Assembly (NCBI RefSeq): GCF_900116615.1
Contig: NZ_FPBF01000006.1
Coordinates: 62,001 to 126,000, forward strand
Direction: 5' to 3'
Length of the DNA: 64,000 nt
Origin: Algoriphagus locisalis
GTDB lineage: Bacteria > Bacteroidota > Bacteroidia > Cytophagales > Cyclobacteriaceae
Shown here: piece by piece, positions 1-64,000 of the stretch
Layout of the letters: each line of letters opens with the position of its first letter
Numbering within the stretch: position 1 is the stretch's first letter
The notes under the pieces: model-generated
Database searches by the model: none
Told to the model about the DNA's origin: nothing
Seen by the model: the letters and a program-made list of their open reading frames with translations, nothing else
Position numbers and translations under genes: made by a program

Positions 1-99
1 ATGACCGAAGTAGCCTCAATGCTAATGTTGACCAAATCCTATTATGCTTTTGTCTCTTTACTGGCAGAAAAGCGGATAAACATATTCTTAAATGATTAA
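1..99 (+). CDS. possible C-terminal end of a gene cut by the left edge
   Basis: An open frame runs from base 1 to a TAA at 97-99 and is open at the window edge. It gives 32 residues ending KRINIFLND. Nothing in it is recognisable. It may be the tail of a plus-strand gene or chance; the hairpin after it fits the tRNA on the other strand better. Confidence 0.22.
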   Translation: MTEVASMLMLTKSYYAFVSLLAEKRINIFLND

Positions 100-103
100 A
101 AAC

Positions 104-131
104 ACAAAAAGCCCCACATTTCTGTGAGGCT
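104..131 (-). terminator. rho-independent terminator of tRNA-Leu
   Basis: Arms at 110-118 and 123-131 pair over nine positions with one mismatch. Read on the minus strand, the hairpin is followed by TTTTTGTGTTTTT. It begins directly after the tRNA-Leu 3' end. Confidence 0.6.
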
Positions 132-135
132 TATG

Positions 136-219
136 TACCAGGAGCGGGAATCGAACCCGCACGGCCTTACGGCCACAAGATTTTAAGTCTTGCGTGTCTA
201 CCTATTCCACCATCCCGGC
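136..219 (-). tRNA. tRNA-Leu (anticodon TAA)
   Basis: The minus strand reads as a complete class II tRNA. The acceptor arm GCCGGGA pairs with TCCTGGT (two G-U pairs). There is a D-arm, an anticodon loop with TAA in ACTTAAAA, a long variable arm (GTGGCCGTAAGGCCGT region) and a T-loop GTTCGATTC. CCA is not encoded: the bases after the discriminator A read CAT. The long variable arm plus TAA anticodon makes this leucine. Confidence 0.95.
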
Positions 220-221
220 TT

Positions 222-244
222 AATCTATATTCGAAATATAGATT
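222..244. repeat. perfect 10-bp hairpin between the two tRNA genes
   Basis: AATCTATATT (222-231) and AATATAGATT (235-244) are exact inverted copies around CGA. The hairpin lies two bases from the 5' end of tRNA-Leu. It could be a processing or attenuation element between the tRNAs; it lacks a U-run on the minus strand. Confidence 0.4.
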
Positions 245-299
245 TTGTCCTTCCTGCATTCGATTGGTAGTAACCAACCATGAATGCCGTGAAACAAGA

Positions 300-320
300 A
301 AGCCCTTGAATCAAGGGCTT
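300..320 (-). terminator. terminator-like hairpin after tRNA-Gly
   Basis: AAGCCCTTGA and TCAAGGGCTT form a GC-rich hairpin four bases past the 3' end of tRNA-Gly. The minus strand continues with TTTC. The plus strand has a better T-run, so direction is not certain. Confidence 0.5.
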
Positions 321-324
321 TTTG

Positions 325-397
<73 letters not shown>

Positions 398-536
398 GTT
401 TTGGTAACTGGATCGTGTTCCAGTTGAATTGTGGATGCAAAGGTACGAGTCAGAAATAAATTCGCAAGCATTCATCCGTTATTTTTTTTACTCAACTACC
501 ATTTACCTCAGCTTATCGTTGATTGTCAGACCAGTA

Positions 537-1334
537 TCAAAAGGTAGAATTTGATAAAATTTTCACCATTTCACCGAGATTTCGTGCATTTAGTTTCTTC
601 AGGATATTCTTTCGGTGTGTCCCCACAGTATTAACCGAAATATTTAAATGCATTGCAATATCCTTAGACTCTTTTCCTTCTAGAATTAAGCTTACTATTT
701 GTTTTTCTTTTTTTGTAAGAGAAACAATTCTGCTATTCGGAGAATTTTTGCTGACAAAAACTCTGGTGCCATCATCTTTTTGGTAAGAATAATTCCAATC
801 ATAACCCGAAGTTTTAGGCTGTATGTGCAATTGAAGAATGATATGAAGGTCCATAGCAAAATTTCCTGCCGAATCTATCAGGTAAGGTCGGACTTTCCCG
901 AGCATCCAACTGACTTTGTTGGTAGTCCGATGAACCCATCGGGTAGTGTATGAAAATTCAAACGTGTGCTTTTCCTTCAAGGTGAGCTGATGGAATTTCT
1001 CAAAAACAATTTTTTGGAAGCGAAAAAGCTCCTTCCTGTCTTCCGGATGAATCATGGCAAAGGAAGTTTCCATGCCTTTGTCATGGAACATGGAGGCCGG
1101 GTATCCGGTCAATTCCTCCACTTTCCCCGTAAAAAAAGCCAAACTTAAATTTCTATAATCAAAGCAAGCTATAGTCAGCCCTTCCTGCATCCCAATGCTT
1201 TCGCTCATTCGTTCCAGCTCATCCATCTTCCTTTTTTCATCCGGATGGTCTTGAAATTCCTGCTCCTTCCACTCCTGAAAAAACTGAGTGTATTTATTCT
1301 GTTTACGTAGTTCTTTCAGTAATATCTTATCCAT
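537..1334 (-). CDS. PAS-like sensor fused to LuxR-type DNA-binding domain
   Basis: 265 residues. The N-terminal two thirds resemble a PAS fold: residues about 50-110 contain LTGYP and IHPEDR, typical of PAS domains. The C-terminal 60 residues form a LuxR/GerE helix-turn-helix (LTKKEKQIVSLILEG, then SVNTVGTHRKNILKKL). There is no receiver domain or transmembrane segment, so it is probably a soluble one-component regulator. Ligand and targets are unknown. It follows mutS in the same direction with a short gap, but no shared function is evident. Confidence 0.85.
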   Translation of the reverse strand: MDKILLKELRKQNKYTQFFQEWKEQEFQDHPDEKRKMDELERMSESIGMQEGLTIACFDYRNLSLAFFTGKVEELTGYPASMFHDKGMETSFAMIHPEDRKELFRFQKIVFEKFHQLTLKEKHTFEFSYTTRWVHRTTNKVSWMLGKVRPYLIDSAGNFAMDLHIILQLHIQPKTSGYDWNYSYQKDDGTRVFVSKNSPNSRIVSLTKKEKQIVSLILEGKESKDIAMHLNISVNTVGTHRKNILKKLNARNLGEMVKILSNSTF

Positions 1335-1384
1335 AAAAAAATCTATTTAGCCTAAAATTAATTTAACTCACGCAAAAGAAAAGT

Positions 1385-3991
1385 TTATGTTTCAATTTTC
1401 TTTTTGATCTCATGCAATTTCAAAAGTGCCTCTATTGGCGAAATAGCATTGATATCAATCCCTTCTATCAAGTCTTTTGCAGCTTGGAATTTAGGATCCA
1501 ATTCGAACATACTGAGCTGATAGTTGTTCTTTGGAATGGATTTAATATTTTCTTTTTGCTCTGCTACCGCCTTATCTTTTTCCAAATGAGACATGATCTC
1601 GGCAGCTCTCAAAACAATTGGATTTGGCATTCCTGCCATTTGAGCCACATGAATACCAAAGCTGTGCTCACTTCCTCCTGCTTTTAGCTTTCTCATGAAA
1701 ATCACCTTATTTCCAACCTCTTTCACAGAAACATTAAAATTCTTGATTTTTGGGAAATCTGAGGCCAACTGATTCAGTTCATGATAGTGCGTTGCAAAAA
1801 GAGTTTTTGCCCGGAAAGTAGGGTGATTATGCAAATACTCGACAATAGACCAAGCGATAGAAATCCCATCGTAAGTGGAAGTTCCCCGCCCAATCTCATC
1901 CATCAAGACCAAGCTTCTATCTGACAGATTATTTAGGATACTTGCCGTCTCGGTCATTTCCACCATAAAGGTTGATTCCCCTTTGGAAAGGTTATCAGAA
2001 GCACCAACTCTAGTGAAGACCTTATCAATTATACCTATTCTAGCAAAGGATGCAGGCACAAAGCTTCCCATTTGAGCCATCAGCACAGTCAAAGCCGTTT
2101 GACGGAGCAGCGCGGACTTACCAGCCATATTGGGTCCAGTAATAATCATAATCTGCTGGGAATCATGATCCAGATAAATATCATTTGGAACATAATCTTC
2201 ACCGGGAGGCAACTGCTTTTCTATCACCGGATGGCGACCGTCTTTGATTTCCAGCGTTTCTGTGTCCGATATTTTCGGTCTCGCATAGCCGTTGGAAAGA
2301 GCAACCTGAGCAAAAGAGAGCAACACATCCAACGTGCCGAGAACTCTGGCATTCTGCTGGATTTGAGTTACAAACTGAGCCGTTTCCTGCACAAGCGCCA
2401 GAAAAAATCGTTGCTCAATAGCAATCATTTTATCCTCAGCATTCAAGATTTTGTCCTCGTAGTCTTTCAGTTCAGGAGTAATATATCGCTCCGCATTTAC
2501 CAAGGTTTGCTTACGGATCCACTCTACAGGAACTTTGTCTTTATGTGAATTACTCACTTCAAGATAGTATCCAAATACTTTATTAAATGCGATTTTGAGT
2601 GAAGTAATACCTGTTTTCTGAACTTCACGCTGCTGGATCTGCACCAAGAAATCCTTCCCGGTATTCGCTAAACCACGATATTCATCCAATTCTGTATCTA
2701 CTCCATCATTGATAATCCCTCCCTGATGGGTCAGCATTGGCGCATCTTCTTTCAGCTCTTTGTTGATTTTTTCTCTAAGAAACTCACAAGGGTGTAACTG
2801 ATCAGAAAGTCGCTGCAGTGTAGGATTCTTCTGGTTTTTAAGAAGTTCTTTGATCGGCAGTATGCTGACTAAGGCGCGTTTGATTTGATTTATCTCGCGG
2901 GGATTTGCACGACCTACTACGACTTTGGAGATCAATCGCTCCAAATCACCAATATGCTTCAATGGATCCACCATTTCGGATATCAGTGATTCATTTTGGT
3001 AGAAGAAATCCACCACATTCAATCGCTCGTCAATGGCTGATTTCTCCTTCAATGGAAGAACCATCCACTTTTTCATCATCCTGGATCCCATCGGCGTTAC
3101 CGTCTGATCCAGGATATTGATCAAAGGAACTCCACCCTCGTGCTGCGGAAAAACTAGCTCTAGGTTTCGGATAGTGAACTTATCCAGCCACACATATTTC
3201 TCCTCAGCAATTCTGGAAATGGACGAAATATGCTGAATTTCTTTGTGCTCCGTTTCTTCCAAATAATACAAAATAGCACCCGCAGCGATAATTCCGGATT
3301 CGATTTCCTCGATTCCAAAACCTTTCAGATTGGCAGTACCAAAATGCGTTTTGAGCTTTTCGTAGGTGAAGTCATATTGGTAAACCCAATCTTCGCAGTG
3401 AAACGTGATAAAATCATTTTTCAACATATCTGCAGCTGGTTTTTTAGCTGCTTTGGAGAAAATGATTTCTGCTGGTGCAAAGCTCTGAATCAGCTTTTCC
3501 AAATAGGAAGAAGTCCCTTCTGCACACATAAATTCCCCTGTGGAAAGGTCTAGAAACGCGATTCCATGCTTATCCTTTCCAAAAGAAATAGACGCCAAAT
3601 AGTTGTTTTTCTTGGTATCAAGGACTTGGTCGTTGAAAGAAAGGCCAGGTGTGACGAGTTCAGTTACCCCACGTTTTACGATGCCTTTGACAGACTTTGG
3701 ATCTTCCAACTGATCGCAGATTGCCACACGATTTCCCGCACGTACCAATTTTGGCAAATAGGTATCCAAAGAATGATGTGGAAAACCCGCCAGCTCAATA
3801 TGAGAAGCAGAACCATTAGCCCGCTTAGTGAGCACGATATCCAAGATTTTGCTTGCACGAACTGCATCCTCCCCAAAGGTCTCGTAAAAATCCCCCACCC
3901 TGAAAAGCAACAAGGCACCTGGATGCTTGGCTTTTATGGCATTGTACTGCTTCATTAAGGGCGTTTCTTTTCCGTCTTTTGACTTACTCAT
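1385..3991 (-). CDS. mutS: DNA mismatch repair protein MutS
   Basis: 868 residues, normal for bacterial MutS. The mismatch-contacting Phe-x-Glu motif is FYE at residues 35-37. The core and lever domains follow, then the ABC-type ATPase with Walker A GPNMAGKS near residue 615, Walker [14 protein letters not shown] near 695 and the [10 protein letters not shown] switch. The short C-terminal tail ends in a helical segment. It binds mismatches and recruits MutL after replication. The start ATG at 3989-3991 places the MutS domain 10-15 residues in, as usual. A second MutS-type ATPase exists in this window at 48557. Confidence 0.98.
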
Positions 3992-4082
3992 GGGGGTATG
4001 CTTACTTTTATACTAATTTTGGGAGAGATATTCGTGGGAATATGCCCGAAAATAAGCCATTCATAAAGCAGAACAAAAGAGG

Positions 4083-4616
4083 ATGAAAAAATTAAGCATG
4101 GAAGAGCTCGAAAGAGTGTCAGTAGAGGAGTTTAAAAAAATGGATAAATCTCCAATCGTGCTGGTGTTGGACAATGTTCGAAGTCTTAATAACGTAGGTT
4201 CTGCTTTCCGTACTGGTGATGCTTTTGGAGTGGAGAAAATCTACCTCTGCGGAATTACGGGCACTCCTCCTCATCGGGATATTCAGAAAACAGCCTTGGG
4301 AGCAACCGAGTCTGTAGAATGGGAATATTGTCTGAATACCATGATAGCCATGGATAAATTGAAAGCTGAAGACTACCAGATTTGTGCTTTGGAACAAGTG
4401 GAGCGATCTGTGTTGCTGAATAAATTCACTCCTGAAAAAGGTGAAAAATATGCCCTCGTGTTTGGAAATGAGGTTTTTGGAGTAGAAGAAGAAGTGCTCA
4501 ATGCCTGTGATGCAGTGTTGGAAATACCACAATTGGGCACCAAGCACTCCTTGAATATTTCTGTGTCGCTGGGAATAGCGGTTTGGGATCTGATGGTTAA
4601 AATGAATCAGTTTTAA
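4083..4616 (+). CDS. SpoU/TrmH-family RNA 2'-O-ribose methyltransferase
   Basis: 177 residues, the length of a bare SPOUT catalytic domain. Motif 1 is NNVGSAFRTGDAFGV (residues about 36-50), motif 2 is LVFGNEVFGV and motif 3 is SLNISVSLGIAVWDLM, whose Asn and Ser belong to the AdoMet-binding knot. No extra RNA-binding N-terminal domain is visible. Probable target is a tRNA or rRNA ribose. It diverges from mutS and its stop overlaps the stop of the convergent gene at 4613. Confidence 0.9.
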   Translation: MKKLSMEELERVSVEEFKKMDKSPIVLVLDNVRSLNNVGSAFRTGDAFGVEKIYLCGITGTPPHRDIQKTALGATESVEWEYCLNTMIAMDKLKAEDYQICALEQVERSVLLNKFTPEKGEKYALVFGNEVFGVEEEVLNACDAVLEIPQLGTKHSLNISVSLGIAVWDLMVKMNQF

Positions 4617-5026
4617 TTTTTGGCAAATCGGTATCGAATACCAAAGGAACCTCTGAATACCTGATCATCACCAAAGCCAAAAATTGGAGCTCCTTCCATA
4701 TGAAAACCAAAGTCCTTTTGCTCAAAAGGATAAATATTTAATCCAACTGGAATTACTATTCCATCAATAAAACCTACTCTTAACCCTGCACCTCCATAAA
4801 ATTCAAATCGGTCGGTTTTTTTAAAAATATAGTTTGCAGCAAGTTCTGCTGTCAGATTCTCCAAATTAGTATCAGTTCCTACGCGGAACTCTGGGATAAA
4901 TCTCTCTCCAAACTGATAATTCACACCTATAAAAGGCAAATTGCTCTGATGAAAACTAATGGTGGTTTGTGAAAAAGAAGTCATAGAAAATAGACCGAAA
5001 AGAGCAATTAAAATAAGTTTTTTCAT
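4613..5026 (-). CDS. small secreted outer-membrane beta-barrel-like protein
   Basis: 137 residues. A signal peptide (MKKLILIALFGLFSMTSFSQ) ends near residue 20. The rest is alternating hydrophobic and polar residues with repeated aromatic-rich strands (GVNYQFGERF, GGAGLRVGF, FGIRYRF). That fits a small eight-strand outer-membrane barrel, and the C-terminus ends in a strand-like RYRFAKN. Family not identified. Confidence 0.65.
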   Translation of the reverse strand: MKKLILIALFGLFSMTSFSQTTISFHQSNLPFIGVNYQFGERFIPEFRVGTDTNLENLTAELAANYIFKKTDRFEFYGGAGLRVGFIDGIVIPVGLNIYPFEQKDFGFHMEGAPIFGFGDDQVFRGSFGIRYRFAKN

Positions 5027-5053
5027 TTGTTTGAAATTAAGTTATGCAAAAGA

Positions 5054-5527
5054 TTAAAACCCAAGTTCACTTAGCTTAATATGAGTTTTAATCATGTTAG
5101 AACTAGCTTTAGCCACGAGCTTACCTGAGTCTTTAGTGATTACGGCATCCCAATGATTTAGGTTTGCACCGGAGCGAACTAATTTTGCAGAAACTTCCAA
5201 TTTCTCCCCAATCTGGGCTGAGGATAAGAAATCAACATTCAAATTGATGCTTGTCATCAAAAATTCAGACCCCGTAGCAAAGTTCGCCATTCCGATCACA
5301 TCATCCATCATCAGTGAAGCTACACCACCGTGAAGTATTTTAGCAGGGTTGCACATTGCTGGAGAGACTGTATAAGATACTTTGATAAAGCCTTTTTCAA
5401 TTTCCAGAAGAGTTCCACCAAGCCAGTTTCCAGCCATAGAAGGCATTTTATCAAGTTTTTTCCCTATCAACTCCTTGAATTGGGCTAACTGCTGGTTCTG
5501 GTTTTCCATAGAATTATTCTCGTTCAT
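5054..5527 (-). CDS. PaaI-like hotdog-fold thioesterase
   Basis: 157 residues. The hotdog signature is ILHGGVASLMMDDVIGMA (residues about 65-82), with the HGG and acidic residue expected of PaaI/YdiI thioesterases. It probably cleaves an acyl-CoA; the substrate is unknown. The first ATG overlaps the upstream gene by 14 nt; an ATG six codons later would remove the overlap. It is likely co-transcribed with 5514-6107. Confidence 0.85.
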   Translation of the reverse strand: MNENNSMENQNQQLAQFKELIGKKLDKMPSMAGNWLGGTLLEIEKGFIKVSYTVSPAMCNPAKILHGGVASLMMDDVIGMANFATGSEFLMTSINLNVDFLSSAQIGEKLEVSAKLVRSGANLNHWDAVITKDSGKLVAKASSNMIKTHIKLSELGF

Positions 5528-6107
5528 TTATCAATCTAAAATAGTCCTCCAAAGTCGTTTTTAAGGCTTCTTTTTCTTTCGGTTCAGCCCATATGCTTAT
5601 CCAAGTCGAATCAGTTTTGATCTCAAAGTTAGCATCTTTGGCTATCCAAGGTTCCAGTTTTCTTACATAGGAGAGAAGCTCCATGTTGTTACCATTTTCT
5701 AATAGAAATTCCTGCTGATTTTCACCTAATGTAGCCCGGATTTCAAGTGGCCAGTCCAACCTAACCGGCTCCAGGTAGAGGTAAGCCTCATCTTTTGGGT
5801 TATTAAGGATAAGCACCAAATTCAAAGTGGGCTCATTTTCTTCAGCGGCCCTACTGCTATGTCGAAAAAGAATCATACCCGCGTCCGATCGCGACTCTCT
5901 ATCGTATTTAATAGCTTTGACATTCAAAAAATACAAACGACTGGAAGAGGTCATTCGAAATGTGAGGTCCTCTCCAGAATTATTTGCACGCTTTGTATTG
6001 AAGAAAGAAAGCAGCAAAACCAAGCCTATGGAGATCAACCCAAAGATTTTCAGAATCTTGACCAGTTCTGGAGATAAAATTTCGTTGGTTTTTTGCCTTT
6101 GCGGCAT
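5514..6107 (-). CDS. hypothetical protein with one N-terminal membrane anchor
   Basis: 197 residues. A hydrophobic segment at about residues 13-32 (LKIFGLISIGLVLLLSFF) follows a charged N-terminus, so the protein is probably anchored with its C-terminal ~160 residues outside the cytoplasm. No catalytic motif is visible. Unrecognised; its function is not inferable from the thioesterase it overlaps. Confidence 0.7.
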   Translation of the reverse strand: MPQRQKTNEILSPELVKILKIFGLISIGLVLLLSFFNTKRANNSGEDLTFRMTSSSRLYFLNVKAIKYDRESRSDAGMILFRHSSRAAEENEPTLNLVLILNNPKDEAYLYLEPVRLDWPLEIRATLGENQQEFLLENGNNMELLSYVRKLEPWIAKDANFEIKTDSTWISIWAEPKEKEALKTTLEDYFRLINERE

Positions 6108-6187
6108 TGGTATTTCGCTTTTAAACCTATTTTCTAAAATTTCGACTCCTTAAATTGTTTCCTGTATATCCATGATGAATACTGGGT

Positions 6188-6946
6188 TCAATGCACATAC
6201 GAACCTGCATTGATATCGATGCTAGCGCCAGTAGCATGATCTGCCAATCCAGAGCAGAGTAAGGTAACCATTGGCGCAATATCCTCAGGTTTGGTTAGCT
6301 CTGGCAATGCAATGTCATTGAGTGCGAATTCTTCTCCATATTCAGAGAGGATTTCATCTGCCATATCTGTACGAGTGAAGCCTGGTGCGATCAAAAAGGC
6401 TTTAATTCCCTGCTTACCATAATGTCTGGCGATTGATCTTGTCAAACTTACAATAGCGCCTTTTGAGGCCGCATAAGCTATATAATCGGTGGTATCTCCT
6501 CTAAAAGCAGCTCGGGAGGAAATATTCACAATTCGACCATTTTGCTGTTTCAATGCATGCTCAACAAACTCCTGGCACAGAATTCCTAGTGCTGTAGTAT
6601 TCACTTGAAGGGTTTCTTGCCAGATTTTCACCCATTCATTTGTAGGAAGATGATCCTGAGCTGACTTTGCTATCCCTGCATTGTTTACCAATCCAGAAAT
6701 AGGCCCATACTTTTCAACCAGTTTGGGAATAAAGCCGATAACTTGATTTACGTCTGAAAGATCGCAAGACTCAATAAAAGCTGGATTTGTCAATTCATTT
6801 TTGAGCTTTTCAGCTTCCCCAGAATTACTGTTAAAATGAATGATCACTTCAGCTCCGGAGTCTGATAATTGCTTTGCGATAGCTCGTCCAATACCACGGG
6901 AAGCCCCAGTTACGAGAATTCGTTGATTTTTTAAGGAAATGTTCAT
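6188..6946 (-). CDS. FabG-like short-chain dehydrogenase/reductase
   Basis: 252 residues, classical SDR length. Cofactor motif TGASRGIG is at residues 14-21, NNAG is near 88-91, and the catalytic Ser and Tyr-x3-Lys appear as NISSRAAF and YAASKG. The layout matches 3-oxoacyl-[ACP] reductase FabG and its many paralogues. It may reduce a 3-oxoacyl or other keto group with NAD(P)H; the specific substrate is unknown. It stands alone between two short gaps. Confidence 0.88.
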   Translation of the reverse strand: MNISLKNQRILVTGASRGIGRAIAKQLSDSGAEVIIHFNSNSGEAEKLKNELTNPAFIESCDLSDVNQVIGFIPKLVEKYGPISGLVNNAGIAKSAQDHLPTNEWVKIWQETLQVNTTALGILCQEFVEHALKQQNGRIVNISSRAAFRGDTTDYIAYAASKGAIVSLTRSIARHYGKQGIKAFLIAPGFTRTDMADEILSEYGEEFALNDIALPELTKPEDIAPMVTLLCSGLADHATGASIDINAGSYVH

Positions 6947-7009
6947 GAATTGAAAATACTGGCTAAAATCAATAATTCCGAAGTAGGAGTTATAGGAAGT
7001 TGATAATAA

Positions 7010-7543
7010 TTACAACTTTTCACGAATCATCAAATTCTGAATATGTGCCAAGTGATGCTGGGAATGCCACTGATACATCAAAGTCACTTCAGAGAGTGAC
7101 ACAGAGGCTTGTGACTGTGGGTGGAAATACTTCTTTTCGAAATCTAATGGTTTCATATTTTCAAGAATCACAGCCCACTTATAGTGTATCCCCTTAATCA
7201 AGCTGAGAGATGTCTCAGCTGGCAATGAATAATCAGACATTTTTGCCCACGCCGCCTCATCATAAGGCTTAATGGTAGGATTGTCCTCTGTCAAAGCCAA
7301 TTTAAAGCGTGTCAAAGCATTCATATGAGAATCAGCCACATGATGGACAACTTGCTTTACAGTCCAGCCTCCAGGCCGGTATGGAGTGTTTAACTGAATA
7401 TCAGATAAGTCTTTCACAGTTTCTTCCAAATACTCCGGAAATGAACGCAAATAGGCTGTTGCCTCTTTAAGATTTTGTTCAGAAATCGTATCTGGCGTTA
7501 AAAATTTGCCAATCGGGTACTTCAATAATTCTATATCAATCAT
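7010..7543 (-). CDS. YfiT/DinB-family putative metal-dependent transferase
   Basis: 177 residues. The DinB four-helix fold is indicated by three conserved His: VVHHVADSHMN (about residues 63-73) and WHSQHHLAHI near the C-terminus. The arrangement and the N-terminal YPIGKF match the YfiT (BstA-like) branch, where family members include bacillithiol S-transferases. The thiol used here is not known. It is 4 nt downstream of comF on the same strand and so probably in the same transcript. Confidence 0.82.
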   Translation of the reverse strand: MIDIELLKYPIGKFLTPDTISEQNLKEATAYLRSFPEYLEETVKDLSDIQLNTPYRPGGWTVKQVVHHVADSHMNALTRFKLALTEDNPTIKPYDEAAWAKMSDYSLPAETSLSLIKGIHYKWAVILENMKPLDFEKKYFHPQSQASVSLSEVTLMYQWHSQHHLAHIQNLMIREKL

Positions 7544-7547
7544 ATTT

Positions 7548-8240
7548 TTATCCTCCAGCTGCGATAGTAACCAAATCTACATTTTTTGCTCCGTTCGCCA
7601 AAAGCACATTTGCACAGGCGCATAGTGTAGCTCCTGTAGTCATTACATCATCCACCAGAAGAACGGATTTGTTAGCAACTAAAGCATAGGGAGCAATTTG
7701 AAATACATCATCCATGTTATCCATCCGCTGCAATCGAGACTTTTGAGTTTGTGTTTCTGTAAACTTCACTCTAGTCAATCCATTTATCAACTTCACAGAG
7801 AGCTCCTCAGTAAGCCCAAGTCCAAACTCCTCACTTTGATTGTACCCTCTACGACTTTGTTTCAGCGGGTGCAAAGGAACAGGGATTATTACATCCCATT
7901 GATTTGAAAACCCATTTTCACAAAGAATTTTACCATACAAACTGCCTAATTCTCTCGCCAGCTGAGGCTTATTTCTATATTTTAACTGATGTAAAAGCTT
8001 CTGACTATTTCCTCCTTTTGTAAACTTCAAATAGGCCATCACCATTCCAACATTGCTCAAACCCATTACTTTATCACACAAATCATTGTCAGCAGCGCGC
8101 AAATGGTAACTAGTTACCGGTAATGTGCCCTTGCAAACACTGCAAAGGTTATTTTCATGATCAAAGAGTGAACTTCCACAAAGCAGACAATTGCGTGGAA
8201 ATACTAAATCCAAAAAATCTTTTACGAAAAATAAACGCAT
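7548..8240 (-). CDS. ComF-family phosphoribosyltransferase-like protein
   Basis: 230 residues. An N-terminal zinc-ribbon pair (CLLCG at about 18-22, CSVC at about 33-36) precedes a type I phosphoribosyltransferase domain with the PRPP loop VLLVDDVMTTGATL. In competent bacteria ComF helps bring in single-stranded DNA; in Bacteroidota the role is less settled. The gene starts the comF-yfiT pair and is divergent from the gene at 8322. Confidence 0.9.
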   Translation of the reverse strand: MRLFFVKDFLDLVFPRNCLLCGSSLFDHENNLCSVCKGTLPVTSYHLRAADNDLCDKVMGLSNVGMVMAYLKFTKGGNSQKLLHQLKYRNKPQLARELGSLYGKILCENGFSNQWDVIIPVPLHPLKQSRRGYNQSEEFGLGLTEELSVKLINGLTRVKFTETQTQKSRLQRMDNMDDVFQIAPYALVANKSVLLVDDVMTTGATLCACANVLLANGAKNVDLVTIAAGG

Positions 8241-8282
8241 TGTGAAAAAGGCTTGTTCCTATCTGCCAAGGGCAAATAGTGG

Positions 8283-8290
8283 TATATTTG
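8283..8290 (+). promoter_or_regulatory. candidate Bacteroidota -7 box (TATATTTG)
   Basis: TATATTTG matches the TAnnTTTG consensus, 32 bases before the start at 8322. No good TTTG at -33 is visible, so this is tentative. Confidence 0.3.
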
Positions 8291-8321
8291 CTACTTAATT
8301 CTTTCCTAAACAGTTAAGTTA

Positions 8322-8663
8322 ATGAATCTCATAGAAGAATTCAACGAATACCGCAGCCAGATGAACGAGAAGATTTTGGCAGAAGACAACAAAGTAATCA
8401 AGCGTATATTTAATCTTGATACTAATGCTTACGCAGAAGGGTCAGTAGATATAAAGTCAAAAGAAATGATTGGGCTAGCTTGTTCTATGGTATTGAGATG
8501 TGATGACTGTGTCAAATACCACTTGGGAAAGTGCCATGAAGTTGGCATAACAAAAGAACAAATATTTGAAGTATTCTCCATCGCTACTTTGATAGGAGGG
8601 ACGATTGTAATTCCTCATCTTAGAAGAGCAGCAGAATATTGGGAAACACTTGAAAATCAATAA
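8322..8663 (+). CDS. AhpD-like carboxymuconolactone decarboxylase-family protein
   Basis: 113 residues, the length of single-domain AhpD-like proteins. It carries the redox pair Cys-x2-Cys with following His in RCDDCVKYHLGKC (about residues 61-73), the active-site motif of AhpD peroxidase-reducing proteins. Likely a small thiol-dependent peroxidase or redox partner. It opens a plus-strand run of genes that continues to 15173; the next gene begins 6 nt later. Confidence 0.85.
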   Translation: MNLIEEFNEYRSQMNEKILAEDNKVIKRIFNLDTNAYAEGSVDIKSKEMIGLACSMVLRCDDCVKYHLGKCHEVGITKEQIFEVFSIATLIGGTIVIPHLRRAAEYWETLENQ

Positions 8664-8669
8664 CTTACA

Positions 8670-9032
8670 ATGTTCAAGCGCGATCTAGCATTAGAAAAAC
8701 GTTGGTCCAAATTATTAGAAGGCCTCAAAGAAACCATAGGAAAAAAACCTGCGGACTTAAATGGCGTACTCTTTCTTATTGGTGTTCAAGAACTTGGACA
8801 AGGCAATAGGATATTCAGCAAAGAGCAGAAGCAAGACCTGATGCACATTGCTGTTTGTAAAGTGTTGAGCTATGATGGTTTTTATGAACTTGACTATGTA
8901 GATCAAGATGGATGGCCTCATTGGAAATTAATTAAGGAGCTTCCTCATTTTGATTTATTAGATCAGGAGAAGCTTTTAAAGATTCAGGTGTTAGAATATT
9001 TTGAAAAAGAGTACGAAATAGTAATTGAATAG
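8670..9032 (+). CDS. conserved-looking hypothetical protein
   Basis: 120 residues, soluble and acidic, with no signal or membrane segment. It has a GVLFLIGVQELGQG stretch and an aromatic run near DGWPHWKLIKELPHFD. Not recognised as any named family. Spacing of 6 nt upstream and 3 nt downstream puts it inside the operon between the AhpD-like gene and exonuclease III. Confidence 0.75.
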   Translation: MFKRDLALEKRWSKLLEGLKETIGKKPADLNGVLFLIGVQELGQGNRIFSKEQKQDLMHIAVCKVLSYDGFYELDYVDQDGWPHWKLIKELPHFDLLDQEKLLKIQVLEYFEKEYEIVIE

Positions 9033-9035
9033 ATC

Positions 9036-9797
9036 GTGAAAATAGTATCATATAACGTGAATGGCATTCGTGCCGCAATGAATAAAGGTTTTATAGATTG
9101 GTTAAAACTAGTAAACCCAGATGTAATTGGTTTACAGGAAGTTAAGGCTAATTTAGACCAAATAGATGCGAGTATTTTTCACGATTTAGGATATGAAATT
9201 TATTGGTATCCAGCTTTCAAAAAGGGATATAGCGGAGTGGCAGTTTTGACCAAAATAAAGCCAAAATCTGTTAAGATGGGAATGGATATTTCTAAGTATG
9301 ACGAGGAAGGAAGGTTACTTCAAGTTGATTTTGATGACTTCTCATTTCTTACTGCATACTTTCCATCAGGAACAACTGGGGATATCAGACAAACATTCAA
9401 ATATGAGTTTCTTGACGACATATATGGATACATGCAGGATTTAAGAAAGACAAATCCAAATTTGATTTTAAGTGGAGATTATAATATTTGTCATAAGGCT
9501 ATAGACATACATAATCCTAAATCTAATAAGAACACCTCCGGCTTCTTACCAGAAGAGAGAGCTTGGATGGATAAATTCACAAAATCAGGGTTTGTAGATA
9601 GCTTCAGAAAATTCAATGATCAACCACACAATTACACTTGGTGGAGCTACAGAGCAAACTCGAGAGCAAAGAATCTTGGATGGAGAATTGATTACCACAT
9701 GGCAACAGAACCAATGGAGGATCGTCTAAAGAGCGCTTCCATATTAGCTGATGCTACCCATTCAGATCATTGTCCAATACTAATCGAAGTAGAATAA
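9036..9797 (+). CDS. xth: exodeoxyribonuclease III / AP endonuclease
   Basis: 253 residues, standard for ExoIII. Motifs in order: NVNGIRAA, GLQEVKA (metal-binding Glu), SGDYNICH (catalytic Asp and Asn), the loop RAWMDKFTKSGFVD, WRIDYHMAT and ATHSDHCPI (catalytic Asp-His). It nicks DNA at abasic sites and trims 3' blocks during base excision repair. The start is GTG at 9036; there is no better ATG that keeps the KIVSYNVNGIR start. Confidence 0.95.
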   Translation: MKIVSYNVNGIRAAMNKGFIDWLKLVNPDVIGLQEVKANLDQIDASIFHDLGYEIYWYPAFKKGYSGVAVLTKIKPKSVKMGMDISKYDEEGRLLQVDFDDFSFLTAYFPSGTTGDIRQTFKYEFLDDIYGYMQDLRKTNPNLILSGDYNICHKAIDIHNPKSNKNTSGFLPEERAWMDKFTKSGFVDSFRKFNDQPHNYTWWSYRANSRAKNLGWRIDYHMATEPMEDRLKSASILADATHSDHCPILIEVE

Positions 9798-9810
9798 TAG
9801 ATATTAATCA

Positions 9811-10227
9811 TTGAATACAATTATGATGAAAAGCATAAAAATTTCTATTCCTTCTCTTATAGAGAATATAAAAATAATTGAAAGTTTCATCGACAACGCG
9901 CGAGAAAACTTTGAGATCAATGATGATATCTATGGCAATATTATGATATCTGTAACTGAATGTATCAGCAATGCAATTATTCATGGAAATCAAGGTGATA
10001 AAAACAAGCTTGTCCATTTAGAATTAGCATTGGATGAGGAGCAACTTTTATTTACCATTCAAGACGAAGGAGAAGGCTTTGACTATAATGAGTTAAAGGA
10101 TCCTACAGCTCCAGAAAACATAGAAAAAACAGGTGGAAGAGGTATTTTCCTTATAAAGCATCTTTCTGATGATGTAAAATTTGAGGAAAATGGCACAAAG
10201 ACAGTTTTATCATTTTATATGAATTAA
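9811..10227 (+). CDS. anti-sigma-type serine kinase / HATPase (RsbW/SpoIIAB-like)
   Basis: 138 residues. GHKL ATPase boxes are seen: N-box SVTECISNAIIHGNQG, G1 box DEGEGFD and G2 box GGRGIFLIKHL. There is no dimerisation/phosphoacceptor domain, so it matches the HATPase_c_2 anti-sigma kinase group that phosphorylates STAS anti-anti-sigma proteins. No sigma factor or STAS partner is adjacent. It sits 3 nt before ybeY. Confidence 0.85.
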   Translation: MNTIMMKSIKISIPSLIENIKIIESFIDNARENFEINDDIYGNIMISVTECISNAIIHGNQGDKNKLVHLELALDEEQLLFTIQDEGEGFDYNELKDPTAPENIEKTGGRGIFLIKHLSDDVKFEENGTKTVLSFYMN

Positions 10228-10230
10228 ACT

Positions 10231-10656
10231 ATGGCTATTAATTTCTTTGAAGAAGAAGTGTCATTTTCGCTTAAAGAGAAGAGAAAAAGAAAAACTTGGC
10301 TAAAAAATATTGCAGAAGCAGAAAACCATAAAATTTCAGAGCTCAATTATATTTTCTGCTCAGACGAGTATCTACTAAATATCAATGTAGAATATTTAGA
10401 TCACGATACTTATACAGACATTATCACTTTTGATAATTCGGAAGAAGAAAACATTATTGAAGGAGATATATTCATAAGTATAGATCGTGTAAAAGAAAAC
10501 TCCAAAACTCTTAAAATTGAAGAAGAAAAAGAACTAAGCAGAGTAATAAGTCATGGTCTTTTCCACTTACTGGGATACAAGGACAAGTCTAAAGAGGAGG
10601 CAAATCTGATGAGAAAAAAAGAAGAATTTGCCATTGATTTATTCGAGAAGATTTAA
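10231..10656 (+). CDS. ybeY: endoribonuclease YbeY (rRNA maturation factor)
   Basis: 141 residues. The metal-site motif appears as ISHGLFHLLGYKDKS (about residues 108-122), giving two of the three zinc His; the usual third His of HGxxHLxGYDH is replaced. I recall such variants in Bacteroidota YbeY, so this need not mean loss of activity. The upstream motif DHDTYTDIITFD is the other family hallmark. It acts in 16S rRNA 3' maturation and ribosome quality control. Confidence 0.92.
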   Translation: MAINFFEEEVSFSLKEKRKRKTWLKNIAEAENHKISELNYIFCSDEYLLNINVEYLDHDTYTDIITFDNSEEENIIEGDIFISIDRVKENSKTLKIEEEKELSRVISHGLFHLLGYKDKSKEEANLMRKKEEFAIDLFEKI

Positions 10657-10657
10657 A

Positions 10658-10673
10658 CGTTCCACGTGAAACA
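10658..10673. other. parS-like centromere site 1
   Basis: CGTTCCACGTGAAACA matches the ParB-binding consensus TGTTNCACGTGAAACA at 15 of 16 positions. It lies between ybeY and mnmG, about 4.5 kb from the proposed origin. ParB would load here for chromosome segregation. No parA or parB is in this window. Confidence 0.8.
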
Positions 10674-10702
10674 GTTTTTCCCGTGGTGGAAAAAACAACA
10701 GG

Positions 10703-10718
10703 CGTTTCACGTGAAACA
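10703..10718. other. parS-like centromere site 2
   Basis: CGTTTCACGTGAAACA matches TGTTNCACGTGAAACA at 15 of 16 positions, the same first-base difference as the site 45 bp upstream. A hairpin-like GTTTTTCC...GGAAAAAAC separates the two sites. It ends 18 bp before the mnmG start, so ParB loading could also influence mnmG transcription. Confidence 0.82.
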
Positions 10719-10736
10719 GTAAACAAATAGAATACA

Positions 10737-12602
10737 ATGTTTCCAATATATGATGTCATAGTAGTAGGGGCAGGGCACGCTGGATGCGAGGCAGCACATG
10801 CTGCTGCGCAAATGGGTTCCAAGGTTCTACTATGCACGATGAATATGAATACAATTGCGCAAATGTCGTGTAATCCAGCTATGGGCGGTGTGGCAAAAGG
10901 GCAAATTGTACGAGAAATAGACGCATTAGGCGGAATGTCGGGTATTATATCAGACAAATCTATGATTCAGTTTAGAATGCTAAACAGATCAAAAGGACCG
11001 GCTATGTGGTCTCCACGATCTCAGAATGATCGTATGAAGTTCGCGGAAGAATGGAGGCTAGCGCTAGAACAAACACCAAATGTGGATTTCTGGCAAGAAA
11101 TGATCACTGGGCTCATTGTTAAAAACGGAGAACTAAAAGGCGTTAGAACTAGCATAGGATTAGAAATACAAGCAAAAAGTGTCGTGTTAACCAATGGGAC
11201 ATTCCTAAATGGGTTGATTCATATTGGGGAGAAACAGTTTGGTGGTGGAAGAACTGGAGAAGCAGCGGCTAGGGGAATTACTGAACAATTGGTAGAATTA
11301 GGCTTCGAATCAGGAAGAATGAAGACAGGAACACCTCCTAGAGTAGATGGCAGAAGTCTAGACTATTCTAAAATGGAAGTTCAACATGGTGACGAAAATC
11401 CGGAAAAGTTCAGTTATTCTGATTCTACAACCACTTTAAAAGAACAGAGAACTTGCTGGATTACATATACCAATAAAGATGTTCATTCTAGCTTAGAAGA
11501 AGGGTTCGATAGATCTCCAATGTTCAATGGAAGGATTCAAGGTTTAGGCCCTAGGTATTGCCCATCGATAGAAGACAAGATCAATCGATTTGCTGAGAGA
11601 GACAGACATCAAATTTTCGTAGAACCAGAAGGATGGAATACTGTAGAAATGTACATCAATGGCTTTTCTACATCACTTCCAGAGGATGTACAATTTAAAG
11701 CACTAAGAAAAATCGCTGGATTTGAGAACGCAAAAATGTTCCGACCAGGATATGCAATAGAATACGATTTCTTTCCACCAACTCAATTAAAACTCACCCT
11801 TGAGACACAATTGATAGAAAACCTGTATTTTGCTGGACAAATAAATGGCACCACAGGATACGAAGAAGCAGCATCACAAGGATTAGTAGCAGGAATTAAT
11901 GCAAGTCTAAAGGTAAAAGAGAAAGACCCTTTCTTACTAAGAAGGTCTGATGCATATATCGGTGTACTTATAGATGATTTGATCAATAAGGGTACAGAAG
12001 AACCATATAGAATGTTTACGTCTAGAGCTGAGTTCAGACTATTACTGCGACAAGATAACGCCGATCTACGATTGACACAGAAAGGACATGATATAGGATT
12101 GGCATCTGATGAGCGTCTAGCCAAAATGAATCAGAAGAAGGAAGAAACTGCCAAACTGATCAATGATCTAAAACAAAAGAAATTCACACCAGAAAGCATC
12201 AATTCAGGATTAGCAGCATCTGGTACAGCTGAGATAAGTGAAAAAATTTCCGCTGAGAAACTTTTGAAAAGACCACAAATCGGCCTTCAAAATCTAAAGA
12301 CTTTCAATCTAGAAATTGAAGCATATCTTTCTAAGTACCGAACTGAAGTGTTGGAACAAGCAGAGATCCAAATCAAATATGATAGCTATATCGAGAAGGA
12401 ACAACAAATGGTAGATAAGTTAAGCGGAATGGAGAACTTTAAAATCCCTTTGAAATTTGACTACACCGGCATACCTGCACTATCCTCCGAAGGAAAACAA
12501 AAACTGAATAAAATAAGACCTGAAACCATGGGGCAAGCATCAAGAATATCCGGTGTGACACCTGCAGACTTATCTATAATTACCGTTTATCTTGGAAGAT
12601 AG
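10737..12602 (+). CDS. mnmG: tRNA uridine-34 carboxymethylaminomethyl enzyme MnmG (GidA)
   Basis: 621 residues, full length. FAD-binding GAGHAGCEAAHAAAQMG starts at residue 9. Other hallmarks: GGGRTGEAAA, KTGTPPRVDG, YCPSIEDK, EPEGW and FAGQINGTTGYEEAASQG. With MnmE it modifies the wobble uridine of certain tRNAs. The location next to parS sites and 2.6 kb from the proposed oriC fits the classic gidA-near-origin arrangement, though here it is transcribed toward the origin. Confidence 0.98.
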   Translation: MFPIYDVIVVGAGHAGCEAAHAAAQMGSKVLLCTMNMNTIAQMSCNPAMGGVAKGQIVREIDALGGMSGIISDKSMIQFRMLNRSKGPAMWSPRSQNDRMKFAEEWRLALEQTPNVDFWQEMITGLIVKNGELKGVRTSIGLEIQAKSVVLTNGTFLNGLIHIGEKQFGGGRTGEAAARGITEQLVELGFESGRMKTGTPPRVDGRSLDYSKMEVQHGDENPEKFSYSDSTTTLKEQRTCWITYTNKDVHSSLEEGFDRSPMFNGRIQGLGPRYCPSIEDKINRFAERDRHQIFVEPEGWNTVEMYINGFSTSLPEDVQFKALRKIAGFENAKMFRPGYAIEYDFFPPTQLKLTLETQLIENLYFAGQINGTTGYEEAASQGLVAGINASLKVKEKDPFLLRRSDAYIGVLIDDLINKGTEEPYRMFTSRAEFRLLLRQDNADLRLTQKGHDIGLASDERLAKMNQKKEETAKLINDLKQKKFTPESINSGLAASGTAEISEKISAEKLLKRPQIGLQNLKTFNLEIEAYLSKYRTEVLEQAEIQIKYDSYIEKEQQMVDKLSGMENFKIPLKFDYTGIPALSSEGKQKLNKIRPETMGQASRISGVTPADLSIITVYLGR

Positions 12603-12603
12603 A

Positions 12604-13503
12604 ATGCTAGAAAGACTTACTAAATGTCCACTTTGTAAGAGTGGACATTTTCTTAATTCTGAAGAAATCAAAGATTATGCTGTAAGCCAAGAGTCTTTCA
12701 TCATTTGTAATTGTAAGAAATGTGGACTGAAGTTTACAAACCCCAGACCCACACCAGAAGCAATCGCCCCTTACTACGATTTCCCAGAATATTTCTCCCA
12801 CGAGGATAAAGCAAAAAATATAACCCAATTTGTATATCAAAAAGTCAGAAACTACGCTGTTGCTCAAAAATTAAAACATCTAAATAGTCTCAAGCCTTCA
12901 AAAGGTAAATATCTAGATTATGGATGTGGAACTGGGGAACTACTGACAAAGGCTAAAGAAAACGGATGGAAGGTAAAAGGCATAGAGCCTAATGAAAAAG
13001 CAAGAGAACTTGCTAATTCAAAACTTGAGGGAAGAGTACATGAAACCATAGATGAAATACAGAAAGAAGGATCATTTGATATAATTACGCTATACCATGT
13101 ACTAGAGCATGTTCATTTACTCAGAAAAACAGTAAAAAAACTCTTAAAACTCTTAAAATCAGATGGTTATATCCTAATTGCAGTGCCAAACCCAGAAAGT
13201 CATGATGCAATTAAATACAAGCAGCATTGGGCAGGATGGGACGTTCCTCGACACTTATATCATTTTAACCATAAAGCAATAGAGGCCTTCACAGACCTTT
13301 TTGACCTACAGCTCGTTTCAGAAATACCAATGCCTTTCGATAGTTACTATGTTTCTCTTTTATCAGAAGGATATAGAAATCCAAAGCAATCAATCCTAAG
13401 TAGATATTGGAAGGCAATTGTCTCAGGCAAAAACTCAAATAAGGCAGCAAGTAAGACTGTAGGAAATTATTCAAGTAACTTATTCGTTTTCAAAAAGAAG
13501 TGA
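12604..13503 (+). CDS. class I SAM-dependent methyltransferase with N-terminal zinc-ribbon-like Cys
   Basis: 299 residues from the ATG at 12604; a TTG at 12592 would overlap mnmG and is less likely. Four Cys (CPLC near residue 8, then CNCKKC near 36) suggest a zinc ribbon. The SAM motif YLDYGCGTGELL follows at about 102-113, then ITLYHVLEHV and the C-terminal PRHLYHF typical of Methyltransf_23-type enzymes. Substrate unknown. Its TGA overlaps the GTG start of the next gene, so the two are probably translationally coupled. Confidence 0.85.
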   Translation: MLERLTKCPLCKSGHFLNSEEIKDYAVSQESFIICNCKKCGLKFTNPRPTPEAIAPYYDFPEYFSHEDKAKNITQFVYQKVRNYAVAQKLKHLNSLKPSKGKYLDYGCGTGELLTKAKENGWKVKGIEPNEKARELANSKLEGRVHETIDEIQKEGSFDIITLYHVLEHVHLLRKTVKKLLKLLKSDGYILIAVPNPESHDAIKYKQHWAGWDVPRHLYHFNHKAIEAFTDLFDLQLVSEIPMPFDSYYVSLLSEGYRNPKQSILSRYWKAIVSGKNSNKAASKTVGNYSSNLFVFKKK

Positions 13504-15173
13504 AACTAAATAACCTGATCATCCTTTTATTTGTAAGCTTGCTGGCATTTTCCTGTGCAAAACAAAGCACACCAATGGGAGGCCCTCAAGATGAAGATCC
13601 TCCTGTAGTATTGGAAATGACTCCCAAAGATCAAAGCCTCAATACGAAGCCAGAAGAGATTACACTAGTTTTTGACGAATACATCAAATTAGATAATGCT
13701 AACAAAAACATCCTTATCACTCCAAGAATAAACAAGGATGAGGTAATTTTCACAGCACTCAAAAACACACTTGTAATTGAATTGAACCAAGAATTGGAAG
13801 ATAGTACTACCTATGTTTTCAACTTCCAAAAATCTATCACAGACCTCTCAGAAGGAAATCCAGCTGAAAACCTGAAACTCGTTTTTTCTACAGGCGAAAG
13901 CATAGATAGCCTGAATGTATCAGGGTCTGTAAACACATATTTCCCTGGCAGAAATGACAAATTGGAAGATGCAATAGTTGGCTTATATCCACTCGTTGAC
14001 ACCACTAATGTATTTATTGCACCTCCTTATTACCTAAGTCAAGTTGATAGTTCAGGCAATTTTAATATTTCTAACATCAAGGCAGGCAAATACCTTGCTT
14101 ATGCCTGGCAAGATGACAACAATAGCCTTAAAGCAGAGTACAAATCTGAAGCATTTGATTTTATCAGGGATACTATCACTATTGACCAAAACATAGACGG
14201 AATACAGTTTAATCTATCCAAAGGCGATCAAAACCCAATCAGACTACTCAGATCATCTACCCTCGGGTCGAACTATACAATAGTTTTGAATAAAACACCT
14301 ATTGAAGTGACCTTAGAAAATGAGGAAATGGGCAAGGAAATATTTTATACATTAGGTGACAAAAGGATAAATCTTTTCTCTAAACAAGTGTTCTCAGACA
14401 GCTTGGCATTCAACGTAAGTTTGAAGGACTCAGTAGGCTATCAAATTGACTCGCTCATCTGGACAAAATTTGAAGAATCAGACAGAAACCCGGAGAAATT
14501 AACCACTACTGCAAACTCTGGTAAGAGTTTTTACCGAAATCTTCCTATAGAATTGACCTTTAATAAACCTATTAGGGACATCAACTACGATTCATTATAC
14601 TTATCCTACGATACAGCTTCCATGATTGCGATTTCGCCTGATATGCTGAGATTTAAGGATTCACTGAGAAGGGATATCTTGGAAATAAACCTTTTGGTAC
14701 CAGATTCCATACCTTTTGAAACATTTTCCTTAAAAGCTGCTGATTCCACTTTCCTGGATATTGAGGGGCAGTATAATGAAGTCGCCTTATCGGCAAATTA
14801 TAAGAAGCTGAAAACAGAAACACTTGCAGATGCTATATCAGGAAAAATAGAAGGTTCAGAAGGGCCATTTATTATTCAACTGCTAGACAGTAAAGGAGAA
14901 CTCAAAAGGGAATCTTATTTGGATCAAGGCAATCAGTTTTCATTTACATTAATAGAATCAGGAAACTATCAGATCCGTATCATAGAGGATTCAAATGGAA
15001 ACCGTCGCTGGGATCCAGCTAATTTCGAAGAAAGAAGATATGCAGAACGAACCTTTGATTTTATCGATCCAGAAACTGGCACTAAGAATATTACTATAAG
15101 AGGAGGCTGGAAAGTTGAGGATATCGTGATCACTGCTCAACCAAAAACAGGTTTAAGAACCAACCCAAATTAA
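13500..15173 (+). CDS. large lipoprotein with N-terminal Ig-like (SbsA-type) domain
   Basis: 557 residues, GTG start overlapping the previous stop by 4 nt. The lipobox is LLAFSC, with Cys at residue 19. An Ig-like domain follows (DPPVVLEMTPKDQS, then ITLVFDEYIKLD), then several beta-rich repeats and a C-terminal part with DSNGNRRWDPANF. The protein is presumably outer-membrane anchored. This type of Ig-like lipoprotein is common in Bacteroidota and its function is unknown. It ends at the edge of the proposed origin. Confidence 0.82.
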   Translation: MKLNNLIILLFVSLLAFSCAKQSTPMGGPQDEDPPVVLEMTPKDQSLNTKPEEITLVFDEYIKLDNANKNILITPRINKDEVIFTALKNTLVIELNQELEDSTTYVFNFQKSITDLSEGNPAENLKLVFSTGESIDSLNVSGSVNTYFPGRNDKLEDAIVGLYPLVDTTNVFIAPPYYLSQVDSSGNFNISNIKAGKYLAYAWQDDNNSLKAEYKSEAFDFIRDTITIDQNIDGIQFNLSKGDQNPIRLLRSSTLGSNYTIVLNKTPIEVTLENEEMGKEIFYTLGDKRINLFSKQVFSDSLAFNVSLKDSVGYQIDSLIWTKFEESDRNPEKLTTTANSGKSFYRNLPIELTFNKPIRDINYDSLYLSYDTASMIAISPDMLRFKDSLRRDILEINLLVPDSIPFETFSLKAADSTFLDIEGQYNEVALSANYKKLKTETLADAISGKIEGSEGPFIIQLLDSKGELKRESYLDQGNQFSFTLIESGNYQIRIIEDSNGNRRWDPANFEERRYAERTFDFIDPETGTKNITIRGGWKVEDIVITAQPKTGLRTNPN

Positions 15174-15634
15174 AGTGGATAAGTATCAAATCACTTGTGG
15201 ATAAGAGTGGGTAAGTGAAGGATAACTGAGCAGTTATACACTCAATAGTAAAGCACTTTTCTCTTGAGTCGCATTTTTGGGGAAAAGCCAACACTTATCC
15301 ACTATAACAAATCATACTATCCACAGTGATTTTCCTAACAGTTAATTACACGACACAATCCACATAAAATAGGTAAAATCTTTACTTCCATCATTTACAA
15401 AGACTTGCATGTGGATAATAGGTAGATAAGTAGTGGGAAAGTCAATAGTTACTAGATCATAATCGTGGAGAAGAATAAATCATCCTCTTTTCCACAAATC
15501 CACACTCCTAATAACCTTAGTAAAGAATTTTTTTAAAAATCTATTTTACAACTACTATAAAAAGAGAGCGTGGATAACTCTTTGTAATGGCCTCACATTT
15601 TGGTAATATTATAACATACCCAAAATGAACTACT
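15174..15634. other. probable chromosomal replication origin (oriC) with DnaA-box cluster
   Basis: This 461-bp gap has no gene but many DnaA boxes (TTATCCACA or complement). Two are perfect: 15196-15204 and 15410-15418. One-mismatch copies are at 15174-15182, 15295-15303, 15317-15325, 15488-15496 and 15569-15577. Two-mismatch copies are at 15206-15214, 15234-15242, 15356-15364, 15421-15429 and 15496-15504. Boxes occur in both orientations. An AT-rich tract lies near the right end. parS sites and mnmG nearby support an origin. dnaA itself is not in the window, which is common in this phylum. Confidence 0.85.
15519..15563. other. candidate DNA-unwinding element of oriC
   Basis: A run of about 45 bases is almost entirely A and T, including AATTTTTTTAAAAAT. 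It lies between the TTTTCCACA box at 15488 and the CGTGGATAA box at 15569. Position beside DnaA boxes is what an unwinding element needs; no experiment supports it here. Confidence 0.5.
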
Positions 15635-17383
15635 ATGAAGCCATCAAGACTTTTTGATTTGATTCCTTATCAAATTGCGACCTACGATAAAGAGATTGCA
15701 CTCTCTAAAAAGGAAAATGGGGAATGGAAACATTTTTCATCCAGAAATCTCAAGGAGATAGTAGATAATCTTAGTCTGGCTTTTTTAAAGGTTGGATTGA
15801 AAAAAGGCGAAAAAGTTGCGATAATCTCCGAAAACTGCTCAGAATGGAATTTCATTGATTTTGCGCTGCAGCAAATTGGAGCGATTTCAGTTCCTGTATA
15901 TCCTACGATTACTTCATCAGATTTTGAATACATCTTTGATCATGCAGAGGTCAAAATGATTTTTGTAGGAGATCAAGTCATTTTCGATAAAGCGAAAGAA
16001 GTCTGCGGTGACCGTAAAATCTATAGTTTCGCACAGCTAGATGGTGCTATTTTCTGGGAGGATTTTTTAGCCATTGGAGTCAATGAAAGCATTGCAGATT
16101 TGGAGCTTTTAAAAGAGCAGGTTCAACCAGATGACCTGTTTACCATAATATATACATCTGGGACTACAGGCAGGCCAAAAGGCGTTATGCTATCACATAC
16201 CAATGTACTTTCCAATGTAATCTCTATCGCCGCCATTATGACGCCTCAAAAGGGTTCTTCCAGGGTGTTGAGCTTTCTTCCATTATGTCACATCTATGAG
16301 CGTACAGGGTCATTTTGTTTTATGTATCTGGGTTTTTCGATCTATTATGCCGAAAGCATGGAAACGATCGGTGAAAACATGAAGGAAATCAAGCCTCATG
16401 CTTTCAATACCGTTCCACGTCTTTTGGAGAAAGTCTATGATAAAATAGTTGCTAAAGGTTATGAGCTCTCAGGAATCAAAAAAAGCCTGTTTTTCTGGGC
16501 ATTGAATCTGGGATTGGATTATGATCCAGGAAATAAATTGGGTGCTTGGTATGATTTTCAATTGAAAATAGCCAATAAATTAATTTTCAGTAAATGGAGA
16601 GAAGCGCTAGGCGGAGAAGTGCTGCAGATCAACTCAGGGGCGTCTGCTTTGCAGCCAAGATTGGCGAGAGTCTTTTGGGCTGCTGGGATCAAAGTCTGCG
16701 AAGGGTATGGGCTGACTGAAACTTCGCCGGTTGTCTCAGCTTCGGTATGTACAGCTGAAGAGATGAGAATCGGATGGGTGGGTAAGCTAGTGAAAGATGT
16801 ACAAGTCAAAATCGCTGAAGATGGCGAAATACTGGTTCATGGGCCAAATGTGATGCTAGGATACTACAAACAACCTGAAATGACGGCAGAGGTACTTCAA
16901 AACGGCTGGTTCCACACAGGAGACATTGGGGAGCTCGACGGGGAATTCCTGAAAATCACGGATCGCAAGAAAGAAATGTTCAAAACTTCAGGGGGTAAAT
17001 ACATTGCGCCCCAGCTTATGGAGAATAAATTCAAAGAATCTACCCTGATAGATCAATTGATGGTAGTTGGGGAAAATAAGAATTACCCAAGCGCACTCAT
17101 AGTTCCAAGCTTTGATGGGTTAAAAGAGTATTGCAAGCATAAAGGAATTCCTTACACAACTGATGCTGATATGATCGAAAAGGCAGAGATCATAGAAAAA
17201 TATGATCGTGAAGTTGAGCAGCTAAACAAGTATTTCGGGAAATGGGAGCAAATCAAGCGATTTAAGCTGTTGCATGATCCTTGGGGAATAGAATCTGGGG
17301 AACTAACACCTACCATGAAGCTCAAGCGAAAAGTGATCATGCAGAAATACGGTAAAGAAATAGAACAGATTTACCAGGAATGA
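15635..17383 (+). CDS. long-chain fatty acid-CoA ligase (AMP-forming)
   Basis: 582 residues. P-loop motif YTSGTTGRPKGVMLSH is at about 171-186, GYGLTETSPVVS near 360, and the C-terminal WFHTGDIGELDG and ITDRKKEMFKTSGGKYIAP motifs hold the hinge region. It activates fatty acids to acyl-CoA with ATP. It is the first gene right of the proposed origin and precedes a marR-beta-oxidation cluster, which fits a role in fatty-acid use. Confidence 0.95.
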   Translation: MKPSRLFDLIPYQIATYDKEIALSKKENGEWKHFSSRNLKEIVDNLSLAFLKVGLKKGEKVAIISENCSEWNFIDFALQQIGAISVPVYPTITSSDFEYIFDHAEVKMIFVGDQVIFDKAKEVCGDRKIYSFAQLDGAIFWEDFLAIGVNESIADLELLKEQVQPDDLFTIIYTSGTTGRPKGVMLSHTNVLSNVISIAAIMTPQKGSSRVLSFLPLCHIYERTGSFCFMYLGFSIYYAESMETIGENMKEIKPHAFNTVPRLLEKVYDKIVAKGYELSGIKKSLFFWALNLGLDYDPGNKLGAWYDFQLKIANKLIFSKWREALGGEVLQINSGASALQPRLARVFWAAGIKVCEGYGLTETSPVVSASVCTAEEMRIGWVGKLVKDVQVKIAEDGEILVHGPNVMLGYYKQPEMTAEVLQNGWFHTGDIGELDGEFLKITDRKKEMFKTSGGKYIAPQLMENKFKESTLIDQLMVVGENKNYPSALIVPSFDGLKEYCKHKGIPYTTDADMIEKAEIIEKYDREVEQLNKYFGKWEQIKRFKLLHDPWGIESGELTPTMKLKRKVIMQKYGKEIEQIYQE

Positions 17384-17537
17384 AGAACTTGACCTGATAG
17401 CTTTACTATTTTTTAACATTAGTACATCATTTTACTAAATGAGACTTTTTTTCTTATTTATTCTGTTTTACCCTTCTAAATCTAGAATTACCTATTAAAG
17501 TATTGCTCAATACGAGTTATTAGGAAAATAATTTGTG

Positions 17538-17578
17538 ATGCATGCATAACTTTTTTCAAATATAGTATGCATGCATAC
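17538..17578. promoter_or_regulatory. twin palindromic operator upstream of marR
   Basis: ATGCATGCAT (17538-17547) and GTATGCATGCATAC (17565-17578, a perfect 14-bp palindrome) share the same core. Their centres are 29 bp apart, close to three helical turns. They lie 50-90 bp before the marR start. This is the layout expected for an autoregulating MarR dimer, with an acyl-CoA or fatty acid as possible ligand. Confidence 0.6.
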
Positions 17579-17628
17579 ATTATTTTTTGTAGATTAGATT
17601 TCCTCAATAATTGAAGAATTCTGTAGAG

Positions 17629-18099
17629 ATGAAGAGAGAAGAAACAGTCGATTATCATATAAAAAGTGCCTGGCATGCGATATCCAGAATGTATAATCAG
17701 GAAGCTGCAGAAGAGGGATTTACCACGGCGATAGGATTTGTGCTGATCAACATCAATTCGAAAGATGGAACACCGGCTACTAAAATCGCCCCAAAACTTG
17801 GTCTGGAGACAAGAAGTCTAACCAGAATGTTAAAGACAATGGAGGAAAAGGGGTTGATTTTCAAAAAGCCAGACCTAGTAGATAAGCGGTCCGTGAGAAT
17901 ATACCTTACAGAGGAAGGAAAAAGAAAGAAGGAAATCTCCGTGAACACAATTCGGGAATTTAACGAACAAGTGAGAGAAGTCGTAAGTGAAGATGAGCTG
18001 CATGCTTTTTTCAACGTATTTGAGAAAATCCAATTGGTGATTGATCAGGTACAGACTACCAAAGGAGTAGATATCAACAAACCAATATTTGAACTTTAA
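17629..18099 (+). CDS. MarR-family transcriptional regulator
   Basis: 156 residues from the ATG at 17629; a TTG six codons earlier is less likely. The winged-helix region reads ATKIAPKLGLETRSLTRMLKTMEEKGLI, then KRSVRIYLTEEGK for the wing. It heads three beta-oxidation genes, so it is probably the repressor of fatty-acid degradation, sensing acyl-CoA or fatty acid. The palindromes just upstream are candidate operators. Confidence 0.9.
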   Translation: MKREETVDYHIKSAWHAISRMYNQEAAEEGFTTAIGFVLININSKDGTPATKIAPKLGLETRSLTRMLKTMEEKGLIFKKPDLVDKRSVRIYLTEEGKRKKEISVNTIREFNEQVREVVSEDELHAFFNVFEKIQLVIDQVQTTKGVDINKPIFEL

Positions 18100-18144
18100 A
18101 CCAAATAACGACCACAAGGTAGAAACTACCAAAAGCCCAAAAAT

Positions 18145-20550
18145 ATGAACAGAACCATTAAGAAAGTTGCCATTTTAGGTTCGGGTGTTATGGGATCCAG
18201 AATTGCCTGTCACTTCGCCAACATTGGTGTGCAGGTGCTTTTACTGGACATAGTACCGTTTGAACTTACCGAGCAAGAACAGAAAAAAGGACTGACCAAA
18301 GAAGATCCTATCGTCAGAAATAGAATAGTGACTTCTGCTTTGCAGAGTACTTTGAAATCAAATCCATCGGCAATCTATGATAAGGCCTTTGCGTCTAGGA
18401 TCACTACTGGAAATTTTGATGATGATCTCCCAAAAATTAAAGATTACGATTGGGTAATGGAGGTAATCGTTGAGAGACTGGACATCAAGCAGTCACTTTT
18501 TGAGAAAGTAGAAAAGCACAGAAAACCAGGAACACTGATTACCTCCAATACTTCTGGAATTCCCATGCATATGATGTGCGAGGGAAGATCAGAAGATTTT
18601 CAGGAGAATTTCGCTGGGACACACTTTTTCAATCCACCAAGATATTTACGCCTTTTAGAAATCATTCCAGGACCAAAATCCAAGCAGGAAAACATTGATT
18701 TCCTAATGGAGTATGGAGATAAATACCTCGGTAAAGAAACAGTTCTATGTAAGGATACACCCGCATTTATTGCCAACAGAATAGGCGTTTACGCAATTAT
18801 TTCTGCCATGCATACCATAGAGAAAATGGGCTTAGGGGTATCTGAAGTGGATAAATTGACTGGGACCATTATTGGTCGGGCAAAATCTGCCACCTTCAGA
18901 ACCATGGATGTGGTTGGTTTGGATACCACAGTAAACGTGGCAAACAACCTTTACAAAGCCTTACCTAATGATGAGTCTCGCGAGAAATTCAAGCTTCCCA
19001 AAATCATGGAAGTGCTCTACGAGAAAAAGTGGTTAGGAGATAAGACTGGGTCTGGATATTTCAACATGATCCGACACGAAGATGGATCGAAAGAATTGAA
19101 AGAAATTGACTTCGAAACATTCGAATATAAAGAGCTAGAAAAGCCAAAATTCAAAGCTTTGGAAGCTTCCAAGGAATTTGAGGACCTGAAAAAGCGAATC
19201 AAACATTTGGTGAATTTTGATGATAAAGCGGGTGAATTCTACCGTGCAACTTTCTATGATCTCTTCAGATATTGCTCATTCAGAATTCCAGAAATCGCAG
19301 ACGAACTGTTTAGAATAGATCAGGCTGTTTGTGCTGGATTTGGCTGGGAACTTGGACCTTTCGAAAACTGGGATTTACTCGGTGTGAAGGAAACAGTTGA
19401 GAAAATGGAAGCTGCTGGAGAAAAGCCAGCTGCTTGGGTTTATGAAATGCTGGAAGCTGGGAATGAGTCTTTTTACACCGTTGAAAATGGCAAGAAGCAC
19501 TACTATGATATTCCTAGCAAATCCTACAAGGAAGTACCAGGAATGGATGACTTCATCATTTTGGATACCCTTAAATCTGCGGGAAAAGTCATTTGGAATA
19601 ACGCTGGAGCTTCGGTGTATGATTTAGGAGATGATGTGATTGGTCTTGAATTCCATACGAAAATGAATTCCATGGGACAGGAAGTGATCGAAGGGATCAA
19701 TACAGCAATTGGAATGGCTGAGAAGTCGTATCGAGGTCTCGTAGTAGGAAATGAAGGAGCGAATTTCTCCGCAGGAGCAAATCTAGCTATGCTATTTATG
19801 TTTGCTGGAGATCAGGATTTCGATGAGATAAATTTGATGATCGCTCAGTTCCAAAACACGATGATGCGTGCCAGATACTCATCAGTTCCAGTGATCTCAG
19901 CTCCGCATAATATGGCTTTGGGTGGTGGATGTGAGTTTTCTCTTCATTCCGATCACATCCAGGCACATGCAGAATTGTACATGGGTTTGGTGGAAGTTGG
20001 AGTGGGATTAATTCCTGCCGGGGGCGGTACCAAGGAAATGACATTGAGATTTTCCAATGCTGTGAAATCCGGAGATGTAGAATTGAACCGTCTGCAAGAT
20101 GCCTTTATGAATATCGCTATGGCGAAAGTCTCTACATCTGCTGAAGAGGCTAGAAACTTGGGATACCTTAGAAAAGAGGATGGAATTACACTGAATAGAA
20201 AGCGTCAGTTGGCAGAAGCTAAATCTAAGGTTCTTTCCTTGAATGAAGCGGGCTATACTCAACCGATTGAGCAAACTGATATACGTGTACTAGGAAAAGA
20301 GTCATTAGCACTATTTGAAGCGGGAATTACTGGAATGAGGTATGGTGCATATATCTCTGAGCATGATGCTCTGATTGCCAAAAAACTAGCCTACGTAATG
20401 TCTGGAGGGGATTTGTCCTCGCCAACTGAAGTTTCTGAGCGATACTTATTGGACTTGGAGCGTGAAGCATTCTTGAGCTTGACTGGGGAGAAGAAAACGC
20501 TGGAGAGAATACATAGCATATTGTTCAAGGGAAAACCGCTTAGAAATTGA
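18145..20550 (+). CDS. FadN-like 3-hydroxyacyl-CoA dehydrogenase / enoyl-CoA hydratase
   Basis: 801 residues. An NAD-binding Rossmann start (VAILGSGVMGSRIACHFA) opens the 3-hydroxyacyl-CoA dehydrogenase domain (residues about 5-310, with THFFNPPRYLRLLEIIPG). A C-terminal dehydrogenase domain is followed by a crotonase domain (about 490-690) with NFSAGANLAM and ALGGGCEFSLHSD. The dehydrogenase-first order matches Bacillus FadN rather than FadB. It performs hydration and oxidation steps of beta-oxidation with the adjacent thiolase. Confidence 0.95.
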   Translation: MNRTIKKVAILGSGVMGSRIACHFANIGVQVLLLDIVPFELTEQEQKKGLTKEDPIVRNRIVTSALQSTLKSNPSAIYDKAFASRITTGNFDDDLPKIKDYDWVMEVIVERLDIKQSLFEKVEKHRKPGTLITSNTSGIPMHMMCEGRSEDFQENFAGTHFFNPPRYLRLLEIIPGPKSKQENIDFLMEYGDKYLGKETVLCKDTPAFIANRIGVYAIISAMHTIEKMGLGVSEVDKLTGTIIGRAKSATFRTMDVVGLDTTVNVANNLYKALPNDESREKFKLPKIMEVLYEKKWLGDKTGSGYFNMIRHEDGSKELKEIDFETFEYKELEKPKFKALEASKEFEDLKKRIKHLVNFDDKAGEFYRATFYDLFRYCSFRIPEIADELFRIDQAVCAGFGWELGPFENWDLLGVKETVEKMEAAGEKPAAWVYEMLEAGNESFYTVENGKKHYYDIPSKSYKEVPGMDDFIILDTLKSAGKVIWNNAGASVYDLGDDVIGLEFHTKMNSMGQEVIEGINTAIGMAEKSYRGLVVGNEGANFSAGANLAMLFMFAGDQDFDEINLMIAQFQNTMMRARYSSVPVISAPHNMALGGGCEFSLHSDHIQAHAELYMGLVEVGVGLIPAGGGTKEMTLRFSNAVKSGDVELNRLQDAFMNIAMAKVSTSAEEARNLGYLRKEDGITLNRKRQLAEAKSKVLSLNEAGYTQPIEQTDIRVLGKESLALFEAGITGMRYGAYISEHDALIAKKLAYVMSGGDLSSPTEVSERYLLDLEREAFLSLTGEKKTLERIHSILFKGKPLRN

Positions 20551-20610
20551 TGTCTAAAGTACTAAGTACAATGTACCAAGTAACTCAATACTCAATAAAA
20601 TCGAAATAAC

Positions 20611-21786
20611 ATGGAAGCATATATAGTAAATGGATATAGATCGGCGGTAGGGAAATCCAAAAAAGGAGGATTCAGATTTTACCGTCCAGATGATTTGGCT
20701 TCAGATGTAATCAAGCATCTGGTAGCTAATACGCCAGGTCTGGAAGCCAAAATGGTGGATGACCTGATCGTAGGAAATGCTGTTCCGGAGGCGGAACAGG
20801 GAATGCAAATGGGAAGAATGATTTCTCTTCTTGCATTAGGCATAGAAAACCCTGGTTTTATCGTCAACCGATATTGCGGATCAGGAATCGAAGCTATTGC
20901 ATTGGCAGTGGGAAAAGTGAAAGCCGGAATGGCTGATTGTATCATCGCTGGTGGTACAGAGTCAATGTCTATGGTTCCAATGATGGGATATAAAACTGTT
21001 CTGAATTACAAAATCGCTACCGAGCACCCTTCCTATTACATCAGTATGGGATTGACTGCTGAGGAATTGGCAAAAGAATATAGTATTACTCGTGAAGAAT
21101 CAGATGCTTTTTCCGTCAAGTCTCATGAAAAAGCGATAGCAGCAATTGCCGCCGGCAAATTCAAAGATGAGATAGTTCCTGTAGAAGTGGAAGAAACGTA
21201 TCTGGATGAAAAAGGCAAAAAGAAAACCCGGAAATATGTCGTGGATACAGATGAGGGGCCTCGTCCAGGAACCACGATGGAAGTTCTTTCTGGCTTGAAA
21301 CCAGCTTTCAAAAATGGAGGCCAAGTGACTGCAGGAAATTCCTCACAGACTTCTGATGGAGCTGCTTTCGTAGTAGTGATGTCCGAGCGAATGGTGAAGG
21401 AATTGAATATTGAGCCAATTGCGAGAATGATGTCTTATAGTGCAGCGGGAGTTGAGCCTAGAATTATGGGAATTGGTCCAAAAGAAGCTGTTCCGAAAGC
21501 ATTGAAGCAAGCGGGATTGAGCTTGAATGATATCGATTTGATCGAGCTGAACGAAGCATTTGCGGCTCAGGGGTTATCAGTAATCAAAGCACTCGATCTC
21601 AATCCAGATATCGTGAACGTAAATGGTGGTGCCGTTGCACTTGGTCACCCACTTGGCTGCACCGGTGCGAAATTATCCATTCAGATTTTCAACGAACTCA
21701 GACGCCAGAACAAGAAATATGGCCTTGTCACTGCATGTGTAGGTGGTGGCCAGGGTGTTGCTGGGGTTTACGAATTGCTTAAATAG
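20611..21786 (+). CDS. fadA: acetyl-CoA acyltransferase (thiolase)
   Basis: 391 residues. The nucleophile Cys is in NRYCGSGIEA near residue 89, the His in GGAVALGHPLGC near 347 and the second Cys in TACVGGGQG near 376. These are the three thiolase catalytic sites. It cleaves 3-ketoacyl-CoA to acetyl-CoA and a shortened acyl-CoA. It follows the FadN-like gene after a 60-bp gap holding a GTAC-rich repeat. Confidence 0.95.
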   Translation: MEAYIVNGYRSAVGKSKKGGFRFYRPDDLASDVIKHLVANTPGLEAKMVDDLIVGNAVPEAEQGMQMGRMISLLALGIENPGFIVNRYCGSGIEAIALAVGKVKAGMADCIIAGGTESMSMVPMMGYKTVLNYKIATEHPSYYISMGLTAEELAKEYSITREESDAFSVKSHEKAIAAIAAGKFKDEIVPVEVEETYLDEKGKKKTRKYVVDTDEGPRPGTTMEVLSGLKPAFKNGGQVTAGNSSQTSDGAAFVVVMSERMVKELNIEPIARMMSYSAAGVEPRIMGIGPKEAVPKALKQAGLSLNDIDLIELNEAFAAQGLSVIKALDLNPDIVNVNGGAVALGHPLGCTGAKLSIQIFNELRRQNKKYGLVTACVGGGQGVAGVYELLK

Positions 21787-21905
21787 GAATTCCGACATAC
21801 TTCATCATTCAAAATTCAGTATTCGATATTCTGAATTCTTGAAATTTTCAATATCGAATGATGAACGTCGAATTAAGAATAATGAAGATAAAATAGAGAT
21901 AAAGA
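21787..21905. repeat. AT-rich nested inverted repeats between fadA and fadE
   Basis: TTCATCATTC (21801-21810) pairs with GAATGATGAA (21856-21865), and ATTCGATATT (21821-21830) pairs with AATATCGAAT (21850-21859). The rest is low-complexity (A)ATTC-type text. It is non-coding although an open frame happens to pass through it. It may be a small dispersed intergenic repeat. Confidence 0.5.
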
Positions 21906-21913
21906 ATATAACG

Positions 21914-23707
21914 ATGACCACCCAAACAAAATCAACCCAAGGAGGAGAATTCCTCATCAAGGAAACAGATGCGCAAGACATCTTTATCCCAGCAGAATTT
22001 ACTGAAGAACAACGAATGATGGCTCAGGCCTGTCAGGATTTTATCGATACAGAGATCACGCCTCATGTGCAGGAGATCGATAGCATGAAAGATCCAGATC
22101 TTGTTCCTACCATTTTCAAAAAAGCCGGAGATCTTGGGCTTTTGGGGATTACTGTCCCTGAAGAATATGGGGGAATGGGAATGAGTTTCAATACTTCCAT
22201 GCTGATTGCAGATATCATTGGCGCTGCAGGCTCATTTTCTACCACCTATGGTGCTCACACTGGAATCGGTACGCTGCCGATTTTGTATTACGGTACAGAA
22301 GATCAGAAGAAAAAATACCTTCCAAAACTAGCTACTGGAGAATGGGCGGCTTGTTATTGCCTTACTGAGCCAGATGCAGGTTCGGATGCCAATAGTGGTA
22401 AAACTAAAGCGACACTTTCTGAAGATGGTAAAACCTACCTTCTTAACGGCCAGAAAATGTGGATCTCAAATGCCGGTTTCGCAGAATTGTTCATCGTTTT
22501 CGCAAAAATCGAAGACGATAAAAACTTGACTTGTTTTATCGTAGAGAAGTCTTTTGGTGGAATCACGATGAATGAGGAGGAGAAAAAGTTAGGAATCAAA
22601 GGATCATCTACCCGACAGGTTTTCTTTAACGATTGCCCGGTTCCGGTTGAGAATATGCTTTCTGATCGTCAGAATGGATTCAAAATCGCTGTGAATATCC
22701 TTAACATCGGTAGAGTAAAACTCGGTGCCGGTGTCCTTGGTGGAGTTCGCACAGTGACTACAAACGCAGTAAAATATTCTACAGAACGAAAGCAATTTGG
22801 AGTAAGCATCAACTCCTTTGGGGCCATCAAGTCTAAACTTGCTGAAATGGCCACGAAGTCCTATGTATCAGAAGCACTTTGCTATAGAGCTGGTCAGGAT
22901 ATTGAAAATAAAATCAATGCATTGGAAGCTGATGGAATGGATCCTTCTGAAGCAAAATTGAAAGGTGTCGAGGCTTTTGCAATTGAGTGCGCTATCGCAA
23001 AAGTGCAATGTTCTGAAGTTCTGGATTACGTAGTCGATCAAGGCGTTCAGATCTATGGAGGTATGGGCTATTCAGCAGATGCACCAATGGAAAGAGCGTA
23101 TCGTGATGCTAGAATATCCAGAATCTATGAAGGTACTAACGAAATCAACCGTATGCTGATGGTAGGAATGCTTTTGAAGCGTGCGATGAAAGGTGAAATC
23201 AATATTTTCGATCCTGCGATGGCCGTATCCAAAGAACTTACTTCTGTTCCTTCCTTTGAGACCATAGATACTTCTGAGCTTTTTGCGGCAGAAAAAGATG
23301 TGCTGAAAAAACTGAAGAAAGTATTCCTAATGGTTGGCGGAAAAGCTGCAATGACGCTTCAGGACAAAATCGAAGATGAGCAGGAAATCATGATGAATCT
23401 TGCTGATGTGATGATCGAAATCTATGCAAGTGAGTCTGCGATTCTTCGTACGGAAAAGCTTGTGTCTATGAAGGGAGAGGCTGCCTGCAAGCATCAAATT
23501 GCGATGGCTCAGATTTACCTTTCTGAAGCTGTAGACAAAATAAATACTGCTGCGAAAGAAGCTATTGGTAGTTTCACCAAAGGTGATGAGCAGAAAGTAA
23601 TGCTTATGGGCTTGAAAAGATTTACCAAATCAGAGCTTTATAATACGAAGGAATTGAGAAGACAAATCGCTGATTATATGATTGATCAGGGGAAGTATCC
23701 GTTTTAA
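21914..23707 (+). CDS. acyl-CoA dehydrogenase
   Basis: 597 residues from the ATG at 21914. The frame extends upstream into fadA, but that part is the repeat-rich spacer and not protein-like. Signatures: CLTEPDAGSDANSGKTKA, MWISNAGFAELFIVFA, GIKGSSTRQVFFNDCPVP, and GGMGYSADAPMERAYRDARISRIYEGTNEINRM with the catalytic Glu region (cited in parts: YRDARISRIYEGTNEI). The long C-terminal extension is typical of FadE/very-long-chain type enzymes. It introduces the first double bond in beta-oxidation and closes the cluster. Confidence 0.95.
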   Translation: MTTQTKSTQGGEFLIKETDAQDIFIPAEFTEEQRMMAQACQDFIDTEITPHVQEIDSMKDPDLVPTIFKKAGDLGLLGITVPEEYGGMGMSFNTSMLIADIIGAAGSFSTTYGAHTGIGTLPILYYGTEDQKKKYLPKLATGEWAACYCLTEPDAGSDANSGKTKATLSEDGKTYLLNGQKMWISNAGFAELFIVFAKIEDDKNLTCFIVEKSFGGITMNEEEKKLGIKGSSTRQVFFNDCPVPVENMLSDRQNGFKIAVNILNIGRVKLGAGVLGGVRTVTTNAVKYSTERKQFGVSINSFGAIKSKLAEMATKSYVSEALCYRAGQDIENKINALEADGMDPSEAKLKGVEAFAIECAIAKVQCSEVLDYVVDQGVQIYGGMGYSADAPMERAYRDARISRIYEGTNEINRMLMVGMLLKRAMKGEINIFDPAMAVSKELTSVPSFETIDTSELFAAEKDVLKKLKKVFLMVGGKAAMTLQDKIEDEQEIMMNLADVMIEIYASESAILRTEKLVSMKGEAACKHQIAMAQIYLSEAVDKINTAAKEAIGSFTKGDEQKVMLMGLKRFTKSELYNTKELRRQIADYMIDQGKYPF

Positions 23708-23729
23708 GATTGTGATAACTTGAATACCA

Positions 23730-23766
23730 AAGCCTCCGAAATGAAAGAGTTCGGAGGCTTTTTTTG
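23730..23766 (+). terminator. rho-independent terminator of the beta-oxidation cluster
   Basis: AAGCCTCCGAA (23730-23740) and TTCGGAGGCTT (23750-23760) form a perfect 11-bp stem with a nine-base loop, followed by TTTTTG. Confidence 0.9.
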
Positions 23767-23772
23767 TCTTAA

Positions 23773-23808
23773 CCGCAGAGTTCACAAAGGGGAACACGGA
23801 GGTCGCAA
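23773..23808. repeat. AACCGCAGAG-type dispersed intergenic repeat
   Basis: AACCGCAGAGTTCACAAAGG is followed by GGAACACGGAGG. Degenerate AACCRCWGAG...CAAAGG text recurs at 56046-56085. Such text is widespread in environmental bacteria; its origin is unclear. Confidence 0.4.
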
Positions 23809-23907
23809 TTTATGTATTTGCTTCCTTTTAGATTTATGCGTAGGGGCTAATTTGTTTAACTTGTAAGCTTTTAGTGAATCAAATTTTTAACCCTGACGAA
23901 ATAAAAT

Positions 23908-24363
23908 ATGCAATCTATAGACCCTTTTAAAATTATCGGAATTGCCACAAGAACATCAAATACCTCAGCAAAAGCCGCGGAAGATTTGGGAGCGCTTTGG
24001 GGTAAATTTTTTGAAGAGCAGATCGGAGGAAAAATCTCAGGAAAAGTAAGTGAGGACATCTTCGCAATCTACACGGACTATGAGTCTGACTACACTGGAG
24101 AATATACTTGTCTGATTGGATACCAAGTGGGTAGTTTAGAAAATGCAGCCGAAGGCCTAGTTGCCAGAGAATTTGATGGCGGCAAACATATCAAGTTTGT
24201 AGCTGCTGGAAAAATGCCCGAAGCGGTAGTTGAAACCTGGCAGAAAATCTGGGCAAAGGATTCAGAATTGGAGAGAAAATATACAGCTGATTTTGAAGTT
24301 TACGGAGCAAAATCGCAGCAAGGAGATAATTCTGAGGTTGATATTTTTATTGCAGTCAAGTAA
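23908..24363 (+). CDS. GyrI-like / AraC effector-binding domain protein
   Basis: 151 residues, matching a stand-alone GyrI-like small-molecule-binding domain. It has FKIIGIATRTSN at the start, ALWGKFFEE, then IFAIYTDYESDYTGEYTCLIG and the final acidic strand VDIFIAVK. There is no DNA-binding part, so it may be a ligand-binding or ring-hydrolase protein like other free-standing members. It has its own gap on both sides. Confidence 0.8.
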   Translation: MQSIDPFKIIGIATRTSNTSAKAAEDLGALWGKFFEEQIGGKISGKVSEDIFAIYTDYESDYTGEYTCLIGYQVGSLENAAEGLVAREFDGGKHIKFVAAGKMPEAVVETWQKIWAKDSELERKYTADFEVYGAKSQQGDNSEVDIFIAVK

Positions 24364-24471
24364 GGATTCTTGGCAGTTTGATCGGTAAAAAATAGTTGTT
24401 ATCTCAGATTGAGAGTTGCAGAATTCCCACTACCTTAACGGCAATCAGTTACATCATTTCTCAAATGAACT

Positions 24472-24585
24472 ATGGCTAAGCAACCTGAAGGTAAACCTAA
24501 GAACGACAAGACTGCGGCTACCAAAACGTTAAAAGAAAAGCGTGCTGCAAAAGCCGCTAAAAAGGAAAGTAAAAAAAGAGATTAA
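24472..24585 (+). CDS. tiny lysine-rich basic protein
   Basis: ATG at 24472 to TAA at 24583-24585 gives 37 residues, MAKQPEGKPKND at the start and KKESKKRD at the end. About a third is Lys or Arg with several Ala, so it would be disordered or helical and bind nucleic acid or ribosomes. A strong terminator follows 8 bases later, which supports a real short gene. Family unknown. Confidence 0.55.
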   Translation: MAKQPEGKPKNDKTAATKTLKEKRAAKAAKKESKKRD

Positions 24586-24593
24586 TCAACAAG

Positions 24594-24620
24594 CAGGAGC
24601 CAAAAACTCCTGTTTTTTTT
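24594..24620 (+). terminator. rho-independent terminator after the tiny basic protein
   Basis: CAGGAG (24594-24599) and CTCCTG (24607-24612) close a short hairpin followed by eight T residues. It insulates the TPP riboswitch from upstream transcription. Confidence 0.8.
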
Positions 24621-24681
24621 ATGGCCTTTGAAAAGGCAATAAATTTTTCTTGGCAGCATATTTCGTCTATATTTGAAACTA

Positions 24682-24765
24682 ATGCACGGGGTGCCTTCCT
24701 ATTGGTGAGGCTGAGATAATACCCGAATTACCTGATTTGGATCATGCCAACGTAGGGATGCTTAA
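24682..24765 (+). promoter_or_regulatory. TPP riboswitch (THI element) of a four-gene operon
   Basis: The conserved blocks occur in order: GGGGTGCC (24688-24695), GGCTGAGATAATACCC (24709-24723), CCTGATTTGGATCATGCCA and CGTAGGGA. These are the P2/P3/P4/P5 elements of the thiamine pyrophosphate aptamer. A 7-bp hairpin AGAAAAC/GTTTTCT follows at 24769-24788 and could be part of the expression platform. The first gene starts at 24845. The operon should be repressed when TPP is plentiful. Confidence 0.95.
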
Positions 24766-24844
24766 GCTAGAAAACGCCTTTGTTTTCTCTTGGTTGTCTG
24801 ACCGCAGGAAATGCAGTTAACATTTTTGCAACCTAAAATTCCCT

Positions 24845-25567
24845 ATGGAACTAGAGAAAACTAATTTCGAATTACTTCCTGATGCACAGAAAAACTGGCA
24901 GAATCGTCCTGAATGGTTTTTCAATCGAGCACACACAGACACCTACGAGCTTTGGTACGAAGGGCGATACAAACGCGCCGAAGTCTGGCAAAAGAAAGTC
25001 ATGGAGCAGTTGGTATCCAAAGACAAGCGTGTAAAAACGCTTTTGGAATTTGGCTGTGGGACTACCCGTTTTACGCGCTGGTGGAAAGAAATTGGGATAA
25101 AAGCCACGGGAGGGGATATTTCTCCACTGATGCTCTCCCAAGCTATTCATTTGTTTGACGGTGATTTGGTCATGGCTGATTCCCATCACATGCCTTTCAA
25201 GGATCATACCTTCGACTCACTGGCATTCATTACTACGTTTGAATACTACAAAGATCCGGTGAAAGTAATCCGTGAATCTGCCCGTGTTGCCAAGTACGGG
25301 ATAGCGATGGGAATGATGAATCGGAATTCTCCGAAAGTTCTTAGACGTAGAGTTCAGCAGGTTTTTGGTAAAAATCCCTTCTATGTTACTGCCACTTTCT
25401 ATACTCCAAAGATGCTGATTGCAATCATAGAGGAAGCACTTCAAGGTCGGGATTATACGATAGAATGGTCTTGTACAGGCTTGCCAAAGTGGTTTCCCGT
25501 TCAGCAGTGGAGTGTTCCGTATGGGGACTTTTTCGGCTTATATGTCAAACTCAATGATGTAGAATGA
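24845..25567 (+). CDS. SAM-dependent methyltransferase under TPP-riboswitch control
   Basis: 240 residues. The class I SAM motif is LLEFGCGTTRFTRWW at about 65-79, then GGDISPLML and MADSHHMPFKDHTFDSLAF, the Methyltransf_11 pattern. A long C-terminal part contains FYTPKMLIAIIEEAL and a Trp-rich SCTGLPKWFPVQQW. It resembles small-molecule methyltransferases; the substrate is unknown. Position directly behind a TPP riboswitch suggests a substrate in thiamine metabolism, which is inference. Its stop overlaps the next start (ATGA-type). Confidence 0.88.
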   Translation: MELEKTNFELLPDAQKNWQNRPEWFFNRAHTDTYELWYEGRYKRAEVWQKKVMEQLVSKDKRVKTLLEFGCGTTRFTRWWKEIGIKATGGDISPLMLSQAIHLFDGDLVMADSHHMPFKDHTFDSLAFITTFEYYKDPVKVIRESARVAKYGIAMGMMNRNSPKVLRRRVQQVFGKNPFYVTATFYTPKMLIAIIEEALQGRDYTIEWSCTGLPKWFPVQQWSVPYGDFFGLYVKLNDVE

Positions 25568-26622
25568 TGTCAGATCAACTAGGGAAAATCAATTTTCAAG
25601 GGTATCAGGATTTGCTTGCCGGAAGGTTTGGAGCTTCGCGAAAGGAAGTGAAGCAAGGAGCAGCCTTTGGTGTGGATGTAGCCATTACGACCCTACCTGG
25701 AGGTCTGGCCATGGCGACTACGAGTGACCCATTATCATTGATTCCTTCGCTAGGTTTGCAGGAATCTGCCTGGCTGAGTGTGCACCTGATGGCAAATGAT
25801 ATGGCAACGACTGGTTTTGCTCCTCAATATGGACAGTTCGTCTTGAATTTGCCTGATACACTTTCGAAGGATGATTTCAGTACCTATTGGAGTTTTATCG
25901 ATCAGTATTGCAAGGAAATCGGTGTCGCAATCACAGGTGGGCATACTGGTTTTGTACAAGGGCAAAATTCGACCTTTGCTGGAGGCGGTACTTTAATCAC
26001 TGTTGCAAAAGAATCAGAAGTGCTTTGCTCCACTGGTGCGCAGGAAGGAGATGTGATTTTGGTGACAAAATCCTGTGCATTGACAGCTACAGCTATATTG
26101 GGGATGAGTTTCCCGGAAACTATCAAGCAAAAGCTAGGGGTAGAAATTTACCTTTCAGCTTGCGAACAATTTTACCAAACGTCCTCCCTTCAAGATGCAC
26201 TTTGCGCCTCGGGAACGGATGAAAAATTCAGAGAAGTACACGCTATGCATGATGTGACGGAAGGTGGAGTTTTGGGCGCTATCTATGAAATGTTGGTTGC
26301 TTCAGATAAGGGAGGAATAATTGAGTATGACCAGATTCCTGTCGGCGATACTGCGTGTTCCATAGCAGGATTGTTTGGCCTAGAACCGAGGTATTGTGTA
26401 GGTGCAGGATCGATGGCTATTGCCTGTGACCCTACTCATTCAGATAAAGTTATTCAAAGACTTGCTCACAAAAATATTCTTTGCACCGCTGTGGGGAGAG
26501 TTTCCGAAAAGCATTCTGGTATTATGATTAGTAAAGCTGAAAGTACCTCTCCCCTAGTTTATCAAGAAACCGACCCCTATTGGGCCGCATATTTTAACGC
26601 GATTAAATCGGGATGGAAATGA
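25564..26622 (+). CDS. AIR synthase-related (PurM/HypE/ThiL superfamily) protein
   Basis: 352 residues. The PurM-fold features are GVDVAITTLPGG and TSDPLSLIPSLG, LMANDMATTGFAP (ThiL/HypE ANDxA motif), ITGGHTGFVQG, and AMHDVTEGGVLGAIYEM in the C-terminal lobe. ThiL usually has GDDAAV where this has GVDVAI. Family members bind ATP; because it precedes a ThiE-like gene and follows a TPP riboswitch, a thiamine-monophosphate kinase-like role is plausible but not shown. Confidence 0.85.
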   Translation: MMSDQLGKINFQGYQDLLAGRFGASRKEVKQGAAFGVDVAITTLPGGLAMATTSDPLSLIPSLGLQESAWLSVHLMANDMATTGFAPQYGQFVLNLPDTLSKDDFSTYWSFIDQYCKEIGVAITGGHTGFVQGQNSTFAGGGTLITVAKESEVLCSTGAQEGDVILVTKSCALTATAILGMSFPETIKQKLGVEIYLSACEQFYQTSSLQDALCASGTDEKFREVHAMHDVTEGGVLGAIYEMLVASDKGGIIEYDQIPVGDTACSIAGLFGLEPRYCVGAGSMAIACDPTHSDKVIQRLAHKNILCTAVGRVSEKHSGIMISKAESTSPLVYQETDPYWAAYFNAIKSGWK

Positions 26623-27263
26623 GTCAATTTACTAGAATTAATCCTGGGGTTTATCTAGTGGTCGATCCTTCTATCAATGAAAACCAGTTGATGGAATCAC
26701 TAGAAAAAGCGATAGCTGCTAAGCCCTGTGCGGTACAGATTTGGGATAATTTCAAATCACCGGATCAGGTAGCAGCACGTATTTGTAAAATAAAAGCAAT
26801 CTGTAGAGGTACCAGAATACCTATTTTGATGAATAATCATCCTGAATGGGTGGAGCTGTTTGATTTGGATGGTGTGCATTTCGATGTCTTGCCTTCCGAT
26901 CATTTATTATCACTTCCTAAGCTAAGACAGCAAGGAAAACTTATTGGAGTGACGATCAATAATGACTTTGATCAGATCCAACAGGCTCTTTTCGCCAAAG
27001 TGGATTACCTCTCTTTTTGCTCCATGTTTCCATCATCCACCGCAAATAGCTGTGATTTGGTGGAGTTTGAGACAGTCCAAAAAACAAGAGAAATCACCTC
27101 CATACCCATTTTCCTGGCAGGAGGAATTTCCCCAGAAAAAGTACCAAAGCTAAGCGACTTGGATTTTGACGGCATAGCTGTGGTATCAGGGGTCATGAGT
27201 GCTGCAGATCCCGGGAAAGCCATTTCTAACTACCAAAAATTACTTACCGATTTAAAAAAATGA
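26619..27263 (+). CDS. divergent ThiE/TenI-family thiamine phosphate synthase-like protein
   Basis: 214 residues from the ATG at 26619, which overlaps the previous TGA as ATGA; an ATG at 26613 is also possible. ThiE-like blocks are ILMNNHPEWVELFDLDGVHF, LIGVTINND, VDYLSFCSMFPSS, IPIFLAGGIS and FDGIAVVSGVM. But canonical ThiE has QLREK and GPxFPTxTK for pyrophosphate; here the positions read QIWDNF and CSMFPSSTANSC. So the fold is ThiE/TenI, but the reaction may differ. Confidence 0.82.
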   Translation: MSQFTRINPGVYLVVDPSINENQLMESLEKAIAAKPCAVQIWDNFKSPDQVAARICKIKAICRGTRIPILMNNHPEWVELFDLDGVHFDVLPSDHLLSLPKLRQQGKLIGVTINNDFDQIQQALFAKVDYLSFCSMFPSSTANSCDLVEFETVQKTREITSIPIFLAGGISPEKVPKLSDLDFDGIAVVSGVMSAADPGKAISNYQKLLTDLKK

Positions 27264-27535
27264 AAATTGAAACTATAGAAAAGCTTTGCTGTCCATTTGA
27301 TAAGCAAGACTTAACGCTGAAAATAATATTAAAAGATGCACATGAAAACATCTTGGAAGGATGGCTTAATTGTCCTAGTTGTGAGAGAATTTATCCCATC
27401 ATCAAGGGTATTCCAATCATGAATCCTGATGAATATAGAGAAGCGCACTTAGAGCAGCCAGTATTGGATAGATGGCAAAATCATTTGGAGGGAGGAAAAA
27501 TTGAAAATTTCCGATTACGATTGATTGAGGATTAA
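27260..27535 (+). CDS. Trm112-like small zinc-ribbon protein
   Basis: 91 residues. The four Cys come as CCPFD near residue 9 and CPSC near 41, with YPIIKGIPIM closing the Trm112 zinc-binding domain. Trm112 proteins partner methyltransferases in eukaryotes and archaea. Here the same operon starts with a methyltransferase, so a chaperone or activating partner is a reasonable guess. Its start overlaps the previous stop by 4 nt. Confidence 0.85.
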   Translation: MKIETIEKLCCPFDKQDLTLKIILKDAHENILEGWLNCPSCERIYPIIKGIPIMNPDEYREAHLEQPVLDRWQNHLEGGKIENFRLRLIED

Positions 27536-27547
27536 AATTTCATATAG

Positions 27548-27611
27548 TAAGATTGGGCGAAGTCAAAGCATTTATTTGGCTGTTCGACTTCGCTCCAACT
27601 ATCAAATCTTA
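27548..27611. repeat. nested inverted repeat between convergent genes
   Basis: TAAGATT (27548-27554) pairs with AATCTTA (27605-27611), and inside it GGGCGAAGTC (27555-27564) pairs with GACTTCGCTC (27586-27595) with one mismatch. It could stop transcription both ways. The inner GAGCGAAGTCG also occurs near 35440, so it is part of a dispersed repeat. Confidence 0.5.
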
Positions 27612-30600
27612 ATCCTTTTTCACCGTTGTAGTATCAGTTTTAGCAGGAGGCGTGCTTTTCGGAAAGAATCCTTTCAACAACTTCTTCGCTTCATCAACAG
27701 CTTTGTCTTTGGCTACATCGACTTGTTTCTCAAGTTCCTTTTTGGCACTATCCTGAGCAACTTCCGATTTTGCTTTTAGTGCAATTTTCAAGCTGTCCTG
27801 TGCAGCATTGAACTGTTCTGTGGCCTGATTCTGGAGATTTTGAGCTTCACCACTCACTCTGGCTTTAAGCGCATTTGCCAGCAATGTTTCTATACTGTTC
27901 CCACCAGCAAGAGAGATTTTTGGGGAATTGTACGTTCCTGAAAGGTTCAGTGCCAATGGAATGGTGGTATTCTCATCAGTAGCTGTTCCAGTGATAGTAG
28001 AGAGAAGCGCATTCGCCTGAGACCCGAATTTCCCAGCAGGAATCTGCATGTTTACCAAGTAATTTATCGAGCCATCAAAACCAGCTGTTCCCTGAACGTT
28101 TGCCTGGTAATCCCAAAGTTTCACATCAAAAGGCTTCACATCCATTACCCCATTTTCGATAGTAATTGGAATGGAAATATTCTTGAGTTGTAGTGTATTG
28201 ACATCTTTTAGCTTGGTGAGACTGGTTATTCCTTCTAGGATTTTACTGTCTTTTAGCGCTGTTTCAGCCACTTTAAGCAAGCCTTTTCCATCAAGACTGG
28301 ACAATAATGGCATCATGTCTTGTCCCAGTTTACCTGAGAAATTAAGATCGGAATTGAATCTACCCGTCAAGTTTTGAGCAATCGGAGCGAAAGCTTTTAT
28401 GGTATTAAATGATTTAAATGCTTCAGCTATGCTGAGCTCTGAAATATTCAGGCTAAAATTGAAAGCCGGGGCAGTGAGATCTCTAGGGTCATACTTGCCG
28501 GCCAAGGCAATTGTGCCCCCCATTGTCTTCATAGATGCATCAGAAAAGCTCAACACACCAGCTTTCAAAGCCATATTTCCTTTCACATCCTTGAGATTCA
28601 GATTATCGTAGAGCACTTCACTTGCCACCACAGACATATTGAAATCTATGTTTTTTGGAAGCTCAATGACTGAAAGTTCTGCACTCGTAGTATCCGCAGA
28701 GGCCTCTTCACTCATCCATTCATTGACATTGAATCGGCTACTGTTCATAGCAAGCTGACCATTCAATGTTCCATTTTCTCCCAAGAAGTAATTCATGTAA
28801 TTGGAGAGATAACCTGTTGCCTGAAGTGGGCTTTCACCGATCTTCGAATCGAATTCTGTCAAATTAATACGCTCTGGAGTGAATACAGCTGTTGCTTTAG
28901 CGATCTCAATACCCTGTGGCACATCAGCAGAAGAATACTTGAAATTGCTGATATCCATCGTGCCGCGAGTTTCCAGCTGATTGTATTTTTCAGCTTCCAC
29001 TGCTGCATAAGAGCCCTTCGTATTAATATCTGCCTGAATTCTGCCTTCCATAGACATATCATCCATTGGGAAAATAGCCAAAATCTTCTTTAAATCTACC
29101 CCGCCCTTGATTTCGCCATCCCAAATCAGTTTGTCGAAATCCCGGATTTTCATATTTCCATTGATGGCTTCACCTTCCAGCTCAAATCCAAAGCGGCTCA
29201 AATCAACGAGAAAATCTGTCATGCTTCCACTTGGGTTTTGGATTAAGGCATTCACATTTAATTTCTCTAGTGGAGCTGGATAATCTGCACTTTTCACATA
29301 GCCATTAGCCAAAAGTAACTTAGCATCAATCGCAGGAATAATGCCCGCCGCTGAGTCGTATCTACCCTTTGCAGTAGCAACTACATCAAGATTTCCCTTC
29401 ATCGCAAGTCCTTCAATCGGAAAAATAGAAGTAAGTTCTTCTAAATCCAGTTTGCCTTTCAGCGCAGCATCTATGGTATAACTTACCAAATCTGATAAAT
29501 ACAATTTGCCGGAAATCGGATTGCTGCCAAAGTCTAAGTTGAAGGTGGGAATGGAAACGGAAGTATTATCGATGTTGTCCGTTTCATTCTTGACTTGGAG
29601 GTCAAGATTCACGTTTTTCACCGGCCTCGGCAAATCTGGGTATTGGAACATGCCGTCGGCAACTTTCAAGGAAATATCAAAGGATGGGAACTTCTCCTCA
29701 TTGTAAATTCCTTTGATTTTTCCATTGAAATCCATGGTACCGGAGGTTTTCAAACTGGAAAAACTCTCAGAATAAATCCCTGGGATCAGGGATAATACAC
29801 TCTTGAACTCATTGTCAATGCCATCAATAGAAAGGTCCATTTCAATATCATCTCCAGGCATTGCGATGAATCCACTCAGACCAAAAAGGAAATCATTCAA
29901 CTGAAAATCGCCCTCTCCTAGGGTGAATTTCATGTTCTCCATATCTATATTCAGCAGAGTTTCCCCCTTAAAAGTTTTGTTAGTGAGATAGCTGATATCT
30001 TCATAGGTAAGATCCGCAATAAGTGCTTCCATAGTAATCGGCAGATCATAAACGTTTTCTGTGAAATCGCCTGATCCTTCGGCATTGATTCCTCCCAAAG
30101 CTATAAAATAATCCAGTTGTCTATCGTCATAGACCAGATTGAGATTACTGATCTGAATCTGGTCCACTCCGATTTTGAAATTGCTTTCTGTGGTTTCCAC
30201 TGCGACTTCTTCTGAAGGAAAAGTGATGTCATAATTAGCTGTACCATCTTCCAGCACTTTGATATACAGATTCCCTCCATTCAAATGCACTCCAGTGAGC
30301 GTTGGATAATCATCGAAAAGGACAGATTTAAGATTGAAATCAATCGCAAGCTCACGAAGTGAAACTAGGGTATCATTTTCAAAGGGAGCATTTCCTACGA
30401 TATCAAAATCCTGGATACGGGCAGAAACATTCGAAAACCGTCTGAAAAGACTCAAGCTTACATTGTCGATGTCATAAATAACTTTGGCATTCACAGATTG
30501 GGCAATTTCTTGATCAATTCGGGCAGCGATTTTGTCCTTGAATAGAAATGGAACAGCTACTGCAGCTGCGATCAAAAATATAACTACACCTAAAATGATG

Positions 30601-30617
30601 ATCAGGGTCTTTTTCAT
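27609..30617 (-). CDS. AsmA-family outer-membrane biogenesis protein
   Basis: 1002 residues. An N-terminal transmembrane helix (LIIILGVVIFLIAAAVAVPF) anchors a very long beta-repeat-rich domain, then an AsmA-type C-terminal region (about 760-900, with SLDGKGLLKVAETALKD) and an Ala/Lys/Gln-rich helical tail. AsmA-like proteins are elongated lipid-transport bridges between membranes. The tail is likely coiled. It is a single gene on the minus strand. Confidence 0.88.
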   Translation of the reverse strand: MKKTLIIILGVVIFLIAAAVAVPFLFKDKIAARIDQEIAQSVNAKVIYDIDNVSLSLFRRFSNVSARIQDFDIVGNAPFENDTLVSLRELAIDFNLKSVLFDDYPTLTGVHLNGGNLYIKVLEDGTANYDITFPSEEVAVETTESNFKIGVDQIQISNLNLVYDDRQLDYFIALGGINAEGSGDFTENVYDLPITMEALIADLTYEDISYLTNKTFKGETLLNIDMENMKFTLGEGDFQLNDFLFGLSGFIAMPGDDIEMDLSIDGIDNEFKSVLSLIPGIYSESFSSLKTSGTMDFNGKIKGIYNEEKFPSFDISLKVADGMFQYPDLPRPVKNVNLDLQVKNETDNIDNTSVSIPTFNLDFGSNPISGKLYLSDLVSYTIDAALKGKLDLEELTSIFPIEGLAMKGNLDVVATAKGRYDSAAGIIPAIDAKLLLANGYVKSADYPAPLEKLNVNALIQNPSGSMTDFLVDLSRFGFELEGEAINGNMKIRDFDKLIWDGEIKGGVDLKKILAIFPMDDMSMEGRIQADINTKGSYAAVEAEKYNQLETRGTMDISNFKYSSADVPQGIEIAKATAVFTPERINLTEFDSKIGESPLQATGYLSNYMNYFLGENGTLNGQLAMNSSRFNVNEWMSEEASADTTSAELSVIELPKNIDFNMSVVASEVLYDNLNLKDVKGNMALKAGVLSFSDASMKTMGGTIALAGKYDPRDLTAPAFNFSLNISELSIAEAFKSFNTIKAFAPIAQNLTGRFNSDLNFSGKLGQDMMPLLSSLDGKGLLKVAETALKDSKILEGITSLTKLKDVNTLQLKNISIPITIENGVMDVKPFDVKLWDYQANVQGTAGFDGSINYLVNMQIPAGKFGSQANALLSTITGTATDENTTIPLALNLSGTYNSPKISLAGGNSIETLLANALKARVSGEAQNLQNQATEQFNAAQDSLKIALKAKSEVAQDSAKKELEKQVDVAKDKAVDEAKKLLKGFFPKSTPPAKTDTTTVKKD

Positions 30618-30823
30618 ATATGGTTTTATTTAGCGTATGGGTGATTTCGCTAATTCATTGAAGATTTCTAGCAGGCTTTATATACGCATATATTAGCCTT
30701 TGGAGCTTATTATTCACAAGATTTAAGCCGTGTATTTTTATTACTCAAATACTTTGAGGTATGTATTTTGGTCTATCTTAAAAGGACACTTACTTTTAAA
30801 TAAGTTTTCAAAAACAAGAAGTT

Positions 30824-31207
30824 ATGGAAAACAACCTTCAAGTCCCTGAAAATTACCAAACGGTAATGCCCTATTTGATTCTTCAAGATGCAGGTTCCTT
30901 CATCACATTTGCTGAACGAGTCTTTGAGGCGAAAATAGCTCTGAAAGAAATGCGTGATGAATCTAAGATCATGCATGCAGAGATCAAAATTGGTGACAGC
31001 ACTGTGATGATAGCAGAATCTACCGCTGATTATGAGCCTCAGACTGCTGGATTGTTCGTTTATGTTAAAGATGCCGACGCAGCGTTTGAACAGGCATTAG
31101 AATTAGGAAGCGAAATGATTTTGGAGGTTTCGGACAAACCTTATGGACGCAGCGGTGGAATCAAGGATCCGTTTGGGAATACATGGTGGATTACTTCTGT
31201 AATTTAA
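30824..31207 (+). CDS. VOC-family (glyoxalase/PhnB-like) protein
   Basis: 127 residues, one VOC module pair. It begins VMPYLILQDAGSFITFAERVF, has IMHAEIKIGDSTVMIAES, and ends YGRSGGIKDPFGNTWWITS, the typical PhnB-like C-terminal strand with Pro-Phe-Gly-Asn. Metal ligands in such proteins vary; the substrate is unknown. Its stop overlaps the stop of the convergent dGTPase gene by 4 nt. Confidence 0.85.
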   Translation: MENNLQVPENYQTVMPYLILQDAGSFITFAERVFEAKIALKEMRDESKIMHAEIKIGDSTVMIAESTADYEPQTAGLFVYVKDADAAFEQALELGSEMILEVSDKPYGRSGGIKDPFGNTWWITSVI

Positions 31208-32553
31208 GAACCAGGAAAAGAGATACCCTTTACTCTTCGGTAGAGATTCAATGCATATTTATCTGTCATTCCAGAAATAAAATCAACTAAGGATCGAAGC
31301 AATGGATATGGATTGACTTCTGCGCCCCAGCCTTTGAGCGGGAAATCCTCTGGCAATAGCCTTAAGATACTCTTATCCTGACCAGAGAACTTTTCCGGGT
31401 CATAAAACTGATGGTAAAGTGCTTTTGAAAATACTTCCAGCAACCCTTCCAAAACTTGGAATCCGGCAGCCTCTTTCTCCAAAACAACCTGAGAGCGATA
31501 TATTTTTTGAATCGATACCTCAGTGATTTTCTGAAGTGATTTAGCCGAAGGAATGATATCAGTTAACGCTTTGTCAAAATTACCCTTGCACATTCCTTCC
31601 TCATATTTGGCGAATACTTCTACACATTCGCTGATTAGCTCCCCAATCGCCAAAGCGCGTAGAGCGCCTAAGTTTTGCGCTTCGGTCCTTGGCTCTTTTA
31701 GTTTTTTTGGATCAAACTTATCCTTCAATATTGGAGCAAGTAGTTTTACAGTTTCATCAAAACTCACCAGACCAAGTGTGCACCCATCTTCCAGATCGAT
31801 AATGCTATAGCAAATGTCGTCAGCAGCTTCTACCAAAAAAGCTAATGGGTGCCGATACCAGCATTCAGGGCTGGATTTCTCCATTCCGAGCACTGCTCCC
31901 ATTTGTTCGAAATCACTTAGCTGATTGATAAAAAATCCATATTTCTTCTGACTTCTCCGGGCAATATCCCGCTGAGCAATCATACTTGGACGCGGATATT
32001 TGGTGAAAGCTGCCAAAGTTGCATAAGTCAATTTCAATCCAAATTGCTTGGAAACAAGCATTCGGAAACCCTGAGCATTTCCTTCGAAATTATGCAAATC
32101 CGCCAATTGCTCTGTGCGAACGTGTGATTCCCAGCATTTTCCGGCAGGATGGAATTTGAAGAAATCAGAAATAGCTTCTTCTCCCGCATGCCCAAAAGGT
32201 GGGTTTCCAATATCATGTGTCAATGCTGCGGCAGCCACAATTGCCCCGATTTCAAATGGAGTTATCCCCGTTTTATTCAATTGAGGATACTTTTCCAGGA
32301 GCATTTCACCAGCAGCTTTGCCCAGCGACCTACCTACGCTAGACACTTCTAAACTGTGCGTCAGCCTAGTATGTACGAATGCTTGCTCGGGAAGAGGAAA
32401 AACCTGGGTTTTGTCTTGAAGATTTCGGAAGGGAGACGAAAAAATTATTCGATCGTAATCAACTTCAAACTCGCTTCGAACCACTTGTGTGGGTATGAAT
32501 CCCGGTTTGTCCCCAAATCTGCCTCGGGACAAAAGGCGCTCCCATTTCATCAT
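31204..32553 (-). CDS. dgt: deoxyguanosinetriphosphate triphosphohydrolase-like HD protein
   Basis: 449 residues from the ATG at 32553; a GTG at 32577 would add eight residues. The HD core has HTRLTHSLEVSSVGRSLG (first His), AALTHDIGNPPFGHAGEEA (His-Asp pair) and VEAADDICYSIIDLEDG. This is the long Dgt type that cleaves dGTP to deoxyguanosine and triphosphate. It has an N-terminal FSSPFRNLQDKTQVFPL signature shared by Dgt proteins. Confidence 0.9.
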   Translation of the reverse strand: MMKWERLLSRGRFGDKPGFIPTQVVRSEFEVDYDRIIFSSPFRNLQDKTQVFPLPEQAFVHTRLTHSLEVSSVGRSLGKAAGEMLLEKYPQLNKTGITPFEIGAIVAAAALTHDIGNPPFGHAGEEAISDFFKFHPAGKCWESHVRTEQLADLHNFEGNAQGFRMLVSKQFGLKLTYATLAAFTKYPRPSMIAQRDIARRSQKKYGFFINQLSDFEQMGAVLGMEKSSPECWYRHPLAFLVEAADDICYSIIDLEDGCTLGLVSFDETVKLLAPILKDKFDPKKLKEPRTEAQNLGALRALAIGELISECVEVFAKYEEGMCKGNFDKALTDIIPSAKSLQKITEVSIQKIYRSQVVLEKEAAGFQVLEGLLEVFSKALYHQFYDPEKFSGQDKSILRLLPEDFPLKGWGAEVNPYPLLRSLVDFISGMTDKYALNLYRRVKGISFPGS

Positions 32554-32687
32554 GCCCAAAAATAAGAAGCTATTCACATAATAAGAGAGTATTTATGATT
32601 TTTGGCAACATTAAAGGTGCCTTTTTCGAATCCTATGTAGATTTACCTGATTTCTGAATTTGAAAAGATTTGGCCTAAATTTACGAT

Positions 32688-33485
32688 GTGAAAAAACTGC
32701 ACTTTTATCTTATTTTGTTTGTCTCTATACTAATCTTCACCTCCTGTGAAGACCCTGATTCCAGTCCTAAATCTCTTGTAAATCTGATTTTGGTGGATAG
32801 TCCGGCCAAATGGGATTCAGTGTTCGTTGAGATCAATGGAGTTGACTTAGAGGTTTTGGTAGATGGGAGAGAGACTCAGAGTCAGACTTTTTTTCTGGAG
32901 TACAAGTCAGGCAACAAGCGTGTGAAAATTAGTGACTTGGTTGCTGGAAATGCCTTGCTTTTAGGCAGAGATGAACTCCCTCTGGGTCAAATAATTGGCG
33001 TCTCAATCCTTCTCGGTGACGACCACTCGATGTTTTTTAACGAAAGAGAATACGTACTGGAGCTTTCCGAAGGATCTGACAACACCATTCCGCTCGCAAC
33101 TTCTTTGGATCTGGAGCAAGGAATCTCCTACGATCTTATTTTGGATATGGATTTGGAAAAATCCATCATAGAGGCATCAGAATCCCCTCTTACCTATGAG
33201 CTAGATCCTTTTTTCAGCATACAAAGGGGTGCTGGCACAGTGGAAGTCAGAGGTTCAGTTGATCCTGCGAGTTTGTTTCCGGCTATTTACCTGAGCGATG
33301 GCTCTGACTCAATTTCTACCCATACTGATGCTTCTGGCAATTATATTTTTCGAGTTCAGCCTGGAAACTACAGGTTATACTTTGATGCCAAAGACGAACT
33401 CTATCTAAATCAAAGTTTGGAGATAGAAGTTTTAGCGGACAGAGATACTGTGCTGAGCGATGTACTATTCGTGAGAAGACCCTAA
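32688..33485 (+). CDS. DUF4382-type lipoprotein
   Basis: 265 residues, GTG start. The signal peptide ends in LIFTSC with Cys at residue 20. A DUF4382-like domain (SLVNLILVDSPAKWDSVFVE, then ISDLVAGNALLLG) is followed by a beta-sandwich module near residues 185-260 (VEVRGSVDPASLFPAIYLSD) resembling a carboxypeptidase-regulatory fold. Its role is unknown. Its stop overlaps the first base of the ribD start. Confidence 0.82.
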   Translation: MKKLHFYLILFVSILIFTSCEDPDSSPKSLVNLILVDSPAKWDSVFVEINGVDLEVLVDGRETQSQTFFLEYKSGNKRVKISDLVAGNALLLGRDELPLGQIIGVSILLGDDHSMFFNEREYVLELSEGSDNTIPLATSLDLEQGISYDLILDMDLEKSIIEASESPLTYELDPFFSIQRGAGTVEVRGSVDPASLFPAIYLSDGSDSISTHTDASGNYIFRVQPGNYRLYFDAKDELYLNQSLEIEVLADRDTVLSDVLFVRRP

Positions 33486-34510
33486 TGGATTCACACACGC
33501 TATACATGCAAAGAGCTTTGGAACTGGCTGAGTTTGGCCGGGGAAAGGTCAGCCCAAACCCAATGGTGGGTTGTGTGATCGTGCATCAGGATAAGATTAT
33601 TGGGGAAGGCTACCACCAGCAGTATGGAAAGGCTCATGCGGAAGTCAATGCAGTCTATGCTGTGCGAAATCAGGAATTGTTGAGTGAATCTACGGTTTAC
33701 GTAACTTTAGAGCCTTGCGCGCACTTCGGGAAAACACCTCCTTGCGCCAAGCTGCTGGTAGAGAAAAAGGTGAAAAGAGTAATCATCGCGGCTTTCGATT
33801 CGAATCCCTTAGTCGGTGGAAAAGGTATTCAGATTTTAAAAGACGCTGGAATTGAAGTCGAAACTGGTCTTTTGGAAAAAAAAGCTAGAATTCAGAACAA
33901 GCGATTTTTCACCCAAATCGAAATGAAACGCCCTTACGTTATTTTGAAATGGGCACAAACCGCAGATGGATTTGTGGCAAGAGAAGATTTCTCTTCGAAA
34001 TGGATCACGAATGCTTCCAGCCGTCAACTCGTGCATAAGTGGAGGGCTGAAGAAGATGCTATCATGGTTGGGAAAAACACAGCCAAATACGATGATCCTG
34101 CCTTGAATGTGAGAGATTGGGTTGGGAAAAACCCACTTAGATTGGTAATAGACAGTAAGCTGGAGCTTTCAAATTCACTGAAATTATTTGATGAAGCTGT
34201 ACCGACGATTTGCTTCAATACCCTAAAATCAGAAGTTCGGGGTACTTTAGAATATGTCAAATTGAATTCTGGTTTTCAGATAAAAGACATTCTTGAGCAG
34301 CTATACCAGCGGAATATCCAATCTGTACTTGTAGAGGGTGGCAGTTATTTATTGAATAAGTTCTTGGCATCCGAACTTTGGGACGAAGCCCGCGTGTTTA
34401 CAAGCCGTAACAAATTTGGTAGCGGAATAGCAGCACCTTTTCCTCCTACCCCAGTATCCGAGAGTATCGAAATCTTGGAAGATACCTTAAGAATTTATCA
34501 TCATGTCTGA
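33485..34510 (+). CDS. ribD: riboflavin biosynthesis deaminase/reductase RibD
   Basis: 341 residues. The deaminase zinc motifs are AHAEVNAVYAV and EPCAHFGKTPPC. The reductase domain follows from about residue 150 (RPYVILKWAQTADGFVA, then VEGGSYLLNKFLAS). It catalyses the second and third steps from GTP to riboflavin. Other rib genes are not adjacent. The next gene starts inside its last 8 bases. Confidence 0.96.
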   Translation: MDSHTLYMQRALELAEFGRGKVSPNPMVGCVIVHQDKIIGEGYHQQYGKAHAEVNAVYAVRNQELLSESTVYVTLEPCAHFGKTPPCAKLLVEKKVKRVIIAAFDSNPLVGGKGIQILKDAGIEVETGLLEKKARIQNKRFFTQIEMKRPYVILKWAQTADGFVAREDFSSKWITNASSRQLVHKWRAEEDAIMVGKNTAKYDDPALNVRDWVGKNPLRLVIDSKLELSNSLKLFDEAVPTICFNTLKSEVRGTLEYVKLNSGFQIKDILEQLYQRNIQSVLVEGGSYLLNKFLASELWDEARVFTSRNKFGSGIAAPFPPTPVSESIEILEDTLRIYHHV

Positions 34511-34985
34511 AAGTTTATATATACCTGAATCGGCCACTAAAGTCGAAAAGTACGAAGCGATTTTGCCACAAATCGAAGCATTGATCACTGGTGAGCCAGA
34601 TCTTTATGCGAACCTTGCAAATATTTCTGCAGCACTAAAAGAAGCCTTTGACTTCTTTTGGGTTGGGTTTTACCTAGTCAAGGAAAATCAGTTAGTATTG
34701 GGACCATTTCAAGGCCCGATTGCCTGTACAAGAATTTCTCTTGGTAAAGGTGTTTGTGGTACAGCCTGGCAAGAAGGCAAAACTATTCTCGTACCCGATG
34801 TAGATACTTTTCCAGGCCATATCGCCTGTAGCTCGGCTTCTAAGTCTGAAATAGTTGTTCCGGTTTTCAAAGGAGGACTAGTCGCGATGGTTTTAGATGT
34901 GGATTCCGATCAGTTGGATGATTTTGATGAAGTGGATCAGGAATATCTAGAGAAGTTGATGGGAGTGCTGGGGAGCCAGTTATGA
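34503..34985 (+). CDS. msrC: free methionine-(R)-sulfoxide reductase (GAF-domain fRMsr)
   Basis: 160 residues, a single GAF domain. Three Cys characteristic of fRMsr occur near residues 75, 84 and 108 (IACTRISLGKGVCGTAW, then HIACSSASKSEIVVPVF). It reduces free methionine-R-sulfoxide. It overlaps the end of ribD by 8 nt, so it is probably coupled to it. Confidence 0.92.
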   Translation: MSESLYIPESATKVEKYEAILPQIEALITGEPDLYANLANISAALKEAFDFFWVGFYLVKENQLVLGPFQGPIACTRISLGKGVCGTAWQEGKTILVPDVDTFPGHIACSSASKSEIVVPVFKGGLVAMVLDVDSDQLDDFDEVDQEYLEKLMGVLGSQL

Positions 34986-35043
34986 TAAACCTTCTTTACT
35001 TTTGTTTTAAGAGTTGTAAAAAATAACCTTCAAGTAGATCCTT

Positions 35044-35352
35044 ATGGAAGCTTTCATGTACATATTGATTTGTGGAAATGGATCGTATTATACTGGAAGT
35101 ACCAAAAACCTTGATTTAAGAATGCAAGAGCATCAGCTTGGCCAAGGTTCTAATTTTACTAGAAAACACCTTCCTGTCAAGCTAGTTTACTTTGAAGAGT
35201 TCGATAGAATTGATGAAGCATTTGAAAGAGAAAAGCAGATTCAAAAATGGTCTCGTGCAAAAAAAGAAGCTTTAATAAATCGAGACTTTCAAAAATTGAA
35301 GGAATTAAGTAAAGGTAGTTCGATTGGTTCGACAAGCTCACCAACCGAATGA
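35044..35352 (+). CDS. GIY-YIG domain putative endonuclease
   Basis: 102 residues. The start MEAFMYILICGNGSYYTGST contains the GIY-YIG core variants YIL and YYTG, followed by DLRMQEHQLGQGSNFTRKHLP and VYFEEF. This matches UvrC-like UPF0213 single-domain proteins. Substrate unknown. The C-terminus runs into the repeat region that follows and ends SIGSTSSPTE, so the last 10 or so residues may be repeat-derived. Confidence 0.87.
   Translation: MEAFMYILICGNGSYYTGSTKNLDLRMQEHQLGQGSNFTRKHLPVKLVYFEEFDRIDEAFEREKQIQKWSRAKKEALINRDFQKLKELSKGSSIGSTSSPTE
35322..35345. repeat. GGTTCGACAAGCTCACC-type repeat
   Basis: ATTGGTTCGACAAGCTCACC is followed by AACC. Its reverse complement GAGCTTGTCGAACC is a variant of the GAGC-n-TCGAA dispersed element also seen at 35440 and 27586. 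It overlaps the 3' end of the GIY-YIG gene. Confidence 0.45.
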
Positions 35353-35366
35353 CTACTGATAATGTA

Positions 35367-35413
35367 GAGGGAGGGGGAAAAGCGTGGCGCAGCCACGCTT
35401 TTCCCCCTCCCTC
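35367..35413. repeat. perfect 22-bp inverted repeat with 3-base loop
   Basis: The arm at 367-388 (within 35367-35388; GAGGGAGGGGGAAAAGCGTG at its start) and its exact complement at 35392-35413 flank GCA. All 22 pairs are canonical. It lies between two convergent genes, so it may act as a bidirectional terminator or cruciform. The purine-only tract GAGGGAGGGGGAAAAG is also triplex-prone. Confidence 0.75.
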
Positions 35414-35439
35414 TTCTCTCAATCAACTTGACGGTGGCC

Positions 35440-35451
35440 GAGCGAAGTCGA
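35440..35451 (+). repeat. GAGCGAAGTCGA short dispersed repeat
   Basis: GAGCGAAGTCGA occurs here and, inverted, at 27585-27595. It follows the 22-bp hairpin in the same gap. The element is common in Bacteroidota intergenic DNA. Confidence 0.4.
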
Positions 35452-35563
35452 GGCCCACGGCAAATTTTTAAACTCTTTTTTAAGAAACTGAATACAAAAT
35501 TTGAGGTAAATTTTCCGCGCAGTGGCAATAGGCTTTCTATATGAAGAGCGAAATTAAGCCTAC

Positions 35564-36337
35564 TTATCTGCTAACAACCCTCACACAAAACTCTCTTACG
35601 ATTTTCAAACTTTCTTCTTTTCGCTCTATCATACCCACGTGCCCGGTATTTTCAAGTTCGAAATAGTCTGTTACTGCTTCTTTGTGCTTGCGACTCGCAT
35701 CTATTTTCACAGCTCCGTCTAGCATGCCGGCGATCATCAACTTTGAGCCAGAGAAGTTTTTTAATACTTCGAATCGATCTTTTCGATCCCGCATCGCTTT
35801 GGTATAAGTGATTAACCCATCCAAGGTGCAACGCTTTGCTTGTTCTATTGCCAAGTTTATTTCTGAGTCAAGCTCTTCTCTTCTTTCCTCAGGGAAAAGT
35901 GGCGGAACAAATGAAGTGACAAACTTATCCACACCGTGTTTTTTCAAAAAGATTACGGTACGATCTCGCATCTCCTTTTTTTCTTCGTCATCTGCAAATG
36001 CAGTGGAATGGAAAAGCCCTACAGCCTGGAGCTTATCGCCCATTAATTCCAATAAAGCCAGCGTCACATAACCACCCAGAGAATGACCTATGACGATTGG
36101 ATCGTGAATCGAGTTTTCCTCCATCCACTCTTCCAGCTGCACTGCGACTTCCTCTAAGCTATTTTGGGATAGTGACAAAGGGGAATTTCCGCAACCTGGA
36201 AGGTCAGGACATATTACTCTGAATTGATTGGATAAAGCATCTGCAAAGTCTGCCCACATTTCTCCGATTTCGCAGAAACCATGAATCAGGACAATAGGTT
36301 GCCCTTCGCCTTTTTCAAAAAAACTAATTGAAGACAT
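35564..36337 (-). CDS. alpha/beta-fold hydrolase
   Basis: 257 residues. The oxyanion region IVLIHGFCEIGEMWADF and the nucleophile elbow VIGHSLGGYVTLALL (catalytic Ser) are clear. The His is in LENTGHVGMIE near the end, and the Asp probably in AGMLDGAVK. Substrate not predicted. It is 1 nt downstream of dxs, so they are probably co-transcribed. Confidence 0.92.
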   Translation of the reverse strand: MSSISFFEKGEGQPIVLIHGFCEIGEMWADFADALSNQFRVICPDLPGCGNSPLSLSQNSLEEVAVQLEEWMEENSIHDPIVIGHSLGGYVTLALLELMGDKLQAVGLFHSTAFADDEEKKEMRDRTVIFLKKHGVDKFVTSFVPPLFPEERREELDSEINLAIEQAKRCTLDGLITYTKAMRDRKDRFEVLKNFSGSKLMIAGMLDGAVKIDASRKHKEAVTDYFELENTGHVGMIERKEESLKIVREFCVRVVSR

Positions 36338-36338
36338 G

Positions 36339-38258
36339 TTAAGAAAGAGTTTTGGAAACCTCTGTGAGGCTTCTGACTGCGGCAGCTATTCCCTCGGGAT
36401 CGAATCCGCATTCTTTATGCAATTCATGTTGCTCGCCGTGCTCAATGATATCATCTGGAATGCCTAGACGCTTCACTTGTGCTTGATATCCATGATCCAT
36501 CATCCACTCAATCACAGCAGATCCAAAACCGCCCATCAAGCAGCCATCTTCTACTGTGATGACTTTTTTGAATTTGCCAAAAATCTCATGAAGTAACTCT
36601 CCATCAAGGGGCTTCACAAATCGCATGTCGTATTGAGCAGGGTTTAATCCTTCTTTTTCAAGCTTTTTGCATGCTTCTGCAGCATAATTACCGATGTGCC
36701 CGATAGTCAAAATGGCGATCTCTTCCCCTTCTTTGACAATTCTTCCTTGCCCTACAGGGATTTCCTCAAATGGAGTTTTCCACTCCGGCATCACACCTTT
36801 GCCTCTTGGATATCTGATAGAATAGGGTCCATTGTGAAGTGTTGCAGAATACATCATATTCCGAAGCTCTTCCTCATTCATAGGCGCTGAAACCACCAAA
36901 TTTGGAATGCAGCGGAAATATGCAATATCATAAGCGCCATGGTGAGTAGGTCCGTCAGCACCGGCAAAGCCAGCTCTGTCCAAACAAAGAACCACTGGAA
37001 GATTTTGCAAACACACATCGTGGACCACTTGGTCATATGCACGTTGCATAAAAGTTGAGTAGATATTACAGAAAGGAACGAGTCCCTGGGTCGCCAATCC
37101 TGCCGAGAAAGTTACTGCATGTTGCTCAGCAATTCCCACGTCAAATGCGCGATTTGGCATTGCTTTCATCATGATATTCATGGAAGAACCAGATGGCATT
37201 GCAGGAGTAACACCCATGATTCTATCATCTTGCTCAGCCAATTCCACCAATGTATGTCCAAAAACATCCTGATATTTAGGTGCCTGTGGAGTACTTGGAG
37301 TCGTTTTATAAATCTCTCCAGTTACTTTATCAAATGCCCCTGGCGCATGCCAAGTCGTTTGATTGCCTTTTTCTGCAGGTCCATATCCCTTGCCTTTCAT
37401 CGTTACACAATGAAGGATTTTTGGTCCGGGAATATCTTTAAGATCCTTCAGCACTTCTGCCAAATGATTGACGTCATGCCCATCTACCGGACCGAAGTAG
37501 CGAAGATTCAATGATTCGAAAAGGTTGCTTTGGTTCAATAAGGCAGATTTGATTCCACCTTCTACTTTTGATATTACGTCTTGTGCACTAGTTCCAAACT
37601 TGCTCAGTTTGCCTAAGATCTTCCATACTTCATCCTTTGCTTTGTTGTAAGTTTTGGAAGTCGTAATGTCAGTCAGATAATCCTTAAGCGCACCGACATT
37701 GGGGTCGATGGCCATGCAGTTATCATTCAGAACAATAATCAAATTGGTATCGCTAACTCCAGCATGATTCATAGCTTCGAAAGCCATTCCACCTGTCATA
37801 GAACCATCACCGATTACGGCCACGTGCTGTTTTTTTGTTAGCCCTTTGTATTGGGAAGCTACCGCCATGCCCAAGGCTGCGGAGATTGAAGTACTTGAGT
37901 GGCCTACGCCAAATGTATCGTATTCGCTTTCTTTTCTTTTTGGAAAACCTGAAAGACCACCATATAGGCGGTTTGTATGAAAACGTTCTCTTCTTTCTGT
38001 AAGGATTTTGTGCCCATATGCCTGATGACCTACATCCCAAACAAGTTGATCTTCAGGAGTATTCAGTACATAATGAAGGGCTACGGTAAGCTCGACTACG
38101 CCAAGACTAGCGCTGAAATGACCACCATAGACAGATACATTATCAATAATAAATTGTCTAAGTTCATCACATATTTGAACCAGTTTATCTTTCGGAAACT
38201 TTTTAAGGTCTTCGGGACTATTTATTTGAGCTAATAATTCTCCTGGTTCAATCAGCAT
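36339..38258 (-). CDS. dxs: 1-deoxy-D-xylulose-5-phosphate synthase
   Basis: 639 residues. TPP-binding motifs are GDGSMTGGMAFEAMNHAG with LNDNCMAID; GHSSTSISAALG lies earlier. The pyrimidine-domain motifs EQHAVTFSAGLA and DRAGFAGADGPTHHG are intact. It condenses pyruvate and glyceraldehyde 3-phosphate, the first step of the non-mevalonate isoprenoid route, and uses thiamine pyrophosphate, so thiamine supply matters here. Confidence 0.97.
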   Translation of the reverse strand: MLIEPGELLAQINSPEDLKKFPKDKLVQICDELRQFIIDNVSVYGGHFSASLGVVELTVALHYVLNTPEDQLVWDVGHQAYGHKILTERRERFHTNRLYGGLSGFPKRKESEYDTFGVGHSSTSISAALGMAVASQYKGLTKKQHVAVIGDGSMTGGMAFEAMNHAGVSDTNLIIVLNDNCMAIDPNVGALKDYLTDITTSKTYNKAKDEVWKILGKLSKFGTSAQDVISKVEGGIKSALLNQSNLFESLNLRYFGPVDGHDVNHLAEVLKDLKDIPGPKILHCVTMKGKGYGPAEKGNQTTWHAPGAFDKVTGEIYKTTPSTPQAPKYQDVFGHTLVELAEQDDRIMGVTPAMPSGSSMNIMMKAMPNRAFDVGIAEQHAVTFSAGLATQGLVPFCNIYSTFMQRAYDQVVHDVCLQNLPVVLCLDRAGFAGADGPTHHGAYDIAYFRCIPNLVVSAPMNEEELRNMMYSATLHNGPYSIRYPRGKGVMPEWKTPFEEIPVGQGRIVKEGEEIAILTIGHIGNYAAEACKKLEKEGLNPAQYDMRFVKPLDGELLHEIFGKFKKVITVEDGCLMGGFGSAVIEWMMDHGYQAQVKRLGIPDDIIEHGEQHELHKECGFDPEGIAAAVRSLTEVSKTLS

Positions 38259-38335
38259 TTTTCAGCGGTAATGTGTTCAAATTAGAATAACAACAATTGT
38301 GCTTTATTGTTTTTCCATTCAATAAATATTGACAT

Positions 38336-38349
38336 GAGGCAATTGCCTC
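38336..38349. promoter_or_regulatory. 14-bp palindrome between dxs and scpA
   Basis: GAGGCAATTGCCTC is a perfect palindrome in the divergent gap, about 78 bp from the dxs start and 87 bp from the scpA start. It could be an operator; no regulator is assigned. Confidence 0.35.
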
Positions 38350-38387
38350 TTTCTCCTGCCGTTTCCAATTAATTTAGCTTAATTGAA

Positions 38388-38395
38388 TATCTTTG
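38388..38395 (+). promoter_or_regulatory. candidate promoter box of scpA operon (TATCTTTG)
   Basis: TATCTTTG fits TAnnTTTG, 41 bases before the scpA TTG start. A TTTC at 38362-38365 is a weak partner for the -33 element. Confidence 0.4.
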
Positions 38396-38435
38396 ACAAC
38401 AAGGAAGCAAAATTAACCAATAATTTAGATATCCT

Positions 38436-39185
38436 TTGAGTTTCGAAATCAAATTACCACTCTTCGAAGGTCCTTTTGACCTAATGCTCTTCTTCATCGA
38501 GCGTGATGAACTGGATATCTATGACATTCCTATTTTCAAGATTACCAATGACTTCTTGGATTATGTGCACCAAATGGAGCAAATGGAAATGGAAGTTGCC
38601 AGTGATTTTATCCTCTTTGCGGCTACTTTGATGAAGATCAAGTCCCGAATGCTGCTGCCACGGCCGGAAATAAATGAGGATGGAGAAGAAGTTGACCCAA
38701 GGGAGGAATTGATCCGTAATCTTCTGGAATACAAAAAGTACAAATCGGTCATTGAAGAACTTTCCACTATGGAAGGTGAGGAAATGTCTAAACAAAAACG
38801 GGGAAATATTGCCGCAGAGCTTAAGACACTCAGCAAAGTAGATGATGTAGATGCAGAAATGCAGGATATGGATTTGTATAAAATGCTGAAAGTATTTCAA
38901 CGGGTCATGGCCAAAATGGCATCCCGGGTAGATGAAACAAAACACACCGTGATTCAGTACCCTTATACTATTGCCCAGCAAAAGGAATTTGTCTTGGAGA
39001 AAATCAGTTTTAAGAAAAAAGTACCATTTGATGAGTTCATCAGCTACAAACCCGATAAGATTTTTGTGATTTACACCTTCCTTGCGATTTTAGAATTACT
39101 TCAACTTTCCCTAGTTACCATCATCATAGGAGATGGTTTCAATAATTTTTGGGTGGAAAGGACTGAGCCAATGGCTGTTTCTTAA
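38436..39185 (+). CDS. scpA: segregation and condensation protein A
   Basis: 249 residues, TTG start giving SFEIKLPLFEGPFDLMLFFI, the typical ScpA start. The kleisin core includes DIYDIPI and ASDFILFAATLMKIKSRMLLP. The C-terminal winged-helix end has TFLAILELLQLSLVTI. It bridges SMC heads in condensin. The order scpA, flippase, murF-alr with 3-nt and overlapping joints suggests one operon. Confidence 0.94.
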   Translation: MSFEIKLPLFEGPFDLMLFFIERDELDIYDIPIFKITNDFLDYVHQMEQMEMEVASDFILFAATLMKIKSRMLLPRPEINEDGEEVDPREELIRNLLEYKKYKSVIEELSTMEGEEMSKQKRGNIAAELKTLSKVDDVDAEMQDMDLYKMLKVFQRVMAKMASRVDETKHTVIQYPYTIAQQKEFVLEKISFKKKVPFDEFISYKPDKIFVIYTFLAILELLQLSLVTIIIGDGFNNFWVERTEPMAVS

Positions 39186-39188
39186 TTT

Positions 39189-40277
39189 ATGAAGCTAGAT
39201 AACAAAAAGATCTTTCAAACACTCAATCCTAATAAAATTTGGGTGCCGGTTATCATTGGTTTAGCCATTGTTTTCGGCATGTTTTATTTTGACCCCTCAG
39301 TAAATAAAGATTCTTTAAGTGGGATTTTTGATGCATCCATCCCGTGGATTGTTGTAGCGGTTTTGGTCATTTTGTTTCGGGATGCAGGGTACGTGTATAG
39401 AATCCGTGAAATCACCGACAGGCATTTGACCTGGAAACGCGCCATCTATGTGATCATTCTCTGGGAATTTGCCTCAGCAGTGACGCCTTCGGTTGTTGGG
39501 GGGACAGCCGTAGCGATTTTCATATTGAACAAAGAAGGAATCAAACTGGGAAGAGCAATCGCCTTTGTCATGGTTACGGCAATCCTGGACAATCTTTTCT
39601 TCGTGATTGGCGCTCCTATTATTCTCTTTTTTGCAAAAGGGAATATTTTCCCTTCGAGTAAAGTGCTGGAAATGCAACTTGAGAATAGTATGGAGGCCAT
39701 TTTTTGGATTTCTTACTCTCTTTATGCCTTATACAGTTTGGTGATGGCAGCGGCTTTATTCTACCGACCAAGAGTTTTCAAGTGGGTTTTGATAAAGATT
39801 TTCTCTATCAAATGGCTGCGAAAATGGAAGCACGATGCTCAAGAATATGGTGATCAGATCATAGTTGCGTCCAAGGAACTCTCTGGAAAAAAATGGAATT
39901 ACTGGGTGCCAATAGTCGTAGCGACGATATTCATTTGGAGCTCAAGATATCTGATGCTGAATGCACTTATTTCCGCCTTTGTACCACTGGCTGCTTTTGA
40001 ACATGTGATTATTTTTGCACGGCAAGTGATCATGTGGATCGTCATGATGATCTCTCCGACCCCTGGGAGCAGTGGGACAGCTGAGTTTTTCTTTGGCCAG
40101 TTCTTTACCGAATTTCTGAATAGTTACACTTTCGTCACCAGCATTTTGTGGCGGCTTTTGTCCTACTATCCGTATTTGATTTTAGGAGCAATTTTTCTTC
40201 CTAGATGGATAAAGCAGGTGTTTTTCAAGAAAAAGAAGAATAAAATAAATCCGGGGCAAGATGTTTCAGGAAGTTAG
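39189..40277 (+). CDS. lysylphosphatidylglycerol synthase/YbhN-like membrane protein (flippase-like)
   Basis: 362 residues with about eight hydrophobic segments. The family signature region VILWEFASAVTPSVVGGTAV and the second VTAILDNLFFVIGAPIILFF match LPG_synthase_TM (UPF0104). C-terminal PTPGSSGTAEFFFG is also characteristic. Members flip or transfer lipids; no synthase domain is fused. It overlaps the next gene start by 17 nt. Confidence 0.88.
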   Translation: MKLDNKKIFQTLNPNKIWVPVIIGLAIVFGMFYFDPSVNKDSLSGIFDASIPWIVVAVLVILFRDAGYVYRIREITDRHLTWKRAIYVIILWEFASAVTPSVVGGTAVAIFILNKEGIKLGRAIAFVMVTAILDNLFFVIGAPIILFFAKGNIFPSSKVLEMQLENSMEAIFWISYSLYALYSLVMAAALFYRPRVFKWVLIKIFSIKWLRKWKHDAQEYGDQIIVASKELSGKKWNYWVPIVVATIFIWSSRYLMLNALISAFVPLAAFEHVIIFARQVIMWIVMMISPTPGSSGTAEFFFGQFFTEFLNSYTFVTSILWRLLSYYPYLILGAIFLPRWIKQVFFKKKKNKINPGQDVSGS

Positions 40278-42723
40278 TCAAGACCAAATCCAAGCTGTCA
40301 CAGGAGGAATGTTGCTCAACAGAAATGAGGAGCTGTTGATCTCTCAAACTGCTATTGATTCCAGACAGATTCTTCATCCTGAAAAGACACTTTTTGTAGC
40401 ACTTAGAGGGGCAAAAGCTGATGGGGCTGATTTTATTCCACAGTTAATTGATTTGGGAGTAAAGACATTTTTGGTTCATCAAGATTTTGAGGAGAAAGCC
40501 TTTCCTGATCTTTGCTTTATTAAGGTATCTGACACCAGAAGAGCCTTACAATTATTGGCCAAATTCCAGCGATCTCTTTTTACAAACCCTGTGGTAAGCA
40601 TCACTGGAAGCAATGGAAAAACGATTGTAAAGGAATGGCTGGGGCAGATTTTGGGACAAAAGTATGCCGTCGCCAAAAGCCCGAAGAGTTACAATTCACA
40701 GGTTGGAGTACCACTTTCGATTTTTGGAATAGAGTCATATCACCAAGTCGCTATTTTGGAAGCAGGAATTTCCAAGGCGGGAGAGATGGCAGCATTGGAA
40801 GAAATGATCAAACCAGATTTGGGGATTTTCACTAATCTTGGATCAGCACACCAGGAAGGATTTGAGAGCTTGGAATCTAAGATTCAGGAGAAGCTTTCAC
40901 TTTTTTCTGATTCAAATTTCCTCATTTACTGCTCCGATCAAAAGCAGGTTTCTGAGCAAATTGAAGCTGTTTTTCCTACTAAAAAACGTATCGCCTGGTC
41001 AGATCGTGCAGGAGCAGATTTTACCAGATCAGTGAAAGTCAAAGCAAAAGGAGCTCGGTTGATCTTGATGAAATCAGACCTGAGTACACACACATTTCAA
41101 GTCCCATTTTCTGATTTGGCTTCCTTAGAAAACATTACCCATGTGATTATCGCAGCGATGACTTTGGGACAAACGTCGGAATCTATTCAAGAGGGAATTT
41201 CTCACCTGAAATCGGTGGATATGCGACTAACGCTGAAGCCTGGAATCAATGATTCTCTTCTGATAGATGATACCTACAATAATGATTTGGCAGGGTTAAA
41301 GGTCGCCCTGGACTTTATGCAGCAGCAGCGTCCAAAGCGGCGTAAAATCCTGGTATTGTCTGATTTGCTGCAGCAAGGTTCTCCGGAGAAAATTTATCTG
41401 GAAGTAACCGACCTGATCAGGAAATATCAGTTTGATCAGATCTATGGCGTAGGCAAGGAGATTTTCTATTTGGATAGAGAATTTCCCGAATCATTCACTG
41501 GCTTCAAATCCACAGAAGAGCTTTTGGCCAAGCTTGACCCAGATAGCTTTGCAAATGACATGATATTGATCACCGGAGCTAGAGTATTTGGCTTTGAGGA
41601 GGTGGTAAACAGACTTCAGCAGAGAATTCACGGTACCACGCTTGAGATCAATCTGAATGCCCTTACCCATAATTATAATTTCTACAAAAAGCTCATTTCT
41701 CCCAAAACCAAAGTAATGGTGATGGTAAAGGCTTTTGCCTATGGTGGAGGCGCTGTGGAGATCGCCAATCAAATCCAAACCATGGGTGCGGATTACTTGG
41801 GAGTTGCTTTTTCAGATGAAGGAGTTGCTTTGCGAAAGCAAGGAATCAAGCTTCCGATTATGGTTTTGAATGCAATGCAGGAATCCTTTGGGTTGTGCAG
41901 TGAGTTTGATTTGGAGCCGGTTGTTTTCAGTCCGGATTTTTTCGAGAGTCTTGCTTCCTGGTGTACTATTCATCAAAAAACGATTCGAATTCATCTTGAT
42001 ATGGACACTGGTATGCATCGATTGGGGTTTGAGAATAAACATTTGGGAGAATTGAAAAGGTTGATTAAGACAAATCCTCAGTTGCAAATTGCTTCCATTT
42101 ATACGCATTTGGTCGGAGCCGATGAGGAGATTCATCAGGAATTCTCTTTCTCACAACTGAGGACTTTCGAAGAAATGAAAAACGAGATTTTGGAAGTCCT
42201 TCCTTACAAACCGCTTATCCACGCGCTCAATTCTGCGGGTATCGTGGCTTTTCCTGACTTTCAATTCGATATGGTAAGGTTGGGAATTGGCTTGTACGGG
42301 GTAGAGGTGACAGGTAAACATAGCTTGGCTTTGAGGGCAATAAGCACGTTGAAAACCACCATTTCCCAAATCAAGGAACTTGATCCTGGCGAGACGATTG
42401 GCTATTCCAGGAAAGGGGTTTTGAACTCTGGAGGAAAAATAGCTACCCTAGCCATAGGTTATGCGGACGGCTACGATCGAAGGTTTAGCAATGGGAAAGG
42501 CTATGTATTGATTAATGGGCATAAAGCTCCAATCATTGGAAATGTATGCATGGATATGTGCATGGTGGACGTTTCAGGGATGGATGTAAAGGCAGGAGAT
42601 GAAGCGATTATTTATGGGGAGCAAATCTCTTTAAAAGAACTGGCGGATCAGATTGGAACCATCCCTTATGAGTTGCTGACTAATATCAGCACTCGTGTGA
42701 AACGGGTTTATTACCTAGACTAG
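40261..42723 (+). CDS. fused MurF D-Ala-D-Ala ligase and alanine racemase
   Basis: 820 residues. The MurF part (1-~455) has the nucleotide site VVSITGSNGKTIVKEW and the DDTYNNDLAGLKVALDF ligase block. The Alr part (~460-820) has the PLP lysine in MVMVKAFAYGGGAVEIA near 489, then DMDTGMHRLGF and the C-terminal ATLAIGYADGYDRRFSNGKG and GNVCMDMCMVDVSG regions. One polypeptide makes D-Ala and adds D-Ala-D-Ala to UDP-MurNAc-tripeptide. This fusion is known in Bacteroidota. Confidence 0.95.
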   Translation: MFQEVSQDQIQAVTGGMLLNRNEELLISQTAIDSRQILHPEKTLFVALRGAKADGADFIPQLIDLGVKTFLVHQDFEEKAFPDLCFIKVSDTRRALQLLAKFQRSLFTNPVVSITGSNGKTIVKEWLGQILGQKYAVAKSPKSYNSQVGVPLSIFGIESYHQVAILEAGISKAGEMAALEEMIKPDLGIFTNLGSAHQEGFESLESKIQEKLSLFSDSNFLIYCSDQKQVSEQIEAVFPTKKRIAWSDRAGADFTRSVKVKAKGARLILMKSDLSTHTFQVPFSDLASLENITHVIIAAMTLGQTSESIQEGISHLKSVDMRLTLKPGINDSLLIDDTYNNDLAGLKVALDFMQQQRPKRRKILVLSDLLQQGSPEKIYLEVTDLIRKYQFDQIYGVGKEIFYLDREFPESFTGFKSTEELLAKLDPDSFANDMILITGARVFGFEEVVNRLQQRIHGTTLEINLNALTHNYNFYKKLISPKTKVMVMVKAFAYGGGAVEIANQIQTMGADYLGVAFSDEGVALRKQGIKLPIMVLNAMQESFGLCSEFDLEPVVFSPDFFESLASWCTIHQKTIRIHLDMDTGMHRLGFENKHLGELKRLIKTNPQLQIASIYTHLVGADEEIHQEFSFSQLRTFEEMKNEILEVLPYKPLIHALNSAGIVAFPDFQFDMVRLGIGLYGVEVTGKHSLALRAISTLKTTISQIKELDPGETIGYSRKGVLNSGGKIATLAIGYADGYDRRFSNGKGYVLINGHKAPIIGNVCMDMCMVDVSGMDVKAGDEAIIYGEQISLKELADQIGTIPYELLTNISTRVKRVYYLD

Positions 42724-42760
42724 TGTTGGAAAAGGCGTATAAATTTTTCTAAATTCCCTT

Positions 42761-43570
42761 ATGCAAATCACCAAAAAACGCCTAGCTCATATAGTATTTG
42801 AATCAGACGATTGGGCATCGAAGACCTTTGACATCGTACTCCTGTTTATGATTTTCGGGAGTATTTTCGTTGCAATCCTTGATTCCGTTGGAAGTCTTAG
42901 AGCTCAGTATGGCGAGGTTTTTCTTATTTTGGAATGGGTTTTTACCGGGCTTTTTACAATAGAATACCTACTTCGAATATGGCTTTCCCGACGTCCCAAG
43001 AATTATATATTCAGTTTTTTTGGGATGGTGGATTTGCTTGCTATCCTCCCTACTTACCTTAGTTTTTTTGTGATGAATTCGCAGCTACTCTCTGTGGTCA
43101 GAGCACTGAGGCTTCTCAGGGTGATCAGAATATTGAAGCTAGGCAGGTATGTGGCAGAGGCTGAGTACCTCACTAAGTCGCTTAAGGCAAGCTCGCACAA
43201 GATTATGATTTTCGTGGGTTTTGTGCTTACCATCGTGTTGATCACAGGTACATTGATGTTTATCGTAGAAGGGCCGGATAGTGGCTTTACCAGCATCCCG
43301 GTAGGGATGTATTGGGCTATAGTGACGCTTACTACGGTTGGATTTGGAGACATTACGCCGATTACCCCAGTAGGCCAGCTTCTTTCTTCACTGATCATGC
43401 TAATGGGTTATGCCATCATTGCGGTGCCGACAGGCATTGTTTCTTCGGAGATGGCTTCGCAAAAGCGGAGACTAGAGAAAAGTAACCAAATTGTTTGTCC
43501 AGCATGTAAGCATACCGGATTGGAAAAAGCAGATGAGTATTGTCGGTTTTGCGGGGAAAAGCTCGGCTAA
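42761..43570 (+). CDS. voltage-gated-type potassium channel with C-terminal zinc ribbon
   Basis: 269 residues. Six membrane segments include an S4-like helix RALRLLRVIRILKLGRY with regular Arg, and a pore filter TLTTVGFGDITP (GFG) between S5 and S6. The last 24 residues hold four Cys (CPAC and CRFC) as a zinc ribbon. Likely a K+-selective channel; the zinc ribbon may regulate or multimerise. Its stop overlaps the convergent trkA stop by 4 nt. Confidence 0.9.
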   Translation: MQITKKRLAHIVFESDDWASKTFDIVLLFMIFGSIFVAILDSVGSLRAQYGEVFLILEWVFTGLFTIEYLLRIWLSRRPKNYIFSFFGMVDLLAILPTYLSFFVMNSQLLSVVRALRLLRVIRILKLGRYVAEAEYLTKSLKASSHKIMIFVGFVLTIVLITGTLMFIVEGPDSGFTSIPVGMYWAIVTLTTVGFGDITPITPVGQLLSSLIMLMGYAIIAVPTGIVSSEMASQKRRLEKSNQIVCPACKHTGLEKADEYCRFCGEKLG

Positions 43571-44256
43571 TCTCCGAGCTTTAGGAATTCCTGTATGTTT
43601 TTGATTTTGCCGAAAAGCAGTAAAATATCATCAGATTCAAATGTATAATCCGGGGTGACCACACCGATCACATTTTTATGCGGAGTATTTATTCCCAACA
43701 GGTTTTTCTTCTGCTCGATTTTTATAATTGTTAGAATATTCAGATAAAACTCCTTTCTAATGTCAGCATCTGCTACGGATAAGTCCACGTATCTGGCAGG
43801 TACTTTCACCTCTACGATATTGTATTCGTCAGAGATCTCAAGTGAGTCCAGCACCCCTTTCATTTCCAATCGCTTAGACAGTCGATCTGCCGTTTCTTCT
43901 TCTGGATGGATGATTTCATCTACTCCAATTGCCTGAATTACCGTCTCATGTAAGTCGTTAATTGCGCGGGCGATGATACGCTTTGATTTAAGCTGCTTAA
44001 AAATGGCAGTGCTCATAATAGATGCTCCGATATCCTCGCCAATGGCGATAATAACTACATCTGTTTCTTTCAGCGGCAGATTCTTTACAGCCGCCTGGTC
44101 AGTAGCGTCCATGACTATAGAATGGGTGATGCTATCCTTAATCATTTCTATTCTGCTTTCGCTAGAATCCACACCAATCACCTCGTGACCTAGATTTGTC
44201 AGACGTTTTGCGAGATAGCCGCCAAAATTGCCGATGCCTACGATTATATATTTCAT
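43567..44256 (-). CDS. TrkA/KtrA-type potassium uptake regulatory subunit
   Basis: 229 residues. RCK-N Rossmann start KYIIVGIGNFGGYLAKRLTN (GxGxxG) with acidic end of strand 2 (VIGVDSSESR). RCK-C follows from about residue 140 (IVEVKVPARYVDLSVADADI). It binds NAD(H)/ATP and gates the TrkH subunit encoded just upstream (44407). Confidence 0.93.
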   Translation of the reverse strand: MKYIIVGIGNFGGYLAKRLTNLGHEVIGVDSSESRIEMIKDSITHSIVMDATDQAAVKNLPLKETDVVIIAIGEDIGASIMSTAIFKQLKSKRIIARAINDLHETVIQAIGVDEIIHPEEETADRLSKRLEMKGVLDSLEISDEYNIVEVKVPARYVDLSVADADIRKEFYLNILTIIKIEQKKNLLGINTPHKNVIGVVTPDYTFESDDILLLFGKIKNIQEFLKLGD

Positions 44257-44406
44257 ATGATTATAATTGATTTTTAAAGGCCATATGGAATCTCGCAGCG
44301 TTTATAACCATGCTAGTGTGTGTCGTTATCGACATGCTCGATTTCATATTAAACTAGATTTTTTATCAATTGGTATTTTACAATCAAACAACTATCCCGG
44401 ATTGAC

Positions 44407-46221
44407 CTAGGTGATGTAAACTGTTTCCTCAGGGTATTTGTATCGTTGCTCTCCTATTCTACGGACTATTGCGATTAGAATGGTTAATGTACCTACTCTA
44501 CCGATTAGCATGATTGCCATCAGCACTAATTTGCTTCCTAAACTCAATTGTGATGTGATTCCCAATGTAAGTCCGACTGTGGAAAAGGCACTAAACACCT
44601 CAAAAGCGACATCAATCAGGGGAAGCTCTGGGTCAAAAATCATCAGGAGAAACACGCCTAAACCCATGACCAGGACTGAAAGGGAAATCACTGCAAATGC
44701 TTTTTTCAGAGTCTCATTGGATACCTGTCGCCTAAATACTTCTACTCGGGTTTTTCCTGAAGCTATGCTAAATGTGTTAAGCATCGCCACTGCGAAGGTG
44801 CTGGTTTTTAGTCCTCCTCCTGTAGATCCGGGCGATGCTCCTATCCACATCAGAAAAAGATAAACCAAAGCGGTAGGAACAGCTAATTCCCGCATATCGA
44901 CGGTGTTGAAACCTGCTGTTCTTGGTGTCACTGCTCCAAAAATTGTGGTAACGAATTTACCATAGGGGCTAAGTCCTTTCAAGGTATGATCCTGCTCTGA
45001 GATTGCATAGACGACCATTCCTATGACCAAGAGAATGCCGGTCGTATAGACGACCAGTCTCGTGTTGACACTGGAAACTCGTGGTGTATGACGGTATTTT
45101 TCTATCCCGAGCATGTTTTTCATAAAACCTACTATCAGATGTTTGACATAGGAATAGTAGTTCAACACCACGGGGAATCCGATTCCTCCCAAAATTATAG
45201 CTAAGGAAATGGCCAAATGCATATTATAAGCTTCTCGGAAACCGGTCTCATATAATCCATTGCTTAGTGTAGAGAAACCGGCGTTACAAAAAGCTGAAAT
45301 AGCATGGAAAAGCGAAAAGAACAGCTGATCTCCCCGGCCTGAAAACTGTGCTGAATCAGTAAAATGATAAATGAGGAAAGCACAAATGCCTTCCACCAAA
45401 ACTGTAAAAGAGATGATCTTAAATAAGGTAGTATAAATCTCGTTTACATTGTTCTCATTGATGTAATCCCGGATGAAAAGTCTGTTTTCTATAGAGTAAC
45501 TCCCCTTGAAAAAGAAACCAAAGAAACTGGTGAAAACCATGATGCCAAGCCCACCAATTTGGAACAAAATCATAATCACTACCTGGCCAAAGTAGGTAAA
45601 GTCCTTTGCCGTGTCCAAAACAATCAAGCCCGTCACGCAGACTGCTGAGGTAGAGGTAAACAAGGCGTCTATGAAAGAAATATCTCGCGTAGTTGCTTCA
45701 GGAAGGCTGAGCAGACCGGCTCCAACGAGAATGAGTAAGATAAACGATAAAATAAAAACAAGAGAGGGACTAAGTTTCAGCTCATTCACTGTCAGGCTGA
45801 ATTTGCTCAGCTCTATGAAAAAGAGAATAATGACTAAAGCGTTGATTATATGGTAATGCGCAGAGAAATCAAGAATTAGTGCTGTGGTCTCATTTCCAAA
45901 GATATTCCAGCGAACTAGTGCTGTAAGCGTAAGAAGTATGGATAGCAGGATTTCAAGAATGACTCGTGCTAGGTAAATGGATTTTTCTACAAGCAATACC
46001 TTCACCAAGTAACCAATGCCGATCAGCATCAAACAAAAGTTGAAAAAGAAGGAAGTTGCCACTTGATCCTTTGGATCTATTGAATATCCCAAATGGAATA
46101 GTATTATCCCAAAAGCGAAGAAGCTGCTAAGCTGAACTACTTTTTCCTGAACCTTTACCACCTTTTTTAAAAAGATGATATTCCGATCTGGATTGGAAAA
46201 GATTTTCAGTTTGCGAATCAT
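44407..46221 (-). CDS. TrkH/KtrB-family potassium transport pore
   Basis: 604 residues with many membrane segments. Four selectivity loops can be traced: TSTSAVCVTGLIVLD, FHAISAFCNAGFSTLSNG, GAVTPRTAGFNTVDM and FEVFSAFSTVGLTLGIT. An extra N-terminal membrane region of about 170 residues makes it longer than canonical KtrB (about 450). It lies in ClC-trkH-trkA order on the minus strand. Confidence 0.93.
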   Translation of the reverse strand: MIRKLKIFSNPDRNIIFLKKVVKVQEKVVQLSSFFAFGIILFHLGYSIDPKDQVATSFFFNFCLMLIGIGYLVKVLLVEKSIYLARVILEILLSILLTLTALVRWNIFGNETTALILDFSAHYHIINALVIILFFIELSKFSLTVNELKLSPSLVFILSFILLILVGAGLLSLPEATTRDISFIDALFTSTSAVCVTGLIVLDTAKDFTYFGQVVIMILFQIGGLGIMVFTSFFGFFFKGSYSIENRLFIRDYINENNVNEIYTTLFKIISFTVLVEGICAFLIYHFTDSAQFSGRGDQLFFSLFHAISAFCNAGFSTLSNGLYETGFREAYNMHLAISLAIILGGIGFPVVLNYYSYVKHLIVGFMKNMLGIEKYRHTPRVSSVNTRLVVYTTGILLVIGMVVYAISEQDHTLKGLSPYGKFVTTIFGAVTPRTAGFNTVDMRELAVPTALVYLFLMWIGASPGSTGGGLKTSTFAVAMLNTFSIASGKTRVEVFRRQVSNETLKKAFAVISLSVLVMGLGVFLLMIFDPELPLIDVAFEVFSAFSTVGLTLGITSQLSLGSKLVLMAIMLIGRVGTLTILIAIVRRIGEQRYKYPEETVYIT

Positions 46222-46252
46222 GATTTGGAAAGAGGCTTGAAAGAAAACTCAA

Positions 46253-47542
46253 TCATTCTTTTGAAGACGTTCTTCGTGAAAAGTTAAAAATCCATTCAGC
46301 AGGATACAAATGGAATTTGCCATCTAAGTTTTGTGAGGAATAGATACTCGATTTGCCACTGAAAAGGTAGGCGATCAAGCAGGCAATTCCCAAAAATATC
46401 CCCGATTCGTATCCAAATAACTCCATTCCCATCACGGTACATGCCATGGGAGTATTAGTAGCTCCGGAGAAGACCCCGACAAAACCCATTCCCGCCATTA
46501 ATGCTAATGGAAGCGGAACCCAAGTTGCCAGCGCATTGCCCAATGTTGCCCCTGTGAAGAACAATGGTGTCACTTCTCCACCCTTAAATCCTGCTCCAAG
46601 CGTGAAACTGGTTAACCCGGTCTTTGCTAGCCAGTCATACCAAGGAAGCGGAGTCTCAAAAGCTTCCACTATCCTAGGAACGCCTAGCCCGATGTAGGTC
46701 GTACTGTCCGAAATATATACAAATGCAGCAATCAACAGTCCGCCTATGACCGGACGAAGGGGCGGATAGGAGATGTATTTAGAAAATTGATGAGAAAAAA
46801 AGTGGGTGCTTTGGGCAAATAACCTCCCTGAAAACCCGAAAGCAATTCCTGCAGGAATAATCCAGAGTAAGTTTACCAAAGTATGTGGAGGCACTAAATC
46901 TATAAAATAATGGGTATGGCCTACGGCAAAGAGTGATCCACAAACCCAATTTGCTACAAATGCAGTCCAGAAGGCTGGAAAGATCGATTTCCAACGGATT
47001 TGCCTGTGAAGCATCCACTCCAAAGCAAAGATTGCCCCGGCCAATGGTGTTCCGAATACAGAAGCAAATCCTCCGGCCACACCGGCGATTAGAATGATTC
47101 TACGATCTTCATCATTGAGGTGAAAATACTTGGTGAGCTGATCAGCAAGCGAGCCTCCCATTTGCACTGCAGTACCTTCCCGGCCTGCAGACCCACCGAA
47201 TAAATGTGTCAAAACAGTCCCTAGAAGCACCAAAGGAGTCATCCTGAGTGGAATAGGCTTTTCTGTTTTGTAGAGTTCATCCAGCAAAAGATTGTTTCCT
47301 TTCACAGAATTTTCCCCGAACCTGTAATAACTCCAACCTATGACAAAGCCGGCTATAGGCAGCAGTGCAATGATCCAAAGGTGAGATTCACGGTAATCCG
47401 TAGCCCAGTTTAAAGCAATTAAAAAAACAGCAGATGCAGACCCGGAAAGCAAGCCTACCAACAGGCCCAAAACGATCCAGAGTAATATATACCGAAAAAT
47501 AGAAGTGCTGTTCAAACTAGTTTTTTCAAATAGTTGGTCCAA
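46253..47542 (-). CDS. CLC-family anion channel/antiporter, CLC-F-like
   Basis: 429 residues, about 10-12 membrane helices. The second CLC motif is present as GSAGREGTAVQMGG with the gating Glu. The first motif GSGIP is absent; its place reads GNNLLLDELY, the pattern I associate with fluoride/proton antiporters (CLC-F). The third motif reads GGEVTPLFFTGATLG instead of GxFxP. So F- export is a good hypothesis. No fluoride riboswitch was seen upstream. Confidence 0.82.
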   Translation of the reverse strand: MDQLFEKTSLNSTSIFRYILLWIVLGLLVGLLSGSASAVFLIALNWATDYRESHLWIIALLPIAGFVIGWSYYRFGENSVKGNNLLLDELYKTEKPIPLRMTPLVLLGTVLTHLFGGSAGREGTAVQMGGSLADQLTKYFHLNDEDRRIILIAGVAGGFASVFGTPLAGAIFALEWMLHRQIRWKSIFPAFWTAFVANWVCGSLFAVGHTHYFIDLVPPHTLVNLLWIIPAGIAFGFSGRLFAQSTHFFSHQFSKYISYPPLRPVIGGLLIAAFVYISDSTTYIGLGVPRIVEAFETPLPWYDWLAKTGLTSFTLGAGFKGGEVTPLFFTGATLGNALATWVPLPLALMAGMGFVGVFSGATNTPMACTVMGMELFGYESGIFLGIACLIAYLFSGKSSIYSSQNLDGKFHLYPAEWIFNFSRRTSSKE

Positions 47543-47649
47543 ATTAGGAATAGAAATTGAATTTAATGAGGCTAGTATAAGCTTAAATCATTTAGAGCTA
47601 CCTAACTTATTGGTAAGTTTCGGGTTATCTAAATACAAAACACACAATT

Positions 47650-48543
47650 ATGCAAAATATTCTTATTTCCGGAGGTTCTGGTCTTATTGGCCACAAAATC
47701 ACCCAGCTGCTGGAACTGAAAGGGTATTCAGTTGCATGGCTTAGTAGATCAAAACAAAAACAAAAATCTTTTCTCTGGGATGTAGAAATGCAAACCATAG
47801 ATCCAGAAGCGATGGACTGGGCAGATGCAGTTATCCATTTAGCTGGGGCAGGAGTGGCAGAGCAGCGATGGACTGAAGAACGCAAAAAGGTCATCTTGGA
47901 TTCTCGTGTTCACAGCACTCGATTACTTTATGATGCCATTGAGAAAGCAACTGAAAAGCCCAGTGCTTTTATTTCCGCATCAGCCGTCGGCTATTATGGA
48001 TTTAATACAGGAACGTCCTTAATGGATGAGACAAATCAAGCCGGTTCTGACTTTTTAGCTCAGGTAGTAGTAGCCTGGGAAAATGAAGTGAAGAAAATGG
48101 AAGAATTGCATCTGCGTACGGTCATGCTGAGAATAGGAATTGTGCTGGATGCGAAAGGAGGAGCTCTAGGCGAAATGATGAAGCCTCCTATTGCTGCGCC
48201 CTTGGGAAACGGAGATCAGTGGATGAGTTGGATTGCGATTGAAGACTTGTCAAGAATGTTTGTTTTTGCATTAGAAAAGACCACACTTCAGGGAATATTC
48301 AATGCAGTAGGGCCGAATCCAGCGACCAATCAGCAATTGACTCAGGCAGCAGCAAAGGCAAAAGGGAAGCCTTATGTAGGAATAGGCGTTCCAGGATTTG
48401 TGCTAAAGATAGTCCTTGGCGAAATGGCTGCAATGGTTCTTGGTGGTAATCGGGTTTCATCCCAAAAAATCCAGAAAGCAGGATTTGATTTTGAATGTCC
48501 AGCGTTGGTGCCTGCGCTAAAGCATATTTACAACCAGAGTTAA
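47650..48543 (+). CDS. TIGR01777-type NAD(P)-dependent epimerase/oxidoreductase
   Basis: 297 residues. N-terminal GGSGLIGHKITQLLE and a C-terminal domain (about 245-297, with KIVLGEMAAMVLGGNRV) match the YfcH/TIGR01777 family of extended SDR proteins. The substrate is unknown. It is convergent with the ABC-MutS gene, 13 bp apart. Confidence 0.88.
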   Translation: MQNILISGGSGLIGHKITQLLELKGYSVAWLSRSKQKQKSFLWDVEMQTIDPEAMDWADAVIHLAGAGVAEQRWTEERKKVILDSRVHSTRLLYDAIEKATEKPSAFISASAVGYYGFNTGTSLMDETNQAGSDFLAQVVVAWENEVKKMEELHLRTVMLRIGIVLDAKGGALGEMMKPPIAAPLGNGDQWMSWIAIEDLSRMFVFALEKTTLQGIFNAVGPNPATNQQLTQAAAKAKGKPYVGIGVPGFVLKIVLGEMAAMVLGGNRVSSQKIQKAGFDFECPALVPALKHIYNQS

Positions 48544-48556
48544 TCTTATTTTATCT

Positions 48557-50590
48557 TTAACTCAGCGGTTTCTCTGTCTTCCCTTTTAGCAATTCCAGTA
48601 TTTGCTCTTTAATAACGATATGTAGCCCTAGACTATCTTTTGAAACCCCATCTACTAGTTTGTATGTGTACATAGCTTCGTCATTTACCACCCTCACGTC
48701 AAAGCATTTGAAGAAAATATTTTTTTGTTTTTCTAATTCTTGTGCAATCTCCATGATGTGGGAAGATATGATATACACACTTCCGGGCTGTTGAGCGATA
48801 GCAGAAATAATCATAGAAGAAGCGGCAGAAGCATCTTTTACATTGGTGCCACGAAACAGCTCATCAAATATCACCACCAGATTTTTATCATTTTTGATCT
48901 CGCTCGCTACCTCCTTCACTCTTTTTACTTCACTGTAAAAGTGACTTAGTCCATGATTAATATTATCAGAAAGATTAATCGTGGTGAAAAGCCCATCGAA
49001 AATACTCGTTTTCATTTTCGTCGCAGGGACAGGAAATCCAAGATGAGCAAGATAAACGCCGAGTCCGAAAGCTTTGAGAAAGGTTGATTTGCCGGACATG
49101 TTTGCCCCGGTGAGAAAACACATATTTGCAGTCGCTGAAATGGAAAAGTCATTGCCTACAGCTTTTTCCAGCTTTGGATGAAATAACCCTTCAATGTCTA
49201 TTAGAGAATCCTGAGTGTACTCGTATTCAGGGAAAGAGAGATTTAGCTTTCTACTAGTCTGAGCTACAGCATTGTAAGCATCAAATTCATAAAAGCGTTC
49301 GAGCAACCAGAGGAGTGGTTCCTTTCCCTTTTTTCTCAAAATAGAGTCAAACTCTGAAAAGTGGAGATAAAGCGGCTTTTGGCCATAGTTATCCATAAAG
49401 TCCCGCAAATTGCTACTGTTTAATTGCTCTTGAATCTGATAAGCAAGATCTGATAGGTACCAAGTATCGCTTAGATCTTGAATTTTATTCGCTAGTTGTA
49501 GCGCAGATTTCAAAAAGTCAAAAACATGCTGAATCCCAGTTTCTTGGATGTAATAGTTGTTTGAGGTGCGGTACTTGTTTTTGAGATAGATAGACAAAGA
49601 ACTGTAATAGGAAGAAGGAGATACTGCTATGCCAGACTCCAGGTAAACAGCGATAAAATCAAGTTGCTTTCTGTCAAGATTTAATAGGAATTCATTTGAC
49701 TGAAAGAATTTAATTGATTCCTGTCTGTTTTGAAGAATGGTTTTACTCTTCGTAGGACTTCCAAACAACTTTTCTAAGTATGCTTTGCCCCCTTTAGATG
49801 CTGGCTTTTCAAATAACGCCAGAAGGCTTTCCTCATCGTAATTGATGGATAGACCCAAATCTTTAGAGGTTTGTTTATCGATAATAAAGTGCTCATCTAC
49901 AGTCTCTTCCTGCGTTTCGGATTTTTCAGGAGGCAGGTAATTATATTCGACAAGCTGCTTTCTATCTTGGATAGGCTTTAGTGCACCTCCAGTCAGCAGG
50001 AACGTTTTGTCGCTCACATCCATCAGATTCACATAGTCGTGATCCGTGATGATGATGCCTTTTTCTTGCTTATGTAAATCAATGAGGCCCTTTATGTCAG
50101 CTCTATAAAGTGGTTCTACTTGGGAAAAGGGCTCGTCCAGTAAGGCAAAGGCTGTTGGAAGATTAAGTATTAGAAGTACTTGAAGGTATCGTTTCTCACC
50201 ACCAGAAAGTGCAGATATTTTTTTATTGAGAAGGGGCGCTATTCGAGCATTAGTAGCTACTGAATTTCTTTTGCTTTCGTCAGAAATATAGATTCGAATA
50301 ACAGAGGAAACAGTTAAGCCATTTGGCAAGAAATTTCCTTGGGGTAGATAGGCTATTTTATCTCCATCCGAAAATGCTTTTTCCAGAAATTCACCATTTA
50401 TCCTAATGCTTTTATTTTCCGCATCTAAGGACCCAAATATTATTTGAAGCAGCGTTGATTTGCCTGTTCCATTTCTCCCTAAGATACCGATAACCTCCCC
50501 TATTGAGCATTTGAGGTAGATATCTTTGAGCAAGTGTTTCTGTCCAAAGGATTTGATCAGACTATCTACTTCTAAGATTTGATGAGCCAT
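48557..50590 (-). CDS. ABC ATPase fused to a MutS core/ATPase domain
   Basis: 677 residues with two complete ABC-class ATPases. The N-terminal ABC domain (1-~215) has Walker A GRNGTGKST at 38-46, signature LSGGE at 128-132, Walker B with D152/E153 and H-loop H184, as in transporter ATPases. Residues ~240-450 resemble the MutS lever/core, and ~480-670 is MutS domain V with TGANMSGKST near 492-501, VIFDELFRGTN near 573 and SSHIMEIAQ. The mismatch-recognition domain is absent. The 93-residue membrane protein 7 bp upstream may be its partner. I know of no characterised protein of this design. Confidence 0.9.
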   Translation of the reverse strand: MAHQILEVDSLIKSFGQKHLLKDIYLKCSIGEVIGILGRNGTGKSTLLQIIFGSLDAENKSIRINGEFLEKAFSDGDKIAYLPQGNFLPNGLTVSSVIRIYISDESKRNSVATNARIAPLLNKKISALSGGEKRYLQVLLILNLPTAFALLDEPFSQVEPLYRADIKGLIDLHKQEKGIIITDHDYVNLMDVSDKTFLLTGGALKPIQDRKQLVEYNYLPPEKSETQEETVDEHFIIDKQTSKDLGLSINYDEESLLALFEKPASKGGKAYLEKLFGSPTKSKTILQNRQESIKFFQSNEFLLNLDRKQLDFIAVYLESGIAVSPSSYYSSLSIYLKNKYRTSNNYYIQETGIQHVFDFLKSALQLANKIQDLSDTWYLSDLAYQIQEQLNSSNLRDFMDNYGQKPLYLHFSEFDSILRKKGKEPLLWLLERFYEFDAYNAVAQTSRKLNLSFPEYEYTQDSLIDIEGLFHPKLEKAVGNDFSISATANMCFLTGANMSGKSTFLKAFGLGVYLAHLGFPVPATKMKTSIFDGLFTTINLSDNINHGLSHFYSEVKRVKEVASEIKNDKNLVVIFDELFRGTNVKDASAASSMIISAIAQQPGSVYIISSHIMEIAQELEKQKNIFFKCFDVRVVNDEAMYTYKLVDGVSKDSLGLHIVIKEQILELLKGKTEKPLS

Positions 50591-50596
50591 AAGCGA

Positions 50597-50878
50597 TTAA
50601 AAAATGAGAAAATAGATGAGGGCGATTGCTGCATTCACTCCGAAGGTAAAGCCGACCAGTTTTATCTTGTCAAAGCCTAAATTGTAATAGAAGAAATACT
50701 GCTGAGCATACCTTACTTCATAGAGATAAAGTGCGAGTAGGTATCCAACCGTCAATAATGTTAGGAAAAAGTAAACCCCAAAATTACCACCTTGAGAATA
50801 AGCTAATGATGCGACTGCAACAGAAAAGGGAATGTTGAAACTGCTGATTTGTCTATAGTACAATAATAGACTGCTCAT
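50597..50878 (-). CDS. small multi-pass membrane protein beside ABC-MutS
   Basis: 93 residues with three hydrophobic stretches (FNIPFSVAVASLAY, VYFFLTLLTVGYLLALYLY and VGFTFGVNAAIALIYFLIF). It is translated 7 bp before the ABC-MutS gene, so it is likely the membrane partner of that ATPase, or regulates it. The family is not recognised and it is much smaller than a normal ABC permease. Confidence 0.8.
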   Translation of the reverse strand: MSSLLLYYRQISSFNIPFSVAVASLAYSQGGNFGVYFFLTLLTVGYLLALYLYEVRYAQQYFFYYNLGFDKIKLVGFTFGVNAAIALIYFLIF

Positions 50879-50914
50879 GAGATGCTACTTTTGGTGTATA
50901 AATGACCAAAATCT

Positions 50915-51286
50915 CTACTTTTCATAGAGAAGAATATTTAATTCCTTAACCTTGGAAAGGTGCTTATCAGCAGTCATTAAAGGAATATTTAGGTAAAACG
51001 CAGTTGCTGCGATTATTGCATCAGGAAGCTTGATTCTATATGATTTTCTTAATTTTACCACGTGCTTTTTGATGGAGGAATTAAGGTCAATAATTGTAGT
51101 ATCATCCAATAAATTTTCCACGATTTTTAATCCTTCAGGCGTTAAGCCATCATATCCCAGTAATTCAAGTTCAGTTATAAATGAAACAAAAACGGTTTTT
51201 TTACTCAAAAAATCTGCAACTATCGGGTCTCCTGAAAGTAAATAGAGAATAATGTTGGTGTCGAGAAGTAGATTATTTCCATTCAT
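50915..51286 (-). CDS. vapC: VapC-type PIN-domain toxin
   Basis: 123 residues. The PIN acidic residues are in LLDTNIILYLLSG, ITELELLGYD, KLPDAIIAATAF and TADKHL. A ribonuclease toxin with a Mg2+-dependent active site; RNA target unknown. It starts inside the last 14 bases of the antitoxin gene. Confidence 0.92.
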   Translation of the reverse strand: MNGNNLLLDTNIILYLLSGDPIVADFLSKKTVFVSFITELELLGYDGLTPEGLKIVENLLDDTTIIDLNSSIKKHVVKLRKSYRIKLPDAIIAATAFYLNIPLMTADKHLSKVKELNILLYEK

Positions 51287-51437
51287 CTCTCAAAGCCTTT
51301 TGGATGACTTGAGGGTCTTCTTTTAAATTTAGCGCTCCGCAATATTTTTGAGCATCAAAGTTTTTTTTGATTTTTACTCTGGATAGTGCTTTTTCTACCA
51401 TTCTTTTATCAGACCCCTTTTTGATTACCGTAATCAT
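51273..51437 (-). CDS. vapB: VapB-type antitoxin (small)
   Basis: 54 residues, MITVIKKGSDKRMVEKALSR at the start, DAQKYCGALNLKEDPQVIQK in the middle and ALRDEWK at the end. The YCG...L..DP..IQ...RDEW pattern is the Bacteroidota VapB-like family that accompanies PIN toxins. It overlaps vapC by 14 nt. Confidence 0.85.
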   Translation of the reverse strand: MITVIKKGSDKRMVEKALSRVKIKKNFDAQKYCGALNLKEDPQVIQKALRDEWK

Positions 51438-51482
51438 AATTTATGCTTTTCTTGATTGAACGAATAAGATGTCAATTTGATT

Positions 51483-51656
51483 TCAAATCCTTTTCCCCCT
51501 ACCGATCAAAAACCAAAGGATGGTGCCAATCAATGGAAGTAATACTACGATGATTACCCAGATCAATTTATCGTTGTCATTGGCAAAATTGCTGGTGACC
51601 ACGTCGTAAATCGTGAACGCATAAATAGCGAAACCTATAATCCCAAGTCCAAACAT
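51483..51656 (-). CDS. PLDc_N-type membrane peptide, copy 3 (short)
   Basis: 57 residues read from ATG at 51656 to TGA at 51483-51485. Two membrane segments (IIGFAIYAFTIYDVV and LIWVIIVVLLPLIGTILWFL) and a final IGRGKRI match the PLDc_N pattern of its upstream neighbours. It starts one base after the stop of copy 2. Function unknown. Confidence 0.7.
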   Translation of the reverse strand: MFGLGIIGFAIYAFTIYDVVTSNFANDNDKLIWVIIVVLLPLIGTILWFLIGRGKRI

Positions 51657-51657
51657 A

Positions 51658-51891
51658 TCAAGAGCTGTAAGTCGTTTTGGTACTTTTTCCCATCGCTAAG
51701 TAAACGATTGGGCCAATACCCTGCGCAAATAGGAGAATCACAATCCAGATGATTTTCATATTGGGATCTTTGAATTCTGAGCGGAGAATATCCACCAGGC
51801 AGTAAATCCAAAATATGGTATAAAGAATACCAAAGAGGAGAAAAAATATGAGTGAGGCACCGCCAATGTTTTGAATGAAAGAAAGAGTCAT
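51658..51891 (-). CDS. PLDc_N-type membrane peptide, copy 2
   Basis: 77 residues with two hydrophobic segments. FFLLFGILYTIFWIYCLVDI and IIWIVILLFAQGIGPIVYLA with the GPIVYL turn are the PLDc_N hallmark, the membrane-anchor domain otherwise found in phospholipase D-like proteins. No PLD catalytic domain is attached. It is 5 bp after copy 1. Confidence 0.78.
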   Translation of the reverse strand: MTLSFIQNIGGASLIFFLLFGILYTIFWIYCLVDILRSEFKDPNMKIIWIVILLFAQGIGPIVYLAMGKSTKTTYSS

Positions 51892-51896
51892 TTTTG

Positions 51897-52160
51897 TTAG
51901 AAATTGTTTTGTTTAGAAAATGAAGGATTAAATCTACGCCGATCTTTTCTCAGGCTCCTGGCCATGGCGAGATACAAAAATGTGCCGAAACCTGGCGCGA
52001 GTAAAATAACTAAAACCCACATGAACTTGCTATGGGCTGCCCTAAATTCAGCTCCTGTAGCATCAAATAGCGCATAAGCCCAAAATCCTAAATAAACCAC
52101 AGATAGTAGGAACGAAAATTGCCAGATGAGTTGTCCGTCTCCAGGTGCTATTAAATCCAT
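51897..52160 (-). CDS. PLDc_N-type membrane peptide, copy 1
   Basis: 87 residues. Two membrane segments: IWQFSFLLSVVYLGFWAYAL and FMWVLVILLAPGFGTFLYLAM; the C-terminus is basic (RSLRKDRRRFNPSF). Same arrangement as copies 2 and 3. A run of three such genes in one operon is a modest oddity. Confidence 0.78.
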   Translation of the reverse strand: MDLIAPGDGQLIWQFSFLLSVVYLGFWAYALFDATGAEFRAAHSKFMWVLVILLAPGFGTFLYLAMARSLRKDRRRFNPSFSKQNNF

Positions 52161-52253
52161 GTGTATTCTTCAATTATTTTAACCATTGAACCAAAATAGC
52201 TTTTTTTATGGACTCGAAATAAGAATTTAGCTAAAAGTTAACCCCCAATCTCT

Positions 52254-54809
52254 ATGAAAAAAAATCTGCTCTCGCTGATTTTATCCTTTTTTGCGCTAGC
52301 TAGTTATGCTCAAGTTGATCTAAGCTACTACCTGCCCACCGGATATACCTATGATGAATCCATCCCAACTCCGAAGGAGGTTTTGGGATATGAAGTGGGA
52401 GAATGGCATGTAAGCCATGATCAATTGGTCATGTATATGAAGGCTGTGGCGGAAGCTTCTGACCGGGTGACTTTCGAGGAAACAGGCAGAACCTATGAGA
52501 AAAGACCGCAGGTACTTTTGACAATTACGTCGCCTTCTAACCTTGGTAAAATCGATCAAATCAAAACAGATCGCAAAAAACTTAGAGATGCTGGAGCGTC
52601 AGCAGATATAGAGAAGATGCCTGTGGTGATGTTTATGGGCTATTCTGTTCATGGAAATGAACCTAGCGGTGCCAATGCAGCTCTTTTGGCAGCCTATCAT
52701 TTTGCGGCAGCAAAGGAAATAGCAGGTGATCTTGAAAATATGGTTTTGCTGCTTGATCCGGCTATCAATCCAGATGGATTGAATCGGTTTGCTTCCTGGG
52801 TAAATACCCACAAGTCGTATAATATGAATGGTGATCCAAACAATGTGGAATTCAGCGAAGCTTGGCCGCGAGGAAGAACGAACCATTATTGGTTTGATCT
52901 GAACAGAGATTGGCTTCCGGTACAGCATCCAGAATCGAGGAATAGGGTTCGTGTTTTCCAAGATTGGCTTCCAAACATTCATTTGGATTTTCACGAGATG
53001 GGAACGAACAGCACGTTCTTTTTCCAGCCAGGCGTACCGGCACGAATGCACCCTCTGACTCCTGAGAAGAATTTTGAATTGACGGAAAAAATAGGAAAGT
53101 ACCATGCGAAAGCCTTGGATCAAATAGGTTCTCTGTATTTCAATCAGGAGAATTACGATGATTACTATTATGGAAAAGGCTCCACCTATCCGGACGTACA
53201 AGGTTCTATTGGAATCCTGTTTGAACAAGCCAGCTCAAGAGGTCACCTTCAGGAAAGTGTGAATGGAATGCTCAGCTTTCCTTTTACCATCAGAAATCAA
53301 TTCACTGCAAACCTGTCATCGTTTCAGGCTGCCAAAGAAATGCGTGAGGAGTTGAATCAATTCATGAAGGATTTCTATCAGGACATTCAAAAAGAGGTAG
53401 ATGCTGATTCGAATAAGGCATACATTTTTGGAAGCTCGGGAGACGATGCTCGAAGCTATCATTTGGCAGATTTGATCCTACAGCATGATATAAAAGTATT
53501 TAGCCTGAATGACGATATTACTGTAAATGGAAAGGATTTCGATAAAGAAAACTCCTACATCGTACCGGCAGATCAGCCGCAATACAGACTGATCAAAGCG
53601 ATGTTTGAAACCCGCAATACGTTCAAAGACAGCTTGTTCTATGATATTTCTGCCTGGACTTATCCTATGGCTTTCAACTTGGATTACATGGCGTTGAATA
53701 GTCAGATTTTGAACTTGGCATCTGTCAATGAAATCACCAAAAACTCTATTGCTTTAACGCCAGGTAACGTAATAGGTGAAGTGGGTGCATACCAGTATGC
53801 TATGGAATGGACGGATTACTACGCTCCAAAAGCAGCTTACAAATTGATGGATGCTGATTTCCAGGTGAGAGTAGCCACCGGAGAATTTTCCACTGCAGAT
53901 GGCAAAAAATTCGGACGAGGTACCTTATTGATTGGTAAAGGAGAAAGCGGATTGGACGATCAGGCTTTTTTTAATAAACTGGCTGAAATAGCTCAGAAAT
54001 CCACAGTAGATATCTATGGATTGACTACTGGCTATACTGAAGGTATGAATTTAGGTTCGCCAAATATGGCGGTTCTTGACAAACCAGAAATTGCACTATT
54101 GGTAGAAGGAGGAGTGGATAGTTACGAAGCTGGGGAAATCTGGCATTTGCTAGATCAGCGCTACGAAATGCCGATTACACTCTTGTCAATGGATAATATC
54201 GGGGGAAGCACGCTTGATAGATACAATGTAATTCTAATGCCTGACGGTAGATATAGTAGTCTAGGCAAATCCGGTGCAGCTACGCTAAAAGCCTGGGTTT
54301 CCGGTGGAGGGACTTTACTGGCTAAAGGAGGAGCCATCCAGTTTCTGGCACAGAATGAAGTGGGGAATTTTAAGTTTAGAGAGGCGGCTGAACCTGAGGC
54401 AGATTTGCAAAAAAGCTATGCAGACTATGAAAACGAAAGAGGTGCAAAAGTGACCGGAGGAGCGATTTTCAATGCTACCTTAGATCTCACGCATCCCATT
54501 GGGTATGGTTACCTAGACGCTGATATTCACACGTTCAGAAATGATAACTTGTTTCTGGAACCTTCCGAAAATCCCTACGCTAACCCACTGATTTACACAG
54601 ATCAGCCATTAGCGTCTGGTTACCTTCATCCTTCCAATCTTCCAGGAATTCAAAATGGATCTGTGATTCAGGTTTCTGGAGTAGGACGGGGAAGAATCGT
54701 CGCCTTTGCAGATAATATGAATTTCAGAGCATTCTGGTTCGGAACAAACAAGCTTTATATGAACGCCATCTTCTTTGGTCAGGTCATACAAAGCGGAACA
54801 ACACGATAA
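52254..54809 (+). CDS. secreted M14-family zinc carboxypeptidase-like protein
   Basis: 851 residues. Signal peptide ends near residue 19 (SYAQ). The M14 zinc site is GYSVHGNEPSGANAAL (His and Glu) and the following IHLDFHEMG (His). A long C-terminal domain of about 400 residues is beta-rich and may bind substrates, with GGGTLLAKGGAI. It is exported to the periplasm or outside and probably trims peptides or peptidoglycan fragments. A terminator follows. Confidence 0.9.
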   Translation: MKKNLLSLILSFFALASYAQVDLSYYLPTGYTYDESIPTPKEVLGYEVGEWHVSHDQLVMYMKAVAEASDRVTFEETGRTYEKRPQVLLTITSPSNLGKIDQIKTDRKKLRDAGASADIEKMPVVMFMGYSVHGNEPSGANAALLAAYHFAAAKEIAGDLENMVLLLDPAINPDGLNRFASWVNTHKSYNMNGDPNNVEFSEAWPRGRTNHYWFDLNRDWLPVQHPESRNRVRVFQDWLPNIHLDFHEMGTNSTFFFQPGVPARMHPLTPEKNFELTEKIGKYHAKALDQIGSLYFNQENYDDYYYGKGSTYPDVQGSIGILFEQASSRGHLQESVNGMLSFPFTIRNQFTANLSSFQAAKEMREELNQFMKDFYQDIQKEVDADSNKAYIFGSSGDDARSYHLADLILQHDIKVFSLNDDITVNGKDFDKENSYIVPADQPQYRLIKAMFETRNTFKDSLFYDISAWTYPMAFNLDYMALNSQILNLASVNEITKNSIALTPGNVIGEVGAYQYAMEWTDYYAPKAAYKLMDADFQVRVATGEFSTADGKKFGRGTLLIGKGESGLDDQAFFNKLAEIAQKSTVDIYGLTTGYTEGMNLGSPNMAVLDKPEIALLVEGGVDSYEAGEIWHLLDQRYEMPITLLSMDNIGGSTLDRYNVILMPDGRYSSLGKSGAATLKAWVSGGGTLLAKGGAIQFLAQNEVGNFKFREAAEPEADLQKSYADYENERGAKVTGGAIFNATLDLTHPIGYGYLDADIHTFRNDNLFLEPSENPYANPLIYTDQPLASGYLHPSNLPGIQNGSVIQVSGVGRGRIVAFADNMNFRAFWFGTNKLYMNAIFFGQVIQSGTTR

Positions 54810-54825
54810 CAGGTTAAAACTAAAG

Positions 54826-54852
54826 TCCCGGTTTGTTAATCGGGATTTTTTT
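54826..54852 (+). terminator. rho-independent terminator after the M14 peptidase
   Basis: TCCCGG (54826-54831) pairs with the TCGGGA region ending at 54845 and is followed by seven T. It ends the M14 gene transcript and precedes the amidohydrolase gene. Confidence 0.8.
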
Positions 54853-54912
54853 GTTCTCTAACATTCAGTACTATTTTGCGTAAGCAAGCCAGACCTATTC
54901 CACTAAAAGCAT

Positions 54913-56031
54913 ATGAATCACACTACCAAATTATTTATTGCACTTGCATTTTTCGCGATTGGAAACATCGCTTTGGCTCAGGAAATGAGTTTTGAAGAGT
55001 ACAATCCGCCCTCTACCTTGAAAGTTCCGGAGCATCCAGTTCAGCGGGCAAAATTCCCATTTGTAGATATTCACAGTCATCAGGGAGGGATTAATGAGGA
55101 GAAAATCGATCAGCTTATTTCTGAAATGGATGAAATCAATATGGGCGTATTGGTTAATCTGAGTGGAAGAGGGTTCGGAAGAGGAAATAGCAATACCCAG
55201 CAGGAGTATATTCAATCCATGATCAAAGAATTTAATACCCACGCGCCTGGCAGATTTATGGTTTTTACCAATTTGAATTTTGCTGGTTTTGGGGATGAAA
55301 ATTGGACTAGACTTGCTGTGAAAGAACTGGAAGAAGATGTAGCTGCCGGAGCGAGTGGCCTGAAAATCTATAAAAGTCTTGGCTTAAATGTCAATGATGT
55401 CAATGGAAATCGCGTACCAGTAAACCATCCTGATCTGGATGCTGTCTGGGCGAAAGCCGGTGAACTGGGAATTCCTGTAATCATCCACTCTGCTGATCCC
55501 GCGCAGTTTTGGCAAGAAATGGACGCGAATAACGAGCGTTGGTTAGAACTTAAGACTCACCCAAATCGCCAGCGGGGAGCAGATAATCCTGCTCCTTTTG
55601 AGCAGATCATTGCTGAGCAGCACGATGTTTTTGCGAAGCATCCTGAAACGACTTTTATCAATGCCCACATGGGTTGGATGGCTAATGATCTGGACGCAGC
55701 AAGCGCGCATTTGGAGAAATACCCGAACGTGAATTTCGGAATTGGTGCTGTGATCGCTGAGTTTGGAAGACAACCCAGACGTGCAAAGGAGTTTTTTGAA
55801 AAGTATCAGGACCGAGTGCTATTTGGTAAGGATGCTTATAATAAAGAGGAATATTATACCTATTTCAGAGTGCTGGAAACGGAAGATGAATATTTTCCTT
55901 ACTACAAAAAGTACCATGCTTTTTGGGCGATGTATGGGCTTGGACTTTCTGATGAAGTGTTGAAAAAGCTGTATTACAAAAATGCGCTGAGAATTGTGCC
56001 TGGGATGGATAAGAGTGTTTTTCCAGATTGA
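54913..56031 (+). CDS. secreted amidohydrolase-family (TIM-barrel) protein
   Basis: 372 residues, signal peptide ending near residue 22 (NIALAQ). Metal-site motifs are FVDIHSHQGG, IPVIIHSADP, FINAHMGWMA and FGKDAYNKEEYY. It matches amidohydrolase family 2 of the metal-dependent hydrolases, exported version. Substrate unknown. Confidence 0.88.
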   Translation: MNHTTKLFIALAFFAIGNIALAQEMSFEEYNPPSTLKVPEHPVQRAKFPFVDIHSHQGGINEEKIDQLISEMDEINMGVLVNLSGRGFGRGNSNTQQEYIQSMIKEFNTHAPGRFMVFTNLNFAGFGDENWTRLAVKELEEDVAAGASGLKIYKSLGLNVNDVNGNRVPVNHPDLDAVWAKAGELGIPVIIHSADPAQFWQEMDANNERWLELKTHPNRQRGADNPAPFEQIIAEQHDVFAKHPETTFINAHMGWMANDLDAASAHLEKYPNVNFGIGAVIAEFGRQPRRAKEFFEKYQDRVLFGKDAYNKEEYYTYFRVLETEDEYFPYYKKYHAFWAMYGLGLSDEVLKKLYYKNALRIVPGMDKSVFPD

Positions 56032-56045
56032 TGTATTTACCTTTT

Positions 56046-56085
56046 TAACCACTGAGCGCGCGAAGTTTGACGCAAAGGTCTCAAA
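56046..56085. repeat. AACCACTGAG-type dispersed repeat
   Basis: AACCACTGAGCGCGCGAAG is followed by TTTGACGCAAAGGTCTCAAAG. It resembles the AACCGCAGAG text at 23773, with the same CAAAGG ending. No gene is here. Confidence 0.4.
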
Positions 56086-56138
56086 GATTTTACTACATAG
56101 TTCATTATAAGGTCCTTTCTATCCATCTATAAAAAAAA

Positions 56139-56227
56139 CTTTACACCCCTTCTCTCATAGGTAAAGAAAATGAAGAAATCTTTACATCTGGGGTTTCTTA
56201 AGTAAAGAAACTATAGCTTTTCTTTAC
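56139..56227. repeat. five phased CTTTAC/GTAAAG copies in alternating orientation
   Basis: CTTTAC at 56139, 56180 and 56222 alternates with GTAAAG at 56161 and 56202, spaced 22, 19, 22 and 20 bp. They form nested hairpins (for example GTAAAGAAA/TTTCTTTAC around 56202-56227). Two helical turns between copies suggests a binding array for a regulator or a self-regulating module. It abuts the Fic-like pseudogene. Confidence 0.55.
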
Positions 56228-56397
56228 ATATACCAAGATCGAGTTTATTGTGAGAGACTTTGGGGGTTTCCAGAATCACTGCTGCCAATTACCTCAATAA
56301 ATTCGCTGAGGATGGTGTACTACGTAAAGGGAAATCAGGCACGGAAAATTTTTATGTAAATGAGAGGCTTTTTGCACTGCTGACCGTAAGACCTTAG
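56225..56397 (+). pseudogene. remnant of a Fic-family protein C-terminus (frameshifted)
   Basis: One frame gives TYTKIEFIVRDFG, and after the GGGGG run at 56262-56266 the +1 frame gives VSRITAANYLNKFAEDGVLR and GKSGTENFYVNERLF, ending at the TAG at 56395-56397. This is the winged-helix C-terminus of Fic AMP-transferase-like proteins. The catalytic HPFxxGNGR part is missing, so only a fragment remains. Confidence 0.75.
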
Positions 56398-56434
56398 CTA
56401 GAGAGCTAATCATTCATCATCAACCGAAAAGTCT

Positions 56435-56923
56435 ATGAAGCATTTTCACTACAAAAATAAAAATGATGGAACCAAAGGTCCCCGAATTCTTGGTCAGATA
56501 TTCCTTGCTTCTGGGCTAATTGTAATCCTTCTATCCTTTATAAATGATTTGGAAACAGAACCTACTAAAATTGCACTAGTTGCTGGAGGTGCGCTAGTGA
56601 TTGGAGCAATTTTGAGTTCGCTTAATTCAGGAACTCTTTTTGATTTTCAAAACAGAAGATTCAAGGTATATCAGAAGATCCTCTGGTTTGAATCTGGCGA
56701 ATGGGAAGAGCTACCGGAGATTGACCAAGTGGATTTGGTACATCACAGTTTTCGCACTTCTTATATCCCAAATGGGATTACGCCTACCTTAAATGGTCAG
56801 GTCACTATTTATAAAGTAGTCATGGTAGCCAACGAAACCAAGTTCTTAGCGCTGGATTTCTCACGGGAAAAGGATGCGGTGAAAGCCTTGGAGAAGATAA
56901 AAACAGGGATGAGTATAGGATAA
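56435..56923 (+). CDS. hypothetical protein with two membrane segments
   Basis: 162 residues. Two hydrophobic stretches near residues 19-35 (ILGQIFLASGLIVILLSFI) and 45-60 (IALVAGGALVIGAILSSL) precede a soluble C-terminal domain with a FDFQNRRFKVYQKILW strand. Not recognised. Likely a small inner-membrane protein; it is followed by a convergent toxin gene. Confidence 0.65.
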   Translation: MKHFHYKNKNDGTKGPRILGQIFLASGLIVILLSFINDLETEPTKIALVAGGALVIGAILSSLNSGTLFDFQNRRFKVYQKILWFESGEWEELPEIDQVDLVHHSFRTSYIPNGITPTLNGQVTIYKVVMVANETKFLALDFSREKDAVKALEKIKTGMSIG

Positions 56924-56941
56924 AAATGAAGGCTGAAGAAA

Positions 56942-57217
56942 CTATTCTGTATAGTGGCTAAATGCGGATATCAAAGTTACTGTTATGGTTTGCCCATTAA
57001 CTGAATAGATGAGCCGATGTTCTAAATTTAATCTTCTTGACCATAGACCAGAATAGTTGTTCTTTAAAAGTTCGGGTTTTCCAGTTCCAGTATATGGATG
57101 TTCTTCCAGCTCGTTTAGTAAAACTTCCAGTTTTGCTAATAACTTCTTGTTTCCAGACTTCTTGATTTTCTCAATGTCTTTAAGCGCTTTTTGTGTAAAA
57201 TAGATTTCAAAGGTCAT
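56942..57217 (-). CDS. YoeB/Txe-type mRNA interferase toxin
   Basis: 91 residues, RelE fold. FTQKALKDIEKIKKSG at the start, GTGKPELLKNNYSGLWSRR in the middle and HRLIYSV with a final SAFSHYTE are the Txe/YoeB hallmarks (the C-terminal H-Y is catalytic). It cleaves mRNA at the ribosome in family members. It overlaps the antitoxin gene by 4 nt. Confidence 0.92.
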   Translation of the reverse strand: MTFEIYFTQKALKDIEKIKKSGNKKLLAKLEVLLNELEEHPYTGTGKPELLKNNYSGLWSRRLNLEHRLIYSVNGQTITVTLISAFSHYTE

Positions 57218-57465
57218 GAATGGAGTAACTTTTTCCGCTCTTTTCGATCCAGTTTTACAACCCTTCCCTCTTTTACATCAATCATTCCAGCCTCAATTTC
57301 AGCTAGATTTTTTGGTTTCTCAAAATACGGGTCTTTGCTTGGTGAAGGATTCAACACGCTTTCGGCTACATCCTTTTCATGGAAATCAACCTTGAATGCC
57401 TTTGCAAGATTTTTGAATGCCCCTAGAATTTCTTCATTATCTGTTTGTATCTCAATTGCTTTCAT
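57214..57465 (-). CDS. antitoxin partner of the YoeB-type toxin
   Basis: 83 residues, no membrane segment. A helical middle (LGAFKNLAKAFKVDFHEK) and the IEAGMIDVKEGRVVKLDRKE end fit DUF2683-type antitoxins with a toxin-binding C-terminus. It is upstream of the toxin, the usual order. Confidence 0.82.
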   Translation of the reverse strand: MKAIEIQTDNEEILGAFKNLAKAFKVDFHEKDVAESVLNPSPSKDPYFEKPKNLAEIEAGMIDVKEGRVVKLDRKERKKLLHS

Positions 57466-57622
57466 AGCTTAAATATACGGATTATCGGTAGTATTGATTT
57501 CCTGATGAGAACGCTAGTTACGCTTGATTTTATACGAAAAGGAGGGTGAAGATTTGAAATAAGGGTCTCAATAATTGTTTTAAAGGATAATTAATTGTCC
57601 TAGGACATCGCAATTTCTAGAA

Positions 57623-57668
57623 TAAAAAGCACTGATTTCCTCGAAACAAGTTCGGAAAATCAGTGCTT
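57623..57668 (-). terminator. terminator of the TonB-dependent receptor gene
   Basis: AAGCACTGATTTCC and GGAAAATCAGTGCTT pair with one bulge. On the minus strand the hairpin is followed by TTTTTATT. It starts about 18 bases after the receptor stop. Confidence 0.85.
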
Positions 57669-57686
57669 ACTGAAAGTATAAACTCT

Positions 57687-60077
57687 TTAAAACTTCAAAT
57701 TCAATCCCAACATAAAATTCGTACCTGCCATTGGGTAATAGTAATTCTCCGTCACCAATTCCTTCTGGCTTTCTCCCGGCACAAAATAGCTGAAGGTATA
57801 TCCATTCGGCTCATATAGCTCATTGAAGATGTTATTCACCATCAAGTTCAGCTCTAAGCTTTTGAAGAATCTAGGCTGCACCTGATAGCTCACTCGGAAA
57901 TCGTTCGTGAAGAAAGAATCCAGAGATCTGCTATCATTTGCAGAATTGTCCAAGTATTGCTTTCCAACGTACTTGGACATCCAGTTCAAAGAAAGATTAT
58001 CGATGGGTTTATATTCAACGATTGCAGATGCAATGGTATTCGGAGAAAAAGCAATGTCCGTGTTTTCATAAGTAAATGCCTCTTGTTGGAATTCCTCCGT
58101 GCTGTAATCGTCCACATACTCGGTAAACTCTTTGATTTTGTTCTGGCTGAGCGTCAGATTTCCGCCCACAGTGAACGCCTTCGAAACCTGATAATTCCCG
58201 GATAGCTCAATTCCTGCGCGGTAAGAATTGGCGACATTTTCGCGGATATAGGCTCCCACATCGTTGATTTGGCCAGTTAATATCAACTGATCTTTGTATC
58301 CCATGTAGTAGAAATTTGCATTGTAGTTAAACCTTCCTTTTTGAGCCCTTACTCCTGCTTCGATATTATTCAGACGCTCGGGTCTTGGGATTTCGGTGAT
58401 CGGGTTGTCTGTAAAATCGGATCTTTTAGGCTCTCTATTGGCCACTGCGACGCTGGCATACCATACCTGTCCATTGCTTTGCTCGTAACTCAGACCAAAT
58501 TTCGGGTTGAAGAAGGTATAGGTTTCATTCCCATCCACGATTCTTTGGTCGTCATTGACTCCAAAGAAAGTGTAATTAATCCCCCGCACCTGCAAATCAC
58601 CGAAGAGATTCAAGCCGGGGCTGATTTCGTGGGTAGCTTTCAGGTAAATGTTGCGGTCATCTTTTACGGCATTGTTATCGTAATACCGATCTCGGATGTT
58701 TGTCTCTCCTGCAATTCTCGCCCAGATGATTTCACCGAAGTGGTCGCCATCGTATCGATTGACTCCACCACCAAGGATCACATCCCACTTTCCGTCATCT
58801 GAGATGTAATTGACCGAAGCAATTCCTCCAAAGAAGTCATTGTCCAGCCATCTTCTGCGAATAATGTCTGTACTGGAGAATGTTTCTCCACCGATTGCTA
58901 CATCAGGAAGCCCATAACTTGCAAAATCATCGTCTTCCCTGTACTGCTCGTAATATCCGCGTCCATAAGTATAGTGAAGTGCGGCATTGGTTTTCCAGTT
59001 GCTTCCGATTTTGCCCGTATAAATCAACTGATAATGATCCTGTTGGTAATTGTCAGTTTCATTGTCATAGGTGTAATAGTTGAAGGTTCTGTCATCTTCC
59101 AGTTTAGATTCTGGAAGTCCATACCAGGCTTGGTAGGTTTGCTCCTGACCGGAAAAGATATTCAGTTTTACCACATGATTTTCACCATAGTATCCTCCCG
59201 ACACAAAGAAGGATTTCAAATCAGAAAAAGCCCGATCCACATAGCCATCTGAGGTAATTTTGGAAAGTCTTGCATCCACCGCAAAGCGGTTGTTGAGCAA
59301 GCCGGTTCCGGCTTTGATGGTATGTTTCCAAGAGTTAAATGAGCCCGCAGAATTGGATACCTCGGCATAGGGCTCATCTTTTCGGGTATCCGTTTGGATA
59401 TTCAGACTGGCGCCAAAGGTAGCTGCACCGTTGGTGGAGGTTCCCACTCCTCGCTGTATCTGAATATTATCCACCGAAGAGGCAAAATCCGGCATATTGA
59501 CGTAGAAAACGCCGTGAGACTCCGCATCATTCATCGGAATTCCATTCACAGTGACGTTAATTCGGCTTTGGTCTGATCCCCGAATACTCATGCTGGTATA
59601 GCCGATTCCAGCCCCGGCATCTGAATTCGTCACCACGGATGGAGTGAAATTTAGCAGAATTGGGATATCCTGTCCTAGGTTTCTTTCAGCAAGTTCTGCC
59701 TTATCAATGGTTTGAAAGGTAGTTGGAGTAGTCGCTGATGCTCTGGTCGCAGAGACAATAAACTCTTCAGAAAGGAGATCAGTTGGATTTAGCTGCAGTC
59801 GTAATTCGCCCGCTAAAGGCACAATGAGGCTCTTTTGAAGTGTTTCAAATCCTACATAGGATACCCGAAGTTGGATCTCTCCATCTTTTAATTTGGTGAT
59901 GGTAAAATTTCCATTTTCATCTGAGACGGCTCCACGGCCCTGTTTTTCTGTCCAGACAGATGCTCCAATTAATGGTTCGCCGGTATTGGCGTCCAGGACT
60001 TTTCCGCTGATGCTGTTTTGAGCCCAGGCAGAAATTGCAAACAGGCATAATGCCAAGTTTAACAGTACTTTTTTCAT
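57687..60077 (-). CDS. TonB-dependent outer-membrane receptor (thiamine-regulated)
   Basis: 796 residues from the ATG at 60075-60077; an upstream ATG would add 12 residues without a signal peptide. Signal peptide MKKVLLNLALCLFAISAWAQ is followed by a carboxypeptidase-regulatory-like domain (NSISGKVLDANTGEPLIGAS), then the plug (AELAERNLGQDIPILLNFTP) and a 22-strand barrel ending in GLNLKF. A TPP riboswitch sits upstream, so it probably imports thiamine or a precursor. No inner-membrane transporter is adjacent. Confidence 0.93.
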   Translation of the reverse strand: MKKVLLNLALCLFAISAWAQNSISGKVLDANTGEPLIGASVWTEKQGRGAVSDENGNFTITKLKDGEIQLRVSYVGFETLQKSLIVPLAGELRLQLNPTDLLSEEFIVSATRASATTPTTFQTIDKAELAERNLGQDIPILLNFTPSVVTNSDAGAGIGYTSMSIRGSDQSRINVTVNGIPMNDAESHGVFYVNMPDFASSVDNIQIQRGVGTSTNGAATFGASLNIQTDTRKDEPYAEVSNSAGSFNSWKHTIKAGTGLLNNRFAVDARLSKITSDGYVDRAFSDLKSFFVSGGYYGENHVVKLNIFSGQEQTYQAWYGLPESKLEDDRTFNYYTYDNETDNYQQDHYQLIYTGKIGSNWKTNAALHYTYGRGYYEQYREDDDFASYGLPDVAIGGETFSSTDIIRRRWLDNDFFGGIASVNYISDDGKWDVILGGGVNRYDGDHFGEIIWARIAGETNIRDRYYDNNAVKDDRNIYLKATHEISPGLNLFGDLQVRGINYTFFGVNDDQRIVDGNETYTFFNPKFGLSYEQSNGQVWYASVAVANREPKRSDFTDNPITEIPRPERLNNIEAGVRAQKGRFNYNANFYYMGYKDQLILTGQINDVGAYIRENVANSYRAGIELSGNYQVSKAFTVGGNLTLSQNKIKEFTEYVDDYSTEEFQQEAFTYENTDIAFSPNTIASAIVEYKPIDNLSLNWMSKYVGKQYLDNSANDSRSLDSFFTNDFRVSYQVQPRFFKSLELNLMVNNIFNELYEPNGYTFSYFVPGESQKELVTENYYYPMAGTNFMLGLNLKF

Positions 60078-60224
60078 GTGTATTGTTCCCTTTCGGGAGA
60101 TTGAGTGAAACATGAGAAAGCTCTAGGGAAGCTTACCGTATTTGTTTACCCTGTAGCAATAACAAAATCGAAAATCCAGAAGGGTACCGCTTCTTAGGTT
60201 TGATTTTATTGGTTACTACGCTTG

Positions 60225-60306
60225 TTCATTTCCCTTCGCCGGCATTACCCGGATCAGGTCGTATGGGTATGATCTCAGCCCGTTTTGTTAAGGCACCCCC
60301 TATGAT
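60225..60306 (-). promoter_or_regulatory. TPP riboswitch of the TonB-dependent receptor
   Basis: On the minus strand the blocks GGGGTGCCTTAAC, GGGCTGAGATCATACCCATA, CCTGATCCGGGTAATGCC and GGCGAAGGGAA occur in order. These are the conserved THI box elements. The aptamer lies 150 bp upstream of the receptor start, so receptor expression should fall when TPP is abundant. Confidence 0.95.
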
Positions 60307-60469
60307 CTAGAAGCAAAGGTAATGGGGAAAAATTGCTACGCAAACCTGCTGATTAGAAAATTAATTTGTAAAAACTCGAAGAGTCTGATTCTTTCAGGGC
60401 TTTCAAAACTGATCTTTTATTCATCTCTCAAATCTTTTTCCTAAATTTCAAGTCTAACCCTATTAACCT

Positions 60470-61315
60470 ATGAAAATCTATAAACTGCCTTCGGGCACAC
60501 TTTTGAATCATGAGAATCAAGCATTTTTGGGACCTGAATTAGACTGGGATGCCTTGCTTGCTCAAGAAAACCTAAAAGATCACATTTTATCTGAATCCAA
60601 ATCCTGGAAGAAAATATCCTCTGAAGAGGCGGATTCTTTACTGGAAAAGGGGATTTTGGCCCCTATGGGAAATCAGGAAATCTGGGCTGCAGGCGTAACG
60701 TATTTCCGTAGCCGTACTGCGAGAATGGAAGAATCCCAAGATGCAGGTGGAGCAGATTTTTATGATAAAGTTTACAATGCGGATCGACCAGAGCTATTTT
60801 TCAAAGCTACTGCTAGCAGAGTTTCAGCTCCGGGATCTGCCGTCAATATTCGTAAAGATTCTACTTGGGATGTGCCGGAACCAGAATTGACTTTGGTGGT
60901 TTCCCCGTCAGGAAAAATTCAGGGATATACCTGCGGAAATGATATGAGTAGCAGGAGTATTGAGGGAGAAAACCCGCTCTATTTACCTCAGGCGAAAGTT
61001 TATGCAGGATGCGCAGCGATTGGTCCATGTCTTTTAATAACAGATAAAGCTATTGAGGAGACTGCAACTATCCGGTTGGAGATTTTTAGAGATGATGTAC
61101 TGGCTTTTGTAGGAGAAACGCCATTGACGCAGCTGAAGCGTAAGCCGAAAGAATTGGCAGGCTGGCTTTTCCGTGGGAATACCTTTCCGATTGGTTGCTT
61201 CCTAATGACGGGAACAGGGATCGTACCAGATGATTTCACTTTGGAAGTTGGAGACAAAGTTAGAATTGGCATTGATGAGGTTGGAGTGCTTGAAAACTTT
61301 ATTGAAAAGATCTGA
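60470..61315 (+). CDS. fumarylacetoacetate hydrolase-family protein
   Basis: 281 residues. The N-terminal MGNQEIWAAGVTYFRSR and the catalytic-core blocks VPEPELTLVVSPSGKIQGYT (metal ligands), GNDMSSRSIEGENP and LMTGTGIV match the FAH fold. The GVTY-R-S start resembles sugar-acid dehydratase-type members (2-keto-3-deoxy-acids). The exact substrate is open. Confidence 0.88.
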   Translation: MKIYKLPSGTLLNHENQAFLGPELDWDALLAQENLKDHILSESKSWKKISSEEADSLLEKGILAPMGNQEIWAAGVTYFRSRTARMEESQDAGGADFYDKVYNADRPELFFKATASRVSAPGSAVNIRKDSTWDVPEPELTLVVSPSGKIQGYTCGNDMSSRSIEGENPLYLPQAKVYAGCAAIGPCLLITDKAIEETATIRLEIFRDDVLAFVGETPLTQLKRKPKELAGWLFRGNTFPIGCFLMTGTGIVPDDFTLEVGDKVRIGIDEVGVLENFIEKI

Positions 61316-61381
61316 TTTGTAGCGATTTGTGAATTCGCTTCGTCTTTGATTTTATACCAACTGTAAATAAATCATTTCCTT

Positions 61382-61804
61382 ATGAGACGATATATATTCA
61401 TCTTAGTGATCACAGTTATTGCTTTCGCATGCCAAGGAAGTCAAGATCCTACCGATGAATTTCCTCAAACTTGGAAGATAGCGGGGTGGCAAATTATGGG
61501 GGATGCAGGAGACTCTGGTTTTCAGTCTGTAACTGATTCCAGTTACACCTATTTATTCAAAAAGGATGGTAGCTTTCTCAAAACTGTAGGCAATGAGTCA
61601 ACGATAGGGTCTTTTGAAAAGGAAGAATTGATTTATGAAGTAGGAGGTAAAAAGACTAATTATAAATTGTTTTTTCCTGAAAATAAATTGGTAAACAGCT
61701 GTTCAACCAATCTTGAGTACATGACCATTAATGAAAATGGAATGTTGGTTGGCGGTAGCGCGCCTTGTGATGGCCCTGCAATTTATCTTACCCTTGTGGA
61801 ATGA
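61382..61804 (+). CDS. small lipoprotein A (paralogue of 62245-62682)
   Basis: 140 residues. Lipobox VIAFAC with Cys at residue 17. It shares with the gene at 62245 a W-[KS]-[IL]-x-G-[WY] start, a DSSYTYLFKKDGSFLK / DSIYNYRLEKNGSFIK central block, and a CDGP motif near the end. It is probably a small beta-barrel (lipocalin-like) lipoprotein; function unknown. Confidence 0.75.
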   Translation: MRRYIFILVITVIAFACQGSQDPTDEFPQTWKIAGWQIMGDAGDSGFQSVTDSSYTYLFKKDGSFLKTVGNESTIGSFEKEELIYEVGGKKTNYKLFFPENKLVNSCSTNLEYMTINENGMLVGGSAPCDGPAIYLTLVE

Positions 61805-61821
61805 TCAACTAACTCTCCTCT

Positions 61822-62184
61822 ATGGCCTACGATGAGTATTTAGCTGAGCGATTGGCAACTAGTTTTAAGAGACGAGGTGTTGCATTTACTTCCAAAAAAA
61901 TGATGGGAGGAATGCTCTTCATGGTGGATGACAAAATGTGCATTGGTTTGAATCAGGATAAGCATTCCAAAGAAGATAGGCTGATGGTGAGGGTTGGGGA
62001 ATCTGCCGAAGAACAATGTATGCTGCGCCAAGGTTGCCGAGCGATGGAGTTTACAGGTAAGCCGATGAAAGGATTTGTGTATGTGGATCCAGATGGCTTT
62101 GATATGGATGAAGACTGGGAATTTTGGGTGGAAAAAGCATTGGAATATAATCCTCTAGCGAAAAGAAGTAAAAAAAGGCCTTAA
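61822..62184 (+). CDS. TfoX/Sxy N-terminal domain protein
   Basis: 120 residues. MAYDEYLAERLATSFKRRGV with TSKKMMGGMLFMVDDKMCIG is the TfoX_N pattern, and VYVDPDGFDMDEDWEFWVEKAL fits the C-terminal helix. In gamma-proteobacteria TfoX regulates competence; in Bacteroidota the stand-alone N-domain has unclear function. It sits between two related lipoproteins. Confidence 0.87.
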   Translation: MAYDEYLAERLATSFKRRGVAFTSKKMMGGMLFMVDDKMCIGLNQDKHSKEDRLMVRVGESAEEQCMLRQGCRAMEFTGKPMKGFVYVDPDGFDMDEDWEFWVEKALEYNPLAKRSKKRP

Positions 62185-62244
62185 TCTACAGCAGTTATAA
62201 AAGTCCCTTAAATTCTAATTTTAATCTAAACCGTTCTATTTCCT

Positions 62245-62682
62245 ATGAAAAGGTATTTGCTAGCCCTCTTGATTTCATGTGTTCTTTTCTCATGTGAGGA
62301 TTCAGAGAATCCTAATATTTTAGAAATGCCTCAAGAATGGTCTTTAATAGGGTATAAAAGTTCTTGGGTTGCAGACCCGCCTTTAATCCCAATTACTGAT
62401 TCTATTTACAATTATAGATTGGAGAAAAATGGGTCATTTATCAAAAACCTAGGAATTTACCGATTGACTGGGACTTATGAAATTGACGAAAGTACTGATG
62501 ATCGGACTTATATATCTCTGATTTATGATGAAGCATCCATAACGCTCAATGAAGAATCTGGACGAAACTTAATTCACTATTGTGGTCAGAATTATGAGCC
62601 TTTTGTAGTTGTGGATTCCAAAACTATCTCGGGTAGTTGGGGTGCCTGTGATGGACCAAATTTTATTTTTCAAAGAAAGTAG
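62245..62682 (+). CDS. small lipoprotein B (paralogue of 61382-61804)
   Basis: 145 residues. Lipobox CVLFSC with Cys at residue 17. It shares blocks with lipoprotein A: a WSLIGYKSSW start, DSIYNYRLEKNGSFIK, and GACDGPNF at the end. Probably a tandem duplication that took the TfoX gene in the middle or was split by it. Confidence 0.75.
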   Translation: MKRYLLALLISCVLFSCEDSENPNILEMPQEWSLIGYKSSWVADPPLIPITDSIYNYRLEKNGSFIKNLGIYRLTGTYEIDESTDDRTYISLIYDEASITLNEESGRNLIHYCGQNYEPFVVVDSKTISGSWGACDGPNFIFQRK

Positions 62683-62718
62683 AGGTAAATCTGTTTATCT
62701 GAATTATATCTTTACGAA

Positions 62719-63150
62719 ATGACTCAGTTTTTCCAGCACAAACTTCGTTTACCAGCCTATCCATCAGGCTATCATTTGATCACTGATAAAATAGAAGATG
62801 CGATTCCTGAAATCGCCCAGATTAAAACGGGTTTTTTGCAGGTTTTTATCCAACATACTTCGGCCGCATTGACTATCAATGAAAATGCTGATCCTACAGT
62901 AAGAAAGGACTTCCAAACGTTCGTAAATGAATTAATTCCAGAGTCTTATCCACGATTTATCCACACTTACGAAGGCCCGGATGATATGCCTGCGCACATT
63001 AAAGCCAGTTTTTTCGACACAAGTTTACAAATCCCCATTTCTGGTGGAAAACTCAACATGGGAATTTGGCAGGGAATTTATCTGTGCGAATTCCGAAGAA
63101 ACGGTGGGAATAGAAGTCTGATTCTCACGGCTTTTGGAGAGGGAAGATAA
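62719..63150 (+). CDS. YjbQ-family (UPF0047) protein
   Basis: 143 residues. Blocks IFIQHTSAALTINENAD-like (FIQHTSAALTINENADPTV), HIKASFFDTSLQIPISGGKL, and LGIWQGIYLCEFR-like (GIWQGIYLCEFRRNGGNRSL) match the YjbQ family. Several members can replace ThiE with weak thiamine-phosphate synthase activity, which is why they carry the name secondary thiamine-phosphate synthase; their main role is uncertain. This gene is not behind a TPP riboswitch here. Confidence 0.93.
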   Translation: MTQFFQHKLRLPAYPSGYHLITDKIEDAIPEIAQIKTGFLQVFIQHTSAALTINENADPTVRKDFQTFVNELIPESYPRFIHTYEGPDDMPAHIKASFFDTSLQIPISGGKLNMGIWQGIYLCEFRRNGGNRSLILTAFGEGR

Positions 63151-63152
63151 GG

Positions 63153-64000
63153 TTAACTTTTGCCAAAGGTATTTTCCATCTTTCGGAGCATTCTGCCTTT
63201 TCCGTAGCCCTTCCAAATCTCCTCAATGGTACCATCAGGTGCAACTAGCATGTATGTTGGCCACACGTCTATCTGATACAGTTTTGTTACATAGCCTGTT
63301 TCATCCCAAAGGTCCGTCCAAACGATTATCTCTTTATATTTCTTGGAGGAGTTTAGCCAGGTATTTTTTGATCGGTCATTCCAAATACTGATGACTTGCA
63401 AATCTTCACCGAATCGCTCGTGAATCTCTTTTATTTCGGGAAGTGCTTCTATGCAGGGTTTACATCCAGAAAAAGAAAACTCCAAGAGTCTATATTTTCC
63501 ATCGTAATCAGAAAGCGATACTTCCTCTTCCTCTCGACTCTCAAGTCTGAAATCAAGGCTCATAGTGCCTGTACTAAGTTTCCCAGTTTCTGGCAATTCT
63601 GCTGCTGCCAAAAGACGCTTAAATGAATTCAATTCCTTTAATTCCTCTGGCATATTTTCGGCAGCAGCGATTATTTCTTCTTGATCAAAAAGTTTGGCGT
63701 TATAAATTAACGAGTTGACGCCAACTTCTTTGTCGAGGTTTTCAAGGATCAATTTTTTTCTATCCGTACCTTCTGCGGCCTGAATCTGCTTAGATATTGT
63801 CGTGTACTCGTGCTCACGATCTATCTCAAATGTGGACAAATCTTCGATCGATCCTGAAATTGTATACTCGCCCTCACCTACCCAAAAAGACTTATTGTCG
63901 AGAAGTTTGCCGCTACCTTTAAAATGAAAAAACTCGAGCAGTAGCGGTTTTCGATACTCAGCTTTCAATTCTCCTTCTATCCCTTCAGAATTTTGATATC
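63153..64000 (-). CDS. TlpA-like thiol-disulfide oxidoreductase, 5' end cut by window
   Basis: At least 282 residues; the frame runs open through the right edge (reading YQNSEGIEGELKAEYRKPLL), so the TTG at 63968 is not the true start. The thioredoxin domain has the redox pair in FSGCKPCIEALPEI with WNDRSKNTW, then VWPTYMLVAPDG. The N-terminal part is beta-rich as in DUF4369-TlpA proteins. Likely periplasmic, for disulfide or cytochrome maturation or stress. Confidence 0.88.
   Translation of the reverse strand, partial: YQNSEGIEGELKAEYRKPLLLEFFHFKGSGKLLDNKSFWVGEGEYTISGSIEDLSTFEIDREHEYTTISKQIQAAEGTDRKKLILENLDKEVGVNSLIYNAKLFDQEEIIAAAENMPEELKELNSFKRLLAAAELPETGKLSTGTMSLDFRLESREEEEVSLSDYDGKYRLLEFSFSGCKPCIEALPEIKEIHERFGEDLQVISIWNDRSKNTWLNSSKKYKEIIVWTDLWDETGYVTKLYQIDVWPTYMLVAPDGTIEEIWKGYGKGRMLRKMENTFGKS

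Follow-up and report, generated by a model that had tools for sequence, protein, structure and literature searches.

A 677-residue protein encoded on the minus strand of the window (the whole 64,000-nucleotide stretch of Algoriphagus locisalis DNA that was analysed) combines a complete ABC ATPase and a MutS core with its own ATPase in a single chain, and its gene lies directly behind that of a small membrane protein. The best explanation for this arrangement, put forward tentatively, is a putative minimal ABC transporter or extruder carrying a tethered MutS motor that does not act on DNA. The observation as a whole, an ABC ATPase and MutS domains III and V in one gene with a small membrane protein upstream, had been made in a first-pass annotation of the sequence and was confirmed. 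The description of the upstream product as a 93-residue multi-pass membrane protein was also correct, with three helices, except that the gap between the two genes amounts to 6 bp (50591-50596) and not to 7.

Domain composition of the ABC-MutS fusion

The features of the two genes are as follows:

50597..50878, minus strand, 93-residue three-helix membrane protein, partner of the ABC module (open reading frame, adjacency, hydropathy)
50657..50701, minus strand, conserved segment between helices 2 and 3 of the small protein, residues 60-74, QYFFYYNLGFDKIKL, candidate coupling segment (conservation; putative role)
48557..50590, minus strand, gene of the 677-residue ABC-MutS fusion (open reading frame and Pfam)
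49925..50590, minus strand, ABC ATPase module, residues 1-222 (PF00005; the end matches the end of the ABC-only genes at loci L058 and L059)
50453..50479, minus strand, ABC Walker A, residues 38-46 (motif)
50195..50209, minus strand, ABC signature LSGGE, residues 128-132 (motif)
50111..50152, minus strand, ABC Walker B region, residues 147-160 (motif)
49886..49924, minus strand, linker, residues 223-235 (seam at residue 223; stop at the equivalent codon in two ABC-only relatives)
49301..49885, minus strand, MutS domain III-like core, about residues 236-430 (Pfam and profile alignment)
48560..49300, minus strand, MutS domain V ATPase region, about residues 431-677 (PF00488)
49082..49108, minus strand, MutS Walker A GANMSGKST, residues 495-503 (motif)
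48842..48871, minus strand, MutS Walker B IFDELFRGTN, residues 574-583 (motif)
48746..48772, minus strand, MutS His switch IISSHIMEI, residues 607-615 (motif)

Pfam assigned ABC_tran (PF00005) to residues 21-155 with an E-value of 2e-24 and 87.2 bits (cut-off 25) and MutS_V (PF00488) to residues 492-659 with an E-value of 1.7e-31 and 110.1 bits (cut-off 30.2); MutS_III at residues 243-312 stayed under its cut-off (19.4 vs 34.1 bits). The ABC half comprises the complete set of an ABC transporter ATPase, i.e. Walker A, Q-loop, LSGGE, Walker B and H-loop. With the motifs of both halves intact, the presence of two complete ABC-class ATPases in one chain was verified.

When 14 relatives of the MutS half were combined into a profile, this aligned with a solved bacterial MutS (5x9w) in two blocks, chain residues 267-348 and 435-772, so that the core domain III and domain V are both present in the fusion. 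Between the aligned blocks 5x9w contains 86 residues compared to 10 in the profile; the clamp of bacterial MutS1 covers residues 444-503 in the numbering of PMC12292046. Among the Pfam families listed (25 of 27), the 677-residue protein showed no match to MutS_I, MutS_II, MutS_IV or Smr. The 14 relatives gave a consistent picture, with MutS_V in all 14, MutS_III in 13 and MutS_I, II or IV in none at an E-value of 0.001. Based on this domain pattern, the MutS half comprises core and ATPase but neither a domain for reading mismatches nor a recognisable clamp, and the earlier statement that no mismatch-recognition domain is present holds, as far as such domains can be recognised by Pfam, for the fusion and its 14 relatives. 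A structure model of the fusion, computed from an alignment of six rows, reached a mean pLDDT of 35.6, too low for a usable structure.

Distribution and conservation of the fused form

Full-length fusions were found in 2 of 40 genomes of the genus sample and in 6 of 295 genomes of the family sample, the source genome counted in both, and the E-values in the family-sample search ranged from 0 to 5.6e-187. The only one among the 395 genomes of the phylum sample was the source genome itself. The named fused relatives belong to Algoriphagus yeomjeoni (85% identity), A. winogradskyi (86%) and Cyclobacterium qasimii (56%); in the family sample the fused loci cover four genus codes with 46-57% identity among them.

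After removal of duplicates, seven distinct fused loci could be read. Since full-length fusions occur at all of these, a sequencing or assembly error at the join of the ABC and MutS parts, which had been named as a possible refutation, is ruled out. The second such point, close homologues with the two domains in separate genes, applies in part: unfused homologues do exist, but the fusion is nevertheless real and conserved. The first-pass annotation knew of no characterised example, and likewise no description of an ABC-MutS fusion was found in one open-licence literature library.

The catalytic motifs of both halves (Walker A, signature-type motif, Walker B and His) are intact in all seven fused proteins, one of which has a conservative substitution at the final position of Walker A. 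Ratios of dN/dS were calculated (NG86) for the fusion against A. yeomjeoni and A. winogradskyi, respectively, and amounted to 0.107 and 0.087 for the ABC half, 0.152 and 0.109 for MutS III, and 0.055 and 0.049 for MutS V; the 13-residue linker reached 0.182 and 0.307. One pair of the small protein gave a value of 0.138; the pairs with C. qasimii and one small-protein pair yielded no dS. Both halves of the fusion are under purifying selection.

A phage origin was considered and rejected: with 24.5% identity, the best phage match extended over 66% of the MutS half, and no phage match reached 80% coverage. The same holds true for a plasmid origin, as no plasmid match to the whole 677-residue protein was obtained at an E-value of 1e-40.

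The small membrane protein and the base cassette

The base cassette consists of a small membrane protein with a segment of the type YFYxNxGxSKxxL, followed by an ABC ATPase of about 220 residues, and occurs in several Bacteroidota families. For all ABC loci fetched at cassette-level similarity, a hydrophobic open reading frame of 72-116 residues was found directly upstream (34 of 34 rows, corresponding to 33 of 33 distinct loci, 26 ABC-only and 7 fused, since L058 and L075 are one place); the rule applied was same strand, at most 140 residues, mean hydropathy above 0.3 and a distance within 60 bases, so that a wrong frame is possible. At many cassette loci the small frame overlaps the ABC start by 4 bases.

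Alignment of 24 small proteins showed an invariant Asn66 and nearly invariant Gly68 and Leu74. A profile built from them detected 30 places, distributed over 29 of 296 phylum genomes; several genomes among these 29 had supplied profile rows and therefore match by construction. At 29 of these 30 places a related ABC gene adjoins, 28 of them determined by script and one being the locus of the window itself, for which the fetched stretch was too short for the script. The exception (L145) is a partial match with an E-value of 4.2e-4. In this check on co-occurrence across Bacteroidota, which had been proposed earlier, the small protein goes with the ABC half.

The hydropathy scan of 34 small proteins resulted in three segments for 26, two for six and four for two of them. 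In the low-confidence structure model (mean pLDDT 66.6), helices comprise residues 2-28, 33-58 and 68-92. According to the positive-inside rule, the conserved segment would face the cytoplasm, which is the side of the ABC module. The 93-residue protein matched no family in Pfam or NCBIfam, its relatives showed weak Pfam matches that agree on no family, and a Foldseek search of the model against the PDB returned nine matches up to an E-value of 10, none of them at 0.001. Since the partner matched no described transmembrane-domain family, the pair was not assigned to a described class of ABC transporters. With one ABC gene and one three-helix protein of about 90 residues, the base cassette may be among the smallest forms of ABC transporters.

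Likely gain and loss of the MutS half

In A. ratkowskyi and A. aquimarinus, the same locus with the same flanks carries the small protein and an ABC gene of 224-225 residues without the MutS half. Both ABC-only genes have their stop exactly at the codon that corresponds to residue 223 in the fusion. A MutS half split off to another place in these genomes was considered and rejected, because all four MutS matches in each of them (frames of about 600 and about 510 residues, one MutS1-like and one MutS2-like) are other paralogues. As these two species keep the cassette, the MutS half is dispensable there, and the cassette is maintained without it. More generally, the MutS motor is an add-on, since the pair of ABC ATPase and membrane protein exists without it.

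In the tree of ABC modules, the five Algoriphagus modules group together at 100/99, the fused C. qasimii module being next (99/96), and all fused modules together with the two ABC-only modules form a group with weak support (55/49). A clade of the fused ABC modules alone was rejected (p-AU 0.026); this group was fixed by architecture but tested after the tree had been seen. A sister relation of the two ABC-only modules was not rejected (p-AU 0.15). The most economical interpretation is a single fusion followed by a loss; a second loss or repeated fusion could account for the same trees. Since fused and ABC-only forms occur at one locus in one genus, a ready-made comparison with and without the second motor is available.

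Family placement of the MutS half and its unfused relatives

MutS proteins are usually read as DNA-repair factors. In the broad sense the MutS half belongs to this family, as it comprises a MutS_V domain with intact motifs; a closer assignment to one of the described types was not obtained. For MutS1 the scores were 143.5 vs 480 bits (NF003810) and 120.6 vs 641.7 bits (TIGR01070) with MutS_I and MutS_IV not detected, and for MutS2 96.8 vs 400 bits with Smr not detected among the families listed. KamC, the second-best NCBIfam model for the MutS half, scored 121.5 vs 300 bits, and was matched at an E-value of 1e-5 by all 14 relatives; no aminomutase gene was among the neighbours of the fusion scanned at 44407-54809.

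In a tree of 39 MutS-half rows and five paralogue rows, the fused proteins form one clade (96/93), inside which the unfused protein of L074 is placed at weak support, and this clade sits beside unfused proteins of the same family. For 10 of the 13 tree rows of family group f5, the unfused MutS core adjoins an amidohydrolase (dihydroorotase-like) gene (L028, L029, L030, L031, L033, L035, L036, L037, L039 and L100), the neighbours being identified by Pfam at two of the ten and by resemblance at the others. This pairing of MutS core and amidohydrolase is conserved.

The family sample showed unfused matches to the ABC half in 49 genomes and to the MutS core in 15. The two co-occur in two genomes (G468 and G500) compared to about 2.5 expected among the 289 genomes without fusion, a count that may miss some cases as at most four candidates were scored per genome. 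There is accordingly no sign of mutual dependence between the unfused halves.

The source genome contains five MutS_V proteins. Hydropathy indicated stretches long enough to span a membrane in two of them, three in the 597-residue protein (L004:244-2037) and two in the 505-residue protein (L005:532-2049), and no strong hydrophobic stretches in the MutS1 row (737 residues of a longer frame) or the MutS2 row. Counting the fusion, a link to the membrane is thus possible for three of the five MutS ATPases, in line with the best explanation, although hydropathy alone is no proof. Relatives of about 600 residues recur across the genus. Near the start of the window, domain V of an ordinary MutS1-like gene (875-residue frame) lies at 1580-2149 on the minus strand.

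MutS pairs in transporter operons

Another connection of MutS cores with ABC transporters was found in a third MutS clade, which consists of two subclades (support 99/95 and 100/99); the genomes G587, G137 and G429, from three families, contribute one member to either subclade. The two MutS genes adjoin and directly follow a protein of 770-818 residues with ABC2_membrane and ABC_transp_aux domains. An ABC ATPase precedes this permease in two of these operons, and in the third the contig begins there. The operons are located as follows:

L115:3075-9147, transporter operon with MutS pair
L098:312-6280, transporter operon with MutS pair
L099:92-5072, transporter operon with MutS pair

The conservation of two subclades across three families suggests that the two gene products form a heterodimer.

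The search with the permease resulted in eight places in 6 of 296 phylum genomes. Seven of these could be judged (at L164 the contig ends), one with a MutS pair (G137:C34) and six without MutS (L165-L168 and two in L169). The second operon MutS was found in 2 of 395 class genomes at an E-value of 1e-72, the second match (G1025) being a single gene without an ABC transporter beside it. With the fusion and the three operons, MutS cores meet ABC transporters in two separate arrangements, and the operon form is rare. Most transporters of the operon type occur without MutS. The cluster of L165, the one analysed by Pfam, contains a TonB-receptor plug and barrel, SusD, an ABC ATPase, a permease with ABC_transp_aux and an M16 peptidase; the clusters of L165-L168 without MutS look like a peptide-related transport system.

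Genomic neighbourhood

In the window, the two genes are surrounded by TrkH, a ClC channel, an epimerase-like protein with DUF1731, a PIN gene, three PLDc_N proteins and an M14 peptidase. The other genera examined have different neighbours, so that no conserved neighbouring gene points to a substrate. Among the neighbours scanned (44407-54809) there was no gene for an aminomutase or corrinoid enzyme, and the PIN gene is the only nuclease among the direct neighbours. This gene (50915-51437), whose start is overlapped by a frame of 54 residues, appears toxin-antitoxin-like. A similar PIN frame is found in A. yeomjeoni (L056); it is absent at this place in L057-L059 and was not treated as part of the system. 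Just upstream, three small PLDc_N membrane proteins are encoded in tandem (51483-52160), their called number varying among the Algoriphagus relatives. A PADLOC search with the fusion and its partner for described anti-phage defence systems gave ATPase-level matches only for the fusion (best 64.6 bits) and none for the partner.

Proposed mechanism and alternative explanations

According to the preferred reading of a small transporter or extruder with a tethered MutS motor, the 93-residue protein and the ABC half would represent the minimal core of the system. On ATP, two ABC modules would close and thereby move several three-helix partners; the conserved segment between helices 2 and 3 would provide the coupling, while adjacency and conservation are what is shown. 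In Cyclobacteriaceae, the MutS III and V module behind the short linker would dimerise in the cytoplasm and could serve as a second ATP-driven clamp or lever acting on the same cargo or on the ABC dimer. This cargo is probably not DNA, because the recognised DNA-contacting domains I and IV were not detected. Each half probably pairs with its own kind, since each has a complete motif set and its own unfused relatives. The transporter reading is favoured by the adjacency of the small-protein and ABC genes, the intact motifs and constraint of both halves, the MutS pairs in transporter operons, the hydrophobic stretches of two other MutS proteins and the known work of MutS proteins away from DNA. 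Against it stand the poor structure models of both proteins, the missing similarity of the partner to LptF/LptG, FtsX or PDB entries, the lack of a conserved neighbour indicating a substrate, the co-occurrence of the unfused halves at no more than the expected level, the two Algoriphagus species without a MutS half, and the six of seven operon-type transporters without MutS. The idea of a new two-engine membrane machine, as raised in the first-pass annotation, is retained with respect to the two ATPases, the small partner and the missing mismatch-reading domain, but not with respect to the two forms suggested for it, as a mixed ATPase pair found no support and a DNA clamp was weakened.

A wider proposal, speculative and somewhat unlikely as a whole, would be a class of membrane machines in which the clamp cycle of MutS is mechanically coupled to the cycle of an ABC transporter. 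The fused and the operon form would then be separate inventions using MutS as a cytoplasmic clamp that feeds or gates the transporter. If the MutS half serves a membrane transporter, a set of Bacteroidota MutS-type genes would have to be renamed, and it could be tested whether the MutS clamp is used away from DNA.

It is unlikely, if conceivable, that the fusion is a neutral joint product, in which the ABC-membrane cassette and the MutS core have separate functions and share no more than a common polypeptide. The separate unfused families of both halves, the lack of excess co-occurrence (2 of 15 MutS-core genomes compared to 49 of 289 overall) and the missing MutS half in two Algoriphagus species would agree with this. 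However, the fusion persists over 46-57% identity and four genus codes with both halves constrained, and a second MutS clade also adjoins ABC transporter genes.

A further explanation, judged to be quite improbable, would place the MutS half outside the transport stroke as an ATP-dependent regulator or assembly factor (reactivase-like, of the KamC type) of the ABC-membrane complex. While the rank of KamC (lysine 5,6-aminomutase reactivase) as second-best, below-cut-off NCBIfam model and the MutS-like assembly factors proposed in PMC9164220 point in this direction, the scanned neighbours include no aminomutase or corrinoid enzyme gene, and the similarity at the level of KamC is limited to the ATPase region common to MutS proteins in general.

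A membrane-anchored MutS-like clamp on DNA, acting in repair, anti-recombination, uptake or defence, would agree with membership in the MutS family, whose most familiar roles are on DNA. This form, one of the two suggested earlier, lost weight and is considered very unlikely, because domains I, II and IV were not detected and because the membrane partner accompanies the ABC half, also where MutS is absent. In addition, Smr was not detected, the only neighbouring nuclease is the PIN gene absent in three Algoriphagus relatives, and the PADLOC matches are at ATPase level only.

The other form, an exporter whose nucleotide-binding sandwich is built from one ABC and one MutS half, is highly improbable: both are ABC-class ATPases in one chain, but each has its own full motif set and unfused relatives, ABC-only cassettes occur at the same locus, and the MutS cores in operons come as MutS-MutS pairs.

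Comparison with known systems

MutS1, MutS2 and KamC-type proteins have MutS_V and domain III with all catalytic motifs in common with the MutS half, which differs from them by the fusion to an ABC domain and by the undetected domains I, II, IV and Smr. The unfused Bacteroidota MutS cores of about 440 residues show the same domain content and 29-45% identity to the MutS half, but lack the ABC domain and have other neighbours. A classification of ABC ATPases by Krishnan and co-workers, to which PMC9164220 refers, reportedly notes in its abstract MutS ATPases in secondary metabolism and may cover related architectures. Work of a MutS protein away from DNA is described for MutS2, which splits collided ribosomes (PMC12292046), and MutS-like proteins in operons of adenosylcobalamin enzymes are proposed as helpers in the assembly of metalloprotein complexes (PMC9164220).

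The transporters with an ABC-2 permease and ABC_transp_aux (GldG-like) resemble the fusion in having MutS cores from a related clade immediately after the permease (L098, L099 and L115). They differ in that their MutS genes are separate and paired, and the same type also occurs without MutS (L165-L169).

For the ABC half, LptB was the best-scoring transporter model, although the 110.1 bits obtained with this equivalog (TIGR04406) are below its cut-off of 240, and LptB chains are among the best PDB matches. Compared to the three-helix partner of 93 residues, the LptF and LptG proteins considered comprise 357 residues or more. No homology of the partner to LptF/LptG was found, and the pair was not assigned to LptB2FG: in four comparisons of the small-protein profile, of limited depth, with LptF/LptG and FtsX, hhalign gave a probability of 0.2% or less. 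A partner derived from LptF/LptG or FtsX by shortening thus received no support. The conserved segment of the small protein has the spacing E-x7-G-x-S, which LptF/LptG show too. The longer form E-x7-G-x-S-x3-[LIMV] was seen in 12 of the 34 small proteins, 18 of the 30 LptF/G rows and 5 of the 20 FtsX rows, which is only a lead, since the pattern was written after the sequences had been seen and hhalign was negative. A conserved Glu on the coupling helix that precedes transmembrane helix 3 of LptF and LptG is required for their cooperation with LptB (PMC5082905). The shared spacing could reflect a common coupling grammar and not homology.
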